Source: Vibrio injensis
GTDB lineage: Bacteria > Pseudomonadota > Gammaproteobacteria > Enterobacterales > Vibrionaceae
Assembly (NCBI RefSeq): GCF_001895205.1
Contig: NZ_BDJF01000025.1
Coordinates: 1-64,000 of the forward strand
Direction: 5' to 3'
Length of the DNA: 64,000 nt
Positions 1 to 64,000 of this stretch are shown one piece after another. The position numbers and the translations under genes are program-made. The notes beneath the pieces are model-generated. The model made no database searches. It was given only the letters and a program-made list of their open reading frames with translations, and was not told the origin of the DNA. Every line of letters begins with the position of its first letter. The stretch's first letter is position 1.

Positions 1-200
1 GTAATTCAAAGCTATTATCGTTCCAACAGAACGATAATGAATTGACTATGCCGATAGTGCTAAAAGCGCTATCAATTGGTCACTCAGTTCATTGATACCG
101 AAGTGCTTATTGCTAAGCATTTTGATTATCATCAACGAGTGCCCACACAGATTGATTGGTTTAAATTGTTAAAGAGCGTTGCTTGCGAGGCTCACTGAGC
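1..200 (-). other. rRNA operon 5' leader with boxA antitermination element
   Basis: Read on the minus strand this is the transcribed leader upstream of a 16S rRNA gene that would begin just beyond base 1. The complement of 163-177 matches the rrn boxA core (TGCTCTTTAACAATT type, here GCTCTTTAACAATTT), which in gammaproteobacteria recruits the Nus antitermination complex. It lies downstream of two strong minus-strand promoters. No part of the mature 16S gene is visible. The alternative, a 16S-23S spacer boxA, is unlikely because promoters precede it directly. Confidence 0.75.
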
Positions 201-216
201 TTCGAAGCGGAGGTGA

Positions 217-244
217 ATTCTAGCGAGTTAATTTGAAGAGTCAA
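217..244 (-). promoter_or_regulatory. rrn P2 promoter
   Basis: On the minus strand TTGACT (239-244) and TAGAAT (217-222) are separated by 16 bp, immediately upstream of the boxA-containing leader. This is the position of rRNA P2 promoters. Both hexamers are close to the sigma-70 consensus. Confidence 0.75.
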
Positions 245-332
245 ACACTTTTTCAAATTTTCTTTTTTAGAAGCTTTCCCTCAACCAACACTGCCTGAAG
301 CCTTGTGGCGTCTGCCGTGTCAGTGAGGGCGC

Positions 333-360
333 ATTATAGGGAGTTCGATTGACTTGGCAA
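333..360 (-). promoter_or_regulatory. rrn P1 promoter
   Basis: On the minus strand TTGCCA (355-360) and a perfect TATAAT (333-338) are separated by 16 bp and followed by a GC-rich discriminator (GCGCCC). That discriminator type is typical of stringently controlled rRNA P1 promoters. It lies about 115 bp upstream of P2. AT-rich sequence further upstream (about 361-400) could act as an UP element. Confidence 0.75.
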
Positions 361-480
361 GTGTAAATTTTAGATTTTTTCGAAAAAAAACACCGTTTGC
401 GCAAATAACCAGCAAACCATTATTTACCTACCACTTATCATCAGATAGCCAACATATTACCCACATTCACCTGTGGATAA

Positions 481-1737
481 CTAGTCATCACTATCAAAGA
501 AATAGGAAATTCGCGCCCTTGGATTTAAGTAATCACGAATCTTATCAGGAAGCTTATTTGGCAAAATTGCACTAAGGATTTTTATCTCTTTATCAGCAAG
601 ATCAATAATCGGTGCTTGTGTTCTAGGGACCGAGGGATCATAAATCAATACATTCGGGGATAATAGCTGCTTAGCATTGACGGATATCACCAAGCCAATA
701 GCATTATTCGATAATTGAACTACCGTACCCGGTGGGTACACCCCCATAAATTTAACTAAAATACTTAAGTTTTCTTGGTTATAGAGATGCTTGGCATTTT
801 TATATAGATAAGAGAGAGCGATATAAGGAATTTTTTGCTCGCTAGCAATCGCAGGATGACAAAGATTATCAAATGCATTCGCAACCGAAATGACTTGAGT
901 TAACTCATCAATATCGGCTTCTTTAAGACCCTTGGGATACCCAGAACCATCGCTTAACTCATGGTGCTGCTCAATAACAATTTTTGCGCTTTCCGGGAAA
1001 GCGTCAAAATTACTCACCATTTCTAAGCCATATTTTGTGTGTAACTTAAGATAATTTTTTTCTGGTTCAGTGAGTGGCGTCGTTTTACGCACGATTGCAC
1101 TCGGCACTCTTATTTTACCAATATCGTGAAATAGTGCCGCAAAGGCTATTTGTTTGATTTGTAACTCAGAGAGTCCTTTAGCTTTAGCGATCATCATTGA
1201 GATCACCGAAACATTCAGTGAATGAAAATAGATATCTTCAAATTCACTCTTACTATTCATTAGATGCAAAGTAACATTTTCATCACTCAATAATTTATCA
1301 ACGATCTCTTCTACTAAGGCGCTAGCTTCATCAATAGCATCAGTCGGGCGGCTACGAATTTTATTCATAATCGCTCGCATCCGCGCTAAAGAACGCTCGA
1401 ACTCTTTTTCACACTCTAATACCTGACGACGATAACAATTGAGTTTCTCTATCCGTTGTTCTTTCTCCTGCCAGAGTTTATCCGCCTGTTCATCAAGATT
1501 CGTCGGTTCTGCTACTGTTTGAGGCTCACTATCGAGAGGTAAAGGCGATGTATCACTTTGTGCGGGATTTAAGAAGACATGCTGTATACCCAAATGCTTA
1601 ATCAACTGAATTTGTTCAACAGACTGAATTTTAAAGCTATTGAATAAAAAAGGATGCTCATTCCATTTCACTGGTAAGCGAATATGTAAACCTGGCTGCA
1701 ATCTATCGACGGTAATCTTTATGCTTGTACTTGCCAC
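481..1737 (-). CDS. HD-GYP domain phosphodiesterase (DUF3391 + HD-GYP)
   Basis: Predicted cyclic-di-GMP phosphodiesterase. The N-terminus (IKITVDRLQPGLHIRLP) matches the DUF3391 domain often fused to HD-GYP. A charged, probably coiled-coil linker follows. The catalytic domain has HDIGK with the HD pair at about residues 204-205, and HHE followed by GYP at about 266-268, so metal ligands and the GYP signature are intact and an active enzyme is expected. The start is uncertain. The frame stays open to a GTG at 1797, but the conserved N-terminus begins at the GTG at 1737 (418 aa); neither has a strong ribosome-binding site. It reads toward the rrn operon. By gene order it corresponds to the HD-GYP gene next to lptG in V. 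cholerae. Confidence 0.85.
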   Translation of the reverse strand: MASTSIKITVDRLQPGLHIRLPVKWNEHPFLFNSFKIQSVEQIQLIKHLGIQHVFLNPAQSDTSPLPLDSEPQTVAEPTNLDEQADKLWQEKEQRIEKLNCYRRQVLECEKEFERSLARMRAIMNKIRSRPTDAIDEASALVEEIVDKLLSDENVTLHLMNSKSEFEDIYFHSLNVSVISMMIAKAKGLSELQIKQIAFAALFHDIGKIRVPSAIVRKTTPLTEPEKNYLKLHTKYGLEMVSNFDAFPESAKIVIEQHHELSDGSGYPKGLKEADIDELTQVISVANAFDNLCHPAIASEQKIPYIALSYLYKNAKHLYNQENLSILVKFMGVYPPGTVVQLSNNAIGLVISVNAKQLLSPNVLIYDPSVPRTQAPIIDLADKEIKILSAILPNKLPDKIRDYLNPRARISYFFDSDD

Positions 1738-1876
1738 GATCAGGACCAACAAAATAGGATTTTTGTCTAGTGTAGGAGATAGACGTGGCAAAATCACGCT
1801 CAGTACTCGGTAACTGTGCTTACGGTTAACATATTAGCGGCATGAAATTGAAAATATTGATGTGGTTGGTTCAGAA

Positions 1877-1912
1877 ACAACAAAGCCCCGACTTTCGTCG
1901 AGGCTTTGTTGT
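1877..1912 (-). terminator. Terminator after tRNA-Leu
   Basis: The minus strand forms a hairpin with arms ACAACAAAGCC and GGCTTTGTTGT around a GC-rich apical stem, followed by TTCT. It lies 8 bp beyond the tRNA 3' end and separates it from the HD-GYP gene. Confidence 0.75.
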
Positions 1913-1920
1913 ATAAATTA

Positions 1921-2005
1921 TGGTACCGATGGGCGGACTTGAACCGCCACTCCCGAAGGAAACGGATTTTGAATCCGTCGTGTCTACCAATTTCACCACA
2001 TCGGC
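1921..2005 (-). tRNA. tRNA-Leu (anticodon CAA)
   Basis: The minus strand gives an 85-nt class II tRNA beginning GCCGATG and ending CATCGGTACCA with encoded CCA. The anticodon stem-loop is ACGGA-TTCAAAA-TCCGT, so the anticodon is CAA and it decodes UUG. The T arm contains GGTTCAAGTCC. The long variable arm (TTTCCTTCGGGA) fits leucine. It has its own promoter and terminator. Confidence 0.95.
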
Positions 2006-2034
2006 ATCTAGGCTGTTGCCATCTGATGTCGGGC

Positions 2035-2062
2035 ATTATACGTAAGAACGACGGTAGCGCAA
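2035..2062 (-). promoter_or_regulatory. Promoter of tRNA-Leu
   Basis: The minus strand shows TTGCGC (2057-2062), a 16-bp spacer and a perfect TATAAT (2035-2040), with a GC-rich GCCCG discriminator downstream as in stable-RNA promoters. The mature tRNA begins 30 bp beyond. Confidence 0.7.
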
Positions 2063-2193
2063 TAACAAAATATTGAAAAACAAATCGTTTGCTGAATATT
2101 TCGCCACAAGTCCCCTTCTTTTTCTGACTCTCTTTTCAGGATAGTAAACTGTCGATATGCTGATAGTCATTCATCTCCTTTATACAGACTACT

Positions 2194-2670
2194 ATGAATA
2201 AGACCTCGCCCTTACTGTCAGCTGGATTTTTTCGCCGATTGACCGCACTACTCTATGATTCATTGATTGTTGTTTTTCTATTGTTTGTAGCGGGCGGCAT
2301 GATCATGGTGATATTAGAGGCCTTAGTCACGATTGGTTTTCTAAGCTATGGTCCTTATCAAAATGTCAGCCAATTTTTAACTCGTCATCCCACTGTCAGT
2401 CCAGCCTATACCTTGTATTTGGCTACCATTTGGATTTACTTTTTTGTTTATTGTTGGACCAAGCACGGGCAAACCCTAGGCATGAAAGCATCGAAGATCC
2501 TGGTCCGTAATCAAGACGGTAGCTTAATCACTACCACACAAGCTCTTATTCGGCTTGCAACCGCAGGGTTAGGATTAGGGAACTTAACGGTACTGATTGA
2601 CCCACAAAAACGCAGTTTTCAAGATATATGGGCTAAAACAGAAGTGGTTGTGGTCAGTCAATCTCGTTGA
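2194..2670 (+). CDS. RDD family membrane protein
   Basis: A 158-aa protein with the RDD architecture. A short N-terminus ending GFFRRLTALLYDS leads into hydrophobic segments at about residues 20-50 and 75-90. TKHGQTLGMKASKILV then precedes a further hydrophobic region near 120-135. RDD proteins are small inner-membrane proteins, some linked to ion or solute movement, but no substrate can be assigned. It stands alone between the tRNA and the convergent lptG. The ribosome-binding site before ATG 2194 is weak, and no other in-frame Met is better placed. It ends at a bidirectional terminator. Confidence 0.8.
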   Translation: MNKTSPLLSAGFFRRLTALLYDSLIVVFLLFVAGGMIMVILEALVTIGFLSYGPYQNVSQFLTRHPTVSPAYTLYLATIWIYFFVYCWTKHGQTLGMKASKILVRNQDGSLITTTQALIRLATAGLGLGNLTVLIDPQKRSFQDIWAKTEVVVVSQSR

Positions 2671-2723
2671 AACGTATAACCAAACGACGTTGAGCTGTAG
2701 AAAGGAAAGGTATCTTGCTCGAA

Positions 2724-2764
2724 AATAATAGGAGGGGAGATAAATCATCTCCCCTCCTATTATT
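2724..2764. terminator. Bidirectional terminator between RDD gene and lptG
   Basis: A perfect 18-bp inverted repeat (arms 2724-2741 and 2747-2764; loop AAATC) with a GC-rich core (GGAGGGGAGAT) flanked by AT-rich ends. It lies between convergent genes, 54 bp after the RDD stop and 10 bp after the lptG stop, so it can serve both strands. Confidence 0.8.
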
Positions 2765-2773
2765 GGTTTCATT

Positions 2774-3844
2774 CTACAACTTACGACGTAATAACATAAC
2801 GGCAATACTAAGAAAGACTAGACTAGGTGCAATCGCGCCAAAAACAGGTGGAAAACCGTAAACTAAACTTAATGGACCAAAAAATTCACTGGAAATGTAA
2901 AAAGTGAAACCCGCAATCACTCCAGAAAGAATTCTTGCTCCCATAGTTACGCTGCGCAGTGGACCAAAAATAAATGACAGTGCCATCAACATCATCACAC
3001 CGATTGAGAACGGTTGCGTCAATTTTCGCCATAAAGCTAATTCATAACGAGAGGCATCTTGCTCAGAGGCTTTCAAATAATGCACATAATCATAAAGGCC
3101 ACTTAAGGCGAGCTCTTCAGGCTTAACAGTCACAACAGCTAATTTATCGGGTGCTAAAGCCGTACGCCATTGGTAGACATCTAAATACTGTTTGGTCAGA
3201 ACCACATTATCTTGTAAATCGGTGATCTGAACTTGCTTCATTAACCAATGGTTGTCACCTAAATAATCCACCTGCTCAGCAAATACCACATGACGAAGCT
3301 GTTTTTGCTCATCAAAACGCCACATATTCAAACCATAGAGACGCTCATTATCAATCTTCGCGACAAAGATAAAATCATTGGCGTCTCTGGCCCATACACC
3401 TGTCCTTACAGAAAGGATATTACCACCAGAGGTTGCAAAAGCTCGCATATCACGAGCCATTTTTTGAGCTTGAGGGGCGCCCCATTCACCCAGTAAAGTA
3501 ACAATAATCATTAAGGGAATCGCGGTTTTGAGCACCGATAAACCGATATCTAATTTAGAAAAGCCAGAGGCTTGCATCACCACTAATTCTGAACTGGCGG
3601 CTAGGGCTCCCAAACCGATAAGCGCACCCAGTAGCGCCGCCATTGGAAAAAACATTTCCACATCGCGCGGTACACTTAACAGTACAAAAAACAAAGCTTG
3701 CAAAAGATCATAGCTGCCATCGCCAACTTTTCTTAACTGCTCAACATATTTAATAATGCCGGACAAGCCCACGAAGGTCACTAGGACAAGACTTGTGGTA
3801 GCAATAATGGTTCGCCCGATATACCAATCTAAAATTTTAAACAC
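2774..3844 (-). CDS. lptG: LPS export ABC transporter permease LptG
   Basis: YjgP/YjgQ-family permease. With LptF and the LptB ATPase (encoded here at 31212) it forms LptB2FG, which extracts LPS from the inner membrane and passes it to LptC and LptA. The 356 residues fit the family length. Transmembrane segments are seen at about residues 12-35, 60-85 and 100-120 and in a C-terminal cluster (about 275-350), with a large periplasmic beta-jellyroll between. It starts at GTG 3844, 3 nt after the lptF stop, with AGGTGG in the lptF tail as ribosome-binding site, so translation is probably coupled. Confidence 0.95.
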   Translation of the reverse strand: MFKILDWYIGRTIIATTSLVLVTFVGLSGIIKYVEQLRKVGDGSYDLLQALFFVLLSVPRDVEMFFPMAALLGALIGLGALAASSELVVMQASGFSKLDIGLSVLKTAIPLMIIVTLLGEWGAPQAQKMARDMRAFATSGGNILSVRTGVWARDANDFIFVAKIDNERLYGLNMWRFDEQKQLRHVVFAEQVDYLGDNHWLMKQVQITDLQDNVVLTKQYLDVYQWRTALAPDKLAVVTVKPEELALSGLYDYVHYLKASEQDASRYELALWRKLTQPFSIGVMMLMALSFIFGPLRSVTMGARILSGVIAGFTFYISSEFFGPLSLVYGFPPVFGAIAPSLVFLSIAVMLLRRKL

Positions 3845-3847
3845 GAA

Positions 3848-4951
3848 TTAGGCCACCTTGCGCTTTGGTCTGAATTTGTCTTTTATCTTTCTTACCCATA
3901 CGCTATCCAAGGTATTTGCAATAATCGCAGCAAATAATAGGGCAGCGTTGATGGGCCACATGCCAATTTCAATCGGAATCGTTCCATCTTCTAAAGCAGA
4001 TTTCATGGCGCTGATGGTTAAGAAATAAGTTAAATAAATCAAAATGGCAGGACCCATTTTGGCAAATCGTCCCTGCCTCGGATTGACTGCCGACAGTGGC
4101 ACCACCAACATCGTCAGTAGTGGAATACACAACACCAATGAAATACGCCATTGCAGCTCTGCTTGCGCACGCGGATCCGGATTCCGAATCAAAGCTAAAG
4201 TCGGCGTCTCTTGCCAATCACGTCCTTTAGCCTTGACCGAGCGTTGACCAATGAGACCTTCGTATTGATCAAAACGCGTGATCATATAGTCTAATCGCGT
4301 CGGAACTCCTTCATAACGAACCCCATTATGCATAGTGATCATCTGTCGCCCATCACTCAACTCTTTGACTTCGCCAGAATCAGAAAACATCACGCTAGGT
4401 AAAATCGATTGACGAGGGGCAAGCTGTGCGACAAAAACATTCTGTAACTTTCTATTTTCGATGTTATCAATAAAAACTACTGATGAACCATCTGGCGAAC
4501 GCTGAAATTGACCTTTTTGTAATAAATCAACGCTACTTTCAGCCGCTAACTGTTCAATGAGTTGAGCTTCTTTATCTTGGCTCCATGGCGATAACCAAAA
4601 AGCATTAAAAGCCGCGGCACTTGAGGTAATGATCGCTAAGTAAAGCGCGGCGCGGATCAGAAACTTATTTCCGATACCCGTTGCGTTCATTACAGTGATT
4701 TCGCTTTCTGCGTACAAGCGACCAAAGGTCAGCAGAATACCGATGTATAAGCTCAGCGGCAGCATGAGCAATCCCATCGCTGGCATATTTAACGCGACGA
4801 TTGATAGGATCATTCGCGCAGGAATTTCACCATCCGAAGCATCAGCGAGAACACGAATGAATTTTTGGCTCAAAAACACTAAAAACAGTACGAAAAAGAT
4901 CGCAAACTGGCTCTTTAATGTCTCTCGGATCAAATATCTAACAATAATCAC
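3848..4951 (-). CDS. lptF: LPS export ABC transporter permease LptF
   Basis: The second YjgP/YjgQ permease of LptB2FG, 367 aa. It begins IIVRYLIRETLKSQF, the typical LptF N-terminus, with a first membrane segment at about 15-33, two more near 55-80 and 100-120, a periplasmic domain, and C-terminal membrane segments around 270-350. It is first in the lptF-lptG operon and divergent from pepA. The GTG start at 4951 is the only reasonable one. Together with lptC, lptA and lptB near 30-32 kb, most of the inner-membrane and periplasmic LPS export machine is encoded in this window. Confidence 0.95.
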   Translation of the reverse strand: MIIVRYLIRETLKSQFAIFFVLFLVFLSQKFIRVLADASDGEIPARMILSIVALNMPAMGLLMLPLSLYIGILLTFGRLYAESEITVMNATGIGNKFLIRAALYLAIITSSAAAFNAFWLSPWSQDKEAQLIEQLAAESSVDLLQKGQFQRSPDGSSVVFIDNIENRKLQNVFVAQLAPRQSILPSVMFSDSGEVKELSDGRQMITMHNGVRYEGVPTRLDYMITRFDQYEGLIGQRSVKAKGRDWQETPTLALIRNPDPRAQAELQWRISLVLCIPLLTMLVVPLSAVNPRQGRFAKMGPAILIYLTYFLTISAMKSALEDGTIPIEIGMWPINAALLFAAIIANTLDSVWVRKIKDKFRPKRKVA

Positions 4952-4973
4952 GCTGAAATAACCTATGCAAAAC

Positions 4974-5000
4974 TTGTTTTTTTGATTGAATCACTATAAT
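4974..5000 (+). promoter_or_regulatory. Candidate pepA promoter
   Basis: A perfect TATAAT at 4995-5000 with TTGTTT at 4974-4979 (15-bp spacer, slightly short), in the 192-bp lptF/pepA intergenic region and reading toward pepA. The -35 and spacer are suboptimal, so this is only a candidate. Confidence 0.4.
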
Positions 5001-5143
5001 TTCCCGTTGAACCTTTTATTTTTTTAAAATTTCGCTATCTGTTAGAACACCTAAACTATAGGTCGATCCATTAACGGATTCATCAAGTAAGAATGCATTA
5101 TCTAACATTTAGTTCTATTTGTCTTTAGGATGTAGGAGTACGC

Positions 5144-6652
5144 ATGGAGTTCAGTGTTAAAAGTGGTAGCCCAGAAAAACAACGCAGTGCATGCATTGTG
5201 GTGGGGGTTTTTGAACCACGCCGACTTTCTCCAGTAGCAGAACAACTTGATAAAATCAGTGATGGCTACATCAGTTCACTACTGCGTCGCGGTGATCTAG
5301 AAGGAAAACCGGGCCAGATGCTGCTGTTGCATCAAGTTCCGGGAGTCTTATCTGAACGAGTATTACTGGTTGGTTGTGGTAAAGAGCGTGAACTGGGTGA
5401 ACGTCAATATAAAGAGATCATCCAAAAAACCATTAGCACTCTTAACGAAACTGGCTCAATGGAAGCTGTATGCTTCTTAACTGAGTTACACGTTAAAGGC
5501 CGCGACACCTACTGGAAAGTTCGTCAAGCCGTAGAAGCAACCAAAGATGGTTTGTATACCTTTGATCAATTTAAAAGTGTTAAGCCAGAAACTCGTCGCC
5601 CACTGCGTAAGCTGGTATTTAATGTTCCAACTCGCCGAGAATTAAGCTTAGGTGAACGAGCCATCAACCATGGTTTAGCCATTGCTTCTGGTGTGAAAGC
5701 CAGTAAAGATCTTGGTAATATGCCACCGAATATCGCCAACCCAGCCTATTTGGCCTCTCAAGCCCGTCGTTTAGCGGACGATTATCCGACCATCACCACC
5801 AAAATCATTGGTGAAGAAGAGATGGAAAAACTCGGTATGACGTCTTACTTAGCGGTAGGCCGAGGTTCGAAAAATGAATCCATGATGTCGGTGATCGAAT
5901 ATAAAGGACACGCAGACCCAACAGCAAAACCGATTGTGCTGGTTGGTAAAGGCTTAACCTTTGATTCAGGCGGTATCTCACTCAAACCAGGCGAAGCCAT
6001 GGATGAGATGAAATACGACATGTGTGGCGCAGCTTCAGTGTTCGGTGCAATGAAAGCATTAGCCAAGCTGAATCTACCCATTAATGTGGTGGGTATTTTG
6101 GCGGGTTGTGAAAATATGCCCGGCAGTAATGCCTATCGCCCAGGCGATATCCTTACCACCATGTCAGGCCAAACCGTTGAAGTATTGAATACCGATGCTG
6201 AAGGGCGATTAGTACTGTGTGATGCTCTGACTTATGTTGAGCGTTTTGAACCCGATTGCGTCATTGATGTCGCAACCTTAACGGGAGCTTGCGTCATTGC
6301 TCTTGGTCATCACATCAGTGCCGTTATGTCGAACCATAACCCTCTAGCTCATGAGTTGATCAACGCCTCTGAGCAATCGAGTGATCGTGCTTGGCGTTTA
6401 CCGTTAGCAGATGAATATCATGAGCAATTAAAGAGCCCGTTTGCTGATATGGCGAATATCGGCGGTCGTCCAGGTGGTGCCATCACCGCAGGATGTTTCT
6501 TATCGAAGTTTACCAAGAAATATAATTGGGCACATATTGATGTGGCTGGTACAGCTTGGAAATCGGGTGCCGCCAAAGGTTCGACTGGACGTCCAGTCTC
6601 GATGTTAGTGCAATTTCTCCTCAATCGTAGTGGCCACGATAGCGAGGAATAA
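5144..6652 (+). CDS. pepA: Leucyl aminopeptidase PepA
   Basis: Cytosolic M17 leucine aminopeptidase with two catalytic metal ions; in E. coli also a DNA-binding protein acting in carAB control and cer/Xer recombination. The 502 residues are near the E. coli length. The M17 signature [10 protein letters not shown] is at about residues 349-358, and the upstream metal-ligand region [17 protein letters not shown] is present with its Lys and Asp residues. The ATG at 5144 follows TAGGAG. The gene is divergent from lptF and has its own terminator before holC. A DNA-binding role for this copy is inferred from the family. Confidence 0.97.
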
Positions 6653-6657
6653 ACCTC

Positions 6658-6683
6658 AAAAAAGGGCCAAACGGCCCTTTTTT
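6658..6683 (+). terminator. Intrinsic terminator after pepA
   Basis: A-rich arm plus AAAGGGCC, loop AAAC, then GGCCCTTT followed by a run of T. It lies 6 nt beyond the pepA stop and is a textbook rho-independent structure. Confidence 0.85.
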
Positions 6684-6707
6684 ATTGCAATCAATGTGAG
6701 GTAACCA

Positions 6708-7157
6708 ATGGCAACCGCAACCTTTTATTTAATTGCTAATGATAGCCCTCAAGCAACCATTACAGGGTTTGAGCACTATATTGTTTACCTAGCACACCAT
6801 TTTGCTCGACAAGGTGCCAAGGTGTACGTGCATTGCCAAGATAAACGTCATGCAGAACAGTTAGCGGAACGCTTTTGGCAAGTTGAGCCCACTCAGTTTA
6901 TCGCTCATAACCTGATCGGTGAAGGTCCCAAATATGGAACTCCGATTGAAATTGGCTATCAAGGAGTGAAGCCAACCTACAATCGCCAATTGGTAATAAA
7001 TCTGGCCGATAATCATACAACCTTTGCGAACGCCTTTAGAGAGGTGGTAGACTTCGTCCCCTGCGAAGAAAAAACCAAGCAGCTGGCACGTGAACGATAT
7101 AAAATCTATCGTCAAGCAGGCTATCAGTTACAAACGATCGAGCTACAGCATCCGTAG
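6708..7157 (+). CDS. holC: DNA polymerase III subunit chi
   Basis: Chi subunit of the DNA polymerase III clamp-loader complex, which with psi links the replisome to single-strand DNA binding protein. The 149 residues match the HolC family. Typical features are the N-terminal ATFYLI strand, the HFARQGAKVYVHCQDKRHAEQLAE segment and LVINLADNHTTF. It lies between pepA and valS, the conserved order in gammaproteobacteria, and starts with ATG 6708 after GTGAGGTAACCA. Confidence 0.93.
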   Translation: MATATFYLIANDSPQATITGFEHYIVYLAHHFARQGAKVYVHCQDKRHAEQLAERFWQVEPTQFIAHNLIGEGPKYGTPIEIGYQGVKPTYNRQLVINLADNHTTFANAFREVVDFVPCEEKTKQLARERYKIYRQAGYQLQTIELQHP

Positions 7158-7251
7158 GTCAAACCTTATAGTTAAGGCGATCTTGACCAAGATCCTTCAC
7201 TTATGAAGTTTGACTAAGATTAACCATTCACAGTATCCATTTAAGAGCACT

Positions 7252-10110
7252 ATGGAAAAGACATATAACCCAACAGCAATCGAACAAGCTCTCTATCAGA
7301 CTTGGGAAGAGAACGGCTACTTTAAGCCACACGGTGACACCTCAAAGCCAGCGTACAGCATTATGATTCCGCCACCGAACGTCACTGGTAGCCTTCATAT
7401 GGGTCACGCTTTCCAAGATACCATCATGGATACTTTGATCCGTTGCGAACGTATGAAAGGTAAAAATACCTTATGGCAAGTCGGAACAGACCACGCTGGT
7501 ATCGCCACCCAAATGGTTGTTGAACGCAAAATTGCTGCTGAAGAAGGCAAAACGAAGCACGATTATGGTCGTGAAGCGTTTATCGACAAAATTTGGGAGT
7601 GGAAGGCTGAATCTGGCGGTACGATTACTCAACAGTTACGTCGCCTAGGGGCCTCAGTTGATTGGGACCGTGAACGCTTTACCATGGATGAAGGTTTATC
7701 AAATGCCGTGCAAGAGGTCTTTGTTCGTTTGTATGAAGATGATTTGATCTATCGTGGCAAACGTCTGGTTAACTGGGATCCAAAACTGCACACCGCGATT
7801 TCCGATCTTGAAGTTGAAAATAAAGATATCAAAGGCCACATGTGGCACTTCCGCTACCCGTTAGCCGATGGTATTACAACCGCGGACGGTAAAGATTACA
7901 TCGTCGTCGCCACCACTCGTCCTGAAACTATGCTCGGTGATACTGGTGTCGCGGTTAACCCTGAAGATCCTCGTTACCAAGCATTGATCGGTAAAGAAAT
8001 CCTACTCCCTATCGTTAATCGCCGCATTCCTATCGTTGCCGATGAGCACGCCGATATGGAAAAAGGCACGGGTTGTGTAAAAATCACCCCGGCTCACGAC
8101 TTCAATGACTACGAAGTGGGTAAACGCCATCAATTACCGATGATCAACATTCTCACCTTTGATGCCAACATTCGTGATGCCGCCGAAGTGTTTAATAGTA
8201 ATGGTGAATCAAGTGATGTGTACAGCAGTGAACTTCCAGAAAAATACCACGGTATGGAGCGTTTTGCCGCACGCAAGGCAATCGTTGCAGAATTTACTGA
8301 ACTGGGCTTACTGGATGAAATCAAAGATCACGATCTGACCGTACCGTATGGTGATCGTGGTGGTGTCGTGATTGAACCGATGCTGACCGATCAATGGTAT
8401 GTGCGCACTGCTCCGTTAGCAAAAACAGCGGTCGAAGCCGTAGAAAACGGTGACATTCAGTTTGTTCCTAAGCAGTACGAAAACATGTACTTCTCTTGGA
8501 TGCGCGACGTACAAGATTGGTGTATTTCTCGTCAGCTCTGGTGGGGACATCGTATTCCGGCTTGGTATGATAATGATGGCAACGTTTATGTCGGTCGTGA
8601 TGAACAAGAAGTGCGTACTAAACACAACCTTGCGCCAGTCGTGGTGCTTAAGCAAGATAACGATGTGTTAGATACGTGGTTCTCCTCTGCCCTCTGGACG
8701 TTTGGTACTCAAGGCTGGCCAGAAAATACCGATGCACTAAAAACCTTCCATCCATCGGATGTGTTGGTGACAGGCTTTGACATTATTTTCTTCTGGGTAG
8801 CACGGATGATCATGATGACCATGCATTTCTGTAAAGATGAGCATGGCAAACCTCAAGTCCCATTTAAAACCGTTTATGTCACCGGCCTTATCCGTGATGA
8901 AAATGGCGATAAAATGTCAAAATCGAAAGGTAACGTCCTTGATCCTATCGATATGATCGACGGTATCGATCTTGAGTCATTAGTTGAGAAACGTTGTGGC
9001 AACATGATGCAGCCTCAACTTGCCGCTAAAATCGAGAAAAACACGCGTAAAACGTTTGAAAACGGTATCGAACCTTATGGAACCGACGCACTGCGCTTCA
9101 CTCTAGCAGCCATGGCTTCAACTGGTCGTGATATTAATTGGGATATGAAACGCTTAGAGGGCTACCGCAACTTCTGTAATAAGTTGTGGAATGCCAGCCG
9201 TTACGTGTTGATGAATACCGAAGAGCAAGACTGTGGCTTTATTGCTGGTGAGATCGAGTACTCACTGGCCGACAAGTGGATTGAATCCCAGTTTGAACTA
9301 GCAGCTAAAGAGTTTAACAACCATATCAATAACTTCCGATTAGATATGGCTGCAAATACCTTATACGAGTTTATCTGGAACCAATTCTGTGACTGGTATC
9401 TAGAGCTAACCAAACCCATTCTTTGGAAAGGGTCTGAAGCTCAGCAACGCGGTACGCGTCGCACCCTTATTACCGTTCTCGAAAAAACACTGCGTTTGGC
9501 TCACCCGGTGATCCCTTATATTACCGAAACCATCTGGCAAAGCATCAAGCCTCTGGTTGACGGGGTTGAGGGCGAGACCATCATGCTGCAAGCACTGCCT
9601 CAATATAATCCAGAAAACTTTAATCAAAAGGCACTGGATGATATTGAATGGGTAAAAGCCTTTATTACCAGTATTCGTAACCTACGTGCTGAGTATGATA
9701 TCAATCCGGGTAAACCTTTATCGGTAATGTTGAAAGTTGCTAATGAAGAAGATGCCGCGCGCGTTGAAACCAATAAACCTGTGCTGATTTCTCTCGCCAA
9801 ACTTGAGTCCGTACGAGTGATTGAAAGCAATGAAGTTACGCCAGCTTGCGCTACCGCACTGGTCGGCAAATCGGAATTGATGATCCCGATGGCAGGATTG
9901 ATTGATAAACAAGCCGAACTTGAGCGTCTAGCGAAAGAAATCGCCAAAACCGAAGGCGAAATCAAGCGTATTGAAGGCAAGTTGAGCAATCAAGGTTTTA
10001 TTGCCAAAGCCCCAGAAGCGGTGGTTGCTGTCGAGCGTGACAAACTCAATGGCTATCAAGAAACCCTGGTGAAGTTAATCGAACAAAAAGCCACTATCAG
10101 CGCTTTATAA
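7252..10110 (+). CDS. valS: Valine--tRNA ligase
   Basis: Class Ia aminoacyl-tRNA synthetase charging tRNA-Val. With the ATG at 7252 the product is 952 aa and begins [12 protein letters not shown], closely matching the E. coli enzyme. The reading frame is open upstream to a TTG at 7210, but that extension is not conserved. The HIGH motif is HMGH at residues 49-52 and KMSKS is at 554-558. A C-terminal coiled coil (about 885-950), used in tRNA binding, is present. The editing (CP1) domain lies between the two signature motifs. It is preceded by holC and followed by its own terminator. Confidence 0.97.
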
Positions 10111-10130
10111 ATTTCATCTTTACCTAATAA

Positions 10131-10160
10131 GAAAGGCAGCAATAAAGCTGCCTTTCTCTT
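10131..10160 (+). terminator. Intrinsic terminator after valS
   Basis: Arms GAAAGGCAGC and GCTGCCTTTC, loop AATAAA, followed by TCTTTAT. It lies 20 bp beyond the valS stop. It could also help end the convergent dehydrogenase transcript. Confidence 0.8.
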
Positions 10161-10172
10161 TATAACCTGCAA

Positions 10173-11135
10173 CTAAACCAACCTATTTTGCGACTTTCCA
10201 GCAATAAATGCCTCGATATTCGCGATTAGTATCGTCACCAGACGTTGAATGGCACTATCGCTTCCCCAAGCAACATGTGGCGTGAGTAATAAATTCGGTA
10301 AGTCCATATTGGCAATCAGTGGATTTCCCATGTCAGCAGGCTCTTGAGTAAACACATCCACTCCAGCTCCAGCAATACGACGTTGCTTTAACACATCCAC
10401 CAGAGCCACTTCATCAATTAATCCTCCTCGACCAGTATTAATAACCAGCGCATTCGGTTTCATTAACGCCAACTCTGGCTGACTGATTAAATGGGTGGTC
10501 GCTGCCGTTAAAGGGCAATGCAGTGTTAATACATCAGCCGTCGTTAATACCTGCTCAAAATGAACATACCCTTCACGGCAAGACTCAGCACCTTTGTGTT
10601 CTGCAAAGACCACTTGCATCCCTAATGCTTGAGCTAGGGCAGCCGTTGCTTTGCCGAGCGATCCACCACCAATAATACCCATCACACTACCGGCAATATC
10701 ACCAATCGGATGAGTAAAGAAACAAAACTGCTTATTGCGTTGCCACTCTCCAGCAGCAATATCTTGATGATACCCAAAGAGATTGCGTCTTAAGGCAAAC
10801 ATCATCGCAATGACATGTTCAGGTACCGATTGAGTGGCATAGCCCTGCACATTACACACTGCAATATTCAGATCGCGACACGCCGGTAAATCAACATTAT
10901 TCGTGCCCGTAGCAGAAATCGCGACCAACTTGAGTTTCGGCAGTTGAGCCAGTATCTCGCGAGTGAGTACCACTTTATTAGTGATCACGATATCAGCGTC
11001 ACCGATGCGCTCAAGCACCTGCTCAGGAGTCGTAAAATCATACTCTCGCCACTGGTGAGCAACGCTCAGATCGGGAAGATCAATATGACGAGGGATCGTC
11101 GCTCGATCCAAAAACACAATGTTAAGTAATGACAT
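10173..11135 (-). CDS. D-2-hydroxyacid dehydrogenase (NAD-dependent)
   Basis: A 320-aa member of the D-isomer-specific 2-hydroxyacid dehydrogenase family, most like the glycerate/hydroxypyruvate reductase branch. The substrate is not certain. Visible features are a Rossmann signature (GIIGGGSLGKATAALAQALG, about residues 154-173), the catalytic Arg in NTGRGGLIDE, a Glu in FTQEPA and the catalytic His in LLTPHVAWG. The ATG at 11135 has AGGGAG at good spacing. It lies downstream of rluA on the same strand with a 66-bp gap. I give no gene symbol because family members differ in substrate. Confidence 0.9.
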   Translation of the reverse strand: MSLLNIVFLDRATIPRHIDLPDLSVAHQWREYDFTTPEQVLERIGDADIVITNKVVLTREILAQLPKLKLVAISATGTNNVDLPACRDLNIAVCNVQGYATQSVPEHVIAMMFALRRNLFGYHQDIAAGEWQRNKQFCFFTHPIGDIAGSVMGIIGGGSLGKATAALAQALGMQVVFAEHKGAESCREGYVHFEQVLTTADVLTLHCPLTAATTHLISQPELALMKPNALVINTGRGGLIDEVALVDVLKQRRIAGAGVDVFTQEPADMGNPLIANMDLPNLLLTPHVAWGSDSAIQRLVTILIANIEAFIAGKSQNRLV

Positions 11136-11201
11136 AAACCACTCCCTATAAAATCACTTTAATCGCACATTGATTACTTCGCTGAGTCTCGTTCAATCAC
11201 A

Positions 11202-11939
11202 TTAAGGACGAGGCAGAGTTTTATAATCCGGTAGTTTTCTTTCTGGATCAAAATGATCCAAGATCACCGCCTCAGCTTCGGGATAGAAATCACACGGTAC
11301 AAAAATGGTGCGCAGCCAATGACTGCGTGGATGATAAAAGCTGAGTTCTGCAGCGTGCAGGGCTAATCGATCAGAAAAGGCTAATGCCTCCGGAGAAGCA
11401 TAAAACTCGTCACCGACTATCGGATGCCCAATCGCTAACATATGTACTCGTAACTGATGAGAACGCCCAGTGACAGGAAACAAACGAACAATCGTTGTCT
11501 GATCCTCTTGCTTAACCACCTGATACAAGGTTTTCGATGCTTTACCGTGCTCAAAACAGACTTTTTGTCGCGGACGATTCGGCCAATCGCAGATTAATGG
11601 TAAATCAACTTCACCTTGCTGCTGCTCAAGCTTGCCCCATACTCGCGCATAGTAGACTTTATGGGTTAATCGATACTGAAACTGCTTTTTCAGCGCCGCT
11701 TCCATGTATTTATTCTTAGCAAACAGCATTAAACCTGAGGTCGACATATCTAAACGATGCACGACTTGGATTTCCGAATGCTCAGCCACCAAGCGACTCC
11801 ACATACTGTCATAGTGCTCAATGTGTTTGCCGGGCACAGAGAGTAATCCTGACGGTTTATTGACCGCCAAAATATACTCATCTTCATACACCACATCTAT
11901 CCACGGATCGGTGGGGGGATGGTATTCAATCATCGCCAT
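11202..11939 (-). CDS. rluA: RluA-type pseudouridine synthase (tRNA position 32 / 23S rRNA 746)
   Basis: RNA pseudouridine synthase, 245 aa. The family catalytic motif HRLDMSTSGL contains the active-site Asp. Long blocks are shared with E. coli RluA, such as DLPLICDWPNRP followed by QKVC, and TGRSHQLRVHML. RluA modifies U32 of some tRNAs and U746 of 23S rRNA. There is no N-terminal S4 domain, which agrees with RluA rather than RluC or RluD. A C-terminal extension of about 25 residues relative to E. coli is present. Two closely spaced ATG codons (11939 and 11933) are both possible starts. Confidence 0.9.
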   Translation of the reverse strand: MAMIEYHPPTDPWIDVVYEDEYILAVNKPSGLLSVPGKHIEHYDSMWSRLVAEHSEIQVVHRLDMSTSGLMLFAKNKYMEAALKKQFQYRLTHKVYYARVWGKLEQQQGEVDLPLICDWPNRPRQKVCFEHGKASKTLYQVVKQEDQTTIVRLFPVTGRSHQLRVHMLAIGHPIVGDEFYASPEALAFSDRLALHAAELSFYHPRSHWLRTIFVPCDFYPEAEAVILDHFDPERKLPDYKTLPRP

Positions 11940-12389
11940 TATTATTGTCTCATCAGGAAAAAACGCCGCATTATATACTTAAATAGGGTCAAGTTGCAGA
12001 TTGATGGTAAGAGGGATGATCGGCGCTTTATGCATCGCTTGTGCTTAGTAGCCCTACCGAAAACGTAACTAAAAGTTGACAGAATATTAACCTGTGATAT
12101 TGATACGATATATTGACATAAGATCAATAAGTCATATGCCAAAATCACTTGGAGTGACAGGTAAGCGGCAAGTGGGTTCATCACCACAATCATAGCCAGA
12201 CTATCTGATTGAGGTGAACCAACGTAGCCAACACCGCTGCAGCTTCAAGTAGGAAGGGGATAGTGACTATGACCATAACAATAAATCAAACACAACTATC
12301 AATCATACCTCTGGCATTGAAGATTGCTCAATCATGGCCTAAAACCAAGTGACCGCAAACGTAAGTCAAAGGTAGAAAAAGGATCGAGA
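11940..12389 (+). other. 450-bp intergenic region with possible structured leader RNA
   Basis: No credible gene is seen. Candidate promoter elements include TTGACA at 12077-12082 with a weak TATTGA (12099-12104) 16 bp downstream. From 12164 to 12238 the sequence folds into an extended hairpin. Outer stem: AGCGG (12164-12168) with CCGCT (12234-12238). Next: GGTTCA (12175-12180) with TGAACC (12215-12220). Next: CAATCA (12187-12192) with TGATTG (12206-12211). Apical stem: TAG-CCAGA-CTA. It precedes an NRAMP-related transporter by about 150 nt. I recognise no known riboswitch class. Confidence 0.5.
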
Positions 12390-13661
12390 ATGGAAAACAG
12401 TGTCCCTTATTCAAACACCGAAAAACTCAGGTTAAAACAATTAGTTCGCTCACTTGGTCCGGGGATCATGATGGCTGCAGCGGCAGTCGGAGGCTCCCAT
12501 CTTGTCGCTTCCACTCAAGCTGGCGCAATTTATGGCTGGCAATTAGCGGCATTGATTTTACTGGTGAATTTATTCAAATACCCTTTCTTTAAAGCAGGTG
12601 TTCAATACACCATGGGAACCGGAGAAAGTCTCGTTGAAGGTTACGCTAAGCTAGGAAAAACCTACCTGTGGGGATTCACTCTCTTAAGTATTTTCTCCGC
12701 GATTGTTAATACGGCTGCGTTACTGTTATTCAGTGCCAGTTTACTGGGTTACTTCATCCCATTTGAAATAGCGACCAGCGTACTTAGCGGCCTCATTTTA
12801 GTGACTTGTTTGATTATTTTGATCGCAGGGCACTACAAAGCTTTGGATGTTCTCTCCAAAACCATCATGGCAGTGCTCACCCTAGCGACTCTCACTGCGG
12901 TCTTCATTGCCGCGACTGGGCCCGCCCCATTAACCGTTGTCAGCGAAACGCCCTCACCTTGGACATTCGCTGCAATCGGTTTTATCGTCGTGACAATGGG
13001 CTGGATGCCGGCACCAATTGAAATTTCGAGCTTAACCTCAATGTGGCTAAAGAGTCAGCGCCGCCAACAAAATGTGACTGCACAATCGGCACTGTTTGAT
13101 TTCAATGTCGGCTATATTGGTACAGCCTTACTCGCTATTGTATTTCTTGCACTGGGCAGTTTGGTGCTACACGGTACAGGGGTTGAGCTAGCACAATCAG
13201 GCATTGGATTTTCTCATCAACTGGTCGGTTTGTACGCTTCCACCATTGGTGAATGGTCGCGCTATTTGATTGCTGTTATCGCCTTTTTCTGTATTTTTGG
13301 CAGCACAATTACGGTGATTGATGGCTATTCACGTGTCATTGCCGAAGCACAGCGTTTACTGCAACATAAAACTCACGCTTCACCTCGTTTGTTTCAAACA
13401 TGGCTGTTTATCGTTTCAGCGCTGGCGTTGGCCATCATTGTCTTTTGGGCGTTTGCCTTGATGCCAATGCTCAACTTTGCCATGGTGATGGCATTTATGA
13501 CCACGCCATTTTTTGCCCTACTCAATTACATATTAGTCACTAAGACCCCTTTACCAGCCGAATTAGCACTTGGTAAAAAAACGCGAGCGTTATCGATCGT
13601 GGGATTGATTTATCTCTTCGGTTTCTTAGCGCTGTTTATTTGGTGGAAATGGCTAGTCTAA
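12390..13661 (+). CDS. NRAMP-related divalent metal (or other cation) transporter
   Basis: A 423-aa inner-membrane protein with about 11 hydrophobic segments and the NRAMP (SLC11) fold signature: GPG at residues 23-25 in the first helix and the FDFNVGYIGTALLAIVFLALGSLV block in the middle. The metal-binding motifs differ from classical Mn/Fe NRAMPs. DPGN in helix 1 is replaced by VGGSH (33-37), and the MPH motif of helix 6 reads MPAPIE (206-211). The transported ion therefore cannot be assigned. The start is ATG 12390, with AAAGGATC 8 nt upstream; an in-frame upstream extension to 12324 has no such support. It is monocistronic and followed by a strong terminator. Confidence 0.85.
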   Translation: MENSVPYSNTEKLRLKQLVRSLGPGIMMAAAAVGGSHLVASTQAGAIYGWQLAALILLVNLFKYPFFKAGVQYTMGTGESLVEGYAKLGKTYLWGFTLLSIFSAIVNTAALLLFSASLLGYFIPFEIATSVLSGLILVTCLIILIAGHYKALDVLSKTIMAVLTLATLTAVFIAATGPAPLTVVSETPSPWTFAAIGFIVVTMGWMPAPIEISSLTSMWLKSQRRQQNVTAQSALFDFNVGYIGTALLAIVFLALGSLVLHGTGVELAQSGIGFSHQLVGLYASTIGEWSRYLIAVIAFFCIFGSTITVIDGYSRVIAEAQRLLQHKTHASPRLFQTWLFIVSALALAIIVFWAFALMPMLNFAMVMAFMTTPFFALLNYILVTKTPLPAELALGKKTRALSIVGLIYLFGFLALFIWWKWLV

Positions 13662-13705
13662 TCGTGAAAGCGGGTGCTCTATTTCGCATCCGATTCAAGC
13701 GGATC

Positions 13706-13738
13706 AAAAAAGGCTTTGTCATTGGACAAAGCCTTTTT
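13706..13738 (+). terminator. Terminator after the NRAMP-related gene (probably bidirectional)
   Basis: A perfect inverted repeat with arms AAAAAGGCTTTGTC and GACAAAGCCTTTTT and loop ATTG, 44 bp after the stop. It faces convergent rapA, whose stop is at 13764, so both transcripts can end here. Confidence 0.85.
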
Positions 13739-13763
13739 ACATTAAAACGAACGGGATATAACG

Positions 13764-16673
13764 TTAGTTATGTGAAACCACAATCAAACGCAGTGAATCA
13801 AGTTGGTATTGCGCTTGAGAAATATACCCACTTAATGCACTTATCTGCTGCTCTAATGCGCTGATCTCTTCATCACGGATATTCGGGTTAACCGCTTTCA
13901 GTGCCAATAAACGCGCTAACTCTACGTGCAAATTATGCTCCATCTCCTGCTTGGCCTGCTCACGAATAGCGTGTACTTTCGTACTAACCGCAGGATCGCT
14001 GGCGACAATTAAACGATGAATTTCAGCCTGTACAGAAGCCACCAATTTACTGGCTAAATGACGATTAACCGGGCTTAACTGACGATTAAAACTTTCAAAA
14101 TCGACTTGCGCTGATAAATCATTGCCGCGGCCATCCATCAGAATACGGATTGGTGTTGCGGGTAAGAAGCGGCTGATACCACTGCTCTTAGGCGCTTGAG
14201 CATCCACCAAATAGACCATCTCTAATAGAATCGTCCCCACTGGCAGCGCTTTATTTTTCAACAAAGATACCGCACAAACGCCAACTCCTTCACTCATTAG
14301 AAGATCAATCCCACCTTGAATCATCGGGTGCTCCCAACTGATAAAGTGCATATCTTCACGAGAGAGCGCTGTATTACGGTCAAAAGTAATCGTCGCCCCT
14401 TCATAAGGCAAACCGGGATAACTCGAAACCATCATATGTTCAGAGGGCGTGACCACTAAAGCATTGTCACCACGGTCATCTTGATTTAACCCAACGGTAT
14501 CAAACAGACTTAATGCGAAAGAAACCAGATTGGTATCACCATCGGTTTCTGCAATCGACTGAGCGATCTGCAGCGCTTTTTCTCCACCATTCGAGTGCAT
14601 TTCCAATAAACGGTCACGCCCTTGTTCCAATTGGCTTTTTAGGGTTTGATTGAGCTTAGCTGAAGCCTCGATCACGCTCTCCAATTCACTGCTGTCTGCC
14701 GTGGCTAGCATTGCGATCAAAGCTTCAGAAAATTGGTCGTAAACCGCACGCCCGGTTGGGCATGTTTCCGCAAAAGCATTCAATCCTTCATTAAACCAGC
14801 GAGCCAGAATCCCTTGTGACGTCCCTTGCAAATAAGGTACATAAATATCGATGTCATTTTCTTGACCAATACGATCTAAGCGACCAATCCGCTGCTCAAG
14901 CAAATCAGGGTTAAACGGCAGATCAAACATAACCAGTTGGTGAGCAAACTGGAAGTTACGTCCTTCAGAGCCAATCTCACTACAAATCAGTACCTGAGCT
15001 CCGCCCTCTTCTTGAGCAAAATAAGCCGCCGCTTTATCGCGATCAATGATTGACATTCCTTCATGGAACACCGTCGCACGGATCCCTTCTCGCTCACGAA
15101 GAGCTTGCTCTAATTGCAACGCGGTACTTGAGCGAGATGCAATGACTAAAATCTTTTCGCTACGTTTGGCTTTAACCTTATCAATCAACCAATTGACTCG
15201 TGAATCAAACTGCCACCAGCTCGCATCATCGCCTTCAAACTCTTGGAAGATTTCTTCTGGATAGAGCATTTTCATCGCTCGCGCTTGTGGACTTAGCTTA
15301 CCACCAATCATCCCCGCGACGCGCATTGACGTACTGTACTGCGCTGGAATCTCCATCGGCAATAAATGCACGTTCCGCTTAGGAAAACCTTTAATCGCAG
15401 CGCGCGTATTTCTAAATAGAACACGTCCTGTACCATGGCGATCCATAAGATTGCTGATCAACTCATCACGGGCCGCAGCTTTTTCCTGTTCATCAGCTTG
15501 ACTATCTAATACCCGCAGTAAGGGCTCGACGTCCTGCTCGGATAATAATTCTGCGATTTGATTTTTTGCGGTATCAGTCAATGCAAGACCAGATAACAAC
15601 GCGCTCACGGCATCAGCGACAGGCGCATATTGCTCTTCTTCTTTAACAAACGCGTCATAGTCATAAAAACGATCCGCATCCAGCAAGCGTAAACGAGCAA
15701 AATGACTTTCGCGTCCCAATTGCTCTGGCGTCGCGGTTAACAATAATACCGCGGGTGTGCGTTCTGCTAATCCTTCAATAACTTGATATTCACGACTCGG
15801 TTTATCTTGGCTCCATTGTAAATGGTGCGCCTCATCAACAACTAACAGATCCCATTCCGCTTCGAGCGCTTGTTCAAAACGTTGTCGGCTTTTACGTAAG
15901 AAATCTAATGAACACAAGACATATTGCTGGGTTTCAAACGGATTATCCGCTTCAGCATAGGCCTCAACACAGCGCTCTTCATCGAATACCGAAAAGTGCA
16001 AGTTAAAGCGGCGCAGCATTTCTACCAGCCACTGATGCTGCAATGTTTCAGGCACCACAATTAAAATCCGCTCTGCGCGTCCAGATAGCACTTGCTGATG
16101 AATGATCATCCCCGCTTCGATGGTTTTACCAAGACCCACTTCATCAGCTAACAAGACACGAGGCGCATAACGGCGACCCACTTCATAGGCAATGTATAAT
16201 TGATGAGGAATTAACCCCGCACGCATACCACATAGGCCGCGCATTGGGCTTTTATGTTGCTGATATTGATTGGTCAGCGCACGATAACGCAATACAAAGT
16301 TATCCATCCGATCAATTTGCCCAGCAAACAGCTTATCTTGTGGTTTATTGAAGCGGATTTGGTTACTCAGAAAAATCTCTCGCAACGCAATGCCTGCTTG
16401 TTGAGTATCTTCACGAGTCCCTAAATAGGTGAGTACGCCCTGATCTTCTACCACTTGTTCAACATTGAGTGACCAACCTTCTTGACTATCAACCGTATCA
16501 CCGACATTAAAAGCCACCCGTGTGACTGGCGCATCATGACGCGCATACACTCGGTTCTCTTCGGATGCAGCAAACATTAACGTCACCGTACGAGCGTCCA
16601 TCGCGACCACTGTACCCAACCCTAAATCACTTTCTGTATCACTTATCCAGCGTTGCCCTAAAGCAAAAGTCAT
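13764..16673 (-). CDS. rapA: RNA polymerase-associated ATPase RapA
   Basis: SWI2/SNF2-family ATPase bound to RNA polymerase that helps recycle the enzyme, especially under high salt. The 969 residues are one more than in E. coli. The N-terminus [15 protein letters not shown] is the RapA type. Walker A is DEVGLGKT with Lys at about 183, motif II is DEAHHL, and motif VI is [11 protein letters not shown]. The start is the ATG at 16673; the frame opens one codon earlier at a TTG. It is divergent from the PIN-PhoH gene, with a 445-bp intergenic region. Confidence 0.96.
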
Positions 16674-17118
16674 CAAGACTACCTCATCTATTGGGATTAA
16701 ACATTATCCGTTACCGTGACTGCACCGGTGCCAAGAAAAAGTCTACTTGTCCTACCGTTATGGTGCAGAAAAAGGTCGCTAATCTTACTTGATGGCGTGA
16801 TACAGGTCACGTCCATTCCACGCTTTTTTTCTTCAGTGGCTGGCTGACATCAAAGTGTCACATTTTAATGTCAATGCTAATTCAATAGGTTGCTATACTG
16901 AAAAAGACCAGCAGGTTGCCAAACGATACTAAACCAGTATCACCTTACATCGACGTAAGGTTTGTTGGCATACGATATGCTTGTTCAAACAGAGAGTATC
17001 CATACCAGTTTGCCTTCTATCCGCAGTGATCGACAACCTGGCGACAGCGTAGAATCGATCGTAAGCACGAGAATGCAGACCTTCATTATACCCGCTATCA
17101 CATAGCAAGGAGACGCTT
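16674..17118 (+). other. 445-bp rapA/PhoH intergenic region with CRP-like site and structured leader
   Basis: No gene is seen. A CRP-like palindrome is at 16796-16811 and a TATACT -10-like hexamer at 16894-16899 without an obvious -35. Downstream is a fold that can form a three-way junction. Its closing stem is TGCCAA (16917-16922) with TTGGCA (16965-16970). Hairpin A is GATACT (16925-16930) with AGTATC (16936-16941). Hairpin B is ACCTTAC (16942-16948) with GTAAGGT (16955-16961). A further GCATA/TATGC hairpin spans 16968-16980. A leader of about 210 nt would precede the PhoH start. Confidence 0.5.
16796..16811. promoter_or_regulatory. CRP-like binding site
   Basis: The 16-bp palindrome is CGTGA, six bases, then TCACG, one base per arm away from the CRP consensus TGTGA-N6-TCACA. 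It lies about 90 bp upstream of the candidate -10 for the PIN-PhoH gene and about 120 bp from the divergent rapA start, so either could be the target. Confidence 0.5.
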
Positions 17119-18495
17119 ATGGGCGATACTGACCGGAAACTGTTTGTCCTAGACACCAACATACTATTGCATGAACCGCTTGCAATTTACTCCTTCCAAG
17201 AACATGACGTCGTCATCCCGATGACCGTCCTCGAAGAACTCGACAGAATTAAAGACAGCAAACGCGATGTGGCCCGAGACGCACGAGTCGCCATTCGTGC
17301 CTTGGAAAACATTTTCCACGATGCAACACCGGATGAGATTTCTGAAGGTATCCCCTTAAAAAATTCAGGTGGCAATAAAGGAACGATTGCCATTTTGGCC
17401 GATTACGAAGTGCATGAAACGGTTAAAGCGTTTACCGACAAAGAGGGGGACAACCGGATCCTGAATGCCGTATTGCACCTACAAAACAAGCGCGCACCAC
17501 GTTCGGTGGTATTAATCACCAAAGACATCAACATGCGTTTACGTGCGAAGGGAGCGGGAGTACGCTTTGTTGAAGATTACCGAACTGACCAATTAATTGA
17601 CGATGTACAATACCTAACAAAAGGCTTCCAGACCCGTCCCGGTAATTTTTGGGATAATGTCGATAGTGTGGACAGTTATACTTTGGGAGGCAAAACCTTC
17701 CATAAATTGGATCGCAAACCTTTCGAGCCCACCTACATTAATCAATATGTATTGGATGAAGAAAGTGACTTCACCGCTCGAGTCGAAACCCTCAGCGATG
17801 ACTCAATAACCCTACGTGATCTTGGACGTGAGCGGCTCATGCACCGTAAAGTCTGGGACATCATGCCAAAAAACATTTATCAGGCCATGGCATTAGATGC
17901 CTTGCTCGATCCTGAGATTGATTTAGTCATTCTCACCGGCGCGGCCGGTAGTGGTAAAACGTTACTGGCTATGGCCGCCGCCTTAGACCAAACCATCGAA
18001 CGCAAAATGTTCGATAAAATCATTGTTACTCGCAACACACCCGATATTGGTGAGTCGATCGGCTTTTTACCGGGTAGTGAAGAAGAGAAAATGATGCCTT
18101 GGTTAGCCGCCATCACCGATACTTTAGAAGCGCTGCACAAGCACGATCACTGTACCGAGGGCTCGCTCAAATACATCTGTGATAAAGCGAATATTCAATT
18201 TAAATCCATCAACTTTATGCGTGGTCGCTCAATACAAAATGCCTTTGTCTTATTGGATGAGTGCCAAAACTTAACCGCATCACAAATTAAAACCATCATT
18301 ACTCGCTGTGGAGAAGGAACCAAAATTGTCTGTTCCGGTAACTTGGCACAAATTGATTCCCACTATCTCACGCCTGTCACCTCCGGGCTCACCTACATGG
18401 TTGAGCGTTTCAAAAACTTCGAAGGCAGTGCCAACATTCACCTCAATGGTGTCGTTCGTAGCCGCTTAGCTGAATTTGCGGAAGAAAACTTATAA
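17119..18495 (+). CDS. PIN-PhoH family ATPase/RNase (PhoH2-like)
   Basis: A 458-aa two-domain protein. An N-terminal PIN nuclease domain (about residues 8-150) has the acidic residues of VLDTNILLHE, LEELDRIKD and a later Asp-rich segment (EGDNRILNAVLHL, TKDINMRLRAKG). A C-terminal PhoH P-loop ATPase has GAAGSGKT at 274-281 and the Walker B-like LLDECQNLT. PIN-PhoH proteins from mycobacteria and others unwind and cleave RNA; the role in Vibrio is not established. Translation should be strong: AAGGAG is 8 nt before ATG 17119. It is monocistronic, with a long structured leader. Confidence 0.9.
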   Translation: MGDTDRKLFVLDTNILLHEPLAIYSFQEHDVVIPMTVLEELDRIKDSKRDVARDARVAIRALENIFHDATPDEISEGIPLKNSGGNKGTIAILADYEVHETVKAFTDKEGDNRILNAVLHLQNKRAPRSVVLITKDINMRLRAKGAGVRFVEDYRTDQLIDDVQYLTKGFQTRPGNFWDNVDSVDSYTLGGKTFHKLDRKPFEPTYINQYVLDEESDFTARVETLSDDSITLRDLGRERLMHRKVWDIMPKNIYQAMALDALLDPEIDLVILTGAAGSGKTLLAMAAALDQTIERKMFDKIIVTRNTPDIGESIGFLPGSEEEKMMPWLAAITDTLEALHKHDHCTEGSLKYICDKANIQFKSINFMRGRSIQNAFVLLDECQNLTASQIKTIITRCGEGTKIVCSGNLAQIDSHYLTPVTSGLTYMVERFKNFEGSANIHLNGVVRSRLAEFAEENL

Positions 18496-18501
18496 CCCAA
18501 T

Positions 18502-18530
18502 GCGGTGAGTTATTTCACATGACTCACCGC
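18502..18530 (+). terminator. Hairpin after the PIN-PhoH gene
   Basis: Perfect 9-bp arms GCGGTGAGT and ACTCACCGC, 7 nt after the stop codon. No T tract follows (CAACAAAAAT), so it may be an mRNA 3'-end stabiliser or a weak terminator rather than a classical one. Confidence 0.45.
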
Positions 18531-18532
18531 CA

Positions 18533-18550
18533 ACAAAAATAATTATTCAC
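18533..18550 (+). promoter_or_regulatory. Candidate ARG box upstream of argF
   Basis: AAAATAATTATTCA (18536-18549) matches the ArgR operator core TGAATAATTATTCA at 11 of 14 positions, with one half-site (ATTCA) perfect. It lies about 60 bp before the argF start, where an arginine-repressed operator is expected. A second box in the usual tandem position is degenerate. Confidence 0.45.
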
Positions 18551-18608
18551 TTTTATAGCATTTATATGTTTAACTAGTCCTATTCTTTTTTATGGTTAAG
18601 GACTCGAT

Positions 18609-19613
18609 ATGGCTTTTAATTTGCGTCAACGTAATTTTCTAAAATTACTTGATTTCACTCCCCAAGAAATTCAATTTTTATTGAGTCTAGCGGCGGACTT
18701 AAAGCGAGCCAAATACGCAGGCACCGAGCAAAAAAACTTACTGGGTAAAAATATTGCGCTTATTTTTGAGAAAGCCTCCACGCGCACCCGCTGCGCTTTT
18801 GAAGTTGCTGCCTTTGATCAAGGCGCTCAAGTCACCTATATTGGCCCTTCCGGATCGCAAATTGGCCATAAAGAATCAATGAAAGATACGGCACGAGTAT
18901 TGGGCCGTATGTACGATGGCATACAATATCGCGGTTATGGTCAATCGATCGTCGAAGAACTTGGCCAATATGCTGGGGTTCCAGTATGGAATGGCCTCAC
19001 TGATGAGTTTCATCCAACGCAAATTCTGGCTGATTTCCTAACCATGCAAGAGTTTTCTCATGGTAAAACTCTAGATCAAATCCGCTTTGCTTATCTTGGT
19101 GATGCGCGCAATAACATGGGCAATTCGCTCATGGTCGGCGCGGCAAAAATGGGCATGGATATTCGCTTAGTCGCTCCTAAAGCTTTCTGGCCAGACCGTC
19201 AATTGGTCGATACTTGTCAAAGGATTGCTCAACAAACAGGGGCAAGTATTACCTTGACCGAAGATGTCGCAGAGGGCGTCAAAGGCTGCGATTTCCTCTA
19301 CACCGATGTTTGGGTCTCAATGGGTGAAGAACCCGAAGCGTGGGACGAACGCGTAGCGATCATGACGCCTTATCAAGTTAATATGGCGGCTATTCGTGCC
19401 ACGGGGAATCCTCGCGTTAAATTCATGCACTGCTTACCCGCCTTTCATAATGATCAAACCACCGTTGGTAAACAAGTCGCTGAAAAATATGGTATGCAAG
19501 GCTTAGAGGTTACTGAAGAAGTGTTTGAGTCCGAACACGCGATCGTGTTTGATCAAGCGGAAAACCGACTCCATACCATCAAAGCCGTGATGGTCGCCAC
19601 CTTAGGTGGATAA
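18609..19613 (+). CDS. argF: Ornithine carbamoyltransferase
   Basis: Catalyses carbamoyl phosphate + ornithine to citrulline in arginine biosynthesis, in the cytosol. The 334 residues match the anabolic enzyme. The carbamoyl-phosphate motif STRTR is at about 57-61, the HPTQ loop lies in [11 protein letters not shown], and the catalytic HCLP motif is at about 274-277 ([10 protein letters not shown]). The start ATG 18609 follows TAAGGACTCGAT. It lies directly before pyrBI, the other carbamoyltransferase. A catabolic ArcB role is less likely because no arcA or arcC is nearby and an ARG-box-like site precedes it. Confidence 0.93.
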
Positions 19614-19663
19614 CTATGCATTTAATGGTTAATAAATAAACGAAAAACTCACTAAGCAAACGC

Positions 19664-19691
19664 TTGCCTTGAGAAAAGTTAGGCGTATAAT
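19664..19691 (+). promoter_or_regulatory. pyrBI promoter
   Basis: TTGCCT (19664-19669), 16-bp spacer, TATAAT (19686-19691), followed by GCCC. It lies upstream of the leader peptide and attenuator of pyrBI. Confidence 0.7.
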
Positions 19692-19719
19692 GCCCAGCAA
19701 TTTGTCTAAGGGGTGGCTT

Positions 19720-19818
19720 GTGAACAGAAACGATATCAACCATGTTTCTATGCTTCATTGCGGTGAGCAATTTTGCTTACTAGTCAATGCGTTGTTACCC
19801 TTTATTGATAATAAATAG
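19720..19818 (+). CDS. pyrL: PyrL-like leader peptide of the pyrBI attenuator
   Basis: A 32-codon open frame from GTG 19720 to TAG 19816-19818, with AAGGGG 6 nt before the start. The stop overlaps the first base of the attenuator hairpin, as needed for a ribosome to disturb terminator folding. In E. coli pyrBI, UTP level sets polymerase pausing in U-rich leader sequence; coupled translation of PyrL then prevents termination when UTP is low. The predicted peptide ([11 protein letters not shown]...PFIDNK) shows no clear similarity to E. coli PyrL. That is expected, since coupling and not peptide sequence matters. A 13-codon ATG frame at 19742 lacks a ribosome-binding site. Confidence 0.6.
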
Positions 19819-19842
19819 CCTCCCAGATCGGGGGGCTTTTTT
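19817..19842 (+). terminator. pyrBI attenuator terminator
   Basis: Arms AGCCTCCC (19817-19824) and GGGGGGCT (19830-19837), loop AGATC, then six T. It lies 32 bp before pyrB and overlaps the leader-peptide stop, the layout of the UTP-sensitive pyrBI attenuator. Confidence 0.8.
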
Positions 19843-19873
19843 ATGGCCGAAACACCAAGCAAGGGAAGAAATT

Positions 19874-20803
19874 ATGACCAATTCGCTTTATCAAAAGCAC
19901 ATCATCTCCATTTCTGAGCTATCACGAGCAGAACTGGAATTGATTGTCCGCACCGCAGGTCAATTAAAAGCAGAACCGAAACCGACTCTGATTAAAGATA
20001 AGGTTATTGCCAGCTGTTTTTTCGAACCCTCAACTCGAACGCGACTCTCTTTTGAAACGGCAGTACAACGTATCGGTGGCAGCGTGATTGGTTTTGACAA
20101 CGGTGGCAATACGTCACTGGCTAAAAAAGGCGAAACCTTAGCCGATTCAGTTCAGGTGATAGCCTCTTACGTCGATGCGTTTGTTATGCGTCACCCTCAA
20201 GAGGGAGCCGCTCGTCTTGCTTCTGAATTTTCCAATGGTGTGCCAGTGATCAATGCTGGTGATGGTTCGAACCAACATCCGACACAAACCCTGCTCGATT
20301 TATTCTCAATTTTTGAAACCCAAGGCCGTTTAAATAACTTAAATATCGCCTTTGTCGGTGATTTGAAATATGGCCGTACCGTCCACTCTTTAACTCAAGC
20401 ATTGGCGAAATTTGACAATAATCGCTTCTTCTTTGTCGCACCAGAAGCTCTGGCGATGCCTGATTATATTTGTGAAGAGCTTGATGATGCAGGGCTGCAG
20501 TACAGTTTACATAGTGATATGGAAAGCGTGATCCCTGAACTCGACATTTTATACATGACACGAGTCCAAAAAGAGCGTTTCGATGAATCAGAATACGCGC
20601 ATATTAAATCCGCCTTCGTATTAACAGCAGCGATGCTGCAAGACGCTCGCTCAAACATGAAAGTCCTCCATCCACTGCCACGAGTTGATGAAATCACAAC
20701 GGATGTCGATAAAACCTCGCACGCCTACTTCTTTCAACAAGCCGAGAATGGGGTCTATGCCCGTGAAGCACTGCTCGCCCTTGTGTTAAATGAGTCACTG
20801 TAA
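19874..20803 (+). CDS. pyrB: Aspartate carbamoyltransferase catalytic subunit
   Basis: First committed step of pyrimidine synthesis: carbamoyl phosphate + aspartate to carbamoyl aspartate. With ATG 19874 (AAGGGAAG upstream) it is 309 aa, against 311 in E. coli. The frame is open farther upstream, but that would run back through the attenuator. The carbamoyl-phosphate motif STRTR is at 53-57, the 80s loop carries KKGETLADS, and HPTQTLLD and HPLPRVDEI are intact. It pairs with the regulatory subunit encoded directly downstream, so an allosteric dodecameric enzyme is expected. Confidence 0.97.
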
Positions 20804-20814
20804 TGGAGCCGAAC

Positions 20815-21282
20815 ATGAATAAAGAGACTAAACTGCAAGTTGAAGCGATTAAAAACGGGACGGTTATTGACCACATCCCAGCCAAGGTTGGGATCAAAGT
20901 ATTGCGCTTATTTGATATGCACAACTCTCACCAACGCGTCACCATTGGCCTCAACCTACCCTCATCAGCACTCGGCCATAAAGATCTCCTGAAGATAGAG
21001 AATGTCTTTATCAACGAAGATCAAGCCAATAAACTCGCACTCTATGCCCCCCATGCTACGGTTAACCAAATAGAAGATTATCAAGTCGTTAAAAAATTAG
21101 CCTTAACGCTGCCAGAAAAGATCAATAACGTCTTTGCTTGCCCAAACAGCAACTGTATCTCACACAATGAACCCGTTGAGAGTAGCTTCCGCATTTTTGA
21201 GAAAACCAATGAAATTCGTCTTAAGTGTAAATACTGTGAGAAAGTCTTCTCACGCGAAGTAGTCACCGAACGCGAAGCCTAA
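20815..21282 (+). CDS. pyrI: Aspartate carbamoyltransferase regulatory subunit
   Basis: Binds CTP and ATP and controls the PyrB trimers. The start ATG 20815 (155 aa, [23 protein letters not shown]) has GGAG 6 nt upstream and matches the E. coli N-terminus; an in-frame ATG at 20803 overlapping the pyrB stop is not better supported. Four zinc-binding cysteines lie in CPNSNC and CKYC near the C-terminus. The nucleotide-binding segment IGLNLPS is present. It is co-transcribed with pyrB. Confidence 0.96.
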
Positions 21283-21423
21283 ACAGAGTTCATCCGTACT
21301 AACGACGTAACATCCATAAACGGAGTGCGAACCGCTAAGGTTCTGCCGATTGCCTCTTTACCTCTACTGGGTTTAGAGGCACACTAAAAACTCATTTTTA
21401 ATCAAGATTATGGAATAACTCGC

Positions 21424-21813
21424 ATGACTAAAGTTCTGCATACCGAATCGGCACCAGCGGCAATCGGTCCTTATATTCAGGGGATTGATTTAGGTAACAT
21501 GGTTCTGACTTCAGGCCAAATCCCTGTAAACCCAGTGACAGGAGAAGTCCCTGCTGACATCGCTGCTCAAGCAAAACAATCTTTAGATAACGTTAAAGCG
21601 GTGGTTGAATCGGCGGGATTAACGGTAGGCGATATCGTTAAAATGACCGTCTTCGTCAAAGATCTCAACGATTTCGCTACCGTGAATCAGGTTTATGGCC
21701 AGTTTTTTGATGATCATAACGTCGCCAATTACCCTGCACGTTCTTGCGTTGAAGTTGCACGTTTACCGAAAGATGTTGGGATTGAAATTGAAGCGATCGC
21801 TGTTCGTCGATAA
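21424..21813 (+). CDS. ridA: 2-iminobutanoate/2-iminopropanoate deaminase RidA
   Basis: Hydrolyses reactive enamine/imine intermediates made by PLP-dependent dehydratases, protecting PLP enzymes from 2-aminoacrylate. The 129-aa YjgF/YER057c/UK114 protein has the family motifs: TSGQIPVNP near the N-terminus, and NYPARSCVEVARLPKDVGIEIEAIA at the C-terminus with the catalytic Arg (PARS) and Glu. It follows pyrBI, the same order as in enterobacteria. GGAATAACTCGC precedes the ATG. It ends at its own terminator. Confidence 0.96.
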   Translation: MTKVLHTESAPAAIGPYIQGIDLGNMVLTSGQIPVNPVTGEVPADIAAQAKQSLDNVKAVVESAGLTVGDIVKMTVFVKDLNDFATVNQVYGQFFDDHNVANYPARSCVEVARLPKDVGIEIEAIAVRR

Positions 21814-21826
21814 GCGCTCTCGCGAT

Positions 21827-21856
21827 AAAAAAGGTTGCTTGATAAGCAACCTTTTT
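21827..21856. terminator. Terminator after ridA
   Basis: Arms AAAAAGGTTGCTT and AAGCAACCTTTTT with a tiny GAT loop, then CTTTTC. It lies 14 bp after the ridA stop, between ridA and convergent plsC. Confidence 0.85.
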
Positions 21857-21912
21857 CTTTTCTCTGATCTATTAGCGCAATTTTAATAGCTCAGTGATTT
21901 TATAATAGGCCA

Positions 21913-22650
21913 CTATCCACGAGCTGGTTGAGCATCTAATCGCGCAACTTCAGCATCAAGTTCTGCTAATTTAATTTGCATATCATGATGACACTGCTTA
22001 GATAAATCACGGACCTGTTCTCGAGTTAAGCCTTCCGTACTAACGGGCGGCAGCATCTCGACAATCACATGACCATTATTCCAGCGATTTAAACGTAAGT
22101 GATCGGTAGAACTACAGACGATCGGAATAATCGGCACCTTTGCACCTATCGCCGCGTGAAAAGCGCCCGCTTTAAAAGGCAATAATCCACGGCCACGAGA
22201 GCGCGTTCCTTCTGGAAACATCCAGACCGAAACATCACTGTTATTCATACTCTCGACTACCTGATCGATCGTCCCCTTGGCTTTAGCCTTGTTACTGCGA
22301 TCAATCAAAATATTACCCGTTAGCCAATACAATTGGCCAAATAACGGCGTCCATAATAGGCTTTTTTTGCCGACCGTCACCACTTTGGGCGTCACCGCCG
22401 CAGAGACGGTAAAAAGATCCCAAGTATTTTGATGGTTAGCAATATAAATCGCCTGACCACGATGATAAGCATCATCAGGAATACGCAGCTCTAAAGTAAT
22501 ACCAAACACACGAGACATTTTGGCGAATAAACGGCCAAATGTGAAAACGTGTTTCGGATTACGCGGACTGAGTAGACAATAGGCACATCCAAAAACAAAC
22601 ATCACCACAGCAAATAGAGCTAATGCAAAAAGACGCAAGACAGCAATCAT
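21913..22650 (-). CDS. plsC: 1-acyl-sn-glycerol-3-phosphate acyltransferase
   Basis: Inner-membrane enzyme making phosphatidic acid from lysophosphatidic acid. With ATG 22650 (TGGAGA 6-7 nt upstream) it is 245 aa. It has a hydrophobic N-terminal segment (about residues 4-27), the H(X4)D acyltransferase motif NHQNTWD (His 73, Asp 78), and the substrate motif FPEGTRS further on. The frame is open upstream to 22707, but that region contains the murA terminator, which argues for the shorter form. It lies downstream of murA on the same strand. Confidence 0.93.
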   Translation of the reverse strand: MIAVLRLFALALFAVVMFVFGCAYCLLSPRNPKHVFTFGRLFAKMSRVFGITLELRIPDDAYHRGQAIYIANHQNTWDLFTVSAAVTPKVVTVGKKSLLWTPLFGQLYWLTGNILIDRSNKAKAKGTIDQVVESMNNSDVSVWMFPEGTRSRGRGLLPFKAGAFHAAIGAKVPIIPIVCSSTDHLRLNRWNNGHVIVEMLPPVSTEGLTREQVRDLSKQCHHDMQIKLAELDAEVARLDAQPARG

Positions 22651-22675
22651 GCAGATTCTCCAATGGAGCTTAAAT

Positions 22676-22704
22676 AAAAAAGCCGAAATCCTAAAATTTC
22701 GGCT
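22676..22704 (-). terminator. Terminator after murA
   Basis: On the minus strand AGCCGAAAT (22696-22704), a 6-nt loop, then ATTTCGGCT (22681-22689) followed by TTTTTA. It lies 19 bp beyond the murA stop and 26 bp before the plsC start, so plsC is probably read partly by readthrough or from its own promoter. Confidence 0.8.
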
Positions 22705-22722
22705 CATTAACTATTGAGCCCG

Positions 22723-23997
<1,275 letters not shown>

Positions 23998-24252
23998 TTA
24001 CAGCGACATCAATTTTTTATTGCGAGCCCACTCTTCTGGGGTGAACGTTTTGATTGATACCGCGTGAATATCATTGCGCTGAATGTGCGCCATTAACGGA
24101 GCATAAATCAGTTGCTGTTTTTTCACTCGACTCATCGTCTCGAAGCTCGCATCAATAGCGATCACTTCATAATGGCTACCTTCACCTTTGACATGTAACT
24201 CTTCAAGGTTGAGCGCTTGTTGTAATAATTGTTGTACTTGTGTGCTATCCAC
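23998..24252 (-). CDS. ibaG: BolA family iron metabolism protein IbaG
   Basis: An 84-aa BolA-like protein (E. coli YrbA/IbaG, also 84 aa). IbaG works with monothiol glutaredoxin Grx4 in [2Fe-2S] handling and in acid and envelope stress. Conserved features are HVKGEGSHYEVIAIDASF, the SRVKKQQLIYAPL helix and IHAVSIKTFTPEEW. The GTG start at 24252 lies inside the end of mlaB (8-nt overlap), so translation is probably coupled. It is followed 9 bp later by murA. Confidence 0.93.
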   Translation of the reverse strand: MDSTQVQQLLQQALNLEELHVKGEGSHYEVIAIDASFETMSRVKKQQLIYAPLMAHIQRNDIHAVSIKTFTPEEWARNKKLMSL

Positions 24253-24574
24253 AATTCACCCCTGCTAATGGTTGAATATGTTGAGTCATCATCGTTTCGA
24301 TGTTGCTCAACTGAAATAATGTGCGCAGTTGTTGTGGCACAAAACTCAGCATTATATGACAGTTTTGTGTTTTTGCATGCTCTATTAAGTGAATGAGCAT
24401 CACCATCCCCGCAGAATCGATACGCTGTACTTCTGCTAAAGAAATCTCGCATTGCGCAGCGGTAGGTTGCCAAGCTTGTAAGTGACGCCACAAGTTAGGA
24501 ACGGTTTCTCTATCAAGTGCACCTTTTAATCGAGCTTGTTCAGGATTGAGTACTTGCCATTGCTCAGCGCTCAT
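24245..24574 (-). CDS. mlaB: Phospholipid ABC transporter STAS protein MlaB
   Basis: A cytoplasmic STAS-domain protein of 109 aa that binds MlaF and is needed for assembly and activity of the MlaFEDB complex. The STAS signature is visible at VQRIDSAGMVMLIHLI, including the Asp-Ser pair. Its ATG overlaps the mlaC stop by 4 nt. STAS proteins diverge fast, so the call rests on the motif and the mla context. Confidence 0.9.
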   Translation of the reverse strand: MSAEQWQVLNPEQARLKGALDRETVPNLWRHLQAWQPTAAQCEISLAEVQRIDSAGMVMLIHLIEHAKTQNCHIMLSFVPQQLRTLFQLSNIETMMTQHIQPLAGVNCG

Positions 24575-25209
24575 TGCGACTCACTCTCAAAACGGATCGG
24601 TTGCTCTGATATACGTTGTAACTCTTGTGCTACCGCGAGAATGCCATCCTGACGTATTTTGCCGCTCCACTCAGATTGCTTACTGGATAACAAACTGATC
24701 CCTTCCGCAATCATATCAAATCCTTTCCATTCGCCGTTTCTCTCCTGACGTAAACGAAATTCAATTTTCACATTCGGTCTCGGAGGGTCGATAAGTTCAA
24801 CTTGTACACCGGTGATCCGTCTTCCTTCAGGAACCGGAACTTCCGGAGCAAATTCTATGCGCTGATCATTATACTGAGTAAGTGCTTGTGCATAGCTTGT
24901 CACCATGTAAGCGCGAAATGCGGTAATAAACTGCCCAACCTCTTCACGATTAGCCCCTTGTAAATGAGTACCGAGTAGTTTCAGGGCTGCATACTGTTCA
25001 TTGATGTAAGGCATCAGCTCTTCTTCAACGATAACTTTAAGGTACTCAGGATTGTCGCGAATCTTTGGTTGCTCCGCTTTTAAGCGAGCAAATGATTTTT
25101 CTGCCACTTGTCTCATCATCTGATAAGGCTGTGTTTTATCAATCACTTCCGCTTGAATTGCCAATGAAAAAAACAGGCCAAGCACTAAAATCCAATACCG
25201 TTTCAACAT
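24571..25209 (-). CDS. mlaC: Phospholipid-binding periplasmic protein MlaC
   Basis: Periplasmic lipid carrier shuttling phospholipids between the outer-membrane MlaA complex and the inner-membrane MlaFEDB complex. It is 212 aa with a Sec signal peptide (MLKRYWILVLGLFFSLAIQA, cleavage around residue 20). The MlaC/Ttg2D fold is recognisable from PYQMMRQVAEKSFARLK, EELMPYINEQYAALKLLG and the C-terminal region (KGFDMIAEGISLLSS). It is separated by 3 nt from mlaD. Confidence 0.93.
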   Translation of the reverse strand: MLKRYWILVLGLFFSLAIQAEVIDKTQPYQMMRQVAEKSFARLKAEQPKIRDNPEYLKVIVEEELMPYINEQYAALKLLGTHLQGANREEVGQFITAFRAYMVTSYAQALTQYNDQRIEFAPEVPVPEGRRITGVQVELIDPPRPNVKIEFRLRQERNGEWKGFDMIAEGISLLSSKQSEWSGKIRQDGILAVAQELQRISEQPIRFESESQ

Positions 25210-25212
25210 GAT

Positions 25213-25701
25213 TTACTCCTGTTTTTTACTGTCTGAACTGCCGACGCTATACAGAACTTGGCCGATCAAGTCTTCCAATACCAACGCTGACTTGGTGTCT
25301 TCAATATGGTCGCCATCTTTGAGCATTTGCTCATCATCAAAGACAAAACCAGGCACTAACCCAATGTATTGCTCACCAATTAATCCTGAAGTGAGTATTT
25401 TCACACTGGAGTTTTCAGAAAACTGATCGTATCGGCTATCAATCGCCATCGTGACAACAGGCAGCAGACGCTGACGGTCCAATTGAATATCCGACACACG
25501 TCCCACAACTACACCACCCACTTTGACTGGTGAGCGTACTTTTAAGTTACCAATATTGTCAAACTCAGCGGTTAATGAGTAAGTATCGTTTGAACCTAAC
25601 CCTTTCACGTCAGCAACGTGAAAAATCATAATAAGAATTGCGCAAATTCCTGCTAGCACAAAACTTCCTACCCAAAATTCTACTTTTCGTGTTTGCTGCA
25701 T
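25213..25701 (-). CDS. mlaD: Phospholipid transport MCE protein MlaD
   Basis: A 162-aa inner-membrane-anchored MCE protein that forms a periplasmic hexameric ring on MlaFEB. One N-terminal membrane helix is seen (about residues 8-28). A single MCE domain follows (TAEFDNIGNLKVRSPVKVGGV, then VKILTSGLIGEQYIGLVPG). The length is slightly shorter than E. coli MlaD, at the C-terminus. It is co-transcribed with mlaE (2-nt gap) and mlaC. Confidence 0.95.
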   Translation of the reverse strand: MQQTRKVEFWVGSFVLAGICAILIMIFHVADVKGLGSNDTYSLTAEFDNIGNLKVRSPVKVGGVVVGRVSDIQLDRQRLLPVVTMAIDSRYDQFSENSSVKILTSGLIGEQYIGLVPGFVFDDEQMLKDGDHIEDTKSALVLEDLIGQVLYSVGSSDSKKQE

Positions 25702-25703
25702 GT

Positions 25704-26495
25704 TTAATTCCCAAACATCAATGCGGTCAGAACAAAATCCAGTGCTAACACTGCCAAAGACGAGTGTACCACGGTGCGTGTTGTCGCTCGGCTAATCCCT
25801 TCTGAAGTAGGAATAGCGTCATAACCGTTAAACAGCGCGATCCAAGTGACGGTAATCGCAAAGACCACGCATTTGATTACGCTGTTACCAATATCTCTAC
25901 CTAATTGAACAGAGGATTGCATTACTGACCAAAAACTCCCTTGATCAATGCCTTTCCAATCAACGCCGACTAAATGCCCACCCCAAATGCCTACCGCCAT
26001 AAAAATCATGGCTAATAAAGGCATCGAAATCAGCCCTGCCCAAAGGCGTGGCGCAATAATTCGCTTGAGCGGATCAACGGCCATCATTTCCAAACTGGAG
26101 ATTTGTTCCGTGGCTTTCATTAGGCCAATTTCTGCCGTCAACGCCGAGCCAGCTCGTCCTGCAAATAGCAATGCCGTCACCACTGGGCCAAGCTCACGTA
26201 GCAACGATAAAGCCACCATTTGTCCTAAGCTCGTTTCAGCCCCAAAATCGACTAAAATAACATAACCTTGCAGGCTGAGAACCATACCAATGAAGAGACC
26301 AGAGACAATAATAATCGCCAAAGACTGTACGCCCACACTGTATAATTGTTTAATCAGTAAGGGTAAATGTTGAATCGGTCTTGGTCTTCCTACCAGAGCA
26401 CCAAACAGCATTAAGCTCGCTCGCCCAAAAGACTCGCCGACACCTAAACAGCGTCGACCAAAACGGCTAATTGCTTGCTCCCAATTATTGGCCAT
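25704..26495 (-). CDS. mlaE: Phospholipid ABC transporter permease MlaE
   Basis: MlaE-family permease (263 aa), the membrane core of MlaFEDB. Hydrophobic segments occupy about residues 50-85, 95-110, 140-180 and 195-255. The family signature [31 protein letters not shown] includes the conserved Glu-rich coupling region. The start is taken at ATG 26495; the frame opens one codon earlier at TTG. The start overlaps the end of mlaF by 11 nt. Confidence 0.95.
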
Positions 26496-27288
26496 CAAAC
26501 AAGTCCTTCTCTATCGACTGCGCAGGAAAACGAAAAGGAACTGGCCCATCCGCTTCACCACGCAAAAATTGTTGCACTCGTGGATCTGGGTTATTTTCCA
26601 GTTCCTGTGGCGTACCAAAAGCAATAACTTTACCATCCGCTAATAGATAAACCCAATCAGCAATACTCATTACCTCAGGCACATCATGGGACACCACCAC
26701 CGACGTTAAACCAAGTGCTTGGTTTAAATTGCGGATCAACTCAACCAAAACCCCCATAGTGATAGGGTCTTGGCCAACGAAGGGTTCATCGTACATGATC
26801 AACTCTGGATCGAGCGCAATGGCTCGAGCTAAGGCAGCCCGACGTGCCATGCCGCCAGAAAGCTCGCTTGGCATTAAATGGGCCGCTCCGCGTAAACCCA
26901 CCGCTTCAAGCTTAAGAAGGACCAGCGTTTTTATCAACGACTCGTTTAATTTTGTATGTTCGCGGAGTGGAAAAGCCACATTATCAAACACATTAAGGTC
27001 GGTAAATAAAGCCCCCGATTGGAAAAGCATACTCATCTTTTTACGAGCTTGATAAAGCTGCTTACGCGATAAACGGGGAATATTATCGCCATCGAACCAG
27101 ATTTCACCGGCTTCAGGCAGAAGTTGACCACCAATCAGACGTAGTAAGGTTGTCTTACCTATCCCAGAAGGGCCCATGATGGCGGTGATTTTCCCTTTCG
27201 GCACCTGCAAACTCACTTTATCAAAAATGAGACGATTGGCTCGGGAAAAGGTTAAATTATTGATGGTCACTAGATCAGTTTCGGACAT
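26485..27288 (-). CDS. mlaF: Phospholipid ABC transporter ATPase MlaF
   Basis: ATPase of the Mla system. From ATG 27288 it is 267 aa (E. coli 269). Walker A is GPSGIGKTT at about 39-47, the Q-loop lies in [13 protein letters not shown], the signature is [14 protein letters not shown], and Walker B is [15 protein letters not shown]-terminal extension ([16 protein letters not shown]) is typical of MlaF, where it interacts with MlaB. An upstream ATG at 27336 would add 16 residues not seen in the family. It is first gene of the mlaFEDCB-ibaG-murA operon. Confidence 0.95.
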
Positions 27289-27659
27289 ACTCTCGATTCG
27301 CTGTTGTGGTTTTCCATCCAGAGAATGCGCAATCATAAGCAGATTACGCCTAAATTAAAAGCGCTGTTCAATTACTCATTCGCCAACCCATGGCTCTGAC
27401 CAACGCTATTTTCATCTAATGACCTTACACCACTTAGCGTAAAAAGAGCGATGAAAACGTCATCTAACCTTTAACTACACTGAAAAATCGGTAACAAAGT
27501 GTAAGCAAAGCGTCCGATTTATCTCAATTAAGCGCAATCACGCATGAAAATCCTCAATAAAAATGCCACAATAAATGTTATCTTCGACTTCCCTTTTAGT
27601 GACCAACACGTCAAAATTAGCGGTTACTCATTCATTTTTTATTGAGATTAGGAATCGCC
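27289..27659. other. 371-bp divergent region between mlaF and yrbG
   Basis: No gene or RNA is recognisable. It must hold the promoters of both the mla operon (minus) and the yrbG-kdsDC-lptCAB run (plus). I see only weak hexamers, for example TTATCT at about 27579, and no convincing operator or sigma-E motif. Confidence 0.4.
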
Positions 27660-28625
27660 ATGCTCGAAGCCATTGGATTATTGATTGTCGGCCTTATTCT
27701 GCTGGTTTGGAGTGCCGATAAGCTGGTTTTCGGAGCTGCCGCCATCGCACGCAATATCGGCATTTCTCCTCTAGTTATCGGTATGACCATTTTAGCCATG
27801 GGCTCATCAGCTCCAGAAATGATGGTTTCAGCTACCGCCGCTTTAGATGGCAAAACGGATACCGCCGTTGGTAACGTACTCGGATCAAACATCGCCAATA
27901 TTGCACTGATTCTCGGTATCACCGCGCTCATCAAACCATTATCGATCAGTTCAATGGTATTACGTCGCGAGCTACCACTAATGGTTGGCGTGACCTTATT
28001 ATCCGGTCTTCTACTCTGGAATAGCTATTTAGGTTTTTATGAAGGTATTCTACTGTTTGCCCTATTTGCCGTATTTATTCTGGCAATGTTACATATTAGC
28101 CGTAAAGAGCAGCAGAATGGTGATGCCTTATTGTCTGAATGTGAATCAGAAATCCCAACAGACGTTAGTAACAAAAAAGCCATCATCTGGATCATTATTG
28201 GTTTAATACTACTCCCTTTTGCAGCCAGTATGCTCGTTGATAACTCGGTGATTATTGCTAAGTATTTTGGTATGAGTGATTTAGTTATTGGACTAACGAT
28301 CATTGCCGTTGGCACCAGCTTACCAGAACTTGCCGCCTCACTCGCTGGAGTACTAAAAGGCGAAGACGATATGGCCGTCGGCAATATCATCGGCTCGAAT
28401 GTGTTTAATATTCTCGCGGTGATGGGGATTCCAGGCATTTTAAACCCATCAATACTGAGCGATAGCGTCATGGGCCGGGACTTTTGGGTCATGTTAGCGG
28501 TCTCATTATTGTTAGTGATCATGGCCCTTGGTAAATCACGCAGTATTAATCGTCTCGAAGGTGCCGTACTGTTTATTATCTTCCTTGCTTATCAAGGATA
28601 TTTATTGATGAATATGGCTGCTTAA
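27660..28625 (+). CDS. yrbG: Calcium/sodium antiporter (YrbG family)
   Basis: Inner-membrane cation exchanger, 321 aa, with two inverted Na/Ca-exchanger repeats. Each has the alpha-motif: GSSAPEMMVSATAALDGKTDTAVGNVLGSNIANIALILG in the first half, and GTSLPELAASLAGVLKGEDDMAVGNIIGSNVFNILAVMG in the second. About 10 membrane segments are expected. ATG 27660 has TTAGGAATCGCC upstream. It heads the conserved yrbG-kdsD-kdsC-lptC-lptA-lptB cluster. The physiological ion is unproven in enterobacteria too. Confidence 0.92.
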   Translation: MLEAIGLLIVGLILLVWSADKLVFGAAAIARNIGISPLVIGMTILAMGSSAPEMMVSATAALDGKTDTAVGNVLGSNIANIALILGITALIKPLSISSMVLRRELPLMVGVTLLSGLLLWNSYLGFYEGILLFALFAVFILAMLHISRKEQQNGDALLSECESEIPTDVSNKKAIIWIIIGLILLPFAASMLVDNSVIIAKYFGMSDLVIGLTIIAVGTSLPELAASLAGVLKGEDDMAVGNIIGSNVFNILAVMGIPGILNPSILSDSVMGRDFWVMLAVSLLLVIMALGKSRSINRLEGAVLFIIFLAYQGYLLMNMAA

Positions 28626-28639
28626 TGTAGGAAATGAGA

Positions 28640-29614
28640 ATGTCTGAAAACTTTGATTACCGCCGAGTTGCTCAACAAGTTTTAGCCACCGAAATTGCCG
28701 GATTACAACAATTAGAACAGTACTTTAATGCTGACTTTACCCAAGCATGTGAAATGATTATCGCCAATAAGCAGGGTAAAGTCGCCGTAATGGGAATCGG
28801 TAAATCGGGACATATCGGTAAAAAAATTGCCGCAACACTCGCCAGCACCGGCACTTCCGCTTTTTTCGTACATCCAGGCGAAGCCTCGCATGGCGATCTT
28901 GGCATGATTGAACGTGGCGATATTGTTCTGGCTATCTCTAACTCCGGTGAATCATCTGAAATTTTGGCGTTATTTCCAGTGTTAAAACGGCTCAATAATC
29001 GCATCATCAGTATGACTGGTAACCCCCGTTCAACCATGGCGAACTTGGCCGATATCCATTTACAAATCACCGTTCCTGAAGAGGCCTGCCCGCTAGGGTT
29101 AGCACCGACTTCAAGCACCACGGCAACGTTAGTCATGGGCGATGCATTAGCGGTCGCACTCTTACAAGCGCGTGGTTTTACCGCTGAAGATTTTGCCTTG
29201 TCACACCCTGGGGGCGCCCTTGGCCGTAAATTACTGCTTAAACTATCGGATATCATGCACCAAGGGGAAGCGCTCCCCAAAGTTTCACCCAGCGCACTCA
29301 TTCGAGAAGCGTTATTAGAAATCAGTCAAAAAGGCTTAGGTATGACTGCTGTCGTCACTGAAGATGATCGCTTAGTGGGGATTTTCACTGATGGTGATTT
29401 GCGCAGAATTCTCGATAAACGAGTGGATATTCATAGCGCAACTATCGAACAAGTGATGACACAAAACCCAACCGTTGCCTCGCCACACCTACTGGCAGTA
29501 GAGGGACTAAACTTAATGCAAGAGAAGCGCATTAATGGCTTAATGCTGGTCGATAACCATAAATTGGTTGGCGCTTTAAATATGCATGATCTACTCAAAG
29601 CAGGAGTCATGTAA
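28640..29614 (+). CDS. kdsD: Arabinose-5-phosphate isomerase KdsD
   Basis: Converts ribulose 5-phosphate to arabinose 5-phosphate, the precursor of Kdo in LPS. It has a SIS domain (about residues 35-175; GIGKSGHIGKKIAATLASTG and AISNSGESSEI) followed by two CBS domains (about 205-324). The start is ATG 28640 (324 aa), because TAGGA is 7 nt upstream. The ATG two codons earlier is too close to that site. The stop overlaps the kdsC start (TAATG). Confidence 0.95.
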   Translation: MSENFDYRRVAQQVLATEIAGLQQLEQYFNADFTQACEMIIANKQGKVAVMGIGKSGHIGKKIAATLASTGTSAFFVHPGEASHGDLGMIERGDIVLAISNSGESSEILALFPVLKRLNNRIISMTGNPRSTMANLADIHLQITVPEEACPLGLAPTSSTTATLVMGDALAVALLQARGFTAEDFALSHPGGALGRKLLLKLSDIMHQGEALPKVSPSALIREALLEISQKGLGMTAVVTEDDRLVGIFTDGDLRRILDKRVDIHSATIEQVMTQNPTVASPHLLAVEGLNLMQEKRINGLMLVDNHKLVGALNMHDLLKAGVM

Positions 29615-30171
29615 TGACTCAACATATTACCACTTTATATGGTCAGGTTGATGCCAGCATACTCGCGATTGCTAAGCAAATTCGGTTACTGATTTGTGAT
29701 GTTGACGGCGTTTTCTCTGACGGATTGGTTTACATGGGTAACCAAGGGGAAGAGTTCAAAACTTTTCATACTCGTGATGGCTACGGCATCAAATCGCTGA
29801 TGAAAGCAGGGGTTCAGATTGCAATTATTACTGGCCGCCAATCAAAAATTGTCGAAAATCGTATGAAAGCGTTAGGCATTTCACTGATTTATCAAGGGCA
29901 AGATGACAAGCTCAGTGCTTATCACGATATTTGTCAAAAGCTAGCCATTGCTCCAGAACATACCGCTTACATTGGCGATGATCTGATCGATTGGCCCGTC
30001 ATGGACAAAGTCGCTCTCAAAGTATGTGTCGCTGATGGACACCCTTTACTGGTTCAAAAAGCCAATTATGTGACCCATATTAAGGGAGGACACGGAGCGG
30101 TACGTGAAGTCTGTGATCTTATTTTACAAGCTCGTGATCAACTTGAAACTTATCAAGGTCTGAGTATATGA
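29614..30171 (+). CDS. kdsC: 3-deoxy-manno-octulosonate-8-phosphatase KdsC
   Basis: HAD-family phosphatase that removes phosphate from Kdo-8-P. It is 185 aa, a C0-type HAD without a cap domain, as is normal for KdsC. The nucleophile motif is DVDGVFSDG (Asp 29 and Asp 31), motif II is IITGRQS, and motif IV is YIGDDLIDWPVM. It overlaps kdsD by 1 nt and lptC by 4 nt, so the run is translationally coupled. Confidence 0.95.
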   Translation: MTQHITTLYGQVDASILAIAKQIRLLICDVDGVFSDGLVYMGNQGEEFKTFHTRDGYGIKSLMKAGVQIAIITGRQSKIVENRMKALGISLIYQGQDDKLSAYHDICQKLAIAPEHTAYIGDDLIDWPVMDKVALKVCVADGHPLLVQKANYVTHIKGGHGAVREVCDLILQARDQLETYQGLSI

Positions 30172-30731
30172 GCTTGACTCGTATCCTTTATCTCTGTTTA
30201 TTTTTTGTCGCTGCATGGTCAGGGTATTATCTGCTGGATAAAGATCAATCGACAGCCATTCAAGTGACCCCAAATTTTGAGCTGCCGATGTTTAGCGGCC
30301 AGCATTTAAACAACGTCACCTATAATCAACAAGGTGTACGTAATTACGAAATAATCTCACAACACTTAGATTTTTATGCGGAAAGTGGTAACACAACATT
30401 TGAATATCCCGTTCTTAAAGTGTATCGAGATGGAACAACTCAAGAGTGGCAATTGACCGCGAAGCGCGGAATTCTCACTAAACAGCAGGTGCTGATCCTG
30501 TATGATGACGTTGTGGCCCATAATTTATTAGCCGACTCTGGCTTTGAACGGCTCACCACCAGCAAATTTAGTATTCAGCTTGATAATCGTGACTTTTGGG
30601 CAGACAGCCAAGTTACGTTAATCGGGCCACAGTTTGAAACCCACGGGCAGGCGATGAAAGGTAATTTGTCTGACCATTCGGCTGTTCTCTATAACCATGT
30701 ACAAGGTAGATATGAAACTTTCACACCTTAG
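30168..30731 (+). CDS. lptC: LPS export system protein LptC
   Basis: Bitopic inner-membrane protein linking LptB2FG to LptA. It is 187 aa with one N-terminal membrane helix (about residues 5-22), then a periplasmic beta-jellyroll (VTYNQQGVRNYEIISQHLDFYAESG..., VTLIGPQFETHGQAMKG). The ATGA start overlaps the kdsC stop. The sequence is diverged, as usual for LptC, but context is decisive. Confidence 0.93.
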   Translation: MSLTRILYLCLFFVAAWSGYYLLDKDQSTAIQVTPNFELPMFSGQHLNNVTYNQQGVRNYEIISQHLDFYAESGNTTFEYPVLKVYRDGTTQEWQLTAKRGILTKQQVLILYDDVVAHNLLADSGFERLTTSKFSIQLDNRDFWADSQVTLIGPQFETHGQAMKGNLSDHSAVLYNHVQGRYETFTP

Positions 30732-31209
30732 TCTTTTAGCTTGTTTATTCGCTTCGGCACCGATATTGGCTCTATCTACTGATACCCAACAGCCTATTCA
30801 TATCAACTCAGATAGCCTGCAGTTAGATATGAAGAACAACCGAGTGACCTATATTTCTAATGTTAAACTTGTTCAAGGTAGCATCAACATCAATGCTGAA
30901 CGACTGGTCGTGATTCGTAATCCAGAGAGTGGAAAAATCGAACAAATTGAAAGCTATGGCAATCCTGCTACCTTTTCTCAGTTGACCGACGAAGGAAAAA
31001 CCTTGCATGGTCAAGCAAGGCAGTTGTATTACAAAATGGCTGACGACGAACTGCTGATGATTGATCAAGCAATGCTAGCTCAAGATGACAGCGAGATCCG
31101 TGGCCAGCGAATTCGCTATCAGATTTCCTCACAAAAACTGATCGCTGATGGACAGGGCACGGAACGTGTCTCTACCATTCTTCAACCTCAAGCCGTGCAG
31201 CAAGATTAA
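30712..31209 (+). CDS. lptA: LPS transport periplasmic protein LptA
   Basis: Periplasmic bridge protein carrying LPS from LptC to LptD. From ATG 30712 (AAGGTAGAT upstream) it is 165 aa with a signal peptide ([22 protein letters not shown]). The OstA jellyroll is visible at [38 protein letters not shown]. An upstream ATG at 30697 would spoil the signal peptide. It overlaps the lptC end by 20 nt and is followed 2 nt later by lptB. Confidence 0.94.
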
Positions 31210-31211
31210 TT

Positions 31212-31937
31212 ATGTCGATACTCAAAGCCGAACACTTAGCCAAAAGCTATAAAAAACGTAAAGTTGTCTCCGATGTGAGCCTGCAGGTCGAATCTGGTCA
31301 GATTGTTGGTTTACTTGGCCCTAATGGTGCAGGTAAAACCACCTCATTTTATATGATCGTTGGCTTAGTCGCGCGTGATGAAGGTTCGATCATGATCGAC
31401 GATAAAGACATTAGCATTTTGCCGATGCATAGCCGATCACGATTAGGTATTGGTTATCTGCCTCAAGAGGCTTCTATTTTCCGTAAATTATCGGTTGAAG
31501 ATAACATTATGGCGGTACTGCAAACCCGTGAAGAAATGACCCATGAAGAGCGACAAGATAAACTCGAAGATCTTCTCGAAGAGTTTCATATTCAACATAT
31601 TCGTCACAGTGCGGGCATGGCACTATCAGGTGGTGAACGCCGCCGAGTAGAAATAGCCCGCGCATTGGCTGCCAATCCGAAATTTATCTTACTCGATGAG
31701 CCATTTGCTGGCGTCGATCCGATTTCAGTCATTGATATTAAGAAAATCATTGAGCACCTACGCGATCGTGGACTGGGTGTGCTGATCACTGACCATAACG
31801 TACGAGAAACCCTCGACGTGTGTGAGAAAGCCTATATTGTCAGTCAAGGCCGTTTGATTGCCGAAGGGACACCACATGAAGTCCTCAATAATGAACAAGT
31901 AAAACAGGTTTATCTTGGTGAACAATTCCGTCTATGA
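31212..31937 (+). CDS. lptB: LPS export ABC transporter ATPase LptB
   Basis: ATPase that powers LPS extraction through LptF and LptG. It is 241 aa. Walker A is GPNGAGKTT at 36-44, the Q-loop lies in [14 protein letters not shown], the signature is [16 protein letters not shown], and Walker B is [13 protein letters not shown]. The conserved C-terminal tail is present. It is the last gene of the kdsDC-lptCAB run before rpoN, as in most gammaproteobacteria. Confidence 0.97.
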
Positions 31938-32036
31938 TTACAGTATGACTACTGAACAATGATCAGTAGGATAGGCATTCACGTCACAGGATAAACATCA
32001 AGTAAGGCATCACCTAGACAAGGTAGTTAATACTGA

Positions 32037-33494
32037 ATGAAACCTTCATTACAGCTCAAGCTTGGTCAACAGTTAGCCATGACTCCCCAGTTGCAGCAAG
32101 CTATCCGTTTGCTGCAACTCTCTACCTTGGATCTACAACAAGAGATCCAAGAAGCTTTGATCTCTAACCCGCTACTCGATGTTGAAGAGACCATTGAAGA
32201 GTTCTCCGCTAACGACAACTCTGTGCGCAATAATGAAGACCCAGCTCCCAGTGCAGAGGCCAGTGAACCGGAAGACAGTTCACAATTAATCGAAAAGTCA
32301 GAAATCAGCGCCGAGCTAGAAATGGACGCTAGTTGGGATGACGTCTACAGCGCCAACACTGGCAGCACAGGGTTAGCCTTAGACGATGATTTACCCATTT
32401 ACCAAGGCGAAACCACCGAAACACTGCAAGATTATTTATTATGGCAACTCGATCTCACCCCTTTTAGCGATACTGATCGTACTATCGCTCGGGCATTAAT
32501 CGACGCGATCGACGATCACGGTTACCTCACTGTCCCGCTGAGTGATATTTTAGAAAACTTCGCAGAACAAGAGATCGAGCTGGACGAAGTAGAAGCGGTT
32601 CGCAAACGTATCCAACAATTTGATCCTCTTGGTGTCGCTTCGATCAATCTGCAAGATTGCTTGCTACTGCAATTGGCAACCTATCCAAGCGACACCCCTT
32701 GGTTAAATGAAGCTAAGCTGTTGCTCACCGATTACATCGATCTGTTAGGCAATCGTGACTTTAAATTGATTGTTAAAGAGAGCAAACTCAAAGAAGAAGC
32801 TTTACGCGATGCGCTACAACTGATTCAACAGTTAGATCCTCGCCCTGGCAACCGAATCTCTCAAGAGCAAGCGGAATATGTTGTGCCAGACGTGTCGGTT
32901 TATAAAGATCGAGGCAAATGGCAAGTCAGCATTAATCCCGATAGCGTCCCGAAATTAAAGATCAATCAGCAATACGCTAGTCTTGCCCGAGGTAATAATC
33001 CCGATAGCAACTATATTCGTTCTAATTTGCAAGAGGCAAAGTGGTTAATTAAGAGCCTTGAAAGCCGAAACGAGACCTTGCTCAAAGTTGCCAAGTGCAT
33101 AGTTGAACATCAGCGCGATTTCTTCGAATATGGCGAAGAAGCGATGAAGCCGATGGTACTGAATGACGTAGCACTGATTGTGGAGATGCATGAATCGACC
33201 ATTTCTCGAGTAACAACTCAGAAGTACATGCACACTCCACGGGGTATTTTTGAACTGAAGTACTTTTTCTCAAGTCATGTCAGTACCGATAATGGCGGAG
33301 AGTGTTCATCGACTGCGATTCGCGCCCTGATTAAAAAATTGGTGGCGGCAGAAAACCCAGCGAAACCATTAAGTGATAGCAAAATCGCAGCCCTACTCGC
33401 TGATCAAGGGATTCAGGTAGCAAGACGGACAATTGCGAAATACCGTGAATCCTTGGCGATTGCGCCCTCGAGTCAGCGGAAACGCCTGTTATAA
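32037..33494 (+). CDS. rpoN: RNA polymerase factor sigma-54
   Basis: Alternative sigma factor for enhancer-dependent promoters; in Vibrio it controls flagella, nitrogen use and quorum-sensing small RNAs (family knowledge). It is 485 aa. Region I is Gln/Leu-rich ([21 protein letters not shown]), an acidic region II follows (about 50-125), then the core-binding and helix-turn-helix domains. The RpoN box [10 protein letters not shown] is at 462-471. The ribosome-binding site is poor (AAGGT 12 nt upstream). It heads rpoN-hpf-ptsN-rapZ-npr. Confidence 0.97.
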
Positions 33495-33517
33495 GGCCCA
33501 ACAGAGAAGGAATGTCT

Positions 33518-33805
33518 ATGCAAATCAATATCCAAGGCCACCACATTGATCTTACCGATGCAATGCAAGACTATGTTCATTCGAAGTTTCAAAAGCTTGA
33601 GCGTTTTTTCGAGCATATCAATACCACTCAAGTGATTTTACGGGTTGAAAAACTTCGTCAGATCGCCGAAGCTACGCTCCACGTAAACCAGGGAGAAATC
33701 CACGCAACGGCAGACGATGAAAATATGTATGCCGCGATCGACAGTTTAGTGGATAAACTCTCTCGTCAACTCAACAAGCATAAAGAAAAGCTAAGTAGCC
33801 ATTAA
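33518..33805 (+). CDS. hpf: Ribosome hibernation-promoting factor HPF
   Basis: Short-form HPF, 95 aa exactly as in E. coli. It binds the 30S subunit and with RMF promotes 100S dimers in stationary phase. Family motifs are INIQGHHIDLTDAM, KLERFFEHIN, ATLHVNQGEIHATADDENMYAAIDSLVDKL. ATG 33518 is chosen because AAGGA is 7-8 nt upstream; the ATG at 33512 is too close to it. It follows rpoN by 23 bp and ptsN begins right after it. Confidence 0.94.
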   Translation: MQINIQGHHIDLTDAMQDYVHSKFQKLERFFEHINTTQVILRVEKLRQIAEATLHVNQGEIHATADDENMYAAIDSLVDKLSRQLNKHKEKLSSH

Positions 33806-33806
33806 C

Positions 33807-34259
33807 ATGCAATTAAGCGAAGTACTCTCATTGGACTGCACCAAAAGTGCAGTCCAATGTTCTAGCAAGAAACGAGCATTAGAAATCATCAGTGAAGTCG
33901 CGGCTCAACATACTGGTCAAAATGCCACTGAGCTGTTTGAATGCATGCTCAGTCGTGAAAAAATGGGCAGTACTGGCATCGGTAATGGTATTGCAATTCC
34001 CCATGCCCGAATGACTGACAGTGACAAGGCCGTCGCCGTGTTGATTCAATGCGCAGAACCGATTGAGTTTGATGCTATTGATAACCGACCGGTTGATCTT
34101 CTGTTTGCTTTACTGGTTCCAGAAGAACAGTGTAAAGAGCATCTGAAGACCTTATCTTGCATGGCCGAACGCCTCAACGATAAGCAAATTCTTAAGCAGC
34201 TCAGACACGCCGAAAGCGACCAAGAGCTATACGATATTATGCTCAATCAACCTCAGTAG
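33807..34259 (+). CDS. ptsN: PTS IIA-like nitrogen regulatory protein PtsN
   Basis: EIIA-Ntr, terminal phosphoacceptor of the nitrogen PTS, regulating potassium and nitrogen physiology. It is 150 aa; the phospho-His is in GIAIPHARM (His 66). It follows hpf with a 1-nt gap. An oddity: codons 9-17 form a perfect 11-bp inverted repeat (see the hairpin entry), which could fold in the mRNA just after the start. Confidence 0.95.
33831..33857 (+). repeat. Perfect 11-bp inverted repeat inside ptsN
   Basis: Arms TTGGACTGCAC (33831-33841) and GTGCAGTCCAA (33847-33857), loop CAAAA. It begins 24 nt into ptsN and has no T tract after it, so it is not a classical terminator. It may be an mRNA processing or translational control element between hpf and ptsN-rapZ, or chance. 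Confidence 0.6.
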
Positions 34260-34267
34260 GTCTTGTG

Positions 34268-35128
34268 ATGCGTTTAATTGTAGTGAGTGGTCAATCTGGC
34301 GCGGGAAAAAGTGTCGCCTTACGAGTCCTTGAAGACTTAGGTTATTATTGTGTCGATAACCTGCCCGTTAGCTTATTAGATGCCTTCATTCAATCGGTAC
34401 AAGGCAGCAAGCAGAATGTTGCCGTGAGTATCGATATACGCAACTTACCGAAAGAACCGAGTTTGGTAGAAGATGTTTTAGACCAACTCAAAAAAAATAA
34501 TGACGTCAGTGTACTCTTTCTGGATGCCAGCAAAGAGACACTACTCAAACGCTACAGTGAAACACGTCGTATTCATCCCTTATCACTACAGGATGATAAA
34601 CCGATCTTAGCTCAAGCTATCGAGCGGGAAAGATGCTTATTAGCACCATTAAAAGAGCAAGCGGATTTATTACTAGACAGCAGTAATCAATCTTTGCATG
34701 AGCTGAGTGAGACCGTACGTATGCGTGTTGAAGGAAGGGAACGGCGTGATTTAGTCATGGTCTTCCAGTCCTTCGGCTTTAAATATGGCATTCCAAGCGA
34801 TGCGGATTACGTGTTTGATGTGCGTTTTTTGCCCAATCCTCACTGGCAACCGGATTTACGCCCCCTTACTGGACTTGATGCCCCAATCAAATCATTTCTT
34901 GAAAGTCACAATGATGTCATTGAGCTAAAACTGCATATTCAGCATTTTTTTGAATATTGGTTGCCGCAGTTGGAAAAAAACAATCGCAGCTATTTAACCA
35001 TTGCCATTGGCTGTACGGGCGGCAAGCATCGCTCTGTGTATCTGACTCAGCAACTCGGGGAATACTTCGCTCAGCTTGGTCATCAGGTCCAAATACGCCA
35101 TCATTCATTAGAGAAACACCAAGGATAA
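34268..35128 (+). CDS. rapZ: RNase adapter protein RapZ
   Basis: In E. coli RapZ binds small RNA GlmZ and guides RNase E to it, controlling GlmS synthesis. It is 286 aa from ATG 34268; a GTG one codon upstream is in frame. The N-terminal P-loop is GQSGAGKS at 8-15. The C-terminal RNA-binding domain has the conserved [12 protein letters not shown]. It sits between ptsN and npr, the standard order. Confidence 0.95.
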
Positions 35129-35135
35129 TCCCCTT

Positions 35136-35414
35136 ATGGCACACGAGCATCGTACGGTCTTTATTCAAAATAAACTTGGGCTGCATGCGCGAGCTGCCGT
35201 TAAACTGGTCGAACTCGCCCAATCTTTTCAAGCGGTAATTACCATTAAAGGTGAAGATGATAAGCAAGCCACCGCCGACAGTGTGATGGGGTTACTGATG
35301 CTTGAGTCGGCGCAAGGACAGAGAATCTCTATTTGTGCCGATGGTGACGATGCCAGTACCGCTCTCGATGCCGTATGCCAACTGATTGAAAGCAAATTTG
35401 ATGAGGCCGAATAA
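35136..35414 (+). CDS. npr: Phosphocarrier protein NPr
   Basis: HPr-like carrier (ptsO) of the nitrogen PTS that passes phosphate from EI-Ntr to PtsN. It is 92 aa, with the phospho-His in LGLHARAA (His 17). It follows rapZ by 7 bp and ends the rpoN cluster. No ptsP gene is in the window. Confidence 0.94.
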
Positions 35415-35480
35415 ACCTCGTTGTCTAGCCTTAACTTATCTCCATCTTCGCTTTTTGATTAGCGTCTAACCAGATTAACA

Positions 35481-35509
35481 TTGACGGCTCCAATATCTTC
35501 AGGTTACTT
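35481..35509 (+). promoter_or_regulatory. Candidate mgtE promoter
   Basis: TTGACG (35481-35486), 17-bp spacer, TTACTT (35504-35509), in the 157-bp gap between npr and mgtE. The -10 is poor. A second option is TTGATT at 35509 with TATTCT 15 bp downstream. Confidence 0.35.
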
Positions 35510-35571
35510 GATTCCTAAATTAAGTTACTATTCTGTTTATTGTCAGAACTTAATAACCGTGAGGAGGAAGC

Positions 35572-36927
35572 ATGGCCGAACCGATTGAATTTGACCAAGC
35601 TCACAACACCCTCCAAGAAATTACCGAAGCCCTCGAAAATGGTCGCTTTGTTCATGTGCGCAGACAACTGCAGGACATGGAACCTGAAGATATTGCCCAC
35701 CTGTTAGAAGCCTCTCCCCGCAAAGCTCGTGATGTTTTGTGGCAATTGACCGACCCAGAAGATTACGGTGAGATCCTTGAAGAGCTCAACGAAGACGTCA
35801 AAGATGCGTTAGTCTCAAAGATGGCTCCGGAGATGCTCATCGAAGCAACCGAAGGGATGCACAGTGACGATTTAGCTTACGTCCTGCGTAGCTTACCTGA
35901 TGATGTTTCACGTGAAGTATTAGCCCAAATGGACGCTGCCGAGCGTCAGCGTGTTGAAACAGCGCTATCTTATCCAGAAGACACCGCTGGCGGTCTAATG
36001 AACACCGACGTCATCACCATTCGTGGTGATGTGGATGTCGATGTTGTACTGCGTTATTTACGCATGAAAGGCCAACTGCCCTATGCCACAGACTCACTGT
36101 ACGTCATCGATCAAGAGAGTCAACTGATTGGCTATCTGCCTTTAGCTACGCTAATCACGACTCAACCAGATATTCAAGTTAGTGAGGTGATGGAGGATGC
36201 CGATGAGGCAATTAAAGTCGATGCCAAAGCCTCAGATGTCGCCAGCCTGTTTGAACGCCGCAACTGGGTTTCTGCTCCGGTGGTCGATGAGAACCAACAT
36301 TTAGTCGGCCGAATTACTATCGATGATGTGGTGGATGTGATTCGTGAAGATGCCGAGCACTCGATGATGAGTATGGCGGGTATGAACGACGATGAAGACA
36401 CCTTTGCTCCGGTGTTAAAATCGACTCGAAAACGCAGTGTTTGGCTGGGTGCTAACGTCCTAGCTGCCCTGACTGCCGCTTCGGTGTCAAATATGTTTGA
36501 AGCAACATTAGAACAAATGGCTGCCATCGCGATTCTAATGACCATCGTTCCTTCGATGGGAGGCGTGGCTGGTAATCAAACGGTAGCACTGGTGATCCGT
36601 GGATTGGCTCTTGGTCATATTGGTGACAGTAATAAACGCGAGCTATTGCTTAAAGAGGCAGCGATCGGTTTTTTTAATGGCATATTATGGGCACTGATCA
36701 TTGGCGCGATTGTCGTATTATGGAAAGGAGAATGGCTATTGGGCGGGATTATTTCTGCGGCCATGATGGCCAACCTATTCATAGCTGGCGTTGCGGGTGT
36801 GACTATTCCAATCTTGCTCAAAAAAATGAATATCGACCCAGCATTGGCTGGAGGTATGGCATTAACTACGGTGACCGATGTAGTCGGTTTATCGGTTTTC
36901 TTGGGTTTAGCCACGTTACTGATTTAA
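35572..36927 (+). CDS. mgtE: Magnesium transporter MgtE
   Basis: Mg2+ channel with cytoplasmic gating domains, 451 aa. The N domain (about residues 20-130) has LEDMEPEDIAHLLE-like helices, two CBS domains follow (about 135-260), then a plug helix and five membrane segments (about 285-450) with the conserved MGGVAGNQT. GAGGAGGAAGC before the ATG gives a strong ribosome-binding site. It stands alone and ends at a shared terminator with pmbA. Confidence 0.95.
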   Translation: MAEPIEFDQAHNTLQEITEALENGRFVHVRRQLQDMEPEDIAHLLEASPRKARDVLWQLTDPEDYGEILEELNEDVKDALVSKMAPEMLIEATEGMHSDDLAYVLRSLPDDVSREVLAQMDAAERQRVETALSYPEDTAGGLMNTDVITIRGDVDVDVVLRYLRMKGQLPYATDSLYVIDQESQLIGYLPLATLITTQPDIQVSEVMEDADEAIKVDAKASDVASLFERRNWVSAPVVDENQHLVGRITIDDVVDVIREDAEHSMMSMAGMNDDEDTFAPVLKSTRKRSVWLGANVLAALTAASVSNMFEATLEQMAAIAILMTIVPSMGGVAGNQTVALVIRGLALGHIGDSNKRELLLKEAAIGFFNGILWALIIGAIVVLWKGEWLLGGIISAAMMANLFIAGVAGVTIPILLKKMNIDPALAGGMALTTVTDVVGLSVFLGLATLLI

Positions 36928-36949
36928 CCCGATCATGGTCATATTAGAG

Positions 36950-36990
36950 CCCCTAAAGCGCTAATCAACGCCAGCACTTTAGGGGTTATT
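36950..36990. terminator. Bidirectional terminator between mgtE and pmbA
   Basis: Arms CCCCTAAAG (36950-36958) and CTTTAGGGG (36977-36985), with a further GCT/AGC pairing in the loop, followed by TTATT. It lies between convergent genes, 22 bp from the mgtE stop and 12 bp from the pmbA stop. Confidence 0.7.
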
Positions 36991-36997
36991 GATTGGG

Positions 36998-38341
36998 CTA
37001 TTCACCAGCCACTTTCATTGATTCAATCAACATCGAACCTGTTTGAATTTGCGAACGCGTTTCGACGTCCGTCCCAACCGCCAGCAATTGCTTAAACATG
37101 GTTTTTAAGTTACCAGCAATGGTTACCCCCGAAACGGGATACTGAATTTGACCATTTTCAACCCAGAACCCTGCCGCGCCACGCGAATAATCCCCAGTCA
37201 CTGTATTAACACCTTGTCCCATCACTTCAGTAACCAATAAACCGTTACCTAATGTTTTGAGTAACTGATCGAAATCTTGCCCAGTAGAGGTAACAAACCA
37301 GTTATGGATTCCCCCCGCATGCCCTGTTGGTTGCATGTTCATCTTCCGTGCAGCGTAGCTGGTTAATAAGTACGTTGCCAGAACCCCATCGGTGATGATC
37401 TCTCGGTCAATTGTCGCCACGCCTTCGCTATCAAAAGGTGTCGATGCAAGACCACGTAATAAATGAGGACGCTCATTAATCGTGAACCAACTCGGTAAAA
37501 TTTGCTGACCTAAATGATCCAATAAGAAAGAGGATTTACGGTACAAACTGCCACCACTGATCGCTGTCACTAAGTGGCCCATTAAACCCGTGGCGACATC
37601 AGCAGCAAACATCACTGGATATTGGCCGGTTTTTAGTTGACGAGCATCCAAACGCTGAATGGTTTTTTCTGCCGCTTGCTGACCAACAAACTGAGGCGTC
37701 CATAAATCGTCTCGATGACGTGCCACCGTATAGCTGTAATCTCGCTCCATCTCGCCATTTTTGCCTTCACCGATAACGCTACAACTGATGCTGTGGCGGC
37801 TTGAAGCATAACTGGCTAATAAACCATGACTATTGCCATACACTTTAACGCCGTAATGGCTGTCGTAACTCGCACCATCACTTTGCTTGATTTTACTGCT
37901 GTAATTGAGGGCTTCACGCTCGGCAGCAATGGCAATCGAAGCAGCGCGATCAGGGTTTGGCTCATCAGGATGAAACAAATCTAAATCTGGGATATCTTTA
38001 ACCATCAACGCTTTGGGTGCCGGACCAGCGTAGGGATCCTCTGAGGTATAGTGAGCGATATCCAAAGCCGCTAACACGGTCTGCTGAATGGCTTTTTCAC
38101 TCAAATCCGAGGTTGAGGCGCTGCCTTTACGTTGGCCTCGATAAACCGTGATCCCCAAGGCACCATCGCTATTAAATTCAACGTTTTCCACTTCACACAT
38201 ATGAGTGGAGACACTTAATCCGGTACTTTTGCTGATTGCGACTTCGACGGCATCTGCTTGAGCAGAGGCCATATCGAGCGCTTTAGCGACGGCCGCTTCA
38301 AGTTCGGCACGCTGGAGCATCACTTGTTGTCTAATATCCAT
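36998..38341 (-). CDS. pmbA: Metalloprotease PmbA (TldE)
   Basis: Partner of TldD in the TldD/E protease that matures microcin B17 and acts on CcdA in E. coli. It is 447 aa. Family features are [14 protein letters not shown] near the N-terminus, the G-rich [10 protein letters not shown] segment, and the C-terminal [29 protein letters not shown]. As expected for TldE, it lacks the zinc-binding HEXXXH motif of TldD. It is divergent from darP. Confidence 0.95.
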
Positions 38342-38452
38342 CTCTCATCCATAACTAATTGAGCTTTTATCGTCTTAGGATAACAAGAATTTCGCTTTCT
38401 CCCCACGATTCTTGCTAAAATAGCAGAGATAAATAACTAATTAGTGAAGACT

Positions 38453-38980
38453 ATGGCGCGTAAAAATCAGAAAGCCCCTTGGGAAGAGGAAGAAGAGATC
38501 ATCTTAGTCAGTAAGACTGAGCTGAAAAATGACATGATCGTCCTACAAAAGCTCGGTGAAGAGTTGGTTGAGTTAAAACCATCCGCCTTGCAAAAAGTAC
38601 CGCTACCGGAAGAGTTAGCCGAAGCAGTAAAAGATGCGCAACGCTTTAAAAACGAAGCTCGCCGCCGTCAATTACAGTACATTGGTAAAATGATGCGCCA
38701 CATTGATCCAGAGCCAATTCAAATTGCTTTGGATAAACTGCGCAATAAACACGCTCAGACTACCGCTATCTTGCATAAAATAGAGCAATGGCGCGATAAG
38801 ATTGTTGAACAAGGTGATAGCGCGATCGAAGCTTTAATGGAGCACTATCCGGAAGCCGATAGACAGCGTTTACGCCAATTGGCTCGTCAAGCCAGTAAAG
38901 AGAAACAAGGTCAAAAGCCACCTAAAGCGGCACGAGAAATTTATCAGATGATCAAAACCCTTTATGGGCAAGATAGCTAG
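38453..38980 (+). CDS. darP: Ribosome biogenesis factor DarP (YjgA)
   Basis: DUF615 protein associated with late 50S assembly. It is 175 aa, highly charged and helical. The N-terminus [28 protein letters not shown] and the C-terminal [11 protein letters not shown]...[13 protein letters not shown] are the family landmarks. The frame opens three codons upstream at GTG 38444; ATG 38453 fits the family better. Divergent from pmbA, its usual neighbour. Confidence 0.92.
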
Positions 38981-39004
38981 ACTTCTCAGCTGCCAACATA
39001 AAGC

Positions 39005-39054
39005 CATTCGCCTTCAATCACCTCAACCAGCTAAGGGATTGAAGGCCAAATGGT
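39005..39054. terminator. Hairpin between convergent darP and thiQ
   Basis: Perfect 10-bp arms GCCTTCAATC (39011-39020) and GATTGAAGGC (39038-39047), extended by CCATT/AATGG across one mismatch. There is no T run on either side, so termination is not certain; no gene fits here. Confidence 0.45.
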
Positions 39055-39087
39055 GCAAGGTCACCGCTGACCACTACTCGTCACCAA

Positions 39088-39801
39088 TTAGCAACGATGA
39101 CTTCCTGCACGGACAAATTCGCTAAATAATGGGTGGATATTCTGCTCATGCAGCTGTTCAATCTCGCCGGTTACCTGAACTTCACCTTGAGCTAAAAACG
39201 CAAAATCACTGGCGATCATTTTCGCATCGTTGAGATGATGAGTTACCATCAAAATCGTGACCGCTCGTGCTTTAGCTAATGATTTAACTAATTGCAGCAT
39301 TTCTTCACGCAATAACGGGTCGAGCGCCGAAAACGGTTCATCCAATAACCAAATCGGATGAGATTGTACAAAACATCGAGCCAAGGCTACCCGTTGTTTT
39401 TGTCCACCAGAAAGTTGCTCCGGCAAACGCGTTACAAGTGCCTCAAGCCCCACTTGCCTTGCTGCCTCAACCACTTGTTGCTGTTCGATATCGGTTAATT
39501 TAAGACTCGGGTTCAAACCCAAGGCAATATTGTCCCAGACGGTGAGGTGATTAAATAAATTGTGGTCTTGAAACAACATTGCGAAAGGTCGCTGATGCGG
39601 TAATTTACCAAGCACAGAATCCCCTGCGACCTCAATCTGACCACTCAGTGGTTCGATAAAACCGGCAATCAAACTAAGCAGTGTTGATTTCCCTGCTCCA
39701 CTCGGCCCCATTAAAGCCGTAATACTGCCTTGTTTAATGGTTAAATCAAACGTGAAACACTCATCTTGATATTGGTAAGTGAGCTTTACAACGTTTAGCA
39801 T
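39088..39801 (-). CDS. thiQ: Thiamine ABC transporter ATPase ThiQ
   Basis: ATPase of the ThiBPQ importer for thiamine and its phosphates. It is 237 aa. Walker A is GPSGAGKST at 32-40, the Q-loop lies in PFAMLFQDHNLF, the signature is LSGGQKQRVALARC, and Walker B is IWLLDEPFSALDP. It starts 3 nt after thiP and is the last gene of the TPP-riboswitch operon. Confidence 0.95.
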   Translation of the reverse strand: MLNVVKLTYQYQDECFTFDLTIKQGSITALMGPSGAGKSTLLSLIAGFIEPLSGQIEVAGDSVLGKLPHQRPFAMLFQDHNLFNHLTVWDNIALGLNPSLKLTDIEQQQVVEAARQVGLEALVTRLPEQLSGGQKQRVALARCFVQSHPIWLLDEPFSALDPLLREEMLQLVKSLAKARAVTILMVTHHLNDAKMIASDFAFLAQGEVQVTGEIEQLHEQNIHPLFSEFVRAGSHRC

Positions 39802-39804
39802 GAC

Positions 39805-41397
39805 TTATTCTCTCTGTTTAATCTGTAATAACCGCTCAACGCCGTAATAAAGTCCGACACTAAAAACTAATAAAGCCAGTGATAATACTGCCGCCGCTTG
39901 CATCTGATAGCTGCCCATCAATTGATATAAATACAACGGAAGAGTGCGAAACTGCTGACTACCAAATAGCGCCACTGCACTCAAATCACCCATTGACACT
40001 AAAAAGCTAATGATGAAAGCGTGGGCAAATGGTTTTTTCAGCGCTCGCCACTCAATCAGTCGCAAACGCTGCCAGCCTCTCAAACCAAGACTGGCACACA
40101 GTAAATGATATTGCTGGGCCAGATGCAGCATCGGTTGTGATAAGGTTTTAATCACATAAGGCAGAGCCATAACACTATTGACGATAACCACCAACCAATA
40201 GGCCATGCTAAAGATATCGACCGTTTGACGTAGCAACAAAAACAACCCGGTACTGATCACCAAGCCAGGTGTAACCAGAATAATGGTGCCAATCCATTCA
40301 ATACTATTGGCTTTAATAGGTTGTTGATTGATTCGCCAATGACGACTTGTCATAACAATTGCACATCCCGAAAGTAACGCTATCGCTCCCGTCACACTGG
40401 CTACTTGAAAAGAAGCGGCAGTAGCAAGCCAAAACTCCTGACTACTCAAAACCTGCCATAGGTGGGTATTTAAACCGCTCAATACCACCATCAATAGCGG
40501 AGGAATCACCAATAGGATCACCAAACCGATCCACATTCCATCCCAGAGTTGTTTTAGTCGTGTATCACCACCCCAGACTTGAATTGGATAATCCCCTCCT
40601 TGAGTTGCGGGCAAACAACGACTAAACCATTGCATCGAAAAGTATAACAATCCACACAATAACATCTGCCAAATAGCTAACAGTGCCCCCGTAGCCAAAT
40701 CAAAATCAAACTTAATCGCCTGATAAATCGCCAGTTCAATCGTTGTGGCTTTCGGTCCGCCCCCCAAGGCCATGACAGTAGCAAAACTGGTGAAACAGAG
40801 CATGAACACTAAGCTCGCCACATGAGGCAATTGCTGGCGTAACCTTGGCCACTCAACCCATTTAAATTTTTGCCAACTGTTCATACCTAAATGAGCACAT
40901 AACTTATGCTGCTCGAGTGGAATAGCTACTAAGCTTTGCAACAATAATCGACTGGCGTAAGGTAAATTAAAAAACACATGGGCCAATAAAATTCCGTTTA
41001 AACCATAAATCGAAAAAGGCAGACGGATCTGCCAATAGCCAAGTATTTTAGCTAATAATCCTTGATTACCGTAAATCGCGAGTAAACCAAATACCCCCAC
41101 TAAAACGGGCAAGACTAAGGTCATCGCAAACAGCTTGAGCAGTAAATCTTTGCCTTTAAAACGGCGACGATTCAATGCATGGGCGACAGGAATAGCGAGT
41201 CCTACACTCAGTAGCGTCGATAAAAAAGCTTGGTAGAAGCTAAACCAAGTAACGTGTCGGTAATAAGCATCCTGCCATAATTGATCAATAGCAAAAGAAG
41301 GGGCTTGCCACAACAAAGCGGCCAATGCACTAATAACGAGGGCCGCAACCAACGCTGCGACCCCTATACCTAATTTAGGTGTCGTTGATAAGATCAT
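39805..41397 (-). CDS. thiP: Thiamine ABC transporter permease ThiP
   Basis: Fused permease, 530 aa, with two binding-protein-dependent transport domains (about residues 55-260 and 320-520) and about 12 membrane segments. Each half has an EAA-like coupling loop (CAHLGMNSWQKFKWVEWPRLRQQ and CASLGLRGWQRLRLIEWRALKKP). It lies 3 nt after thiB. Confidence 0.95.
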   Translation of the reverse strand: MILSTTPKLGIGVAALVAALVISALAALLWQAPSFAIDQLWQDAYYRHVTWFSFYQAFLSTLLSVGLAIPVAHALNRRRFKGKDLLLKLFAMTLVLPVLVGVFGLLAIYGNQGLLAKILGYWQIRLPFSIYGLNGILLAHVFFNLPYASRLLLQSLVAIPLEQHKLCAHLGMNSWQKFKWVEWPRLRQQLPHVASLVFMLCFTSFATVMALGGGPKATTIELAIYQAIKFDFDLATGALLAIWQMLLCGLLYFSMQWFSRCLPATQGGDYPIQVWGGDTRLKQLWDGMWIGLVILLVIPPLLMVVLSGLNTHLWQVLSSQEFWLATAASFQVASVTGAIALLSGCAIVMTSRHWRINQQPIKANSIEWIGTIILVTPGLVISTGLFLLLRQTVDIFSMAYWLVVIVNSVMALPYVIKTLSQPMLHLAQQYHLLCASLGLRGWQRLRLIEWRALKKPFAHAFIISFLVSMGDLSAVALFGSQQFRTLPLYLYQLMGSYQMQAAAVLSLALLVFSVGLYYGVERLLQIKQRE

Positions 41398-41400
41398 CGA

Positions 41401-42414
41401 TTAAAAAGTCAATGCGTGTTGCCACTCACGAATCCAATGACGACGCTGTGCCGCCACTTCTTTGGCACTAAAGGTCAATGATTGGCTGGGTTGCTGTAAC
41501 TCAGAAAAAGCTTCCGGTAAAGCCACATTGGTCACTGGATACATCCAGTTGGTGGTTGGAATAGCTGATTGGAAATCATCACTGACAATAAACTGCATAA
41601 ATTGAGCCGCCAACGCTGGATTTGGGCTACTCTTCACCTTAGCCGCAACTTCAACCTGCATATAATGACCCTCGGCAAAATTAGCCGTGGTATAGCGATG
41701 ATCATTTTCAGCCATCTTATGATAAGCCGGAGAAGTCGTATAAGAGAGCACCATATCGGCCTCTCCTTTTAAAAACATCGAATAAGCTTCCGACCACCCT
41801 TTGGTCACCGTGACGGTTTTTTTCGCCAGTTGCTGCCATGCATTGGCCACTTGATCCCCGTAAACCGACTTCATCCATAGTAGCAATCCCTGACCTGGGG
41901 TTGAGGTCCGTGGATCTTGATAAATAATCGTCAAGTCATCGCGCTGTTCAACAAGTTCTCTTAGGCTCTGCGGTGGATGAGTTAAGGTTTGCTGATTATA
42001 CACAAACGCAAAATAGCCATAATCATAAGGAATAAAGGTCTCATCATTCCAACCATTCGGCAACGTTAGCGCTGATAAATCGACGGAATGAGGGGCTAAC
42101 AGTCCTGTTTGTTCTGCTTCCGTCATCAAGTTGTTATCCAGACCCAACAAAACATCGGCCTTAGTATGACGACCTTCAAGACGTAAGCGATTTAAAATCG
42201 ATACGCCGTCATCCAAACCAACTAAGTTCAGTTGACAGTTACACTCGGCTTCAAACGCTTTTTTAATCACCGGGCCTGGTCCCCAATCAGCGATAAAAGA
42301 ACTATAGGTATACACCGTCAAGGTCGGTTTATCGGTCGTCGTGGTTGGCGCGGCAAGCGCAATAGAAGAAAAAAATAGACTGGTTAATGCGATGATAGAG
42401 TATTGATTATTCAA
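41401..42414 (-). CDS. thiB: Thiamine-binding periplasmic protein ThiB
   Basis: Substrate-binding protein (TbpA) of ThiBPQ, 337 aa. A signal peptide (about residues 1-21, ending IALAAP) precedes the mature LTVYTYSSFIADWGPG. FIPYDYGYFAFVYNQ, QDPRTSTPGQGLLLWM and the NWMYPV region are typical. The start appears to be TTG 42414, with GGAG 8 nt upstream; the only nearby ATG runs into a stop after five codons. It is directly under the TPP riboswitch. Confidence 0.94.
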   Translation of the reverse strand: MNNQYSIIALTSLFFSSIALAAPTTTTDKPTLTVYTYSSFIADWGPGPVIKKAFEAECNCQLNLVGLDDGVSILNRLRLEGRHTKADVLLGLDNNLMTEAEQTGLLAPHSVDLSALTLPNGWNDETFIPYDYGYFAFVYNQQTLTHPPQSLRELVEQRDDLTIIYQDPRTSTPGQGLLLWMKSVYGDQVANAWQQLAKKTVTVTKGWSEAYSMFLKGEADMVLSYTTSPAYHKMAENDHRYTTANFAEGHYMQVEVAAKVKSSPNPALAAQFMQFIVSDDFQSAIPTTNWMYPVTNVALPEAFSELQQPSQSLTFSAKEVAAQRRHWIREWQHALTF

Positions 42415-42489
42415 GGCTTGCGCTCCATGGTGAGCGGCACAGGCTTGAGGAAGAGTGAGACAGCATCCATGAGTCTGTTTCTAGTCTCC

Positions 42490-42625
42490 TGCTCAATTCC
42501 TACGCCAGTATTATCTGGTTCAGGTGTTTAGTCAGCATCCCTTAATGGTCAAATGACTAATGCGGGTCCCAAGCATGGCTTGATCTCAGCGCCATTCGGT
42601 TATGAATGGTTGGCTCCCCGATGAG
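42490..42625 (-). promoter_or_regulatory. TPP riboswitch (THI element)
   Basis: Minus-strand reading gives all THI-box landmarks in order: CGGGGAGCC at the 5' end, GCTGAGAT (around 42583-42590), GGGACCC, CCTGAACC, CCAGATAATACTGGCGTAGG (42499-42518), and a closing GGAATTGAG. It precedes thiBPQ and should repress it when TPP is abundant. No clear terminator lies between it and thiB, so control is probably at translation or by a weaker structure. Confidence 0.93.
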
Positions 42626-42633
42626 TGAGTAAG

Positions 42634-42639
42634 ATTGTA
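42634..42639 (-). promoter_or_regulatory. Candidate -10 of the thiB operon
   Basis: TACAAT on the minus strand, 9 bp upstream of the riboswitch 5' end. The matching -35 is poor (TAGCTT at 17 bp), so support is limited to position. Confidence 0.35.
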
Positions 42640-42663
42640 ATGCTAAAACATAAAAGAAGCTAC

Positions 42664-43293
42664 TTAACGCTGATCATAACCCCAGCGCGGCACCAGTCCT
42701 TGTTCGATTCCTAGATGATCGAGAATGCGGGCTACCATAAAATCAACCAAATCATCGATCGATTTAGGTTGATGATAAAAACCGGGCGCTGCTGGCATAA
42801 TAGTAACGCCCATTTGCGACAATTTGTGCATATTCTCTAAATGCAGGGTAGAGAACGGGGTTTCGCGAACCACCAACAGGAGTTGCCCTCGTTCCTTGAG
42901 CACCACATCTGCAGCACGCTCAATCAAATTATCCGACATGCCATGAGCGATAGCAGCGACGCTGCCCGCCGAACAAGGACAAACCACCATTTTTTTCGGT
43001 GCCGCAGAGCCTGAAGCCACGGGGGAAAACCACTCTTCTTTACCACAGACGATCAGTTTATTCGGATCGCAATTAAACAGTTTAACCAACTGCTGCTGCG
43101 CCGCTTGGGGTTGACTAGACAATTGCAAACCATGCTCCGTCGCTAATACCACTCTGGCAGCGGATGAGATAAGCAAATACACGGTATGCTCACTGGCAAG
43201 TAAACATTCTAAAAGACGCAGTCCATAGGGTGCGCCAGAGGCTCCTGTCCAGGCCAAAGTAATGGCTTGGTTATGTGTTGTTAAATCGGTCAC
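42664..43293 (-). CDS. ubiX: Flavin prenyltransferase UbiX
   Basis: Makes prenylated FMN, the cofactor of the UbiD decarboxylase in ubiquinone synthesis. It is 209 aa. Flavoprotein motifs are [14 protein letters not shown] (FMN binding), [25 protein letters not shown] and the conserved [15 protein letters not shown]. The apparent start is GTG 43293. It lies 21 bp downstream of mpl. UbiD itself is not in the window. Confidence 0.94.
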
Positions 43294-43314
43294 TGTTATT
43301 GAATACCCTAAACG

Positions 43315-44676
43315 TTACTGAGCTCGCTTTTTAAGCGTGGCGAGTAACTTATTATGTATACCGCCAAAACCACCATTACTCATCACTAAAATGTGCGAGC
43401 CCGGTTTGGCTGCTGCGCAAATTTTCTCAACTAAGTCATCGATGTTATTGCTCACATAAGCGGGTGAGGTGCATTGCTGCGCAACTTCATCAACCGACCA
43501 CGCTAATTCATCAGGCTGAAAAAAATAGACTGAATCAGCTTGCGCGAGTGATGCCGCCAGTGTGCCCTTATGAACACCTAATTTCATAGTGGCAGAGCGG
43601 GGTTCGACGACAGCGATAATTTTTTCACTGCCGACCTTGTTACGTAAGCCAGCCAAAGTTAGTTCAATCGCCGTCGGATGATGAGCAAAATCGTCATAGA
43701 CGGTCACGCCGTTTTCCTGTCCTTTTTGCTCTAAACGCCGCTTGGTATTGATAAAGCTTGCTAGTGCCTGACAAGCTAAATCAGGTGTAACTCCCACATG
43801 TCGCGCGGCGGCAATCGCCATTAAGGCATTATTTACATTGTGATCACCAATCAATGACCACTCGACGTCGCCCACTCGTTGATCTTGAAAATACACCGAA
43901 AATTGTGAGCCTTGTGGGTTATGTTTTTTAGCCAACCATTGCCCCTGTTGACCAATAAATTCTCGTTCACTCCAGCATCCTCGGCTCAACACGTCCGCTA
44001 AGGCAGAGTCTTGCTGGGGAACCAATACTCGTCCATTACCCGGTAAAGTGCGGATTAAGTGATGGAACTGACGCTTGATCGCTTCAAGATCATCAAAAAT
44101 ATCCGCATGATCAAACTCTAAGTTATTCAGGATCAACGTTCTTGGGTGATAATGAACAAACTTAGAACGCTTATCGAAAAAAGCACTGTCATATTCATCG
44201 GCTTCAACCACAAAAAACATGCTTTCTCCCAAGCGAGCTGAGAGATCAAAGTTGCCTAATACGCCACCGACAAGAAAACCGGGCTGATAGCCAGACTGCT
44301 CTAAAATCCACGTTAACATACTGGCAGTCGTGGTTTTGCCATGCGTCCCCGCTACCGCGAGAACCCAGCGATCTTGCAATAAGAAGTCGTGCAGCCATTG
44401 CGGTCCCGAGGTATAACGTAAATTGTGATTCAAAACATACTCAACACAAGGGTTTCCACGACTCATCGCGTTACCAATCACCACCAGATCAGGATGTGGA
44501 CTTAATTGTTTCGGATCAAAACCTTCAATAATTTCAATTCCTTGGGATAATAACATCGTACTCATTGGTGGATAGACATTGGCATCACTGCCCGTTACCT
44601 TATGGCCTAACTGACGAGCAAGCATCGCCAATCCCCCCATAAAAGTGCCACAAATCCCCAAAATATGAATATGCAT
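43315..44676 (-). CDS. mpl: UDP-N-acetylmuramate:tripeptide ligase Mpl
   Basis: Peptidoglycan recycling ligase joining recovered tripeptide (L-Ala-gamma-D-Glu-meso-DAP) to UDP-MurNAc. From ATG 44676 it is 453 aa (E. coli 457). The N-terminus is MHIHILGICGTFMGG, the P-loop is GTHGKTTT at 110-117, and the Mur ligase motifs VEADEYDSAFFDKRSKF and DDFAHHPTAI are present. The frame is open to 44760, but that extension is not conserved. It is divergent from fbp. Confidence 0.95.
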   Translation of the reverse strand: MHIHILGICGTFMGGLAMLARQLGHKVTGSDANVYPPMSTMLLSQGIEIIEGFDPKQLSPHPDLVVIGNAMSRGNPCVEYVLNHNLRYTSGPQWLHDFLLQDRWVLAVAGTHGKTTTASMLTWILEQSGYQPGFLVGGVLGNFDLSARLGESMFFVVEADEYDSAFFDKRSKFVHYHPRTLILNNLEFDHADIFDDLEAIKRQFHHLIRTLPGNGRVLVPQQDSALADVLSRGCWSEREFIGQQGQWLAKKHNPQGSQFSVYFQDQRVGDVEWSLIGDHNVNNALMAIAAARHVGVTPDLACQALASFINTKRRLEQKGQENGVTVYDDFAHHPTAIELTLAGLRNKVGSEKIIAVVEPRSATMKLGVHKGTLAASLAQADSVYFFQPDELAWSVDEVAQQCTSPAYVSNNIDDLVEKICAAAKPGSHILVMSNGGFGGIHNKLLATLKKRAQ

Positions 44677-44977
44677 CAACCTGATCTCACTTGTGCTGTT
44701 TATCTGCCTAACCATTATCCTGATCCATACCATAAAAGCGAGTACCGAAAATCGCCACAATGTAATTTATCGAAAGTCGACATCTAAATTGAGATCTTCA
44801 GCAGTTAGTTTATTACTCGTAAAAAGTTCTAGGATTTAAAATCACCGCTATAACGAAACACCTTGAAAAGGTAGCTAAATTTGCTTTCTTCTCAAGGAGT
44901 AAGAACACCAACGCTGATGACCCTACTCTTTCGCGTTACCTTTCTCCCCCAGAACCAATAAGTGTTAAGGAAATAAC
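44677..44977. other. 301-bp divergent region between mpl and fbp
   Basis: No gene is seen. A GATAAT on the minus strand near 44714 could be the mpl -10. On the plus strand TTGAAA near 44862 with TTTCTT 16 bp on is a weak fbp candidate. No operator palindrome stands out. Confidence 0.35.
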
Positions 44978-45991
44978 ATGTCGAAGATGCGCACCCTTGG
45001 TGAGTTTATTGTTGAAAAACAACACGACTTTCCCCATGCAAGCGGTGAACTCTCCTCTTTACTTGCGTCCATTCGTCTTGCAGCCAAAATCGTTAACCGA
45101 GAAATCAACAAAGCTGGATTAGCCGATATTACTGGCGCATCGGGTAACGATAATATTCAAGGTGAAGAGCAACAAAAACTGGATGTCTACGCTAACGATA
45201 AGTTTAAAGCGGCTTTAGAAGCGCGCGATCAAGTCTGCGGTGTTGCCAGTGAAGAAGAAGATGAGGCAGTCGCCTTCAATAAAGAGCTTAACCAAAATGC
45301 GAAATATGTCGTGTTAATGGATCCACTCGATGGTTCATCGAATATTGATGTCAACGTTTCTGTTGGAACCATTTTCTCAATTTATCGCCGTATCTCTCCC
45401 GTAGGTGGACCACCAACCGCAGAAGATTTCCTTCAGCCTGGTCATAAACAGGTTGCTGCTGGGTATGTAATTTATGGCTCCTCAACCATGTTGGTGTACA
45501 CCACAGGCAATGGTGTCAATGGTTTTACTTATGACCCTTCGATTGGTTCATTTTGTCTCTCTCATGAAAATATGCGTATTCCAGAGCAGGGCAAAATTTA
45601 CTCTATCAACGAAGGTAACTACATTCGTTTTCCAACCGGCGTTAAAAAATACATTAAATACTGCCAAGAGAGCGTACCGGAAGATAATCGCCCTTACACC
45701 TCACGTTATATTGGCTCATTAGTCGCCGACTTTCATCGTAACTTGCTCAAAGGCGGTATCTATCTTTACCCAAGTACTCAAAGCCACCCCAACGGCAAGC
45801 TGCGTTTACTGTATGAATGCAACCCGATGGCACTATTGATTGAGCAAGCGGGCGGCTTAGCGACAGATGGCAGACAACGTATCCTTGATATCAAACCTAC
45901 CGAGTTACATCAACGCGTGCCGTTTTTTGTTGGTTCAAAACAGATGGTTGAAAAAGTCTCTCAGTTCCTTGAAACCTACCCAGATGAATAG
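44978..45991 (+). CDS. fbp: Class I fructose-1,6-bisphosphatase
   Basis: Gluconeogenic hydrolysis of fructose 1,6-bisphosphate to fructose 6-phosphate. It is 337 aa. The metal-binding motif [10 protein letters not shown] starts at residue 115, [12 protein letters not shown] is upstream, and the substrate-binding [20 protein letters not shown] is near the C-terminus. ATG 44978 has AAGGAAAT upstream. It is monocistronic, before ppa. Confidence 0.96.
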
Positions 45992-46093
45992 TCATCTGAA
46001 TCAGACTCAACGGACTGAGCGTGGTCGATAAATATCGAACAACCATAGAACAAATCTAACCAATAGCGCTGATGCTTAAAGTATGTAAGCGCT

Positions 46094-46140
46094 AAAAGCC
46101 CATCGAGTTACTCACTGCTACTTGGGTATCCGGCTTTTTA
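46094..46140 (+). terminator. Possible terminator after fbp
   Basis: Arms AAAAGCC (46094-46100) and GGCTTTT (46132-46138), with a long loop that has only partial inner pairing, then TTA. It is weak because of the long loop. Confidence 0.35.
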
Positions 46141-46160
46141 CAGGTAAACTTCGCCTTTTT

Positions 46161-46189
46161 CTGCACGTCGGTTTTGCACCGACGTGCAG
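46161..46189. repeat. Perfect 11-bp inverted repeat upstream of ppa
   Basis: Arms CTGCACGTCGG (46161-46171) and CCGACGTGCAG (46179-46189) around a TTTTGCA loop, 57 bp before ppa. TTGCAC inside it (46175-46180) could be the -35 of a promoter with TAATAA 16 bp downstream. It could therefore be an operator over the ppa promoter, or a terminator of readthrough from fbp; only a short T run follows. Confidence 0.55.
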
Positions 46190-46246
46190 TTTGCATAATA
46201 ATGAGCGACACTTTTTAAAATCCGGCTAACCAAAAAGGAAACCGTA

Positions 46247-46777
46247 ATGAGCTTAAATAATGTGCCAGCAGGAAAATCCCTGCCAGATGATATCTACGTA
46301 GTGATTGAGATCCCAGCGAACGCTGACCCAATCAAATACGAAGTAGATAAAGATTCTGGTGCGGTATTCGTTGACCGTTTCATGTCTGCGCCTATGTTCT
46401 ACCCATGTAACTACGGTTATGTGAACCACACGCTATCTCTTGATGGTGACCCAGTGGACGTATTGGTTCCAACACCCTACCCATTGATCCCAGGTTCTGT
46501 GATTCGTTGTCGTCCAGTGGGTGTTTTGAAGATGAGTGATGAGTCAGGTGAAGATGCCAAAGTCATCGCCGTTCCACATTCTAAGCTGTCTAAAGAGTAC
46601 GACCACATTCAAGATGTGAATGATATTCCAGCACTGCTGAAAGCTCAGATCACCCATTTCTTCGAGCGTTATAAAGAGCTAGAAAGCGGTAAATGGGTGA
46701 AAGTAGAAGGTTGGGAAGATGCCGCTTCTGCGCGTGCTGAAATCCTTTCTTCTTACGAGCGTGCACAGCAAAAATAA
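46247..46777 (+). CDS. ppa: Inorganic pyrophosphatase
   Basis: Family I soluble pyrophosphatase, 176 aa, essential for hydrolysing PPi from biosynthetic reactions. The signature DGDPVDVLV contains three metal-binding Asp residues. [25 protein letters not shown] and [13 protein letters not shown] are typical. AAAAGGAAACCGTA before ATG 46247 gives a strong ribosome-binding site. It ends at its own terminator. Confidence 0.97.
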
Positions 46778-46815
46778 TGCTCATTTTCCCTGATTAAGTC
46801 AGGATGAATAAGCTC

Positions 46816-46843
46816 AAAAAGCCAGCATTGCTGGCTTTTTTCA
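46816..46843. terminator. Terminator after ppa
   Basis: Arms AAAAAGCCAGC (46816-46826) and GCTGGCTTTTT (46830-46840), loop ATT, then more T. It lies between convergent ppa and ytfP. Confidence 0.85.
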
Positions 46844-46858
46844 TTGAGAAAACACGGC

Positions 46859-47209
46859 TTAAATACGTTGGCACCAATCGCCAGATTCAATTTCAGAATC
46901 AAGCCGCGAAGCCTCTTGATAAATGTATATCCAAGCGATGCCATAAGGCGTATCAATGGTTTCGCGTCGATACTCAACGGGAACATCTTCTAATACATCA
47001 AGTTTTGCTAATGTGCGCTCATCGACTTGATACACTTCCCCTTTGATTGATTGCTGACCAGCAATCAATCCCGGATAGGGGCCAAGATCGTGTAACGCAT
47101 AGCTTGGCGGTGTTTCAAAGTAGCCTAAGAGCTTACTTTCGCTTAAATAATCGTGATGGCTTTCACCTTGTCGTAAGGTGCCATAGACAAACACTAGAGA
47201 CAATAGCAT
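46859..47209 (-). CDS. ytfP: Gamma-glutamylcyclotransferase-fold protein YtfP
   Basis: A 116-aa GGCT-like protein. Landmarks are FVYGTLRQGESHHDYL (the YGTLR signature), ALHDLGPYPGLIAG, KGEVYQV and the C-terminal SGDWCQRI. The biochemical role of YtfP is not established. The start is uncertain: ATG 47209 is only 1 nt after AAGGAGGG, while TTG 47203 is at 7 nt spacing and gives a length nearer the E. coli protein. It follows tamB by a few bases, the conserved tamA-tamB-ytfP order. Confidence 0.9.
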   Translation of the reverse strand: MLLSLVFVYGTLRQGESHHDYLSESKLLGYFETPPSYALHDLGPYPGLIAGQQSIKGEVYQVDERTLAKLDVLEDVPVEYRRETIDTPYGIAWIYIYQEASRLDSEIESGDWCQRI

Positions 47210-47216
47210 ACCCTCC

Positions 47217-50200
47217 TTAGTTAAATTCGAAGCGATAGAGCAAATCAATCGCACTATCGACTCCAGAGACCGCTTCCAAATAGAGGTCCCTCATTAAACG
47301 ATAACGAATGGTAAATTGACCGACAGAGTTGAAAATTCCTACCCCATATTTAACTTGTAAACCAGGTAAAATATAGCCACTCACCGTAATTTGTGCATCA
47401 TCCCCCGAACCGGCAGTATCCAATTGCAGATCTTGTACACCAAATTCTTCGCCAATTCGACCTACCACTTTACCGCTTTGAGCTAAGCTTAGCCCAATCA
47501 GCGTCATGGTCATCGCATTACCGCCAGCTTCACCATCAATATCTTGCCCGCGCAATAAATAAGATAAAGCATTGGCTTGTGGCATCGCGGGCTCAGAGAA
47601 AATGGTGATCATCGGCTCATCAGCGGGCCCAGTTACTTGGATACCAGCAATGACACCATCTTGGGTATTATTTGGATTACGAATCGCTTTGATCGATACA
47701 AAAGGCTGATCGACTGGGCCATTCATTAAAATTTTACCTTCTTGGATCTGTAGATCTTGGCCAAATGAGCGATACTGTCCTTGTAAAATATTGACTTCAC
47801 CAATCACCAATGGCCCACGATCGCGCTGCGTGACATTCAACCGGCCTCGTAGCCCGCCTTCTAAGCCAAAAGCACTCAGACGAACATCGTCACCAATTAC
47901 GATCTCAACATCCGTTTCAATGCGCAGTGGTAAACGACTTTGCTCACTTAAAGGCTGTAAATCTTTACTCAATATGACTTGATCTTTAGACACCTCGATA
48001 GCGCTTGGAGGTAACTCTTCGACCGTAATCCGTCCCCAAGGAAGATGGATAGAACCCGAGACTTGTGCCACATCTGGTTGCATGGTTAAGGTTAAATCAG
48101 GGATCACTTTCATTTTTACAATCGGCGGCATATCCACTAACAGCGAATCAGCAAACACTCGACTGTTAACTCGCCACTCAGCCATGTTGTGCCAATCAGC
48201 ATCACCGGTGACATTCAGCAAACCCTCTGGCGTACCAATTTGTGCATGCAGCGCCGCTTGGTAACCAGAAAAGTCTATCGTAACTTGGCCCGAATCCATA
48301 TCAACTGGAGAGATATCACCTTTAAGCTGCAACCCTGTTAACTCAATATTACCCAGCACCTGTGGATGAAGCATGGCTCCTTGCAAACTTAAATCCGCCG
48401 TGATCGTCGCATCCGCTTGACTAAATTCACCGACGAATGGTTGCAGAAAATCAAGATGAAAAGGGGTCAATTTTAATCCGGCCTGCCACTGTTTTTCTTC
48501 TGCGGTGACATCTGGGATCTGTACATGACCAGAAAACTGACCATTATTTGTCACCTGCAACGACCAGTCCGCTTGTAAGGAATTATTGGCTAATTCAGCA
48601 TTAAGCTGCATCGCATCCCATCCTAAAATAATCGGTTGTGACAAATGCTGCTGGACTTCACCTGCTGGTAAGGTAACAGAAAGTTTTACTTGTGGTGCCG
48701 CCTGTGCTGACCACTGAGCCGATAACTGACCATTCAGTTCCCCCTTTATCTGGGTTTCTGGTGGCAGTAATCCTTGAATTTGACTGAATTGGAAATGGTT
48801 GATAGCGAGTTGAACTGCACCGCTATCCCCTACACTGGCGCTTTCTTCAAGACACAGAGAGGCATCCGCTTGTAACCAACAGTGCGGCGCTATCATCGCA
48901 CGAGCTTGGTCGAGGTCAACATTGATATCCGTAGCATGACTCAACTGCCATGGCCCTTGTATGGACTCGATATTCATACGTTCAAGCTGGCCATCCCAAC
49001 GCCAATTGGTCGACTCGGTAAGCCGTCCTGATATCGCCAGTTGGCTAGACACAAGGGGAGATTTAACCTCTAACGTCAAATGATGTTGCTCTTGCTGACC
49101 ATTCAACGACAATAGCAGTGATTCTATGCTCTGCTCTTGGTAACGGACATCCGTCATCGAGAGATGTAAATCTGCTTGTGGTAAAGGCAGCGGTGTTAAC
49201 TGGCCAACTAACGATAATTCGCGAATCGTTGCCTCGTTTAACCAAGCCAGCTGATCTGCGCGCAAATCCAGCTGAATATCTGGCTCTGTCAGTTGCCCAC
49301 GTAACGTTACGTGACCTGCTACTTGCCCCGATAAATCCGGCACTGTTTTCGCTAAATCTTTTAACGATAAAGCCACATCCATTTGCCACTGTTGGTCTAA
49401 TTGACCTTTGGCGGTCAAGAGATTCGGTCCGTGCGCGAAGGTTAATCCAGAGGTAGAGACGCGATACTCCCCTTTACCACGCGGATCAGCGGCGTTGAGT
49501 TGTCCTTTAATATCTAACGGATAACCACGAAGATCACCATGAATAGCCAATAACGGCAGGGCAATCTCAAAACCACCTTGCTCAGTCAATTTCCCAGAAG
49601 TTACTAGTTGACCGCTGATCGTCCCTGATGCTTCAGGCCATTGTAAACCAGGGTTAATTTGCCTAACGTTAAGCTTGGCTTGCCAATCAATACTTGGCTG
49701 CCAGTGCGCTTGCAACTCACCCTCAATCTCACCATTCAAAGTCTTCAAAAGCAGTGAGCGTAAAGCTATCTGAGTTGATGAACCTTGTCCCTGTACTGAC
49801 AACGTCATCTCAGGGATATCAAGCCCTGAAAACGTCGTATCGATGGCTAGCTGATAATCATCGAGAATACCTTGTGCGTTTAGTAAAGGCGCTTGCACAA
49901 AATAATCGCCTTCACCGACCAGCGGCCACTGCGCTTTTAGCTGCTGCACCGTGATATCAAAAGGCAGCTCGGGTTGTAGCGGTTTTAATTTCGCCTGCAA
50001 CTGAGCCTGTGCCAGTCCGGCAAGTTGCGCCTCCAAAGCGAGATCGGCCACGCTGCCTGAAGCCTTTAATTGTAATGTTTGTCCCTTAGCCTCTGGTAAC
50101 TTAAGCAATGACTGAAGAGTGAAATTCAAAGGATAATCACCGCGCAAAGTCGCACGCCCAGTCAAAGATGCGTCCAGCTCTGGCATATCAAGAACTAGGT

Positions 50201-50975
50201 TCTTTAAGTTAACTTGAGACTGAAATGCTTGTGCTTGTACCACCAGTTGATTAACGGCAATCGGATCGGCTTGCTGGAGGAGAAAATCGTGTAACTCAAA
50301 GCGACTCAACTCAACTCGCAGTGGAATAATAACCTCAGGTAAGCTTATCGGCAGCGCATCGGATGAAGAAGCGCTCGTCGCAGCCGACGGCTCCGCCTGT
50401 TCCTCAGCCAACGCAATGCGTACACCTCGCCATAACGTGCGATCGATCGTTAATCGATCGCCTTGTAGTGCGCCACTGGTCGTAAAGTGCTGCCAGTTAA
50501 TCTGATTGCCAAGCAGATTAAGCTGAATATTATTCAAGGTTAATCGGCCCAATTTGATCGGCACTGGTGTAGAAATCGTGGTCACTGGCGCTGATGCCGT
50601 CTCTGCCGATTGATTCGTTGAATCGGCAATAGATTCCAAATTAAACTGCAATCCCGAGACAATCACCTCATTAATACAGATCATCGGTTCGAGTAAGCAG
50701 TTCGCATTCACCGCGAGCGTTAGTTGTTCAAGCTGTAAATCAACGGAAGTCGATGGATCTTGATATTCAACACCATACAGTGAGAAACGGGGGAAAATAG
50801 CTCCTTGGGTCGATTGAACCGAGAAATCGGCTAACGCTTTCTGAGCGCCCCACACCAAGACATTTAAGCCACTGTTGGTAAAAAACAACCCAGCAAATAA
50901 CAGCAACAGAAGTGTGACGATGCCTGCCAAGCTTGCGGATAACCAACCGGTCCATTTCATCGCTCGCTTAATCAT
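47217..50975 (-). CDS. tamB: Translocation and assembly module inner-membrane protein TamB
   Basis: A 1252-aa AsmA-like bridge protein. It has one N-terminal membrane helix (about residues 13-33), a very long run of beta-strand repeats forming a hydrophobic groove, and the C-terminal DUF490 domain (about 900-1252; QGQYRSFGQDLQIQEGKILMNGPVDQP). It ends LLYRFEFN, the usual terminal strand. TamB with TamA helps outer-membrane protein insertion and, with YhdP and YdbH, phospholipid transport. It overlaps tamA by 4 nt. Confidence 0.95.
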   Translation of the reverse strand: MIKRAMKWTGWLSASLAGIVTLLLLLFAGLFFTNSGLNVLVWGAQKALADFSVQSTQGAIFPRFSLYGVEYQDPSTSVDLQLEQLTLAVNANCLLEPMICINEVIVSGLQFNLESIADSTNQSAETASAPVTTISTPVPIKLGRLTLNNIQLNLLGNQINWQHFTTSGALQGDRLTIDRTLWRGVRIALAEEQAEPSAATSASSSDALPISLPEVIIPLRVELSRFELHDFLLQQADPIAVNQLVVQAQAFQSQVNLKNLVLDMPELDASLTGRATLRGDYPLNFTLQSLLKLPEAKGQTLQLKASGSVADLALEAQLAGLAQAQLQAKLKPLQPELPFDITVQQLKAQWPLVGEGDYFVQAPLLNAQGILDDYQLAIDTTFSGLDIPEMTLSVQGQGSSTQIALRSLLLKTLNGEIEGELQAHWQPSIDWQAKLNVRQINPGLQWPEASGTISGQLVTSGKLTEQGGFEIALPLLAIHGDLRGYPLDIKGQLNAADPRGKGEYRVSTSGLTFAHGPNLLTAKGQLDQQWQMDVALSLKDLAKTVPDLSGQVAGHVTLRGQLTEPDIQLDLRADQLAWLNEATIRELSLVGQLTPLPLPQADLHLSMTDVRYQEQSIESLLLSLNGQQEQHHLTLEVKSPLVSSQLAISGRLTESTNWRWDGQLERMNIESIQGPWQLSHATDINVDLDQARAMIAPHCWLQADASLCLEESASVGDSGAVQLAINHFQFSQIQGLLPPETQIKGELNGQLSAQWSAQAAPQVKLSVTLPAGEVQQHLSQPIILGWDAMQLNAELANNSLQADWSLQVTNNGQFSGHVQIPDVTAEEKQWQAGLKLTPFHLDFLQPFVGEFSQADATITADLSLQGAMLHPQVLGNIELTGLQLKGDISPVDMDSGQVTIDFSGYQAALHAQIGTPEGLLNVTGDADWHNMAEWRVNSRVFADSLLVDMPPIVKMKVIPDLTLTMQPDVAQVSGSIHLPWGRITVEELPPSAIEVSKDQVILSKDLQPLSEQSRLPLRIETDVEIVIGDDVRLSAFGLEGGLRGRLNVTQRDRGPLVIGEVNILQGQYRSFGQDLQIQEGKILMNGPVDQPFVSIKAIRNPNNTQDGVIAGIQVTGPADEPMITIFSEPAMPQANALSYLLRGQDIDGEAGGNAMTMTLIGLSLAQSGKVVGRIGEEFGVQDLQLDTAGSGDDAQITVSGYILPGLQVKYGVGIFNSVGQFTIRYRLMRDLYLEAVSGVDSAIDLLYRFEFN

Positions 50976-52690
50976 AATTCAGGCCCTAACGTAAAGTGCA
51001 GTTTAAATCGGTCGCCGGGTTCAGAATCTAATCCCCATGCAAAATCAAGTCGCAGCGGGCCCACTGGTGATACCCAACGCAAACCAAATCCAGTCCCCGT
51101 TTTCCAATCAGGGGTGTCATTAAAAGCATCACCATAATCGACAAATAGCGCAGCCCACCAGTTACCACCTAGCCGATATTGATATTCCAACGAGCTGGTG
51201 GCCATGTATTTCGCCCCGGTTAACGAGCCACTGGCATCCCGCGGTGAAATAGATTGATAGCCATAGCCACGTAAGTTGTTGTCTCCACCAGCAAAAAAAC
51301 GCAGTGAGGGAGAAAGTTTATCAAATTCTTCGGCGAAGTTGGCACTGCCGTCAATTCTAAAGAGGCCACGATGATTATCGCCTAAACTACGAATCCAAGA
51401 GCTACCAGCTTGCACTCGCGTAACTCGCGTTTCCGAAATCACTGAAGGATCGGCGTATTCTAAGGTGATGGTTTGCTTATCCCCCCAGGTTAATAACGAG
51501 CGATTCAACCGCGTACGGGTACGCGTATAAGTGATGCCTGGCATTAAAAATTGCGCCCCGTCATCTTGTAAGCCCTGCTCATAGCTTTCTATCAGATAAC
51601 GTAAAAATACTGTCCTATGCCAGCCACTATCAAGTAACCAATGACGCTCTAAAGCAAGATTAGATTCTAAACTCTCGGTATCTCGATTATCGACATGCTT
51701 CATCCCATATTGGATACGATAATACTGCCGAAGCACATCTTCGAGAGGAATTTTATACCCTGCGGTAATACTCTGTTCAGGACCGGATATCGATAGACTA
51801 CTATCAAAACTATGGCCATATTCATTTAACCACGGCTTCTTCCATTTTAATGATCCTCTTACGCCAACATCGGTTGAATAACCAATACCCGTTTCTAGTT
51901 GATTACGCGCTTTGGGCGCTAAAGCAACCACCATAGGTAACTCACGCTGATCGGGATTTAACTGCTCTAAATCAGGTTTAACAAACACCGATGAAAACCA
52001 ATCCGTATTGGCTAAGTTAAGATTAAATTGACCAACTTGTGAGACTAAATAAGGATCACCTTGTTTAAACGGTTGCAGTGAGCGCACACGAACCTCTTCA
52101 ATTTGGCTCCCAGAGATCGACGTAGCGCCAAAATGATAGCGAATGCCACTATCAAAATGTAAACGAACAAACGCTTGATGCAGATCGGGAATCACTTCCA
52201 ATCGGCTTAACTGAAAATCGCCATCGAAATACCCCTTTTGGAGCGCTAAATTACGCAAAGAGGATTTAAGGCTGTCGTATTGGCTGTGATTGAGTGTCTC
52301 ACCCACCTTTAGGCCGCTACGTTCAATCACTCGAGCAAAATCTGCATCTTGCTGCGCTTCTCCCTCAATCACAATCTCAACCAACGCTAAACGCACCACT
52401 TCTCCGGGAGAAACATGCACCGTCATCGCTTTATCCGGTTCCGTGACTTCAAAAACAAACGTCGGTTGATAATAACCCAGTGCATTTAATGCAGCGGTTA
52501 TCCTTTGTTCTAGGCGTGACTGAAATCGTAACTGGGTCGAGTAATCGCTGGTCGATATTGAAGACAGATAAGCATCGACGTTATCTTTTAAGTCGCCGCT
52601 TAATCCTCGAATGGTTAAATCGACTTTCGCCAGCACGGTGCAGGAAAAGAATAACGTCGCGAATAGTACATAGAATGGGAGTGATCTCAT
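50972..52690 (-). CDS. tamA: Outer-membrane translocation and assembly module protein TamA
   Basis: An Omp85-family outer-membrane protein of 572 aa. It has a signal peptide (about residues 1-21, ending TVLA), three POTRA domains (about 25-265; GYYQPTFVFEV, LRNLALQKGYFDGDF, and the third near 185-265), and a 16-strand barrel. The barrel carries the Omp85 motifs LRFFAGGDNNLRGYGYQSI and GPLRLDFAW, and ends FTLGPEL. It is first gene of tamA-tamB-ytfP. Confidence 0.95.
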   Translation of the reverse strand: MRSLPFYVLFATLFFSCTVLAKVDLTIRGLSGDLKDNVDAYLSSISTSDYSTQLRFQSRLEQRITAALNALGYYQPTFVFEVTEPDKAMTVHVSPGEVVRLALVEIVIEGEAQQDADFARVIERSGLKVGETLNHSQYDSLKSSLRNLALQKGYFDGDFQLSRLEVIPDLHQAFVRLHFDSGIRYHFGATSISGSQIEEVRVRSLQPFKQGDPYLVSQVGQFNLNLANTDWFSSVFVKPDLEQLNPDQRELPMVVALAPKARNQLETGIGYSTDVGVRGSLKWKKPWLNEYGHSFDSSLSISGPEQSITAGYKIPLEDVLRQYYRIQYGMKHVDNRDTESLESNLALERHWLLDSGWHRTVFLRYLIESYEQGLQDDGAQFLMPGITYTRTRTRLNRSLLTWGDKQTITLEYADPSVISETRVTRVQAGSSWIRSLGDNHRGLFRIDGSANFAEEFDKLSPSLRFFAGGDNNLRGYGYQSISPRDASGSLTGAKYMATSSLEYQYRLGGNWWAALFVDYGDAFNDTPDWKTGTGFGLRWVSPVGPLRLDFAWGLDSEPGDRFKLHFTLGPEL

Positions 52691-52986
52691 GTTAAATAGT
52701 GGTTAAGCGCCTTACCGCAATGCAGGTTAATAGACTTTAAATCATACCGACTATAGGATAAGAAGTCTGTAGGATAATTGCTCACACACCAATAGATTAC
52801 ACGCAGATATCGCGGTCAATCTATCTCGGTAAGCGAGACGAACAACGAACGTTATCCGATCATCAATGCCAATAGCTCAGAGAAATACTCTGGATCAATC
52901 GCATCCGATGTGGAATAAAAAATCGTATCAATGAGACACAGAATTTCACTCAACGTTCCATTGACTATTACTAATAAGGAATGGCT
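52691..52986. other. 296-bp divergent region between tamA and msrA
   Basis: No gene or clear operator is seen. Minus-strand TATGAT near 52743 is a possible tamA -10; nothing convincing is seen for msrA. Confidence 0.3.
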
Positions 52987-53610
52987 ATGCTCAACAAATC
53001 TTCACTTATATCAGCGGATCAGGCTTTACCTGGCCGCGTGACTCCGATCGAGTTTGAAGACAAACATTTTATTTATCATATTCCGCTAAGCATCAAGCCG
53101 AGCCTAGGACAAGAGCAATTACTGATTGGAATGGGCTGTTTTTGGGGAGCTGAGCGTTTATTTTGGCGTTTAGAAGGTGTTATTGTGACTTCTGTCGGCT
53201 ACGCTGGTGGTTTTACTCCAAACCCAACCTATCAAGAAGTTTGTACTGGTCAAACTGGTCATGCAGAAGTCGTTCGAGTGATCTACGATCCTAAGGTGTT
53301 ACCTTTGAGATCATTGTTGCAAGCCTTCTGGGAAAATCACGACCCAACCCAAGGTATGCGCCAAGGTAATGATTTAGGAACTCAATATCGTTCGGTGATC
53401 TATACTTACACCGATGAACAACAAACAGTAGCCGAACAAAGTCGCGCAGAATATCAAGCTTTGCTAAGCGAACACAATAAAGCGGAAATCACCACCGAGA
53501 TTACTCCTGCTGGCGACTATTATTTTGCAGAAAGTTCCCACCAGCAATATCTGGCTAAAAATCCACAAGGATATTGTGGCCTTGGTGGTACAGGAGTGTG
53601 CTTCTTGTAA
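52987..53610 (+). CDS. msrA: Peptide-methionine (S)-S-oxide reductase MsrA
   Basis: Repairs oxidised methionine (S epimer), with thioredoxin as reductant. From ATG 52987 it is 207 aa. The catalytic motif is GCFWG with Cys 51; resolving cysteines are in [13 protein letters not shown] at the C-terminus. [35 protein letters not shown] and HQQYLAKNP are family blocks. The ATG at 52981 is excluded because AAGGA touches it. It is divergent from tamA, as in many gammaproteobacteria. Confidence 0.95.
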
Positions 53611-53636
53611 GTAATAATCCAACTGACTAATTTAAC

Positions 53637-53670
53637 GCTCGCTTTAGCACGATAAGCGAAGCGAGCTTAT
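53637..53670 (+). terminator. Possible terminator after msrA
   Basis: Arms GCTCGCTT (53637-53644) and AAGCGAGC (53659-53666), with alternative inner pairing, then TTATCATT. It lies 26 bp after the msrA stop. Confidence 0.45.
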
Positions 53671-53705
53671 CATTGGCTCATTGAATGATGAAAGAGCATT
53701 CTCTT

Positions 53706-54383
53706 ATGATCAATTATTTAAAAACGAGCATCATTTTTACTCTTTGTTGTAGCTTGCCAGTTTGTGCTATTGAGCTCAATCTGGGCCTACAATTAACGAC
53801 CAACAATATTGATGTGCGCGACGAGTCCGATCAGAACATTGCACAAATGAGTAATAAGCTTGCTCTTTCTCCAACAGTCTCTCTTTTATCTAAAGGCTAC
53901 TATTTATCAGAGCAAAGTTCGTTGGGCGTACAATTTCAACTGGATGGTAACCTAGTCAAAGTTAACCGACAAACGCTCCATCAAAACGATCAATTAACCA
54001 ATCTTGATACCAAGATATCAGGCTATGCACTGTATGCAATGCCATTATTTTTTTACCATTTTAATCGCCACCAACCAGAAAAATGGCAAGTAAAAACGGG
54101 GATCGGTGTCGGGCTGGGTTATCTTAATCTGAGCGGTAACTATCAAATCACTCAACCTTTACATCCTGAATTTGGCGAGACAAAAAATATCAAGTTTAGT
54201 GAGTTTGGTCAGGCGATAGGGGTTTATTTAGAGATCAAAAAAGGCAAACATGCGTTCTTGCTCTATAATTTTAGTCCATACGTTAATAACAGCAATTACC
54301 AATTTCAAGAACACAATGCGGTTCTTGCATATCGGTACACCATCAACTTAAACCACTTATTTACTAAAATGGACTTACCATGA
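53706..54383 (+). CDS. Secreted envelope protein, probable outer-membrane beta-barrel, family not recognised
   Basis: A 225-aa protein with a Sec signal peptide (MINYLKTSIIFTLCCSLPVCA, cleaved near residue 21). The mature part shows alternating strands separated by short turns (IELNLGLQL, SLGVQFQLDGNLV, WQVKTGIGVGLGYLNLSGNYQI, IGVYLEIKKGKHAFLLYNF, NAVLAYRYTINLNHLF), as in small 8-stranded barrels. It does not end in a canonical C-terminal aromatic. The start is ATG 53706, with AAAGAG 9 nt upstream; two earlier ATG codons (53685, 53688) would place charged residues before the signal peptide. It overlaps ytfJ by 4 nt (ATGA), so the two are translated together. Confidence 0.7.
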   Translation: MINYLKTSIIFTLCCSLPVCAIELNLGLQLTTNNIDVRDESDQNIAQMSNKLALSPTVSLLSKGYYLSEQSSLGVQFQLDGNLVKVNRQTLHQNDQLTNLDTKISGYALYAMPLFFYHFNRHQPEKWQVKTGIGVGLGYLNLSGNYQITQPLHPEFGETKNIKFSEFGQAIGVYLEIKKGKHAFLLYNFSPYVNNSNYQFQEHNAVLAYRYTINLNHLFTKMDLP

Positions 54384-54937
54384 TAAAAAAAATACTGCTT
54401 ACCCTACTAATCGCCACTCACAGTTTCATCGCATCAGCCCACAACATAGTAGTGGGTCAACCACTGCCAGCCGTCGACGTTGCAAAATATGGCGAAGTGG
54501 TACTCGAAGGTAAAGACACTCAGTTTGTACCATGGAGTAGTCTTCAATTACCCGGCAAGGTTCGTGTCATTCAAGCTCTAGCCGGACGAAGTGCCGCCAA
54601 AGAGATGAATGCACCACTGATGACCGCACTGACAGCGGCGGCCTTTCCGAGCGAAGATTATCAAACGACGACGATCATTAACCAAAATGATGCTGTCTGG
54701 GGAACTGGCTCGTTTGTAAAATCATCAGCTCAAAGCAGCAAAACCGATTTTCCTTGGTCGTCGATTGTCCTTGACCAAGCAGGTATCGTGGCACAAAGTT
54801 GGCAGTTACAAAACCGCTCATCAGCGATCATCGTGCTCGATAAACAGGGGATCGTACAATTTGTCCAAGAAGGCGCTTTAAATAACGATGCTATTCAAAA
54901 CGTATTATCACTCATTCAACAACAACTAGAAAAATAA
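54380..54937 (+). CDS. ytfJ: YtfJ family periplasmic protein
   Basis: A 185-aa protein with a signal peptide (MIKKILLTLLIATHSFIASA). The mature part has a thioredoxin-like fold suggested by GKVRVIQALAGRSAAKEMNAP and SSAIIVLDKQGIVQFVQEGAL. It lacks a CXXC active site, as is usual for YtfJ, so a redox role is not indicated. It is co-translated with the upstream barrel-like gene. The Zur-box palindrome starts 17 bp after its stop. Confidence 0.88.
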   Translation: MIKKILLTLLIATHSFIASAHNIVVGQPLPAVDVAKYGEVVLEGKDTQFVPWSSLQLPGKVRVIQALAGRSAAKEMNAPLMTALTAAAFPSEDYQTTTIINQNDAVWGTGSFVKSSAQSSKTDFPWSSIVLDQAGIVAQSWQLQNRSSAIIVLDKQGIVQFVQEGALNNDAIQNVLSLIQQQLEK

Positions 54938-54946
54938 CCTTAAGAC

Positions 54947-54974
54947 TTGCCAGACAAGAAGATTGTTATACTAT
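54947..54974 (+). promoter_or_regulatory. Promoter of the zinc-uptake operon
   Basis: TTGCCA (54947-54952), 16-bp spacer, TACTAT (54969-54974). The -10 region lies at the centre of the Zur palindrome, so Zur binding would block polymerase. Confidence 0.5.
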
Positions 54975-54988
54975 AACAATCTTCTTGT
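54954..54988. promoter_or_regulatory. Zur box within a 35-bp perfect palindrome
   Basis: Two 17-bp arms are perfectly complementary around a single central C (54971). The core GTTATACTATAAC matches the gammaproteobacterial Zur operator (GTTATANTATAAC). It starts 17 bp after the ytfJ stop and ends 15 bp before the DUF2607 gene. When transcribed it also makes a hairpin that may end ytfJ transcripts. Confidence 0.85.
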
Positions 54989-55003
54989 TGTATTGGGTAT
55001 AAG

Positions 55004-55297
55004 ATGATGGTCAAACCGCAGCCTTTACGTCTATCGATCAACACAGTCAGTATACTGGCCGTATTGTTGGTGCTGTGGCTCAATATCGCCGTGATAAATC
55101 ATCAATTAGACATTCATCCAACTCAACATACTGATCATCATTGTCAGCTGTTTTCTGTTGTGAAACATGGTCTTGAGTATACCACTCTGATCATCCCTAT
55201 CTGGCCAGCACAGGGTTTTATGCCTGTCATCGTTAGCCCATTTTGTTTGATACTCGACTACATTACTTATGTAGCACGCTCACCACCGAAGCGTTGA
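55004..55297 (+). CDS. DUF2607 family membrane protein of the zinc operon
   Basis: A 97-aa protein with one hydrophobic segment (about residues 13-31) and a short His-containing stretch, HPTQHTDHHCQLF (six possible metal ligands, counting Cys). A second hydrophobic stretch is near 60-85. This fits the DUF2607 family seen in Vibrio next to zrgA. The function is unknown. The His/Cys cluster and the Zur box directly upstream suggest zinc handling. The start is ATG 55004 or 55007. Confidence 0.78.
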   Translation: MMVKPQPLRLSINTVSILAVLLVLWLNIAVINHQLDIHPTQHTDHHCQLFSVVKHGLEYTTLIIPIWPAQGFMPVIVSPFCLILDYITYVARSPPKR

Positions 55298-55356
55298 AAA
55301 GTTCGATATCTTCATTAACCCTATATTTACTCTCTCTAGATTATGGAATCAACATT

Positions 55357-55983
55357 ATGCTAACTAAACCTTTGCTTGCCTTAAGTATTTCTGCCGTATT
55401 ATCGACCGCTGCGTTTGCTCATCAAGAGTTTCGTCAACACGATGCTCATGTTCATGGGCAAGTAGAACTTAACGTCGCTCAAGATGGTACGGATTTGCTG
55501 ATTGAAATTACCGCTCCAGGCGCAGATGTGGTGGGTTTTGAGCACGCGCCACAAAACGAAAGCCAAGTTCAGGCACTGAATCGAGCATTAGATATCTTAG
55601 GACAAGCAGAATCATTGTTTACCTTAAGCTCGGCAGCGAAATGCCAATTGGAAGAAACTCATGTTAGCCACACCTTAAGCGGTGGTAAAGATAACCACGA
55701 CCACAGCGATCATGCTCATCATGATCACGGGCACAATCATAAACACGATCATAAACATGACCATGACCATGACCATCACGATCATAAGCATCATGATCAT
55801 CAACACGGTGAATTTACTGCGCAGTATCACTATCAATGTGAAAATGTTGGCGCCCTCACTCAAATCAACACGGAATGGTTCGCCTTGTTCCCAAGCACGG
55901 AAAAAATGCTGGTCAATTTACTCACCGAGCGTACACAAACTGCCGTTGAGCTGACCAAGCAACAAACTCGTCTGTCACTGTAA
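55357..55983 (+). CDS. zrgA: Zinc uptake protein ZrgA, histidine-rich periplasmic
   Basis: A 208-aa protein with a signal peptide (MLTKPLLALSISAVLSTAAFA). Mature landmarks are HVHGQVELNVAQDG and VGFEHAP. A His/Asp tract at 114-150 holds 20 histidines, followed by a second conserved domain (YHYQCENVGALTQI, WFALFPSTEKM). It belongs to the ZrgA (former DUF2796) family. In V. cholerae the zrgABCDE operon is reported to act in zinc uptake beside ZnuABC. From memory, the His tract fits capture of Zn2+ in the periplasm. ATG 55357 has TGGAATC upstream; the frame is open upstream to 55243 without a signal peptide. Confidence 0.88.
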   Translation: MLTKPLLALSISAVLSTAAFAHQEFRQHDAHVHGQVELNVAQDGTDLLIEITAPGADVVGFEHAPQNESQVQALNRALDILGQAESLFTLSSAAKCQLEETHVSHTLSGGKDNHDHSDHAHHDHGHNHKHDHKHDHDHDHHDHKHHDHQHGEFTAQYHYQCENVGALTQINTEWFALFPSTEKMLVNLLTERTQTAVELTKQQTRLSL

Positions 55984-56014
55984 ATGCATCATCTGATGTA
56001 AGCGTTCACGCCCC

Positions 56015-56043
56015 AATCGGGTAAGCATGGCTTACCCGATTTT
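56015..56043 (+). terminator. Intra-operon hairpin between zrgA and the ABC ATPase gene
   Basis: Perfect 12-bp arms AATCGGGTAAGC (56015-56026) and GCTTACCCGATT (56030-56041), loop ATG, then TTCC. It lies in the 80-bp gap inside the operon. It is probably a partial terminator or 3'-end stabiliser that lets ZrgA be made in excess of the transporter. Confidence 0.65.
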
Positions 56044-56063
56044 CCATCAAATAAGGATAAGTG

Positions 56064-56780
56064 ATGAACAGCCAACCGCTGCCAAGCGCCACTCCGGTAA
56101 TTGACCTTAGCGATGTACAATTTCAGTGGCCAAATAATCCTCAACCAACCCTCCATATTGATGCTTTGAGTGTGCTTGCCAAGCAACATCTTTTTGTAAA
56201 GGGGCCAAGTGGTTGTGGTAAATCCACCTTACTAAGCTTACTGACCGGAATTAATACCGCCACTCAAGGCCATGTCCACTTGCTCGGTCATGATTTAGCT
56301 AAACTCAAATCTCGCCAACGAGATAAATTTCGCGCTGACAATATTGGTTATATTTTCCAACAATTTAACTTATTACCTTACTTGTCAGTGATTGATAACG
56401 TCATCCTACCCTGTCAATTTTCAGCTCATCGCCGCGCTAACGTCTCGGGAGATATCCGCGATCGAGCCAAACAGTTACTCGCTCAACTGAAGCTCAGTGA
56501 CACACTGCTTAATAAGCCGGTGACGGAATTAAGTATCGGTCAACAACAACGCGTCGCCGCAGCAAGAGCATTGATTGGCGATCCACCACTGCTGATTGCT
56601 GATGAGCCAACTTCCGCACTCGATTACGATAACCGCAGTGCCTTTATCGAACTGTTATTAGATGAAGCCAATCGTGTCGGCTCAACATTAGTGTTTGTCA
56701 GCCATGATCCAACTTTAGAGAAACTTTTTGAACGAAGTGTGTACTTACCTACTATTAATCAAGCACGAGGTGTGGCATGA
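56064..56780 (+). CDS. ABC transporter ATPase of the zinc operon (MacB/LolD type)
   Basis: A 238-aa ATPase. Walker A is GPSGCGKST at 47-55, the Q-loop lies in NIGYIFQQFNLLPYLSV, the signature is LSIGQQQRVAAARAL (SIGQQ in place of SGGQ), Walker B is LLIADEPTSALD, and a switch His lies in FVSHDPTLEKL. This subfamily (LolD, MacB, FtsE) works with FtsX-fold permeases, not with classical metal importers. It overlaps the permease gene by 4 nt. ATG 56064 has AAGGATAAGTG upstream. It is one of the zrg genes; I do not assign the letter. Confidence 0.9.
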   Translation: MNSQPLPSATPVIDLSDVQFQWPNNPQPTLHIDALSVLAKQHLFVKGPSGCGKSTLLSLLTGINTATQGHVHLLGHDLAKLKSRQRDKFRADNIGYIFQQFNLLPYLSVIDNVILPCQFSAHRRANVSGDIRDRAKQLLAQLKLSDTLLNKPVTELSIGQQQRVAAARALIGDPPLLIADEPTSALDYDNRSAFIELLLDEANRVGSTLVFVSHDPTLEKLFERSVYLPTINQARGVA

Positions 56781-58036
56781 GCGTAGTCACCAAGTTAGCG
56801 TGGAAAAGCTTACTGAATCGTAAAACTACCGCTTTATTAACCATTCTTACTGTGGCGATTTCCGTCATTCTATTAATGGGGGTTGAGCGCATACGCACTC
56901 AAGCGAAGAGCAGCTTTGCCAATACTATTTCAGGCACCGATCTGATTGTCGGAGGCCGTTCTGGACAAGTGAACCTTCTGCTTTATTCCGTGTTTCGTAT
57001 TGGTAATGCGACCAATAATATTGATTGGAAAAGCTATCAAGAATTTAGCCAGCATCGCGCCGTAAAGTGGGCAATTCCTATTTCGCTAGGTGATTCGCAC
57101 CGTGGTTTTCGTGTTATGGGCACTAATCATAATTACTTTGAACATTTTCGTTATGGTAGTAAGCAACCACTTACTTTTGCTCAAGGTAGAGAGTTTTCTG
57201 GCTTATTTGAGACCGTACTCGGTGCCGACGTCGCCAAACAACTCGGTTATCACTTAGGCAGTGAGATCATTATCGCTCATGGCATTAGCGATGTCGGCTT
57301 CAGTCGACACGATAATCTGCCTTTTACTGTCGTCGGCATTTTAGCGCCAACCGGCACGCCGGTAGATAAAACCGTCCACGTTTCACTGGAAGCGATTGAA
57401 GCAATCCATGTTGGCTGGGAGTCTGGGGCAAATTTAGGTAATACCCCAAGCAAAGAAGAGTTAAAGCAGCGTGAATTTGAACCACAGCAAATCACGGCAA
57501 TGCTACTCGGTTTACATTCAAAAATTCAAACCTTTGCACTCCAAAGACAAATTAACCAATACCGAGCGGAACCATTAAGTGCCATTCTACCCGGTGTAGC
57601 ACTGCATGAACTGTGGGGAATGATGTCCGTAGCAGAGCAAGCGTTAATGACCGTTTCGATTTTTGTCGTCATAGCTGGATTACTCGGCATGTTGAGTAGT
57701 TTACTCACTAGCCTACAAGAACGCCGTCGAGAAATGTCGATTTTGCGGGCGATGGGCGCTCAACCCAAACACGTATTTGCTTTATTGATCAGTGAAGCGA
57801 GTGTTTTAACTTTGTTAGGCATTGTCACCGGTCTCATTGGCCTATACCTTGTTCTCGCTATCGCTTCCCCTATCGTAGCGAGTCAATATGGTATTCAACT
57901 ACAACTCCAAGCCCTGACTCATTATGAGTGGCAGCTGCTTGGCTATGTGCAAGCGGCTGGCACCATGATAGGCTTTATTCCTGCGCTGCGTGCCTACCGT
58001 CAATCACTCAGTGATGGTATGACGATACGACTCTAG
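56777..58036 (+). CDS. FtsX-family ABC permease of the zinc operon
   Basis: A 419-aa protein with MacB/LolC/E topology. One N-terminal membrane helix (about residues 16-36) leads into a large periplasmic domain (about 40-285), followed by three membrane helices (about 290-320, 340-370, 385-405). MRRL-like coupling residues lie in LQERRREMSILRAMGAQPKHVF. Its role in zinc supply is inferred from operon and family. The start overlaps the ATPase gene by 4 nt. Confidence 0.9.
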   Translation: MSVVTKLAWKSLLNRKTTALLTILTVAISVILLMGVERIRTQAKSSFANTISGTDLIVGGRSGQVNLLLYSVFRIGNATNNIDWKSYQEFSQHRAVKWAIPISLGDSHRGFRVMGTNHNYFEHFRYGSKQPLTFAQGREFSGLFETVLGADVAKQLGYHLGSEIIIAHGISDVGFSRHDNLPFTVVGILAPTGTPVDKTVHVSLEAIEAIHVGWESGANLGNTPSKEELKQREFEPQQITAMLLGLHSKIQTFALQRQINQYRAEPLSAILPGVALHELWGMMSVAEQALMTVSIFVVIAGLLGMLSSLLTSLQERRREMSILRAMGAQPKHVFALLISEASVLTLLGIVTGLIGLYLVLAIASPIVASQYGIQLQLQALTHYEWQLLGYVQAAGTMIGFIPALRAYRQSLSDGMTIRL

Positions 58037-58049
58037 GAGAAACAATAAG

Positions 58050-58550
58050 ATGTATAAATGGTTACTGAGCTTATTGGTGCCACTACTTACGGCGATGAGC
58101 TTTAACGTCTACGCCAATGGTGAACCACTGCAATTAGACTGGATTGATCTCATTCCGGAAAATGAGCGCAACCAATTTAACGCGATGGGCATGCCGATGA
58201 TCGATCACAACCTCGATTTACCCGCTCAGCAAATAAAAGTGGGCAGTGTACGCAGTGAGCTCAATGGCAGTCAGGTAAAAATCCCAGGCTTTGTCATTCC
58301 TCTTGAGGGAGACGAAAACTCCATTACCGAGTTTTTACTGGTTCCTTACTTTGGGGCTTGTATTCATGTCCCACCACCGCCACCGAATCAGATCATTTAT
58401 GTCAAATACCCTCAAGGAGCTCCCATTCAACAGCTATGGGATGTGGTGTATGTGATAGGAACATTGAAAACCGAAGTGGTCAGTGCGGAATTGGCGGAAA
58501 CCGCCTATCTGATTGAGGGAACCGCGATCGAAGATTACGATGACATGTAA
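58050..58550 (+). CDS. DUF3299 family periplasmic protein of the zinc operon
   Basis: A 166-aa protein with a signal peptide (about residues 1-22, ending NVYA). DUF3299 landmarks are LDWIDLIPENER, VKIPGFVIPLEGDENSITEFLLVPYFGACIHVPPPPPNQIIYV and a C-terminal LIEGTAIEDYDDM. The conserved Cys-Ile-His with a polyproline run (GACIHVPPPPPNQ) suggests a possible metal site. The function is unknown; DUF3299 genes often lie beside MacB-type transporter genes. It is the last gene of the operon, 13 bp after the permease gene. Confidence 0.85.
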   Translation: MYKWLLSLLVPLLTAMSFNVYANGEPLQLDWIDLIPENERNQFNAMGMPMIDHNLDLPAQQIKVGSVRSELNGSQVKIPGFVIPLEGDENSITEFLLVPYFGACIHVPPPPPNQIIYVKYPQGAPIQQLWDVVYVIGTLKTEVVSAELAETAYLIEGTAIEDYDDM

Positions 58551-58591
58551 CAGGTTGTTAAATAATTGCTAATTGAAGACCGCTTTACTGG

Positions 58592-58696
58592 TTACATCAT
58601 GTATTTGGCTAAATAACTTAGTAATCCCAAATAGATCAAAAACAGTAAAGTGGTCGATAGGTGCTTAAACCAGCGATTTTCTTTATCGTACTTCAT
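58592..58696 (-). CDS. Possible 34-aa small membrane protein
   Basis: An open frame from ATG 58696: a basic N-terminus (MKYDKENRWFKHLS), then one hydrophobic helix (TTLLFLIYLGLLSYLAKYMM). GGGGGAC is 3 nt before the ATG and ACAGAGG farther up. The composition is that of a real single-pass small protein. The frame extends further upstream (to 58900), but that part overlaps the TIGR03899 gene antisense and lacks the same character. No similarity is recognised. Its promoter could lie in the 58700-58780 AT-rich segment. Confidence 0.4.
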   Translation of the reverse strand: MKYDKENRWFKHLSTTLLFLIYLGLLSYLAKYMM

Positions 58697-58747
58697 TGCG
58701 TCCCCCAAGTCCTCTGTTAACAATTTTAACAAGTTATTATCATTTAT

Positions 58748-58771
58748 GATAGCGCAAATTTGTGCGCTATC
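58748..58771. repeat. 9-bp inverted repeat upstream of the TIGR03899 gene
   Basis: Arms GATAGCGCA (58748-58756) and TGCGCTATC (58763-58771), loop AATTTG, about 78 bp before ATG 58850. It is an operator-like palindrome, or an mRNA hairpin, in the shared regulatory region with the small minus-strand frame. Confidence 0.45.
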
Positions 58772-58849
58772 ACCAAGAGTTTCACTGGTTACCTTCGCCA
58801 ATCCACGGTACATTTTAGAATATGATTCAATGGTAAAATTTGGTAACCC

Positions 58850-59746
58850 ATGGCTGAGCTGAAATCCTCGGTTGTGATTGAGCATCCAACCACAACCCAT
58901 TCCAATACAGAGAAAAAATCCAGTTATCTAAAAGATAGCGCGAGTCGTATCTCATCCATTGCTCAGCAACATGGGGTAGATGCTTTACTGCTCGATGAAA
59001 AACCGCAAAAAACGCCGTTAGATAGAGCGCTAAAACGTGAACGAGAGAGAAAAGAGCAACGACAAAAAAACCTTGAACAGATCGTGCGTCTGGCGCACCT
59101 TTCTTGTCATAACGAAACGGCGGGCGATCCTGATCAAGACTGGCTATACCGTTTCTTCGATATGGCGCAAGATATTCATAACTCATCCATGCAGCGTCTG
59201 TGGGCTCAAGTTCTGAAACGTGAAGTGACCAACCCAGGGTTTACTTCGATGAAAGCACTGAGTATTTTGCAAAACATGACTCCCAAAGAAGCGCAAATTT
59301 TACAGCGTGCCGCCGGTCTCAGTTGCAGCTTTGGCAGCGATCCGAGCTTGAAATTACTGTTTGGTCTTAAAGTACAAAACAGTATTTTTAGTTTAGGTAA
59401 ACGCAATATTACCTCAACATTAAATATTGGTAGCCACCAATTACCTTACTCCAGCTTACTGGTATTAATCGAACTTGGCTTACTGCATGCCACAGAATTA
59501 GAATCAGGAGCAATCGAGTTTGATCCCCCCCTCACCCTGAACTATCAAGGTAAACAGCTCACGTTAAACGTGACCGCCAAAGGGGTACATTTGCTGTACT
59601 ATCGCTTTACCCCCACAGGCAATGAACTCTGCCGACTATTAGGCAATAAACCCAATAGTAGTTATTACGATCAACTGATCGCTCTATTAGGGCAAAAGTT
59701 TATTGTTCATAGTGACGCGAGCGGTACCATTCATCACACGGTATAA
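58850..59746 (+). CDS. TIGR03899 family protein
   Basis: A 298-aa soluble protein of a family I recall from Vibrio, Shewanella and relatives; function unknown. It has a charged helical N-terminal third (about 50-85, KRERERKEQRQKNLEQIVRLA) and a helical middle with DWLYRFFDMAQDIHNSSMQRLWAQVLKREVTNPG, which resembles the DUF2806 type of helical segment. The C-terminal part is likely alpha/beta (TAKGVHLLYYRFTPTGNELCRLLG). No signal peptide or membrane segment is seen. It is convergent with cysC. Confidence 0.8.
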   Translation: MAELKSSVVIEHPTTTHSNTEKKSSYLKDSASRISSIAQQHGVDALLLDEKPQKTPLDRALKRERERKEQRQKNLEQIVRLAHLSCHNETAGDPDQDWLYRFFDMAQDIHNSSMQRLWAQVLKREVTNPGFTSMKALSILQNMTPKEAQILQRAAGLSCSFGSDPSLKLLFGLKVQNSIFSLGKRNITSTLNIGSHQLPYSSLLVLIELGLLHATELESGAIEFDPPLTLNYQGKQLTLNVTAKGVHLLYYRFTPTGNELCRLLGNKPNSSYYDQLIALLGQKFIVHSDASGTIHHTV

Positions 59747-59756
59747 ACCTGCACTC

Positions 59757-59788
59757 ATAAAAAAGCCACTCACAAAATGAATGGCTTT
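59757..59788 (-). terminator. Terminator of the cys operon
   Basis: On the minus strand AAAGCCATTCA, loop TTTTG, TGAGTGGCTTT then TTTTA; one mismatch in the stem. It lies 29 bp beyond the cysC stop and may also stop the TIGR03899 transcript. Confidence 0.7.
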
Positions 59789-59816
59789 GAATAAGCAATA
59801 GCAAAGTCGTATCGCT

Positions 59817-60434
59817 TTAACGAATAATCCCTCGTTGCTGTAACGCAACAATACAGCGCTCAACCAATACCTCAACAGGCTCTTCACCTGCGGGTAAATC
59901 AATCTCAGCTTCCAACGGAGCTTCGTACACCGAATCAATCCCAGTAAACTGAGTCAGTTCACCCGCTCGCGCTTTTTTATACAACCCTTTTGGATCACGC
60001 TGCTCACACACGGCTAATTGAGTGTTCACAAACACTTCCAAAAATTCGCCTTCGGGCATTAATGCTCGTACTCGTTGCCTTTCAGCACGGTGCGGCGAAA
60101 TAAAAGCCGTTAAAACAATCAATCCTGCATCGGCCATTAACTTGGCAAGCTCACCAATACGGCGAATATTTTCTCGGCGATCCTGCTCAGAAAAACCTAA
60201 ATCGGCACACAGTCCATGACGCACATTATCGCCATCCAACAAATAGGTATGGTAACCAAGCTCAACAAGACGTTGCTCCAAAGCTCCCGCAATGGTTGAC
60301 TTTCCGGATCCAGATAACCCAGTAAACCACAGAACGGCTGGGCTCTGGTGCTTTAATCGTGCTCGATGAGTCTTATCAACACTGTGCTCATGCCAGACGA
60401 TCGTCGGTTTAGTAACATTATCGATAGTGTGCAT
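59817..60434 (-). CDS. cysC: Adenylyl-sulfate kinase
   Basis: Phosphorylates APS to PAPS in assimilatory sulfate reduction. It is 205 aa. The P-loop is GLSGSGKST at 39-47, the lid region includes [32 protein letters not shown], and [25 protein letters not shown] binds APS. Its first base overlaps the cysN stop by 1 nt, so it is in the cobA-cysD-cysN-cysC run. Confidence 0.96.
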
Positions 60435-61867
60435 TATTGCCCCTTAAATTGGCTGATATCTTTCGCCTCCCAATGGGGGAAATGTTTTCTGACTAATGCA
60501 TTAAATTCCAACTCAAAAGCCGACAATCTACTGGTAACTGGGGCGTCTAACGCTTGCAATGGCTCACGAATCAAACCCGCTCCGACCGTGACGTTAGTCA
60601 AACGGTCAATGATAATAAAACCACCAGTATCCGCACAATCTTGATAGGTATCTACTGCTAGTTGATGGGTAAAGCGCCATTGACAACGGGCAATGCCATT
60701 AAGCGGTAGCTGTTCAGTTTGAAAGGTACTGAGCTGATTAATATCGTACTGATATTTAATGTGGGTTACTCGACCCAGAGTTTTTTTACCCGCAATTTTA
60801 ATATCGTATTCACGCTCGGGTTGTAGTGGCTGCTCCGCCATCCATACCACATCCGCGACGAGTTGCGAGGTTAGCGAAACGTTCGCATCGGCCAACACTA
60901 ATAGATCGCCGCGACTGATATCGATCTCATCTTGTAGAGTTAAGGTCACCGCTTGTCCTGCATTGGCATGGCTTAAATCTCCATCAAAGGTAACAATCCG
61001 CGTAATCGCAGAGGTTTTCCCAGACGGTAACACTTTGACCTTATCACCAACATGAATTGTGCCCGCGGCAACCGTACCAGCAAAACCACGAAAATCTAAA
61101 TGAGGACGATTCACATACTGAACGGGAAAACGAAAATCAGCATTGATACTCGGTGGCTTAATCTGCACATTTTCCAACTGTTCGAGCAAAGACTCACCAC
61201 GATACCAAGGCATGAATTGGCTCTTCTCGACGACATTATCACCTTCCAACGCAGAGATTGGAATTAAATCAATAGCGATGTCTTGGGCAAGATTTTTCGA
61301 GAAATCAGCGTATTGCTGGCAAATTTCGTCAAATCGAGCTTGGGAGTAATCCACCAAATCCATCTTATTGATCGCAACAATGAAGTGTTTGATCCCCAAT
61401 AAATGGGCAATAAACGAATGGCGACGGGTTTGATCTAATACGCCTTTGCGTGCATCGATCAGGATAATGGCCAAATCGCAAGTCGATGCTCCAGTGGCCA
61501 TGTTACGCGTGTACTGCTCATGCCCTGGTGTATCGGCAATAATAAATTTGCGCTTCTGAGTGGAAAAATAACGATAAGCAACGTCAATCGTAATGCCTTG
61601 TTCACGTTCAGCTTGTAAGCCATCGACCAATAGTGCGAGATCAGGCCGTTCACCGGTGGTGCCTACGCGCTGGCTATCAGAATGAACGGCAGCTAACTGA
61701 TCTTCATAGATCTGTTTAGAATCATGCAACAGACGACCAATTAACGTACTTTTTCCATCATCAACCGATCCACAGGTTAGAAAGCGTAATAATGATTTAT
61801 GTTGATGTTGGTTGAGGTATCCTTCAATACCCAGCTCAGCAAGTTGAGCATGCACTGCACTGTTCAT
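60434..61867 (-). CDS. cysN: Sulfate adenylyltransferase subunit 1 (GTPase)
   Basis: Regulatory GTPase of ATP sulfurylase. It is 477 aa. G1 is GSVDDGKST at 33-41, G3 is [13 protein letters not shown]4 is NKMDLVD. EF-Tu-like beta-barrel domains follow. No APS kinase domain is fused, consistent with a separate cysC gene. It follows cysD by 17 bp. Confidence 0.96.
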
Positions 61868-61884
61868 TTTCTTTCCTCAAATCC

Positions 61885-62793
61885 TTAGAAATAACCTTGG
61901 CGTTTTTTCAGTTCCATCGATCCAGACTGATCGTGATCGATCGCCCGCCCCTGTCGCTCACTGGACGTTGCCACCAACATCTCTTCAATAATCCCGGTCA
62001 ACGTATCGGCTTCAGATTCTACGGCTCCGGTCAGGGGGTAGCAGCCGAGAGTTCGGAACCGAACTCGCTTGTATTGAACCTCTTCACCCGGTTGTAATGG
62101 CATCCGCTGATCATCGACCATAATCAACATGCCATCTCGTTCAACCACTGGGCGAATATCAGCCAAATACAGCGGCACAATATCGATATTTTCTAGATAG
62201 ATGTATTGCCAAATATCCAATTCCGTCCAGTTCGATAAAGGGAATACGCGAATGCTTTCCCCTTTATTAATTTGTCCGTTATAGGTTTTCCATAGCTCTG
62301 GACGTTGGTTTTTCGGATCCCACGTATGGTTTTGATCACGAAACGAATAGACCCGCTCTTTGGCTCGAGATTTTTCTTCATCACGACGCGCACCACCAAA
62401 AGCGGCATCAAACCCATAGTGATTGAGAGCTTGTTTCAATCCTTGGGTTTTCATGATATCGGTGTGTTTTGAGGAGCCATGCACAAAGGGATTAATCCCC
62501 ATCGCCAATCCTTCTGGGTTTTTATGTACCAAAAGTTCAAAACCATACTTTTCAGCTGCCGCATCACGAAACTCGATCATCTCGCGAAATTTCCAATCCG
62601 TATCCACATGCAGTAAAGGAAAAGGAATTTTTCCCGGATAAAACGCTTTGCGAGCCAGATGCAACATCACGGAGGAGTCTTTACCTATCGAGTACATCAT
62701 CACTGGGTTCGCAAATTCTGCCGCCACCTCACGAAGAATATGAATACTCTCCGCTTCAAGTTGCTGTAAATGGGTTAAACGTTGTGGATCCAT
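61885..62793 (-). CDS. cysD: Sulfate adenylyltransferase subunit 2
   Basis: Catalytic subunit making APS from sulfate and ATP. It is 302 aa. The PP-loop is [12 protein letters not shown] at about 35-46, and [23 protein letters not shown] and the C-terminal LKKRQGYF are conserved in CysD. GGAAACCGACAG precedes ATG 62793. It lies 69 bp after cobA, so both probably share a transcript. Confidence 0.96.
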
Positions 62794-62862
62794 TCTGTCG
62801 GTTTCCTTTTCGCTGCCTTGTCATTATCTCGAACAAGAAAATGGCAAGAGTAAAATAATCAA

Positions 62863-63744
62863 TTAGGCATAGTGGTAGTGGGTGGGACGCTCAGTTTGCT
62901 CGCCAAACCAAGCCAATTTATCGGCTAACGCGACCACCTCACCAATCACAATTAAGGCCGGTGATTGCGCTTGAGTCGCTAATTGGGGTAAATCTTGCAA
63001 AACGCCTCGAAATACTTTTTGGGCTTGCTGAGTACCTCGCTCAATTATCGCAATTGGCGTCGAGGCATGGCGTCCATGTAAGAGGAGTTGCTGAGTGATC
63101 ATCGTGGCGTTCATCAACCCCATATAAATAACTAAGGTTTGATGACCACGCGCTAAGGTCGGCCACTCCATCTCATCAATAGTGTCGTTTTTTAAATGTC
63201 CGGTGATAAATAAAGCCGACTGCGCATAATCACGGTGAGTTAATGGAATACCAGCGTACGCCGTCGCTCCAGCCGCAGCAGTAATGCCAGGGATCACTTG
63301 AAATGGAATGCCAGCATCCGCTAACACTTCCAGCTCTTCCCCACCACGGCCAAACATAAAAGGATCACCGCCTTTTATCCTCACCACGCGATGCCCCAAT
63401 TGGGCAAAATCCACCAGCAGTTGATTAGTTTTTTCTTGCGGAACACTATGATGACCGGCACGTTTACCCACACAGACCAAAATCGTTTTGCTGGGGATCA
63501 ACGCCATAATGTCTTCTGAAACTAAATAGTCATAGAGCACAACATCCGCTTGTTGTAGATAGTTGAGTGCTTTAACCGTCAGCAATTCAGGATCGCCAGG
63601 ACCAGCACCAACTAATGCGACTTCTCCGGTGCGTAATTGGCTACGCGATAAGCGGGTATAGGAGTTCGAAATTCCCCCTCCATCTAATGCTACTAGCGTT
63701 GCTTGATGCGCTTTTTTCGTCGTAACGCTTTGTAAACCCGCCAT
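62863..63744 (-). CDS. cobA: Uroporphyrinogen-III C-methyltransferase
   Basis: SUMT makes precorrin-2, here probably for siroheme, the cofactor of sulfite reductase; this explains its place with cysDNC. It is 293 aa with an N-terminal extension of about 40 residues. Motifs are [16 protein letters not shown] (starting at 45), [31 protein letters not shown] and [20 protein letters not shown]. There is no CysG-type dehydrogenase/ferrochelatase domain. ATG 63744 has AAGGATAACAACG upstream. Confidence 0.95.
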
Positions 63745-64000
63745 CGTTGTTATCCTTAACTCAAATTGATGGCTTTATTATGAGTGGTAGATGTTATTGC
63801 TCGAAATTCTAAAATTTCATTTTTTATACTAAAAGCTGATAAGCAATCGTCAGCCTTGCTTTGCAATAGCAAAAGCTTCTGAATAACTCACACTTTGTGA
63901 TGTTCAGTCCGACACATTGCATCACAATTTGTTACATTCACCGCTATTGCTAACGAGGAAAGCCAAACAAGCAATCCCGATAATCAACAGGAAATGACCT
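63745..64000. other. Upstream region of the cys operon at the window edge
   Basis: Contains the minus-strand promoter region of cobA-cysDNC. TATAAA and TAGAAT hexamers are seen near 63800-63830 in an AT-rich stretch, a plausible CysB target, with no precise site defined. An ATG at 63994 on the plus strand may begin a gene that continues outside, but too little is visible. Confidence 0.35.

Follow-up and report, generated by a model that had tools for sequence, protein, structure and literature searches.

A self-regulating 5′ leader of an RNase gene is found in the rne leader of RNase E. Among bacterial promoters, a Pho box is usually spaced ~10 bp from the -10 hexamer, and sigma54 promoters carry the consensus YTGGCACGNNNNTTGCW. 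The latter is given as TGGCAC-N5-7-TTGCT in the accessible portion of PMC12316311. With regard to the enzyme family that concerns us here, the available text of PMC7390352 describes PhoH2 proteins as highly conserved and poorly characterised, and presents mycobacterial PhoH2 as an RNase/helicase with a preference for double-stranded RNA with a 5′ overhang. In the accessible text of PMC10127744, phoH is named once, among mutated phosphate genes. Our search of the literature, conducted largely outside the subscription journals, found no publication tying phoH2 to RpoN or describing its leader.

Results

The window, i.e. the whole 64,000-nucleotide stretch of DNA analysed here, contains phoH2 at 17119-18495 on the plus strand. 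Its 458-aa product matches PF13638 (PIN_4) and PF02562 (PhoH), which marks it as PhoH2-type and bears out the PIN-PhoH identity assigned by the original prediction. The protein, with 100 % identity to its V. metschnikovii CIP 69.14 counterpart (L031), places the window in a Vibrio close to that species; identity among the full-length Vibrio phoH2 proteins compared is at least 80 %. We take VC2507 to be the locus tag of this gene. The divergent rapA (13764-16676, minus strand) is separated from phoH2 by an intergenic stretch of 442 nt, and a gene of the ornithine/aspartate carbamoyltransferase family (18609-19613) comes next after phoH2. Vibrio genomes with no full-length phoH2 match were G016, G022, G111, G159, and G187, and at G182:C3:90252-91621, in another Vibrionaceae genus, phoH2 is seemingly split between two overlapping frames.

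For comparison, the gene and its upstream DNA were taken from 30 genomes, 80 named records, and another 57 places, of which 46 belong to other genera. After deduplication, the 30 genomes and 80 named records yielded 99 distinct Vibrio upstream sequences, which were aligned and folded; these loci are related by descent and fall into 32 leader clusters, of which those called Harveyi and Splendidus bear names that we presume from general taxonomy. Sequence matches, their distribution, and covariation across Vibrio were computed directly. As in the window, many relatives carry upstream a CRP-like palindrome (GTGATACAGGTCAC, 16797-16810) and the stretch TGGTGCAGAAAAAGGTCGCTAATCTTACTTGA (16761-16792), either of which may belong to the rapA promoter.

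The original prediction had drawn attention to a three-way junction on the plus strand (16917-16970), which on folding would be carried by the upstream transcript only, if that is made. Its closing stem (TGCCAA 16917-16922/TTGGCA 16965-16970) encloses inner hairpin 1 at 16925-16941 (GATACT 16925-16930/AGTATC 16936-16941) and inner hairpin 2 at 16942-16961 (ACCTTAC 16942-16948/GTAAGGT 16955-16961), and we found all of these elements as described, with perfect stems in both inner hairpins. The small hairpin reported to follow (GCATA 16968-16972/TATGC 16976-16980) is likewise present, although it shares three bases (16968-16970) with the closing stem instead of two; owing to this overlap the hairpin and the closing stem are mutually exclusive and represent alternatives. 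The stretch 16905-16995 folded with -25.9 kcal/mol as opposed to -15.6 ± 2.8 in a set of 200 dinucleotide shuffles, one of which did as well (z -3.73), and 16905-17121 with a z of -3.13 (1 of 200 shuffles as good). The minimum-energy fold consisted of the reported three-way junction and an additional outer stem (16906-16913/16978-16985). In this single sequence, the fold is better than chance.

The interior of the junction was matched at E ≤ 1e-5 in 2 of 227 Vibrio genomes, namely the window's own and that of V. metschnikovii CIP 69.14 (G267), in a search that scored three candidates per genome and that weaker similarity may escape. In the other matching Vibrio, homology to 16830-17130 extended from 16964-16986 (8 genomes, long matches) or from 17094-17105 (15 genomes, short matches), and 202 of the 227 genomes had no match to this stretch at the same threshold. 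At the position of the inner hairpins, relatives carry unrelated sequence, many of them with a simple hairpin there. Of the conservation expected for the stems, the closing stem has its equivalents in relatives, whereas the inner hairpins have none. Compared with the window, G267 shows four differences in the three-way region, three of them in loops and one converting a U-A into a U-G pair, which are compatible with folding and too few for proof. As judged from this distribution, the three-way fold seems to be specific to one species; it is known from two sequences only, and the covariation tests given below were applied to the leader elements P2 and P4.

The 3′ arm of the closing stem, together with the GCATA/TATGC hairpin, makes up a predicted sigma54 -24/-12 promoter, TTGGCATACGATATGCT (16965-16981, plus strand), with GG (16967-16968) and GC (16979-16980) ten bases apart and a score of 10/13 against a TTGGCAC-N5-TTGCW-like consensus. 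By the usual promoter geometry, its predicted start is at ~16992. Boxes of this type (GG-N10-GC, 10 or more of the 13 consensus letters matching) were found in 43 of the 99 distinct Vibrio loci vs 3.1 % of 1980 shuffles, a count that drops to 41 without L044 (-193) and L104 (-75), whose positions fit poorly; by hand count, they occur in 14 of the 32 leader clusters, or 12 if the same two loci are set aside. As the search demanded GG and GC, the perfect conservation of these is by construction, and only the other letters are informative. The non-required letters (T, C, and A of TGGCA; T of TGC) were kept across clusters while the spacer was more variable, in a comparison of 45 sequences that include L114 and L153, plus L033 and L044 (matches that may be chance). 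The -12 box was mostly ATGC or CTGC, not TTGC. Within the 3.67 Mb genome, the pattern TTGGCAYN6TGCW occurs 24 times, once as 16965-16981, and the reversed-pattern control six times. The remaining 56 of the 99 loci fell below the sigma54 threshold, including both large clusters which we take to be the Harveyi and Splendidus groups.

The sigma54 factor itself, RpoN (PF00309, PF04963, PF04552), is encoded in the same window at 32037-33494, ~14 kb downstream of phoH2. By eye, two small genes 3′ of rpoN resemble hpf and ptsN and are followed by rapZ. No clear enhancer site was recognised by eye upstream of the sigma54 box. RtcR was considered as the activator and discarded, as this genome lacks its gene, which a search of 37 genomes located in 4. 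The accessible part of PMC9817140, which tabulates sigma54 sites of V. parahaemolyticus, makes no mention of phoH, and the Harveyi-type leaders examined here are devoid of the box.

Folding of 40 sequences showed that in relatives the sigma54 box mostly forms the 3′ side of a simple hairpin. Against shuffles, pairing of the inverted repeat over the box had a mean z of -2.0 with p ≤ 0.05 in 23 of 40 sequences, the rows of L001 and L031 representing a shortened segment in which GATACT of the hairpin had been taken as the -10 box. In the 5′ arm, a U often faces a G of the -24 box. Furthermore, the Harveyi cluster, which is without the box, displayed a hairpin tendency at the same place (mean z -1.3 for ten sequences, one of which, L047, was cut short), and in the Splendidus cluster, also without it, z was below -1.8 in seven of the nine correctly cut sequences, the other four of the 13 (L091, L092, L093, and L097) having been cut at the wrong place. 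Hence, part of the conservation of the box may serve RNA pairing. The three-way junction of the window is an elaboration of the simple hairpin of its relatives. L007 and L009 have a long upstream hairpin that runs into a stretch of T, resembling a weak intrinsic terminator.

Further upstream lies a Pho box (predicted PhoB site), TGACATCAAAGTGTCACA (16845-16862, plus strand), which scored 15.3 bits with a matrix built from the 59 E. coli sites of Table 1 in the available part of PMC10294691. It is the second best 18-mer of the window on both strands, the best one (34904) being located inside rapZ. The sigma70 -10-like box TATACT (16894-16899, plus strand) is without a -35 and has a predicted start at ~16905; among the 89 Vibrio loci with an anchor found, 56 have TATACT as their best -10 match. 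A generic sigma70 scan, which requires a -35, returned no promoter in the rapA-phoH2 intergenic region. The distance from the end of the Pho box to the -10-like hexamer is 31 bp, outside the usual spacing, and a third, weaker Pho repeat was seen by eye nearer to the hexamer. The original prediction relied on transcription starting no further downstream than 16980, and in this respect the start predicted at ~16905 agrees with it, yet another one is predicted at ~16992.

Pho box scores in the other Vibrio are often lower (7.5-13.6 bits), the box standing mostly 210-305 nt 5′ of the ATG, and in many of them it reaches only 7.5-8.3 bits, a level expected by chance in ~0.09-0.13 of 330-nt stretches. 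A good part of the other genera possesses Pho boxes of 11-18 bits ~75-180 nt before the ATG, and several distant relatives have none. As the Pho box of other genera is nearer to the ATG, the Vibrio leader looks as if it had been added between promoter and ribosome site.

The conserved RNA structure sits 3′ of the reported junction and after the predicted sigma54 start. It comprises, all on the plus strand, the leader stem P2 (17008-17080; GTTTGC 17008-17013/GCAGAC 17075-17080, with inner helices by minimum energy), based on covariation in 30 Vibrio leaders, and the hairpin P4 (17094-17106; GCTAT/ATAGC), based on covariation in 52 Vibrio sequences, which abuts the Shine-Dalgarno AAGGAG (17107-17112; AGGAG in 52 of 52 rows of alignment A2). 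The segment before P2 (16998-17007) is strongly conserved in relatives, where it reads AUCAACACGG in alignment A1, and has diverged here to AUCCAUACCA. A1 was aligned from sequence alone and contains 30 of 36 hand-picked leaders (L049, L060, L081, L084, L044, and L078 were left out) from the 79 usable named loci, 52 of which constitute A2.

On A1, with a structure drawn from folds of some of its own sequences, P2 and P4 together showed 44 doubly changed paired cells vs 13.7 ± 3.0 after shuffling (reached in 0 of 500) and 5-16 in slid versions. P4 alone, on A2, showed 30 vs 7.5 ± 2.4 (0 of 500; slid versions 3-11), with the variants GCCGC/GCGGC, GCTAT/ATAGC, and GCTGC/GCAGC interchanging immediately 5′ of AAGGAG. 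The number of pair types of P2 and P4 on A1 was reached by 24 of 500 shuffles; for P4 on A2, 142 of 500 reached the pair number and 127 of 500 the pair types. Run on A1, RNAalifold predicted the outer helix of P2 together with P4 and nothing else, and showed double changes in P4 alone; the inner P2 helix was 66.7 % paired. The folding-energy statistics for the whole leader are weak (last 140 nt of 45 sequences: mean z -1.46, reverse complement -1.26, upstream control -0.75).

The covariance model R1 matched the window at 16998-17118 with an E of 8e-11, its training including the near-identical L031; in this match a different P2 3′ arm was aligned, with eight non-standard pairs, the window's own P2 being diverged. 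R1 matched 75 of the 79 named loci, 30 of these being its training rows, and in 83 of 118 Vibrio genomes it had a single match. Wherever both were listed, the match abuts phoH2, except in G087 and G137, in which ~50 nt lie between the two and the coding start is further upstream. In 40 genomes of other Vibrionaceae genera, R1 gave six marginal matches at E ≤ 0.1 (best 0.0094), none of them at phoH2. The leader of V. fujianensis (L035) represents a natural deletion, in which the stretch separating the last hairpin from the Pho box promoter is almost entirely gone: P1 and P2 are lost, P4 is kept with one mismatch, and the Pho box is at -93. As this leader still matches R1 weakly (0.0038) despite the loss of P2, low-scoring matches may rest on P4 and the Shine-Dalgarno alone. 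No known Rfam family matched the leader above its gathering cut-off; over the whole window the Rfam search gave only a tRNA, and the two hits obtained for 16700-17300 had E values above 6. Taken together, the comparison of leaders makes a Vibrio leader RNA not listed in Rfam well supported. The long and possibly regulatory leader suspected originally is supported in that phoH2 in Vibrio usually has a leader that is long, structured, and probably regulatory.

Two further candidates were considered. A trans small RNA pairing with AUCAACACGG was sought in six genomes, where the complement, with one mismatch allowed, gave 2 to 5 matches per genome, one each being the leader itself; five variants recurred, each in two of the six, and no second complementary site was common to all six. 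For an upstream ORF in the manner of phoAT, the leaders showed neither a start nor a length nor a ribosome site shared by all: 63 of the 99 hold an ORF of 20 codons or more, seven of them with a Shine-Dalgarno-like site. A motif of the AUCAAC type occurs at 63 loci; it is preceded by an in-frame start in 40 and by an ATG two codons before it in 23, but a Shine-Dalgarno-like site accompanies only four, and the stops differ. The mini-ORFs at the 23 loci read e.g. MTINTGLQ and mostly lack a recognisable ribosome site; in some groups there may be a mini-ORF of 8-10 codons.

Discussion

From the comparison of these loci, we consider it somewhat more probable than not that the control region of phoH2 consists of two predicted promoters and one shared leader, and joint control by sigma54 and PhoB is a plausible prediction. 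In this model, in which we infer the activity of both promoters, their start sites, and the roles of P2 and P4, phosphate starvation would act via PhoB on the sigma70 promoter (16845-16899) and generate a long transcript from ~16905, whose first 80 nt would form a hairpin or, in V. metschnikovii, a three-way junction. Embedded in the 3′ arm of this upstream fold, the sigma54 promoter (16965-16981) would respond to a second signal through an enhancer-binding protein and generate a shorter transcript from ~16992. Both transcripts would contain P4 and, ahead of it, the long P2 stem (17008-17080) preceded by a short 5′ segment. The reported junction would be carried by the upstream transcript only and may protect its 5′ end. 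P4, abutting the Shine-Dalgarno, probably prevents sequestration of the ribosome site or gates it, and P2, with the conserved segment that precedes it in relatives, is a candidate binding site.

The same box could be read as RNA alone, with only the sigma70/PhoB promoter real, TTGGCA...TGC being the 3′ arm of an mRNA-stabilising 5′-terminal hairpin, and the sigma54 match incidental. In most of the 40 folded sequences the arm finds a pairing partner upstream, the U opposite the -24 G would be a wobble, sensible for RNA and not for a DNA dyad, and the Harveyi and Splendidus clusters, without a sigma54 box, also tend to a hairpin there; nevertheless, both the GG-N10-GC spacing, which recurs from cluster to cluster although the spacer varies, and the match to a genome-rare pattern are left unexplained, so that we regard this reading as unlikely, albeit by no means negligible. 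Only somewhat unlikely, and compatible with the two-promoter model, is that the inner hairpins arose by chance or by a recent functionless insertion into a conserved control region, as they are seen in one species and face unrelated sequence in relatives. Against this speaks, weakly given so few differences, that both stems are perfect and persist although the two V. metschnikovii sequences differ at four positions.

Self-regulation by cleavage, for which the junction had been proposed, would mean that PhoH2 binds its own mRNA at the junction and cuts it there. The junction fold is stable, and the preference for 5′-overhang double-stranded RNA that the available text of PMC7390352 describes for the RNase/helicase PhoH2 of mycobacteria would suit such a role; yet the interior is present in 2 of 227 Vibrio genomes while the phoH2 proteins are at least 80 % identical, which renders this target highly improbable. 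As a functional element the three-way junction is not supported, for its interior was found only in V. metschnikovii and its 3′ arm is mostly the predicted sigma54 promoter: the stems were observed correctly, and the functional unit proposed from them was misplaced. The other suggestion, an independent small RNA starting near 16906, could draw on the -10-like box just upstream of this position, but the leader has no plus-strand terminator-like site (none after 16251 in a scan of 16000-19000) and no Rfam match, and its conserved RNA part is present in one copy, ahead of phoH2 where compared; such an RNA thus appears very unlikely.

Returning to the two-promoter model, the 5′ overhang followed by a double strand that mycobacterial PhoH2 prefers would also be the shape of this leader, an analogy that we regard as a lead. 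It could mean that P2 and the segment preceding it (~16992-17080) are a cis substrate of PhoH2 and that promoter choice sets self-control, which we consider an improbable extension of the model. PhoH2 would then load on the 5′ single strand of the transcript from the sigma54 start, unwind or cut P2, and limit its own translation, and the upstream transcript, its 5′ end closed by a hairpin, would escape. Should the model be true, the leader RNA together with joint PhoB/sigma54 control would tell when Vibrio makes this RNA helicase/RNase. In addition, the conserved leader RNA would offer a ready assay for PhoH2 self-regulation, and the region is a sensible site for studying how PhoH2 is switched on.

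Compared with known systems, the locus resembles the mycobacterial phoAT-phoH2 module (available text of PMC7390352) in encoding the same PIN-PhoH enzyme type, whereas the Vibrio leaders showed no upstream ORF of common start, length, and ribosome site. Like the rne leader of RNase E, it places a structured leader ahead of a gene for an RNA-processing enzyme, although no Rfam relation was found here. With PhoB promoters such as that of E. coli phoH it shares two 6-mers at an 11-bp period, reaching 15.3 bits in the matrix from the accessible part of PMC10294691; here, however, 31 bp separate the end of the box from the -10-like hexamer. Finally, GG-N10-GC, the TTGGCA core, the T before GC, and the A/T after it are reminiscent of sigma54 promoters, including the V. 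parahaemolyticus sites of Table 2 in PMC9817140, while the -12 box of phoH2 is instead ATGC or CTGC and lies within an inverted repeat, ~65 nt downstream of a -10-like box.
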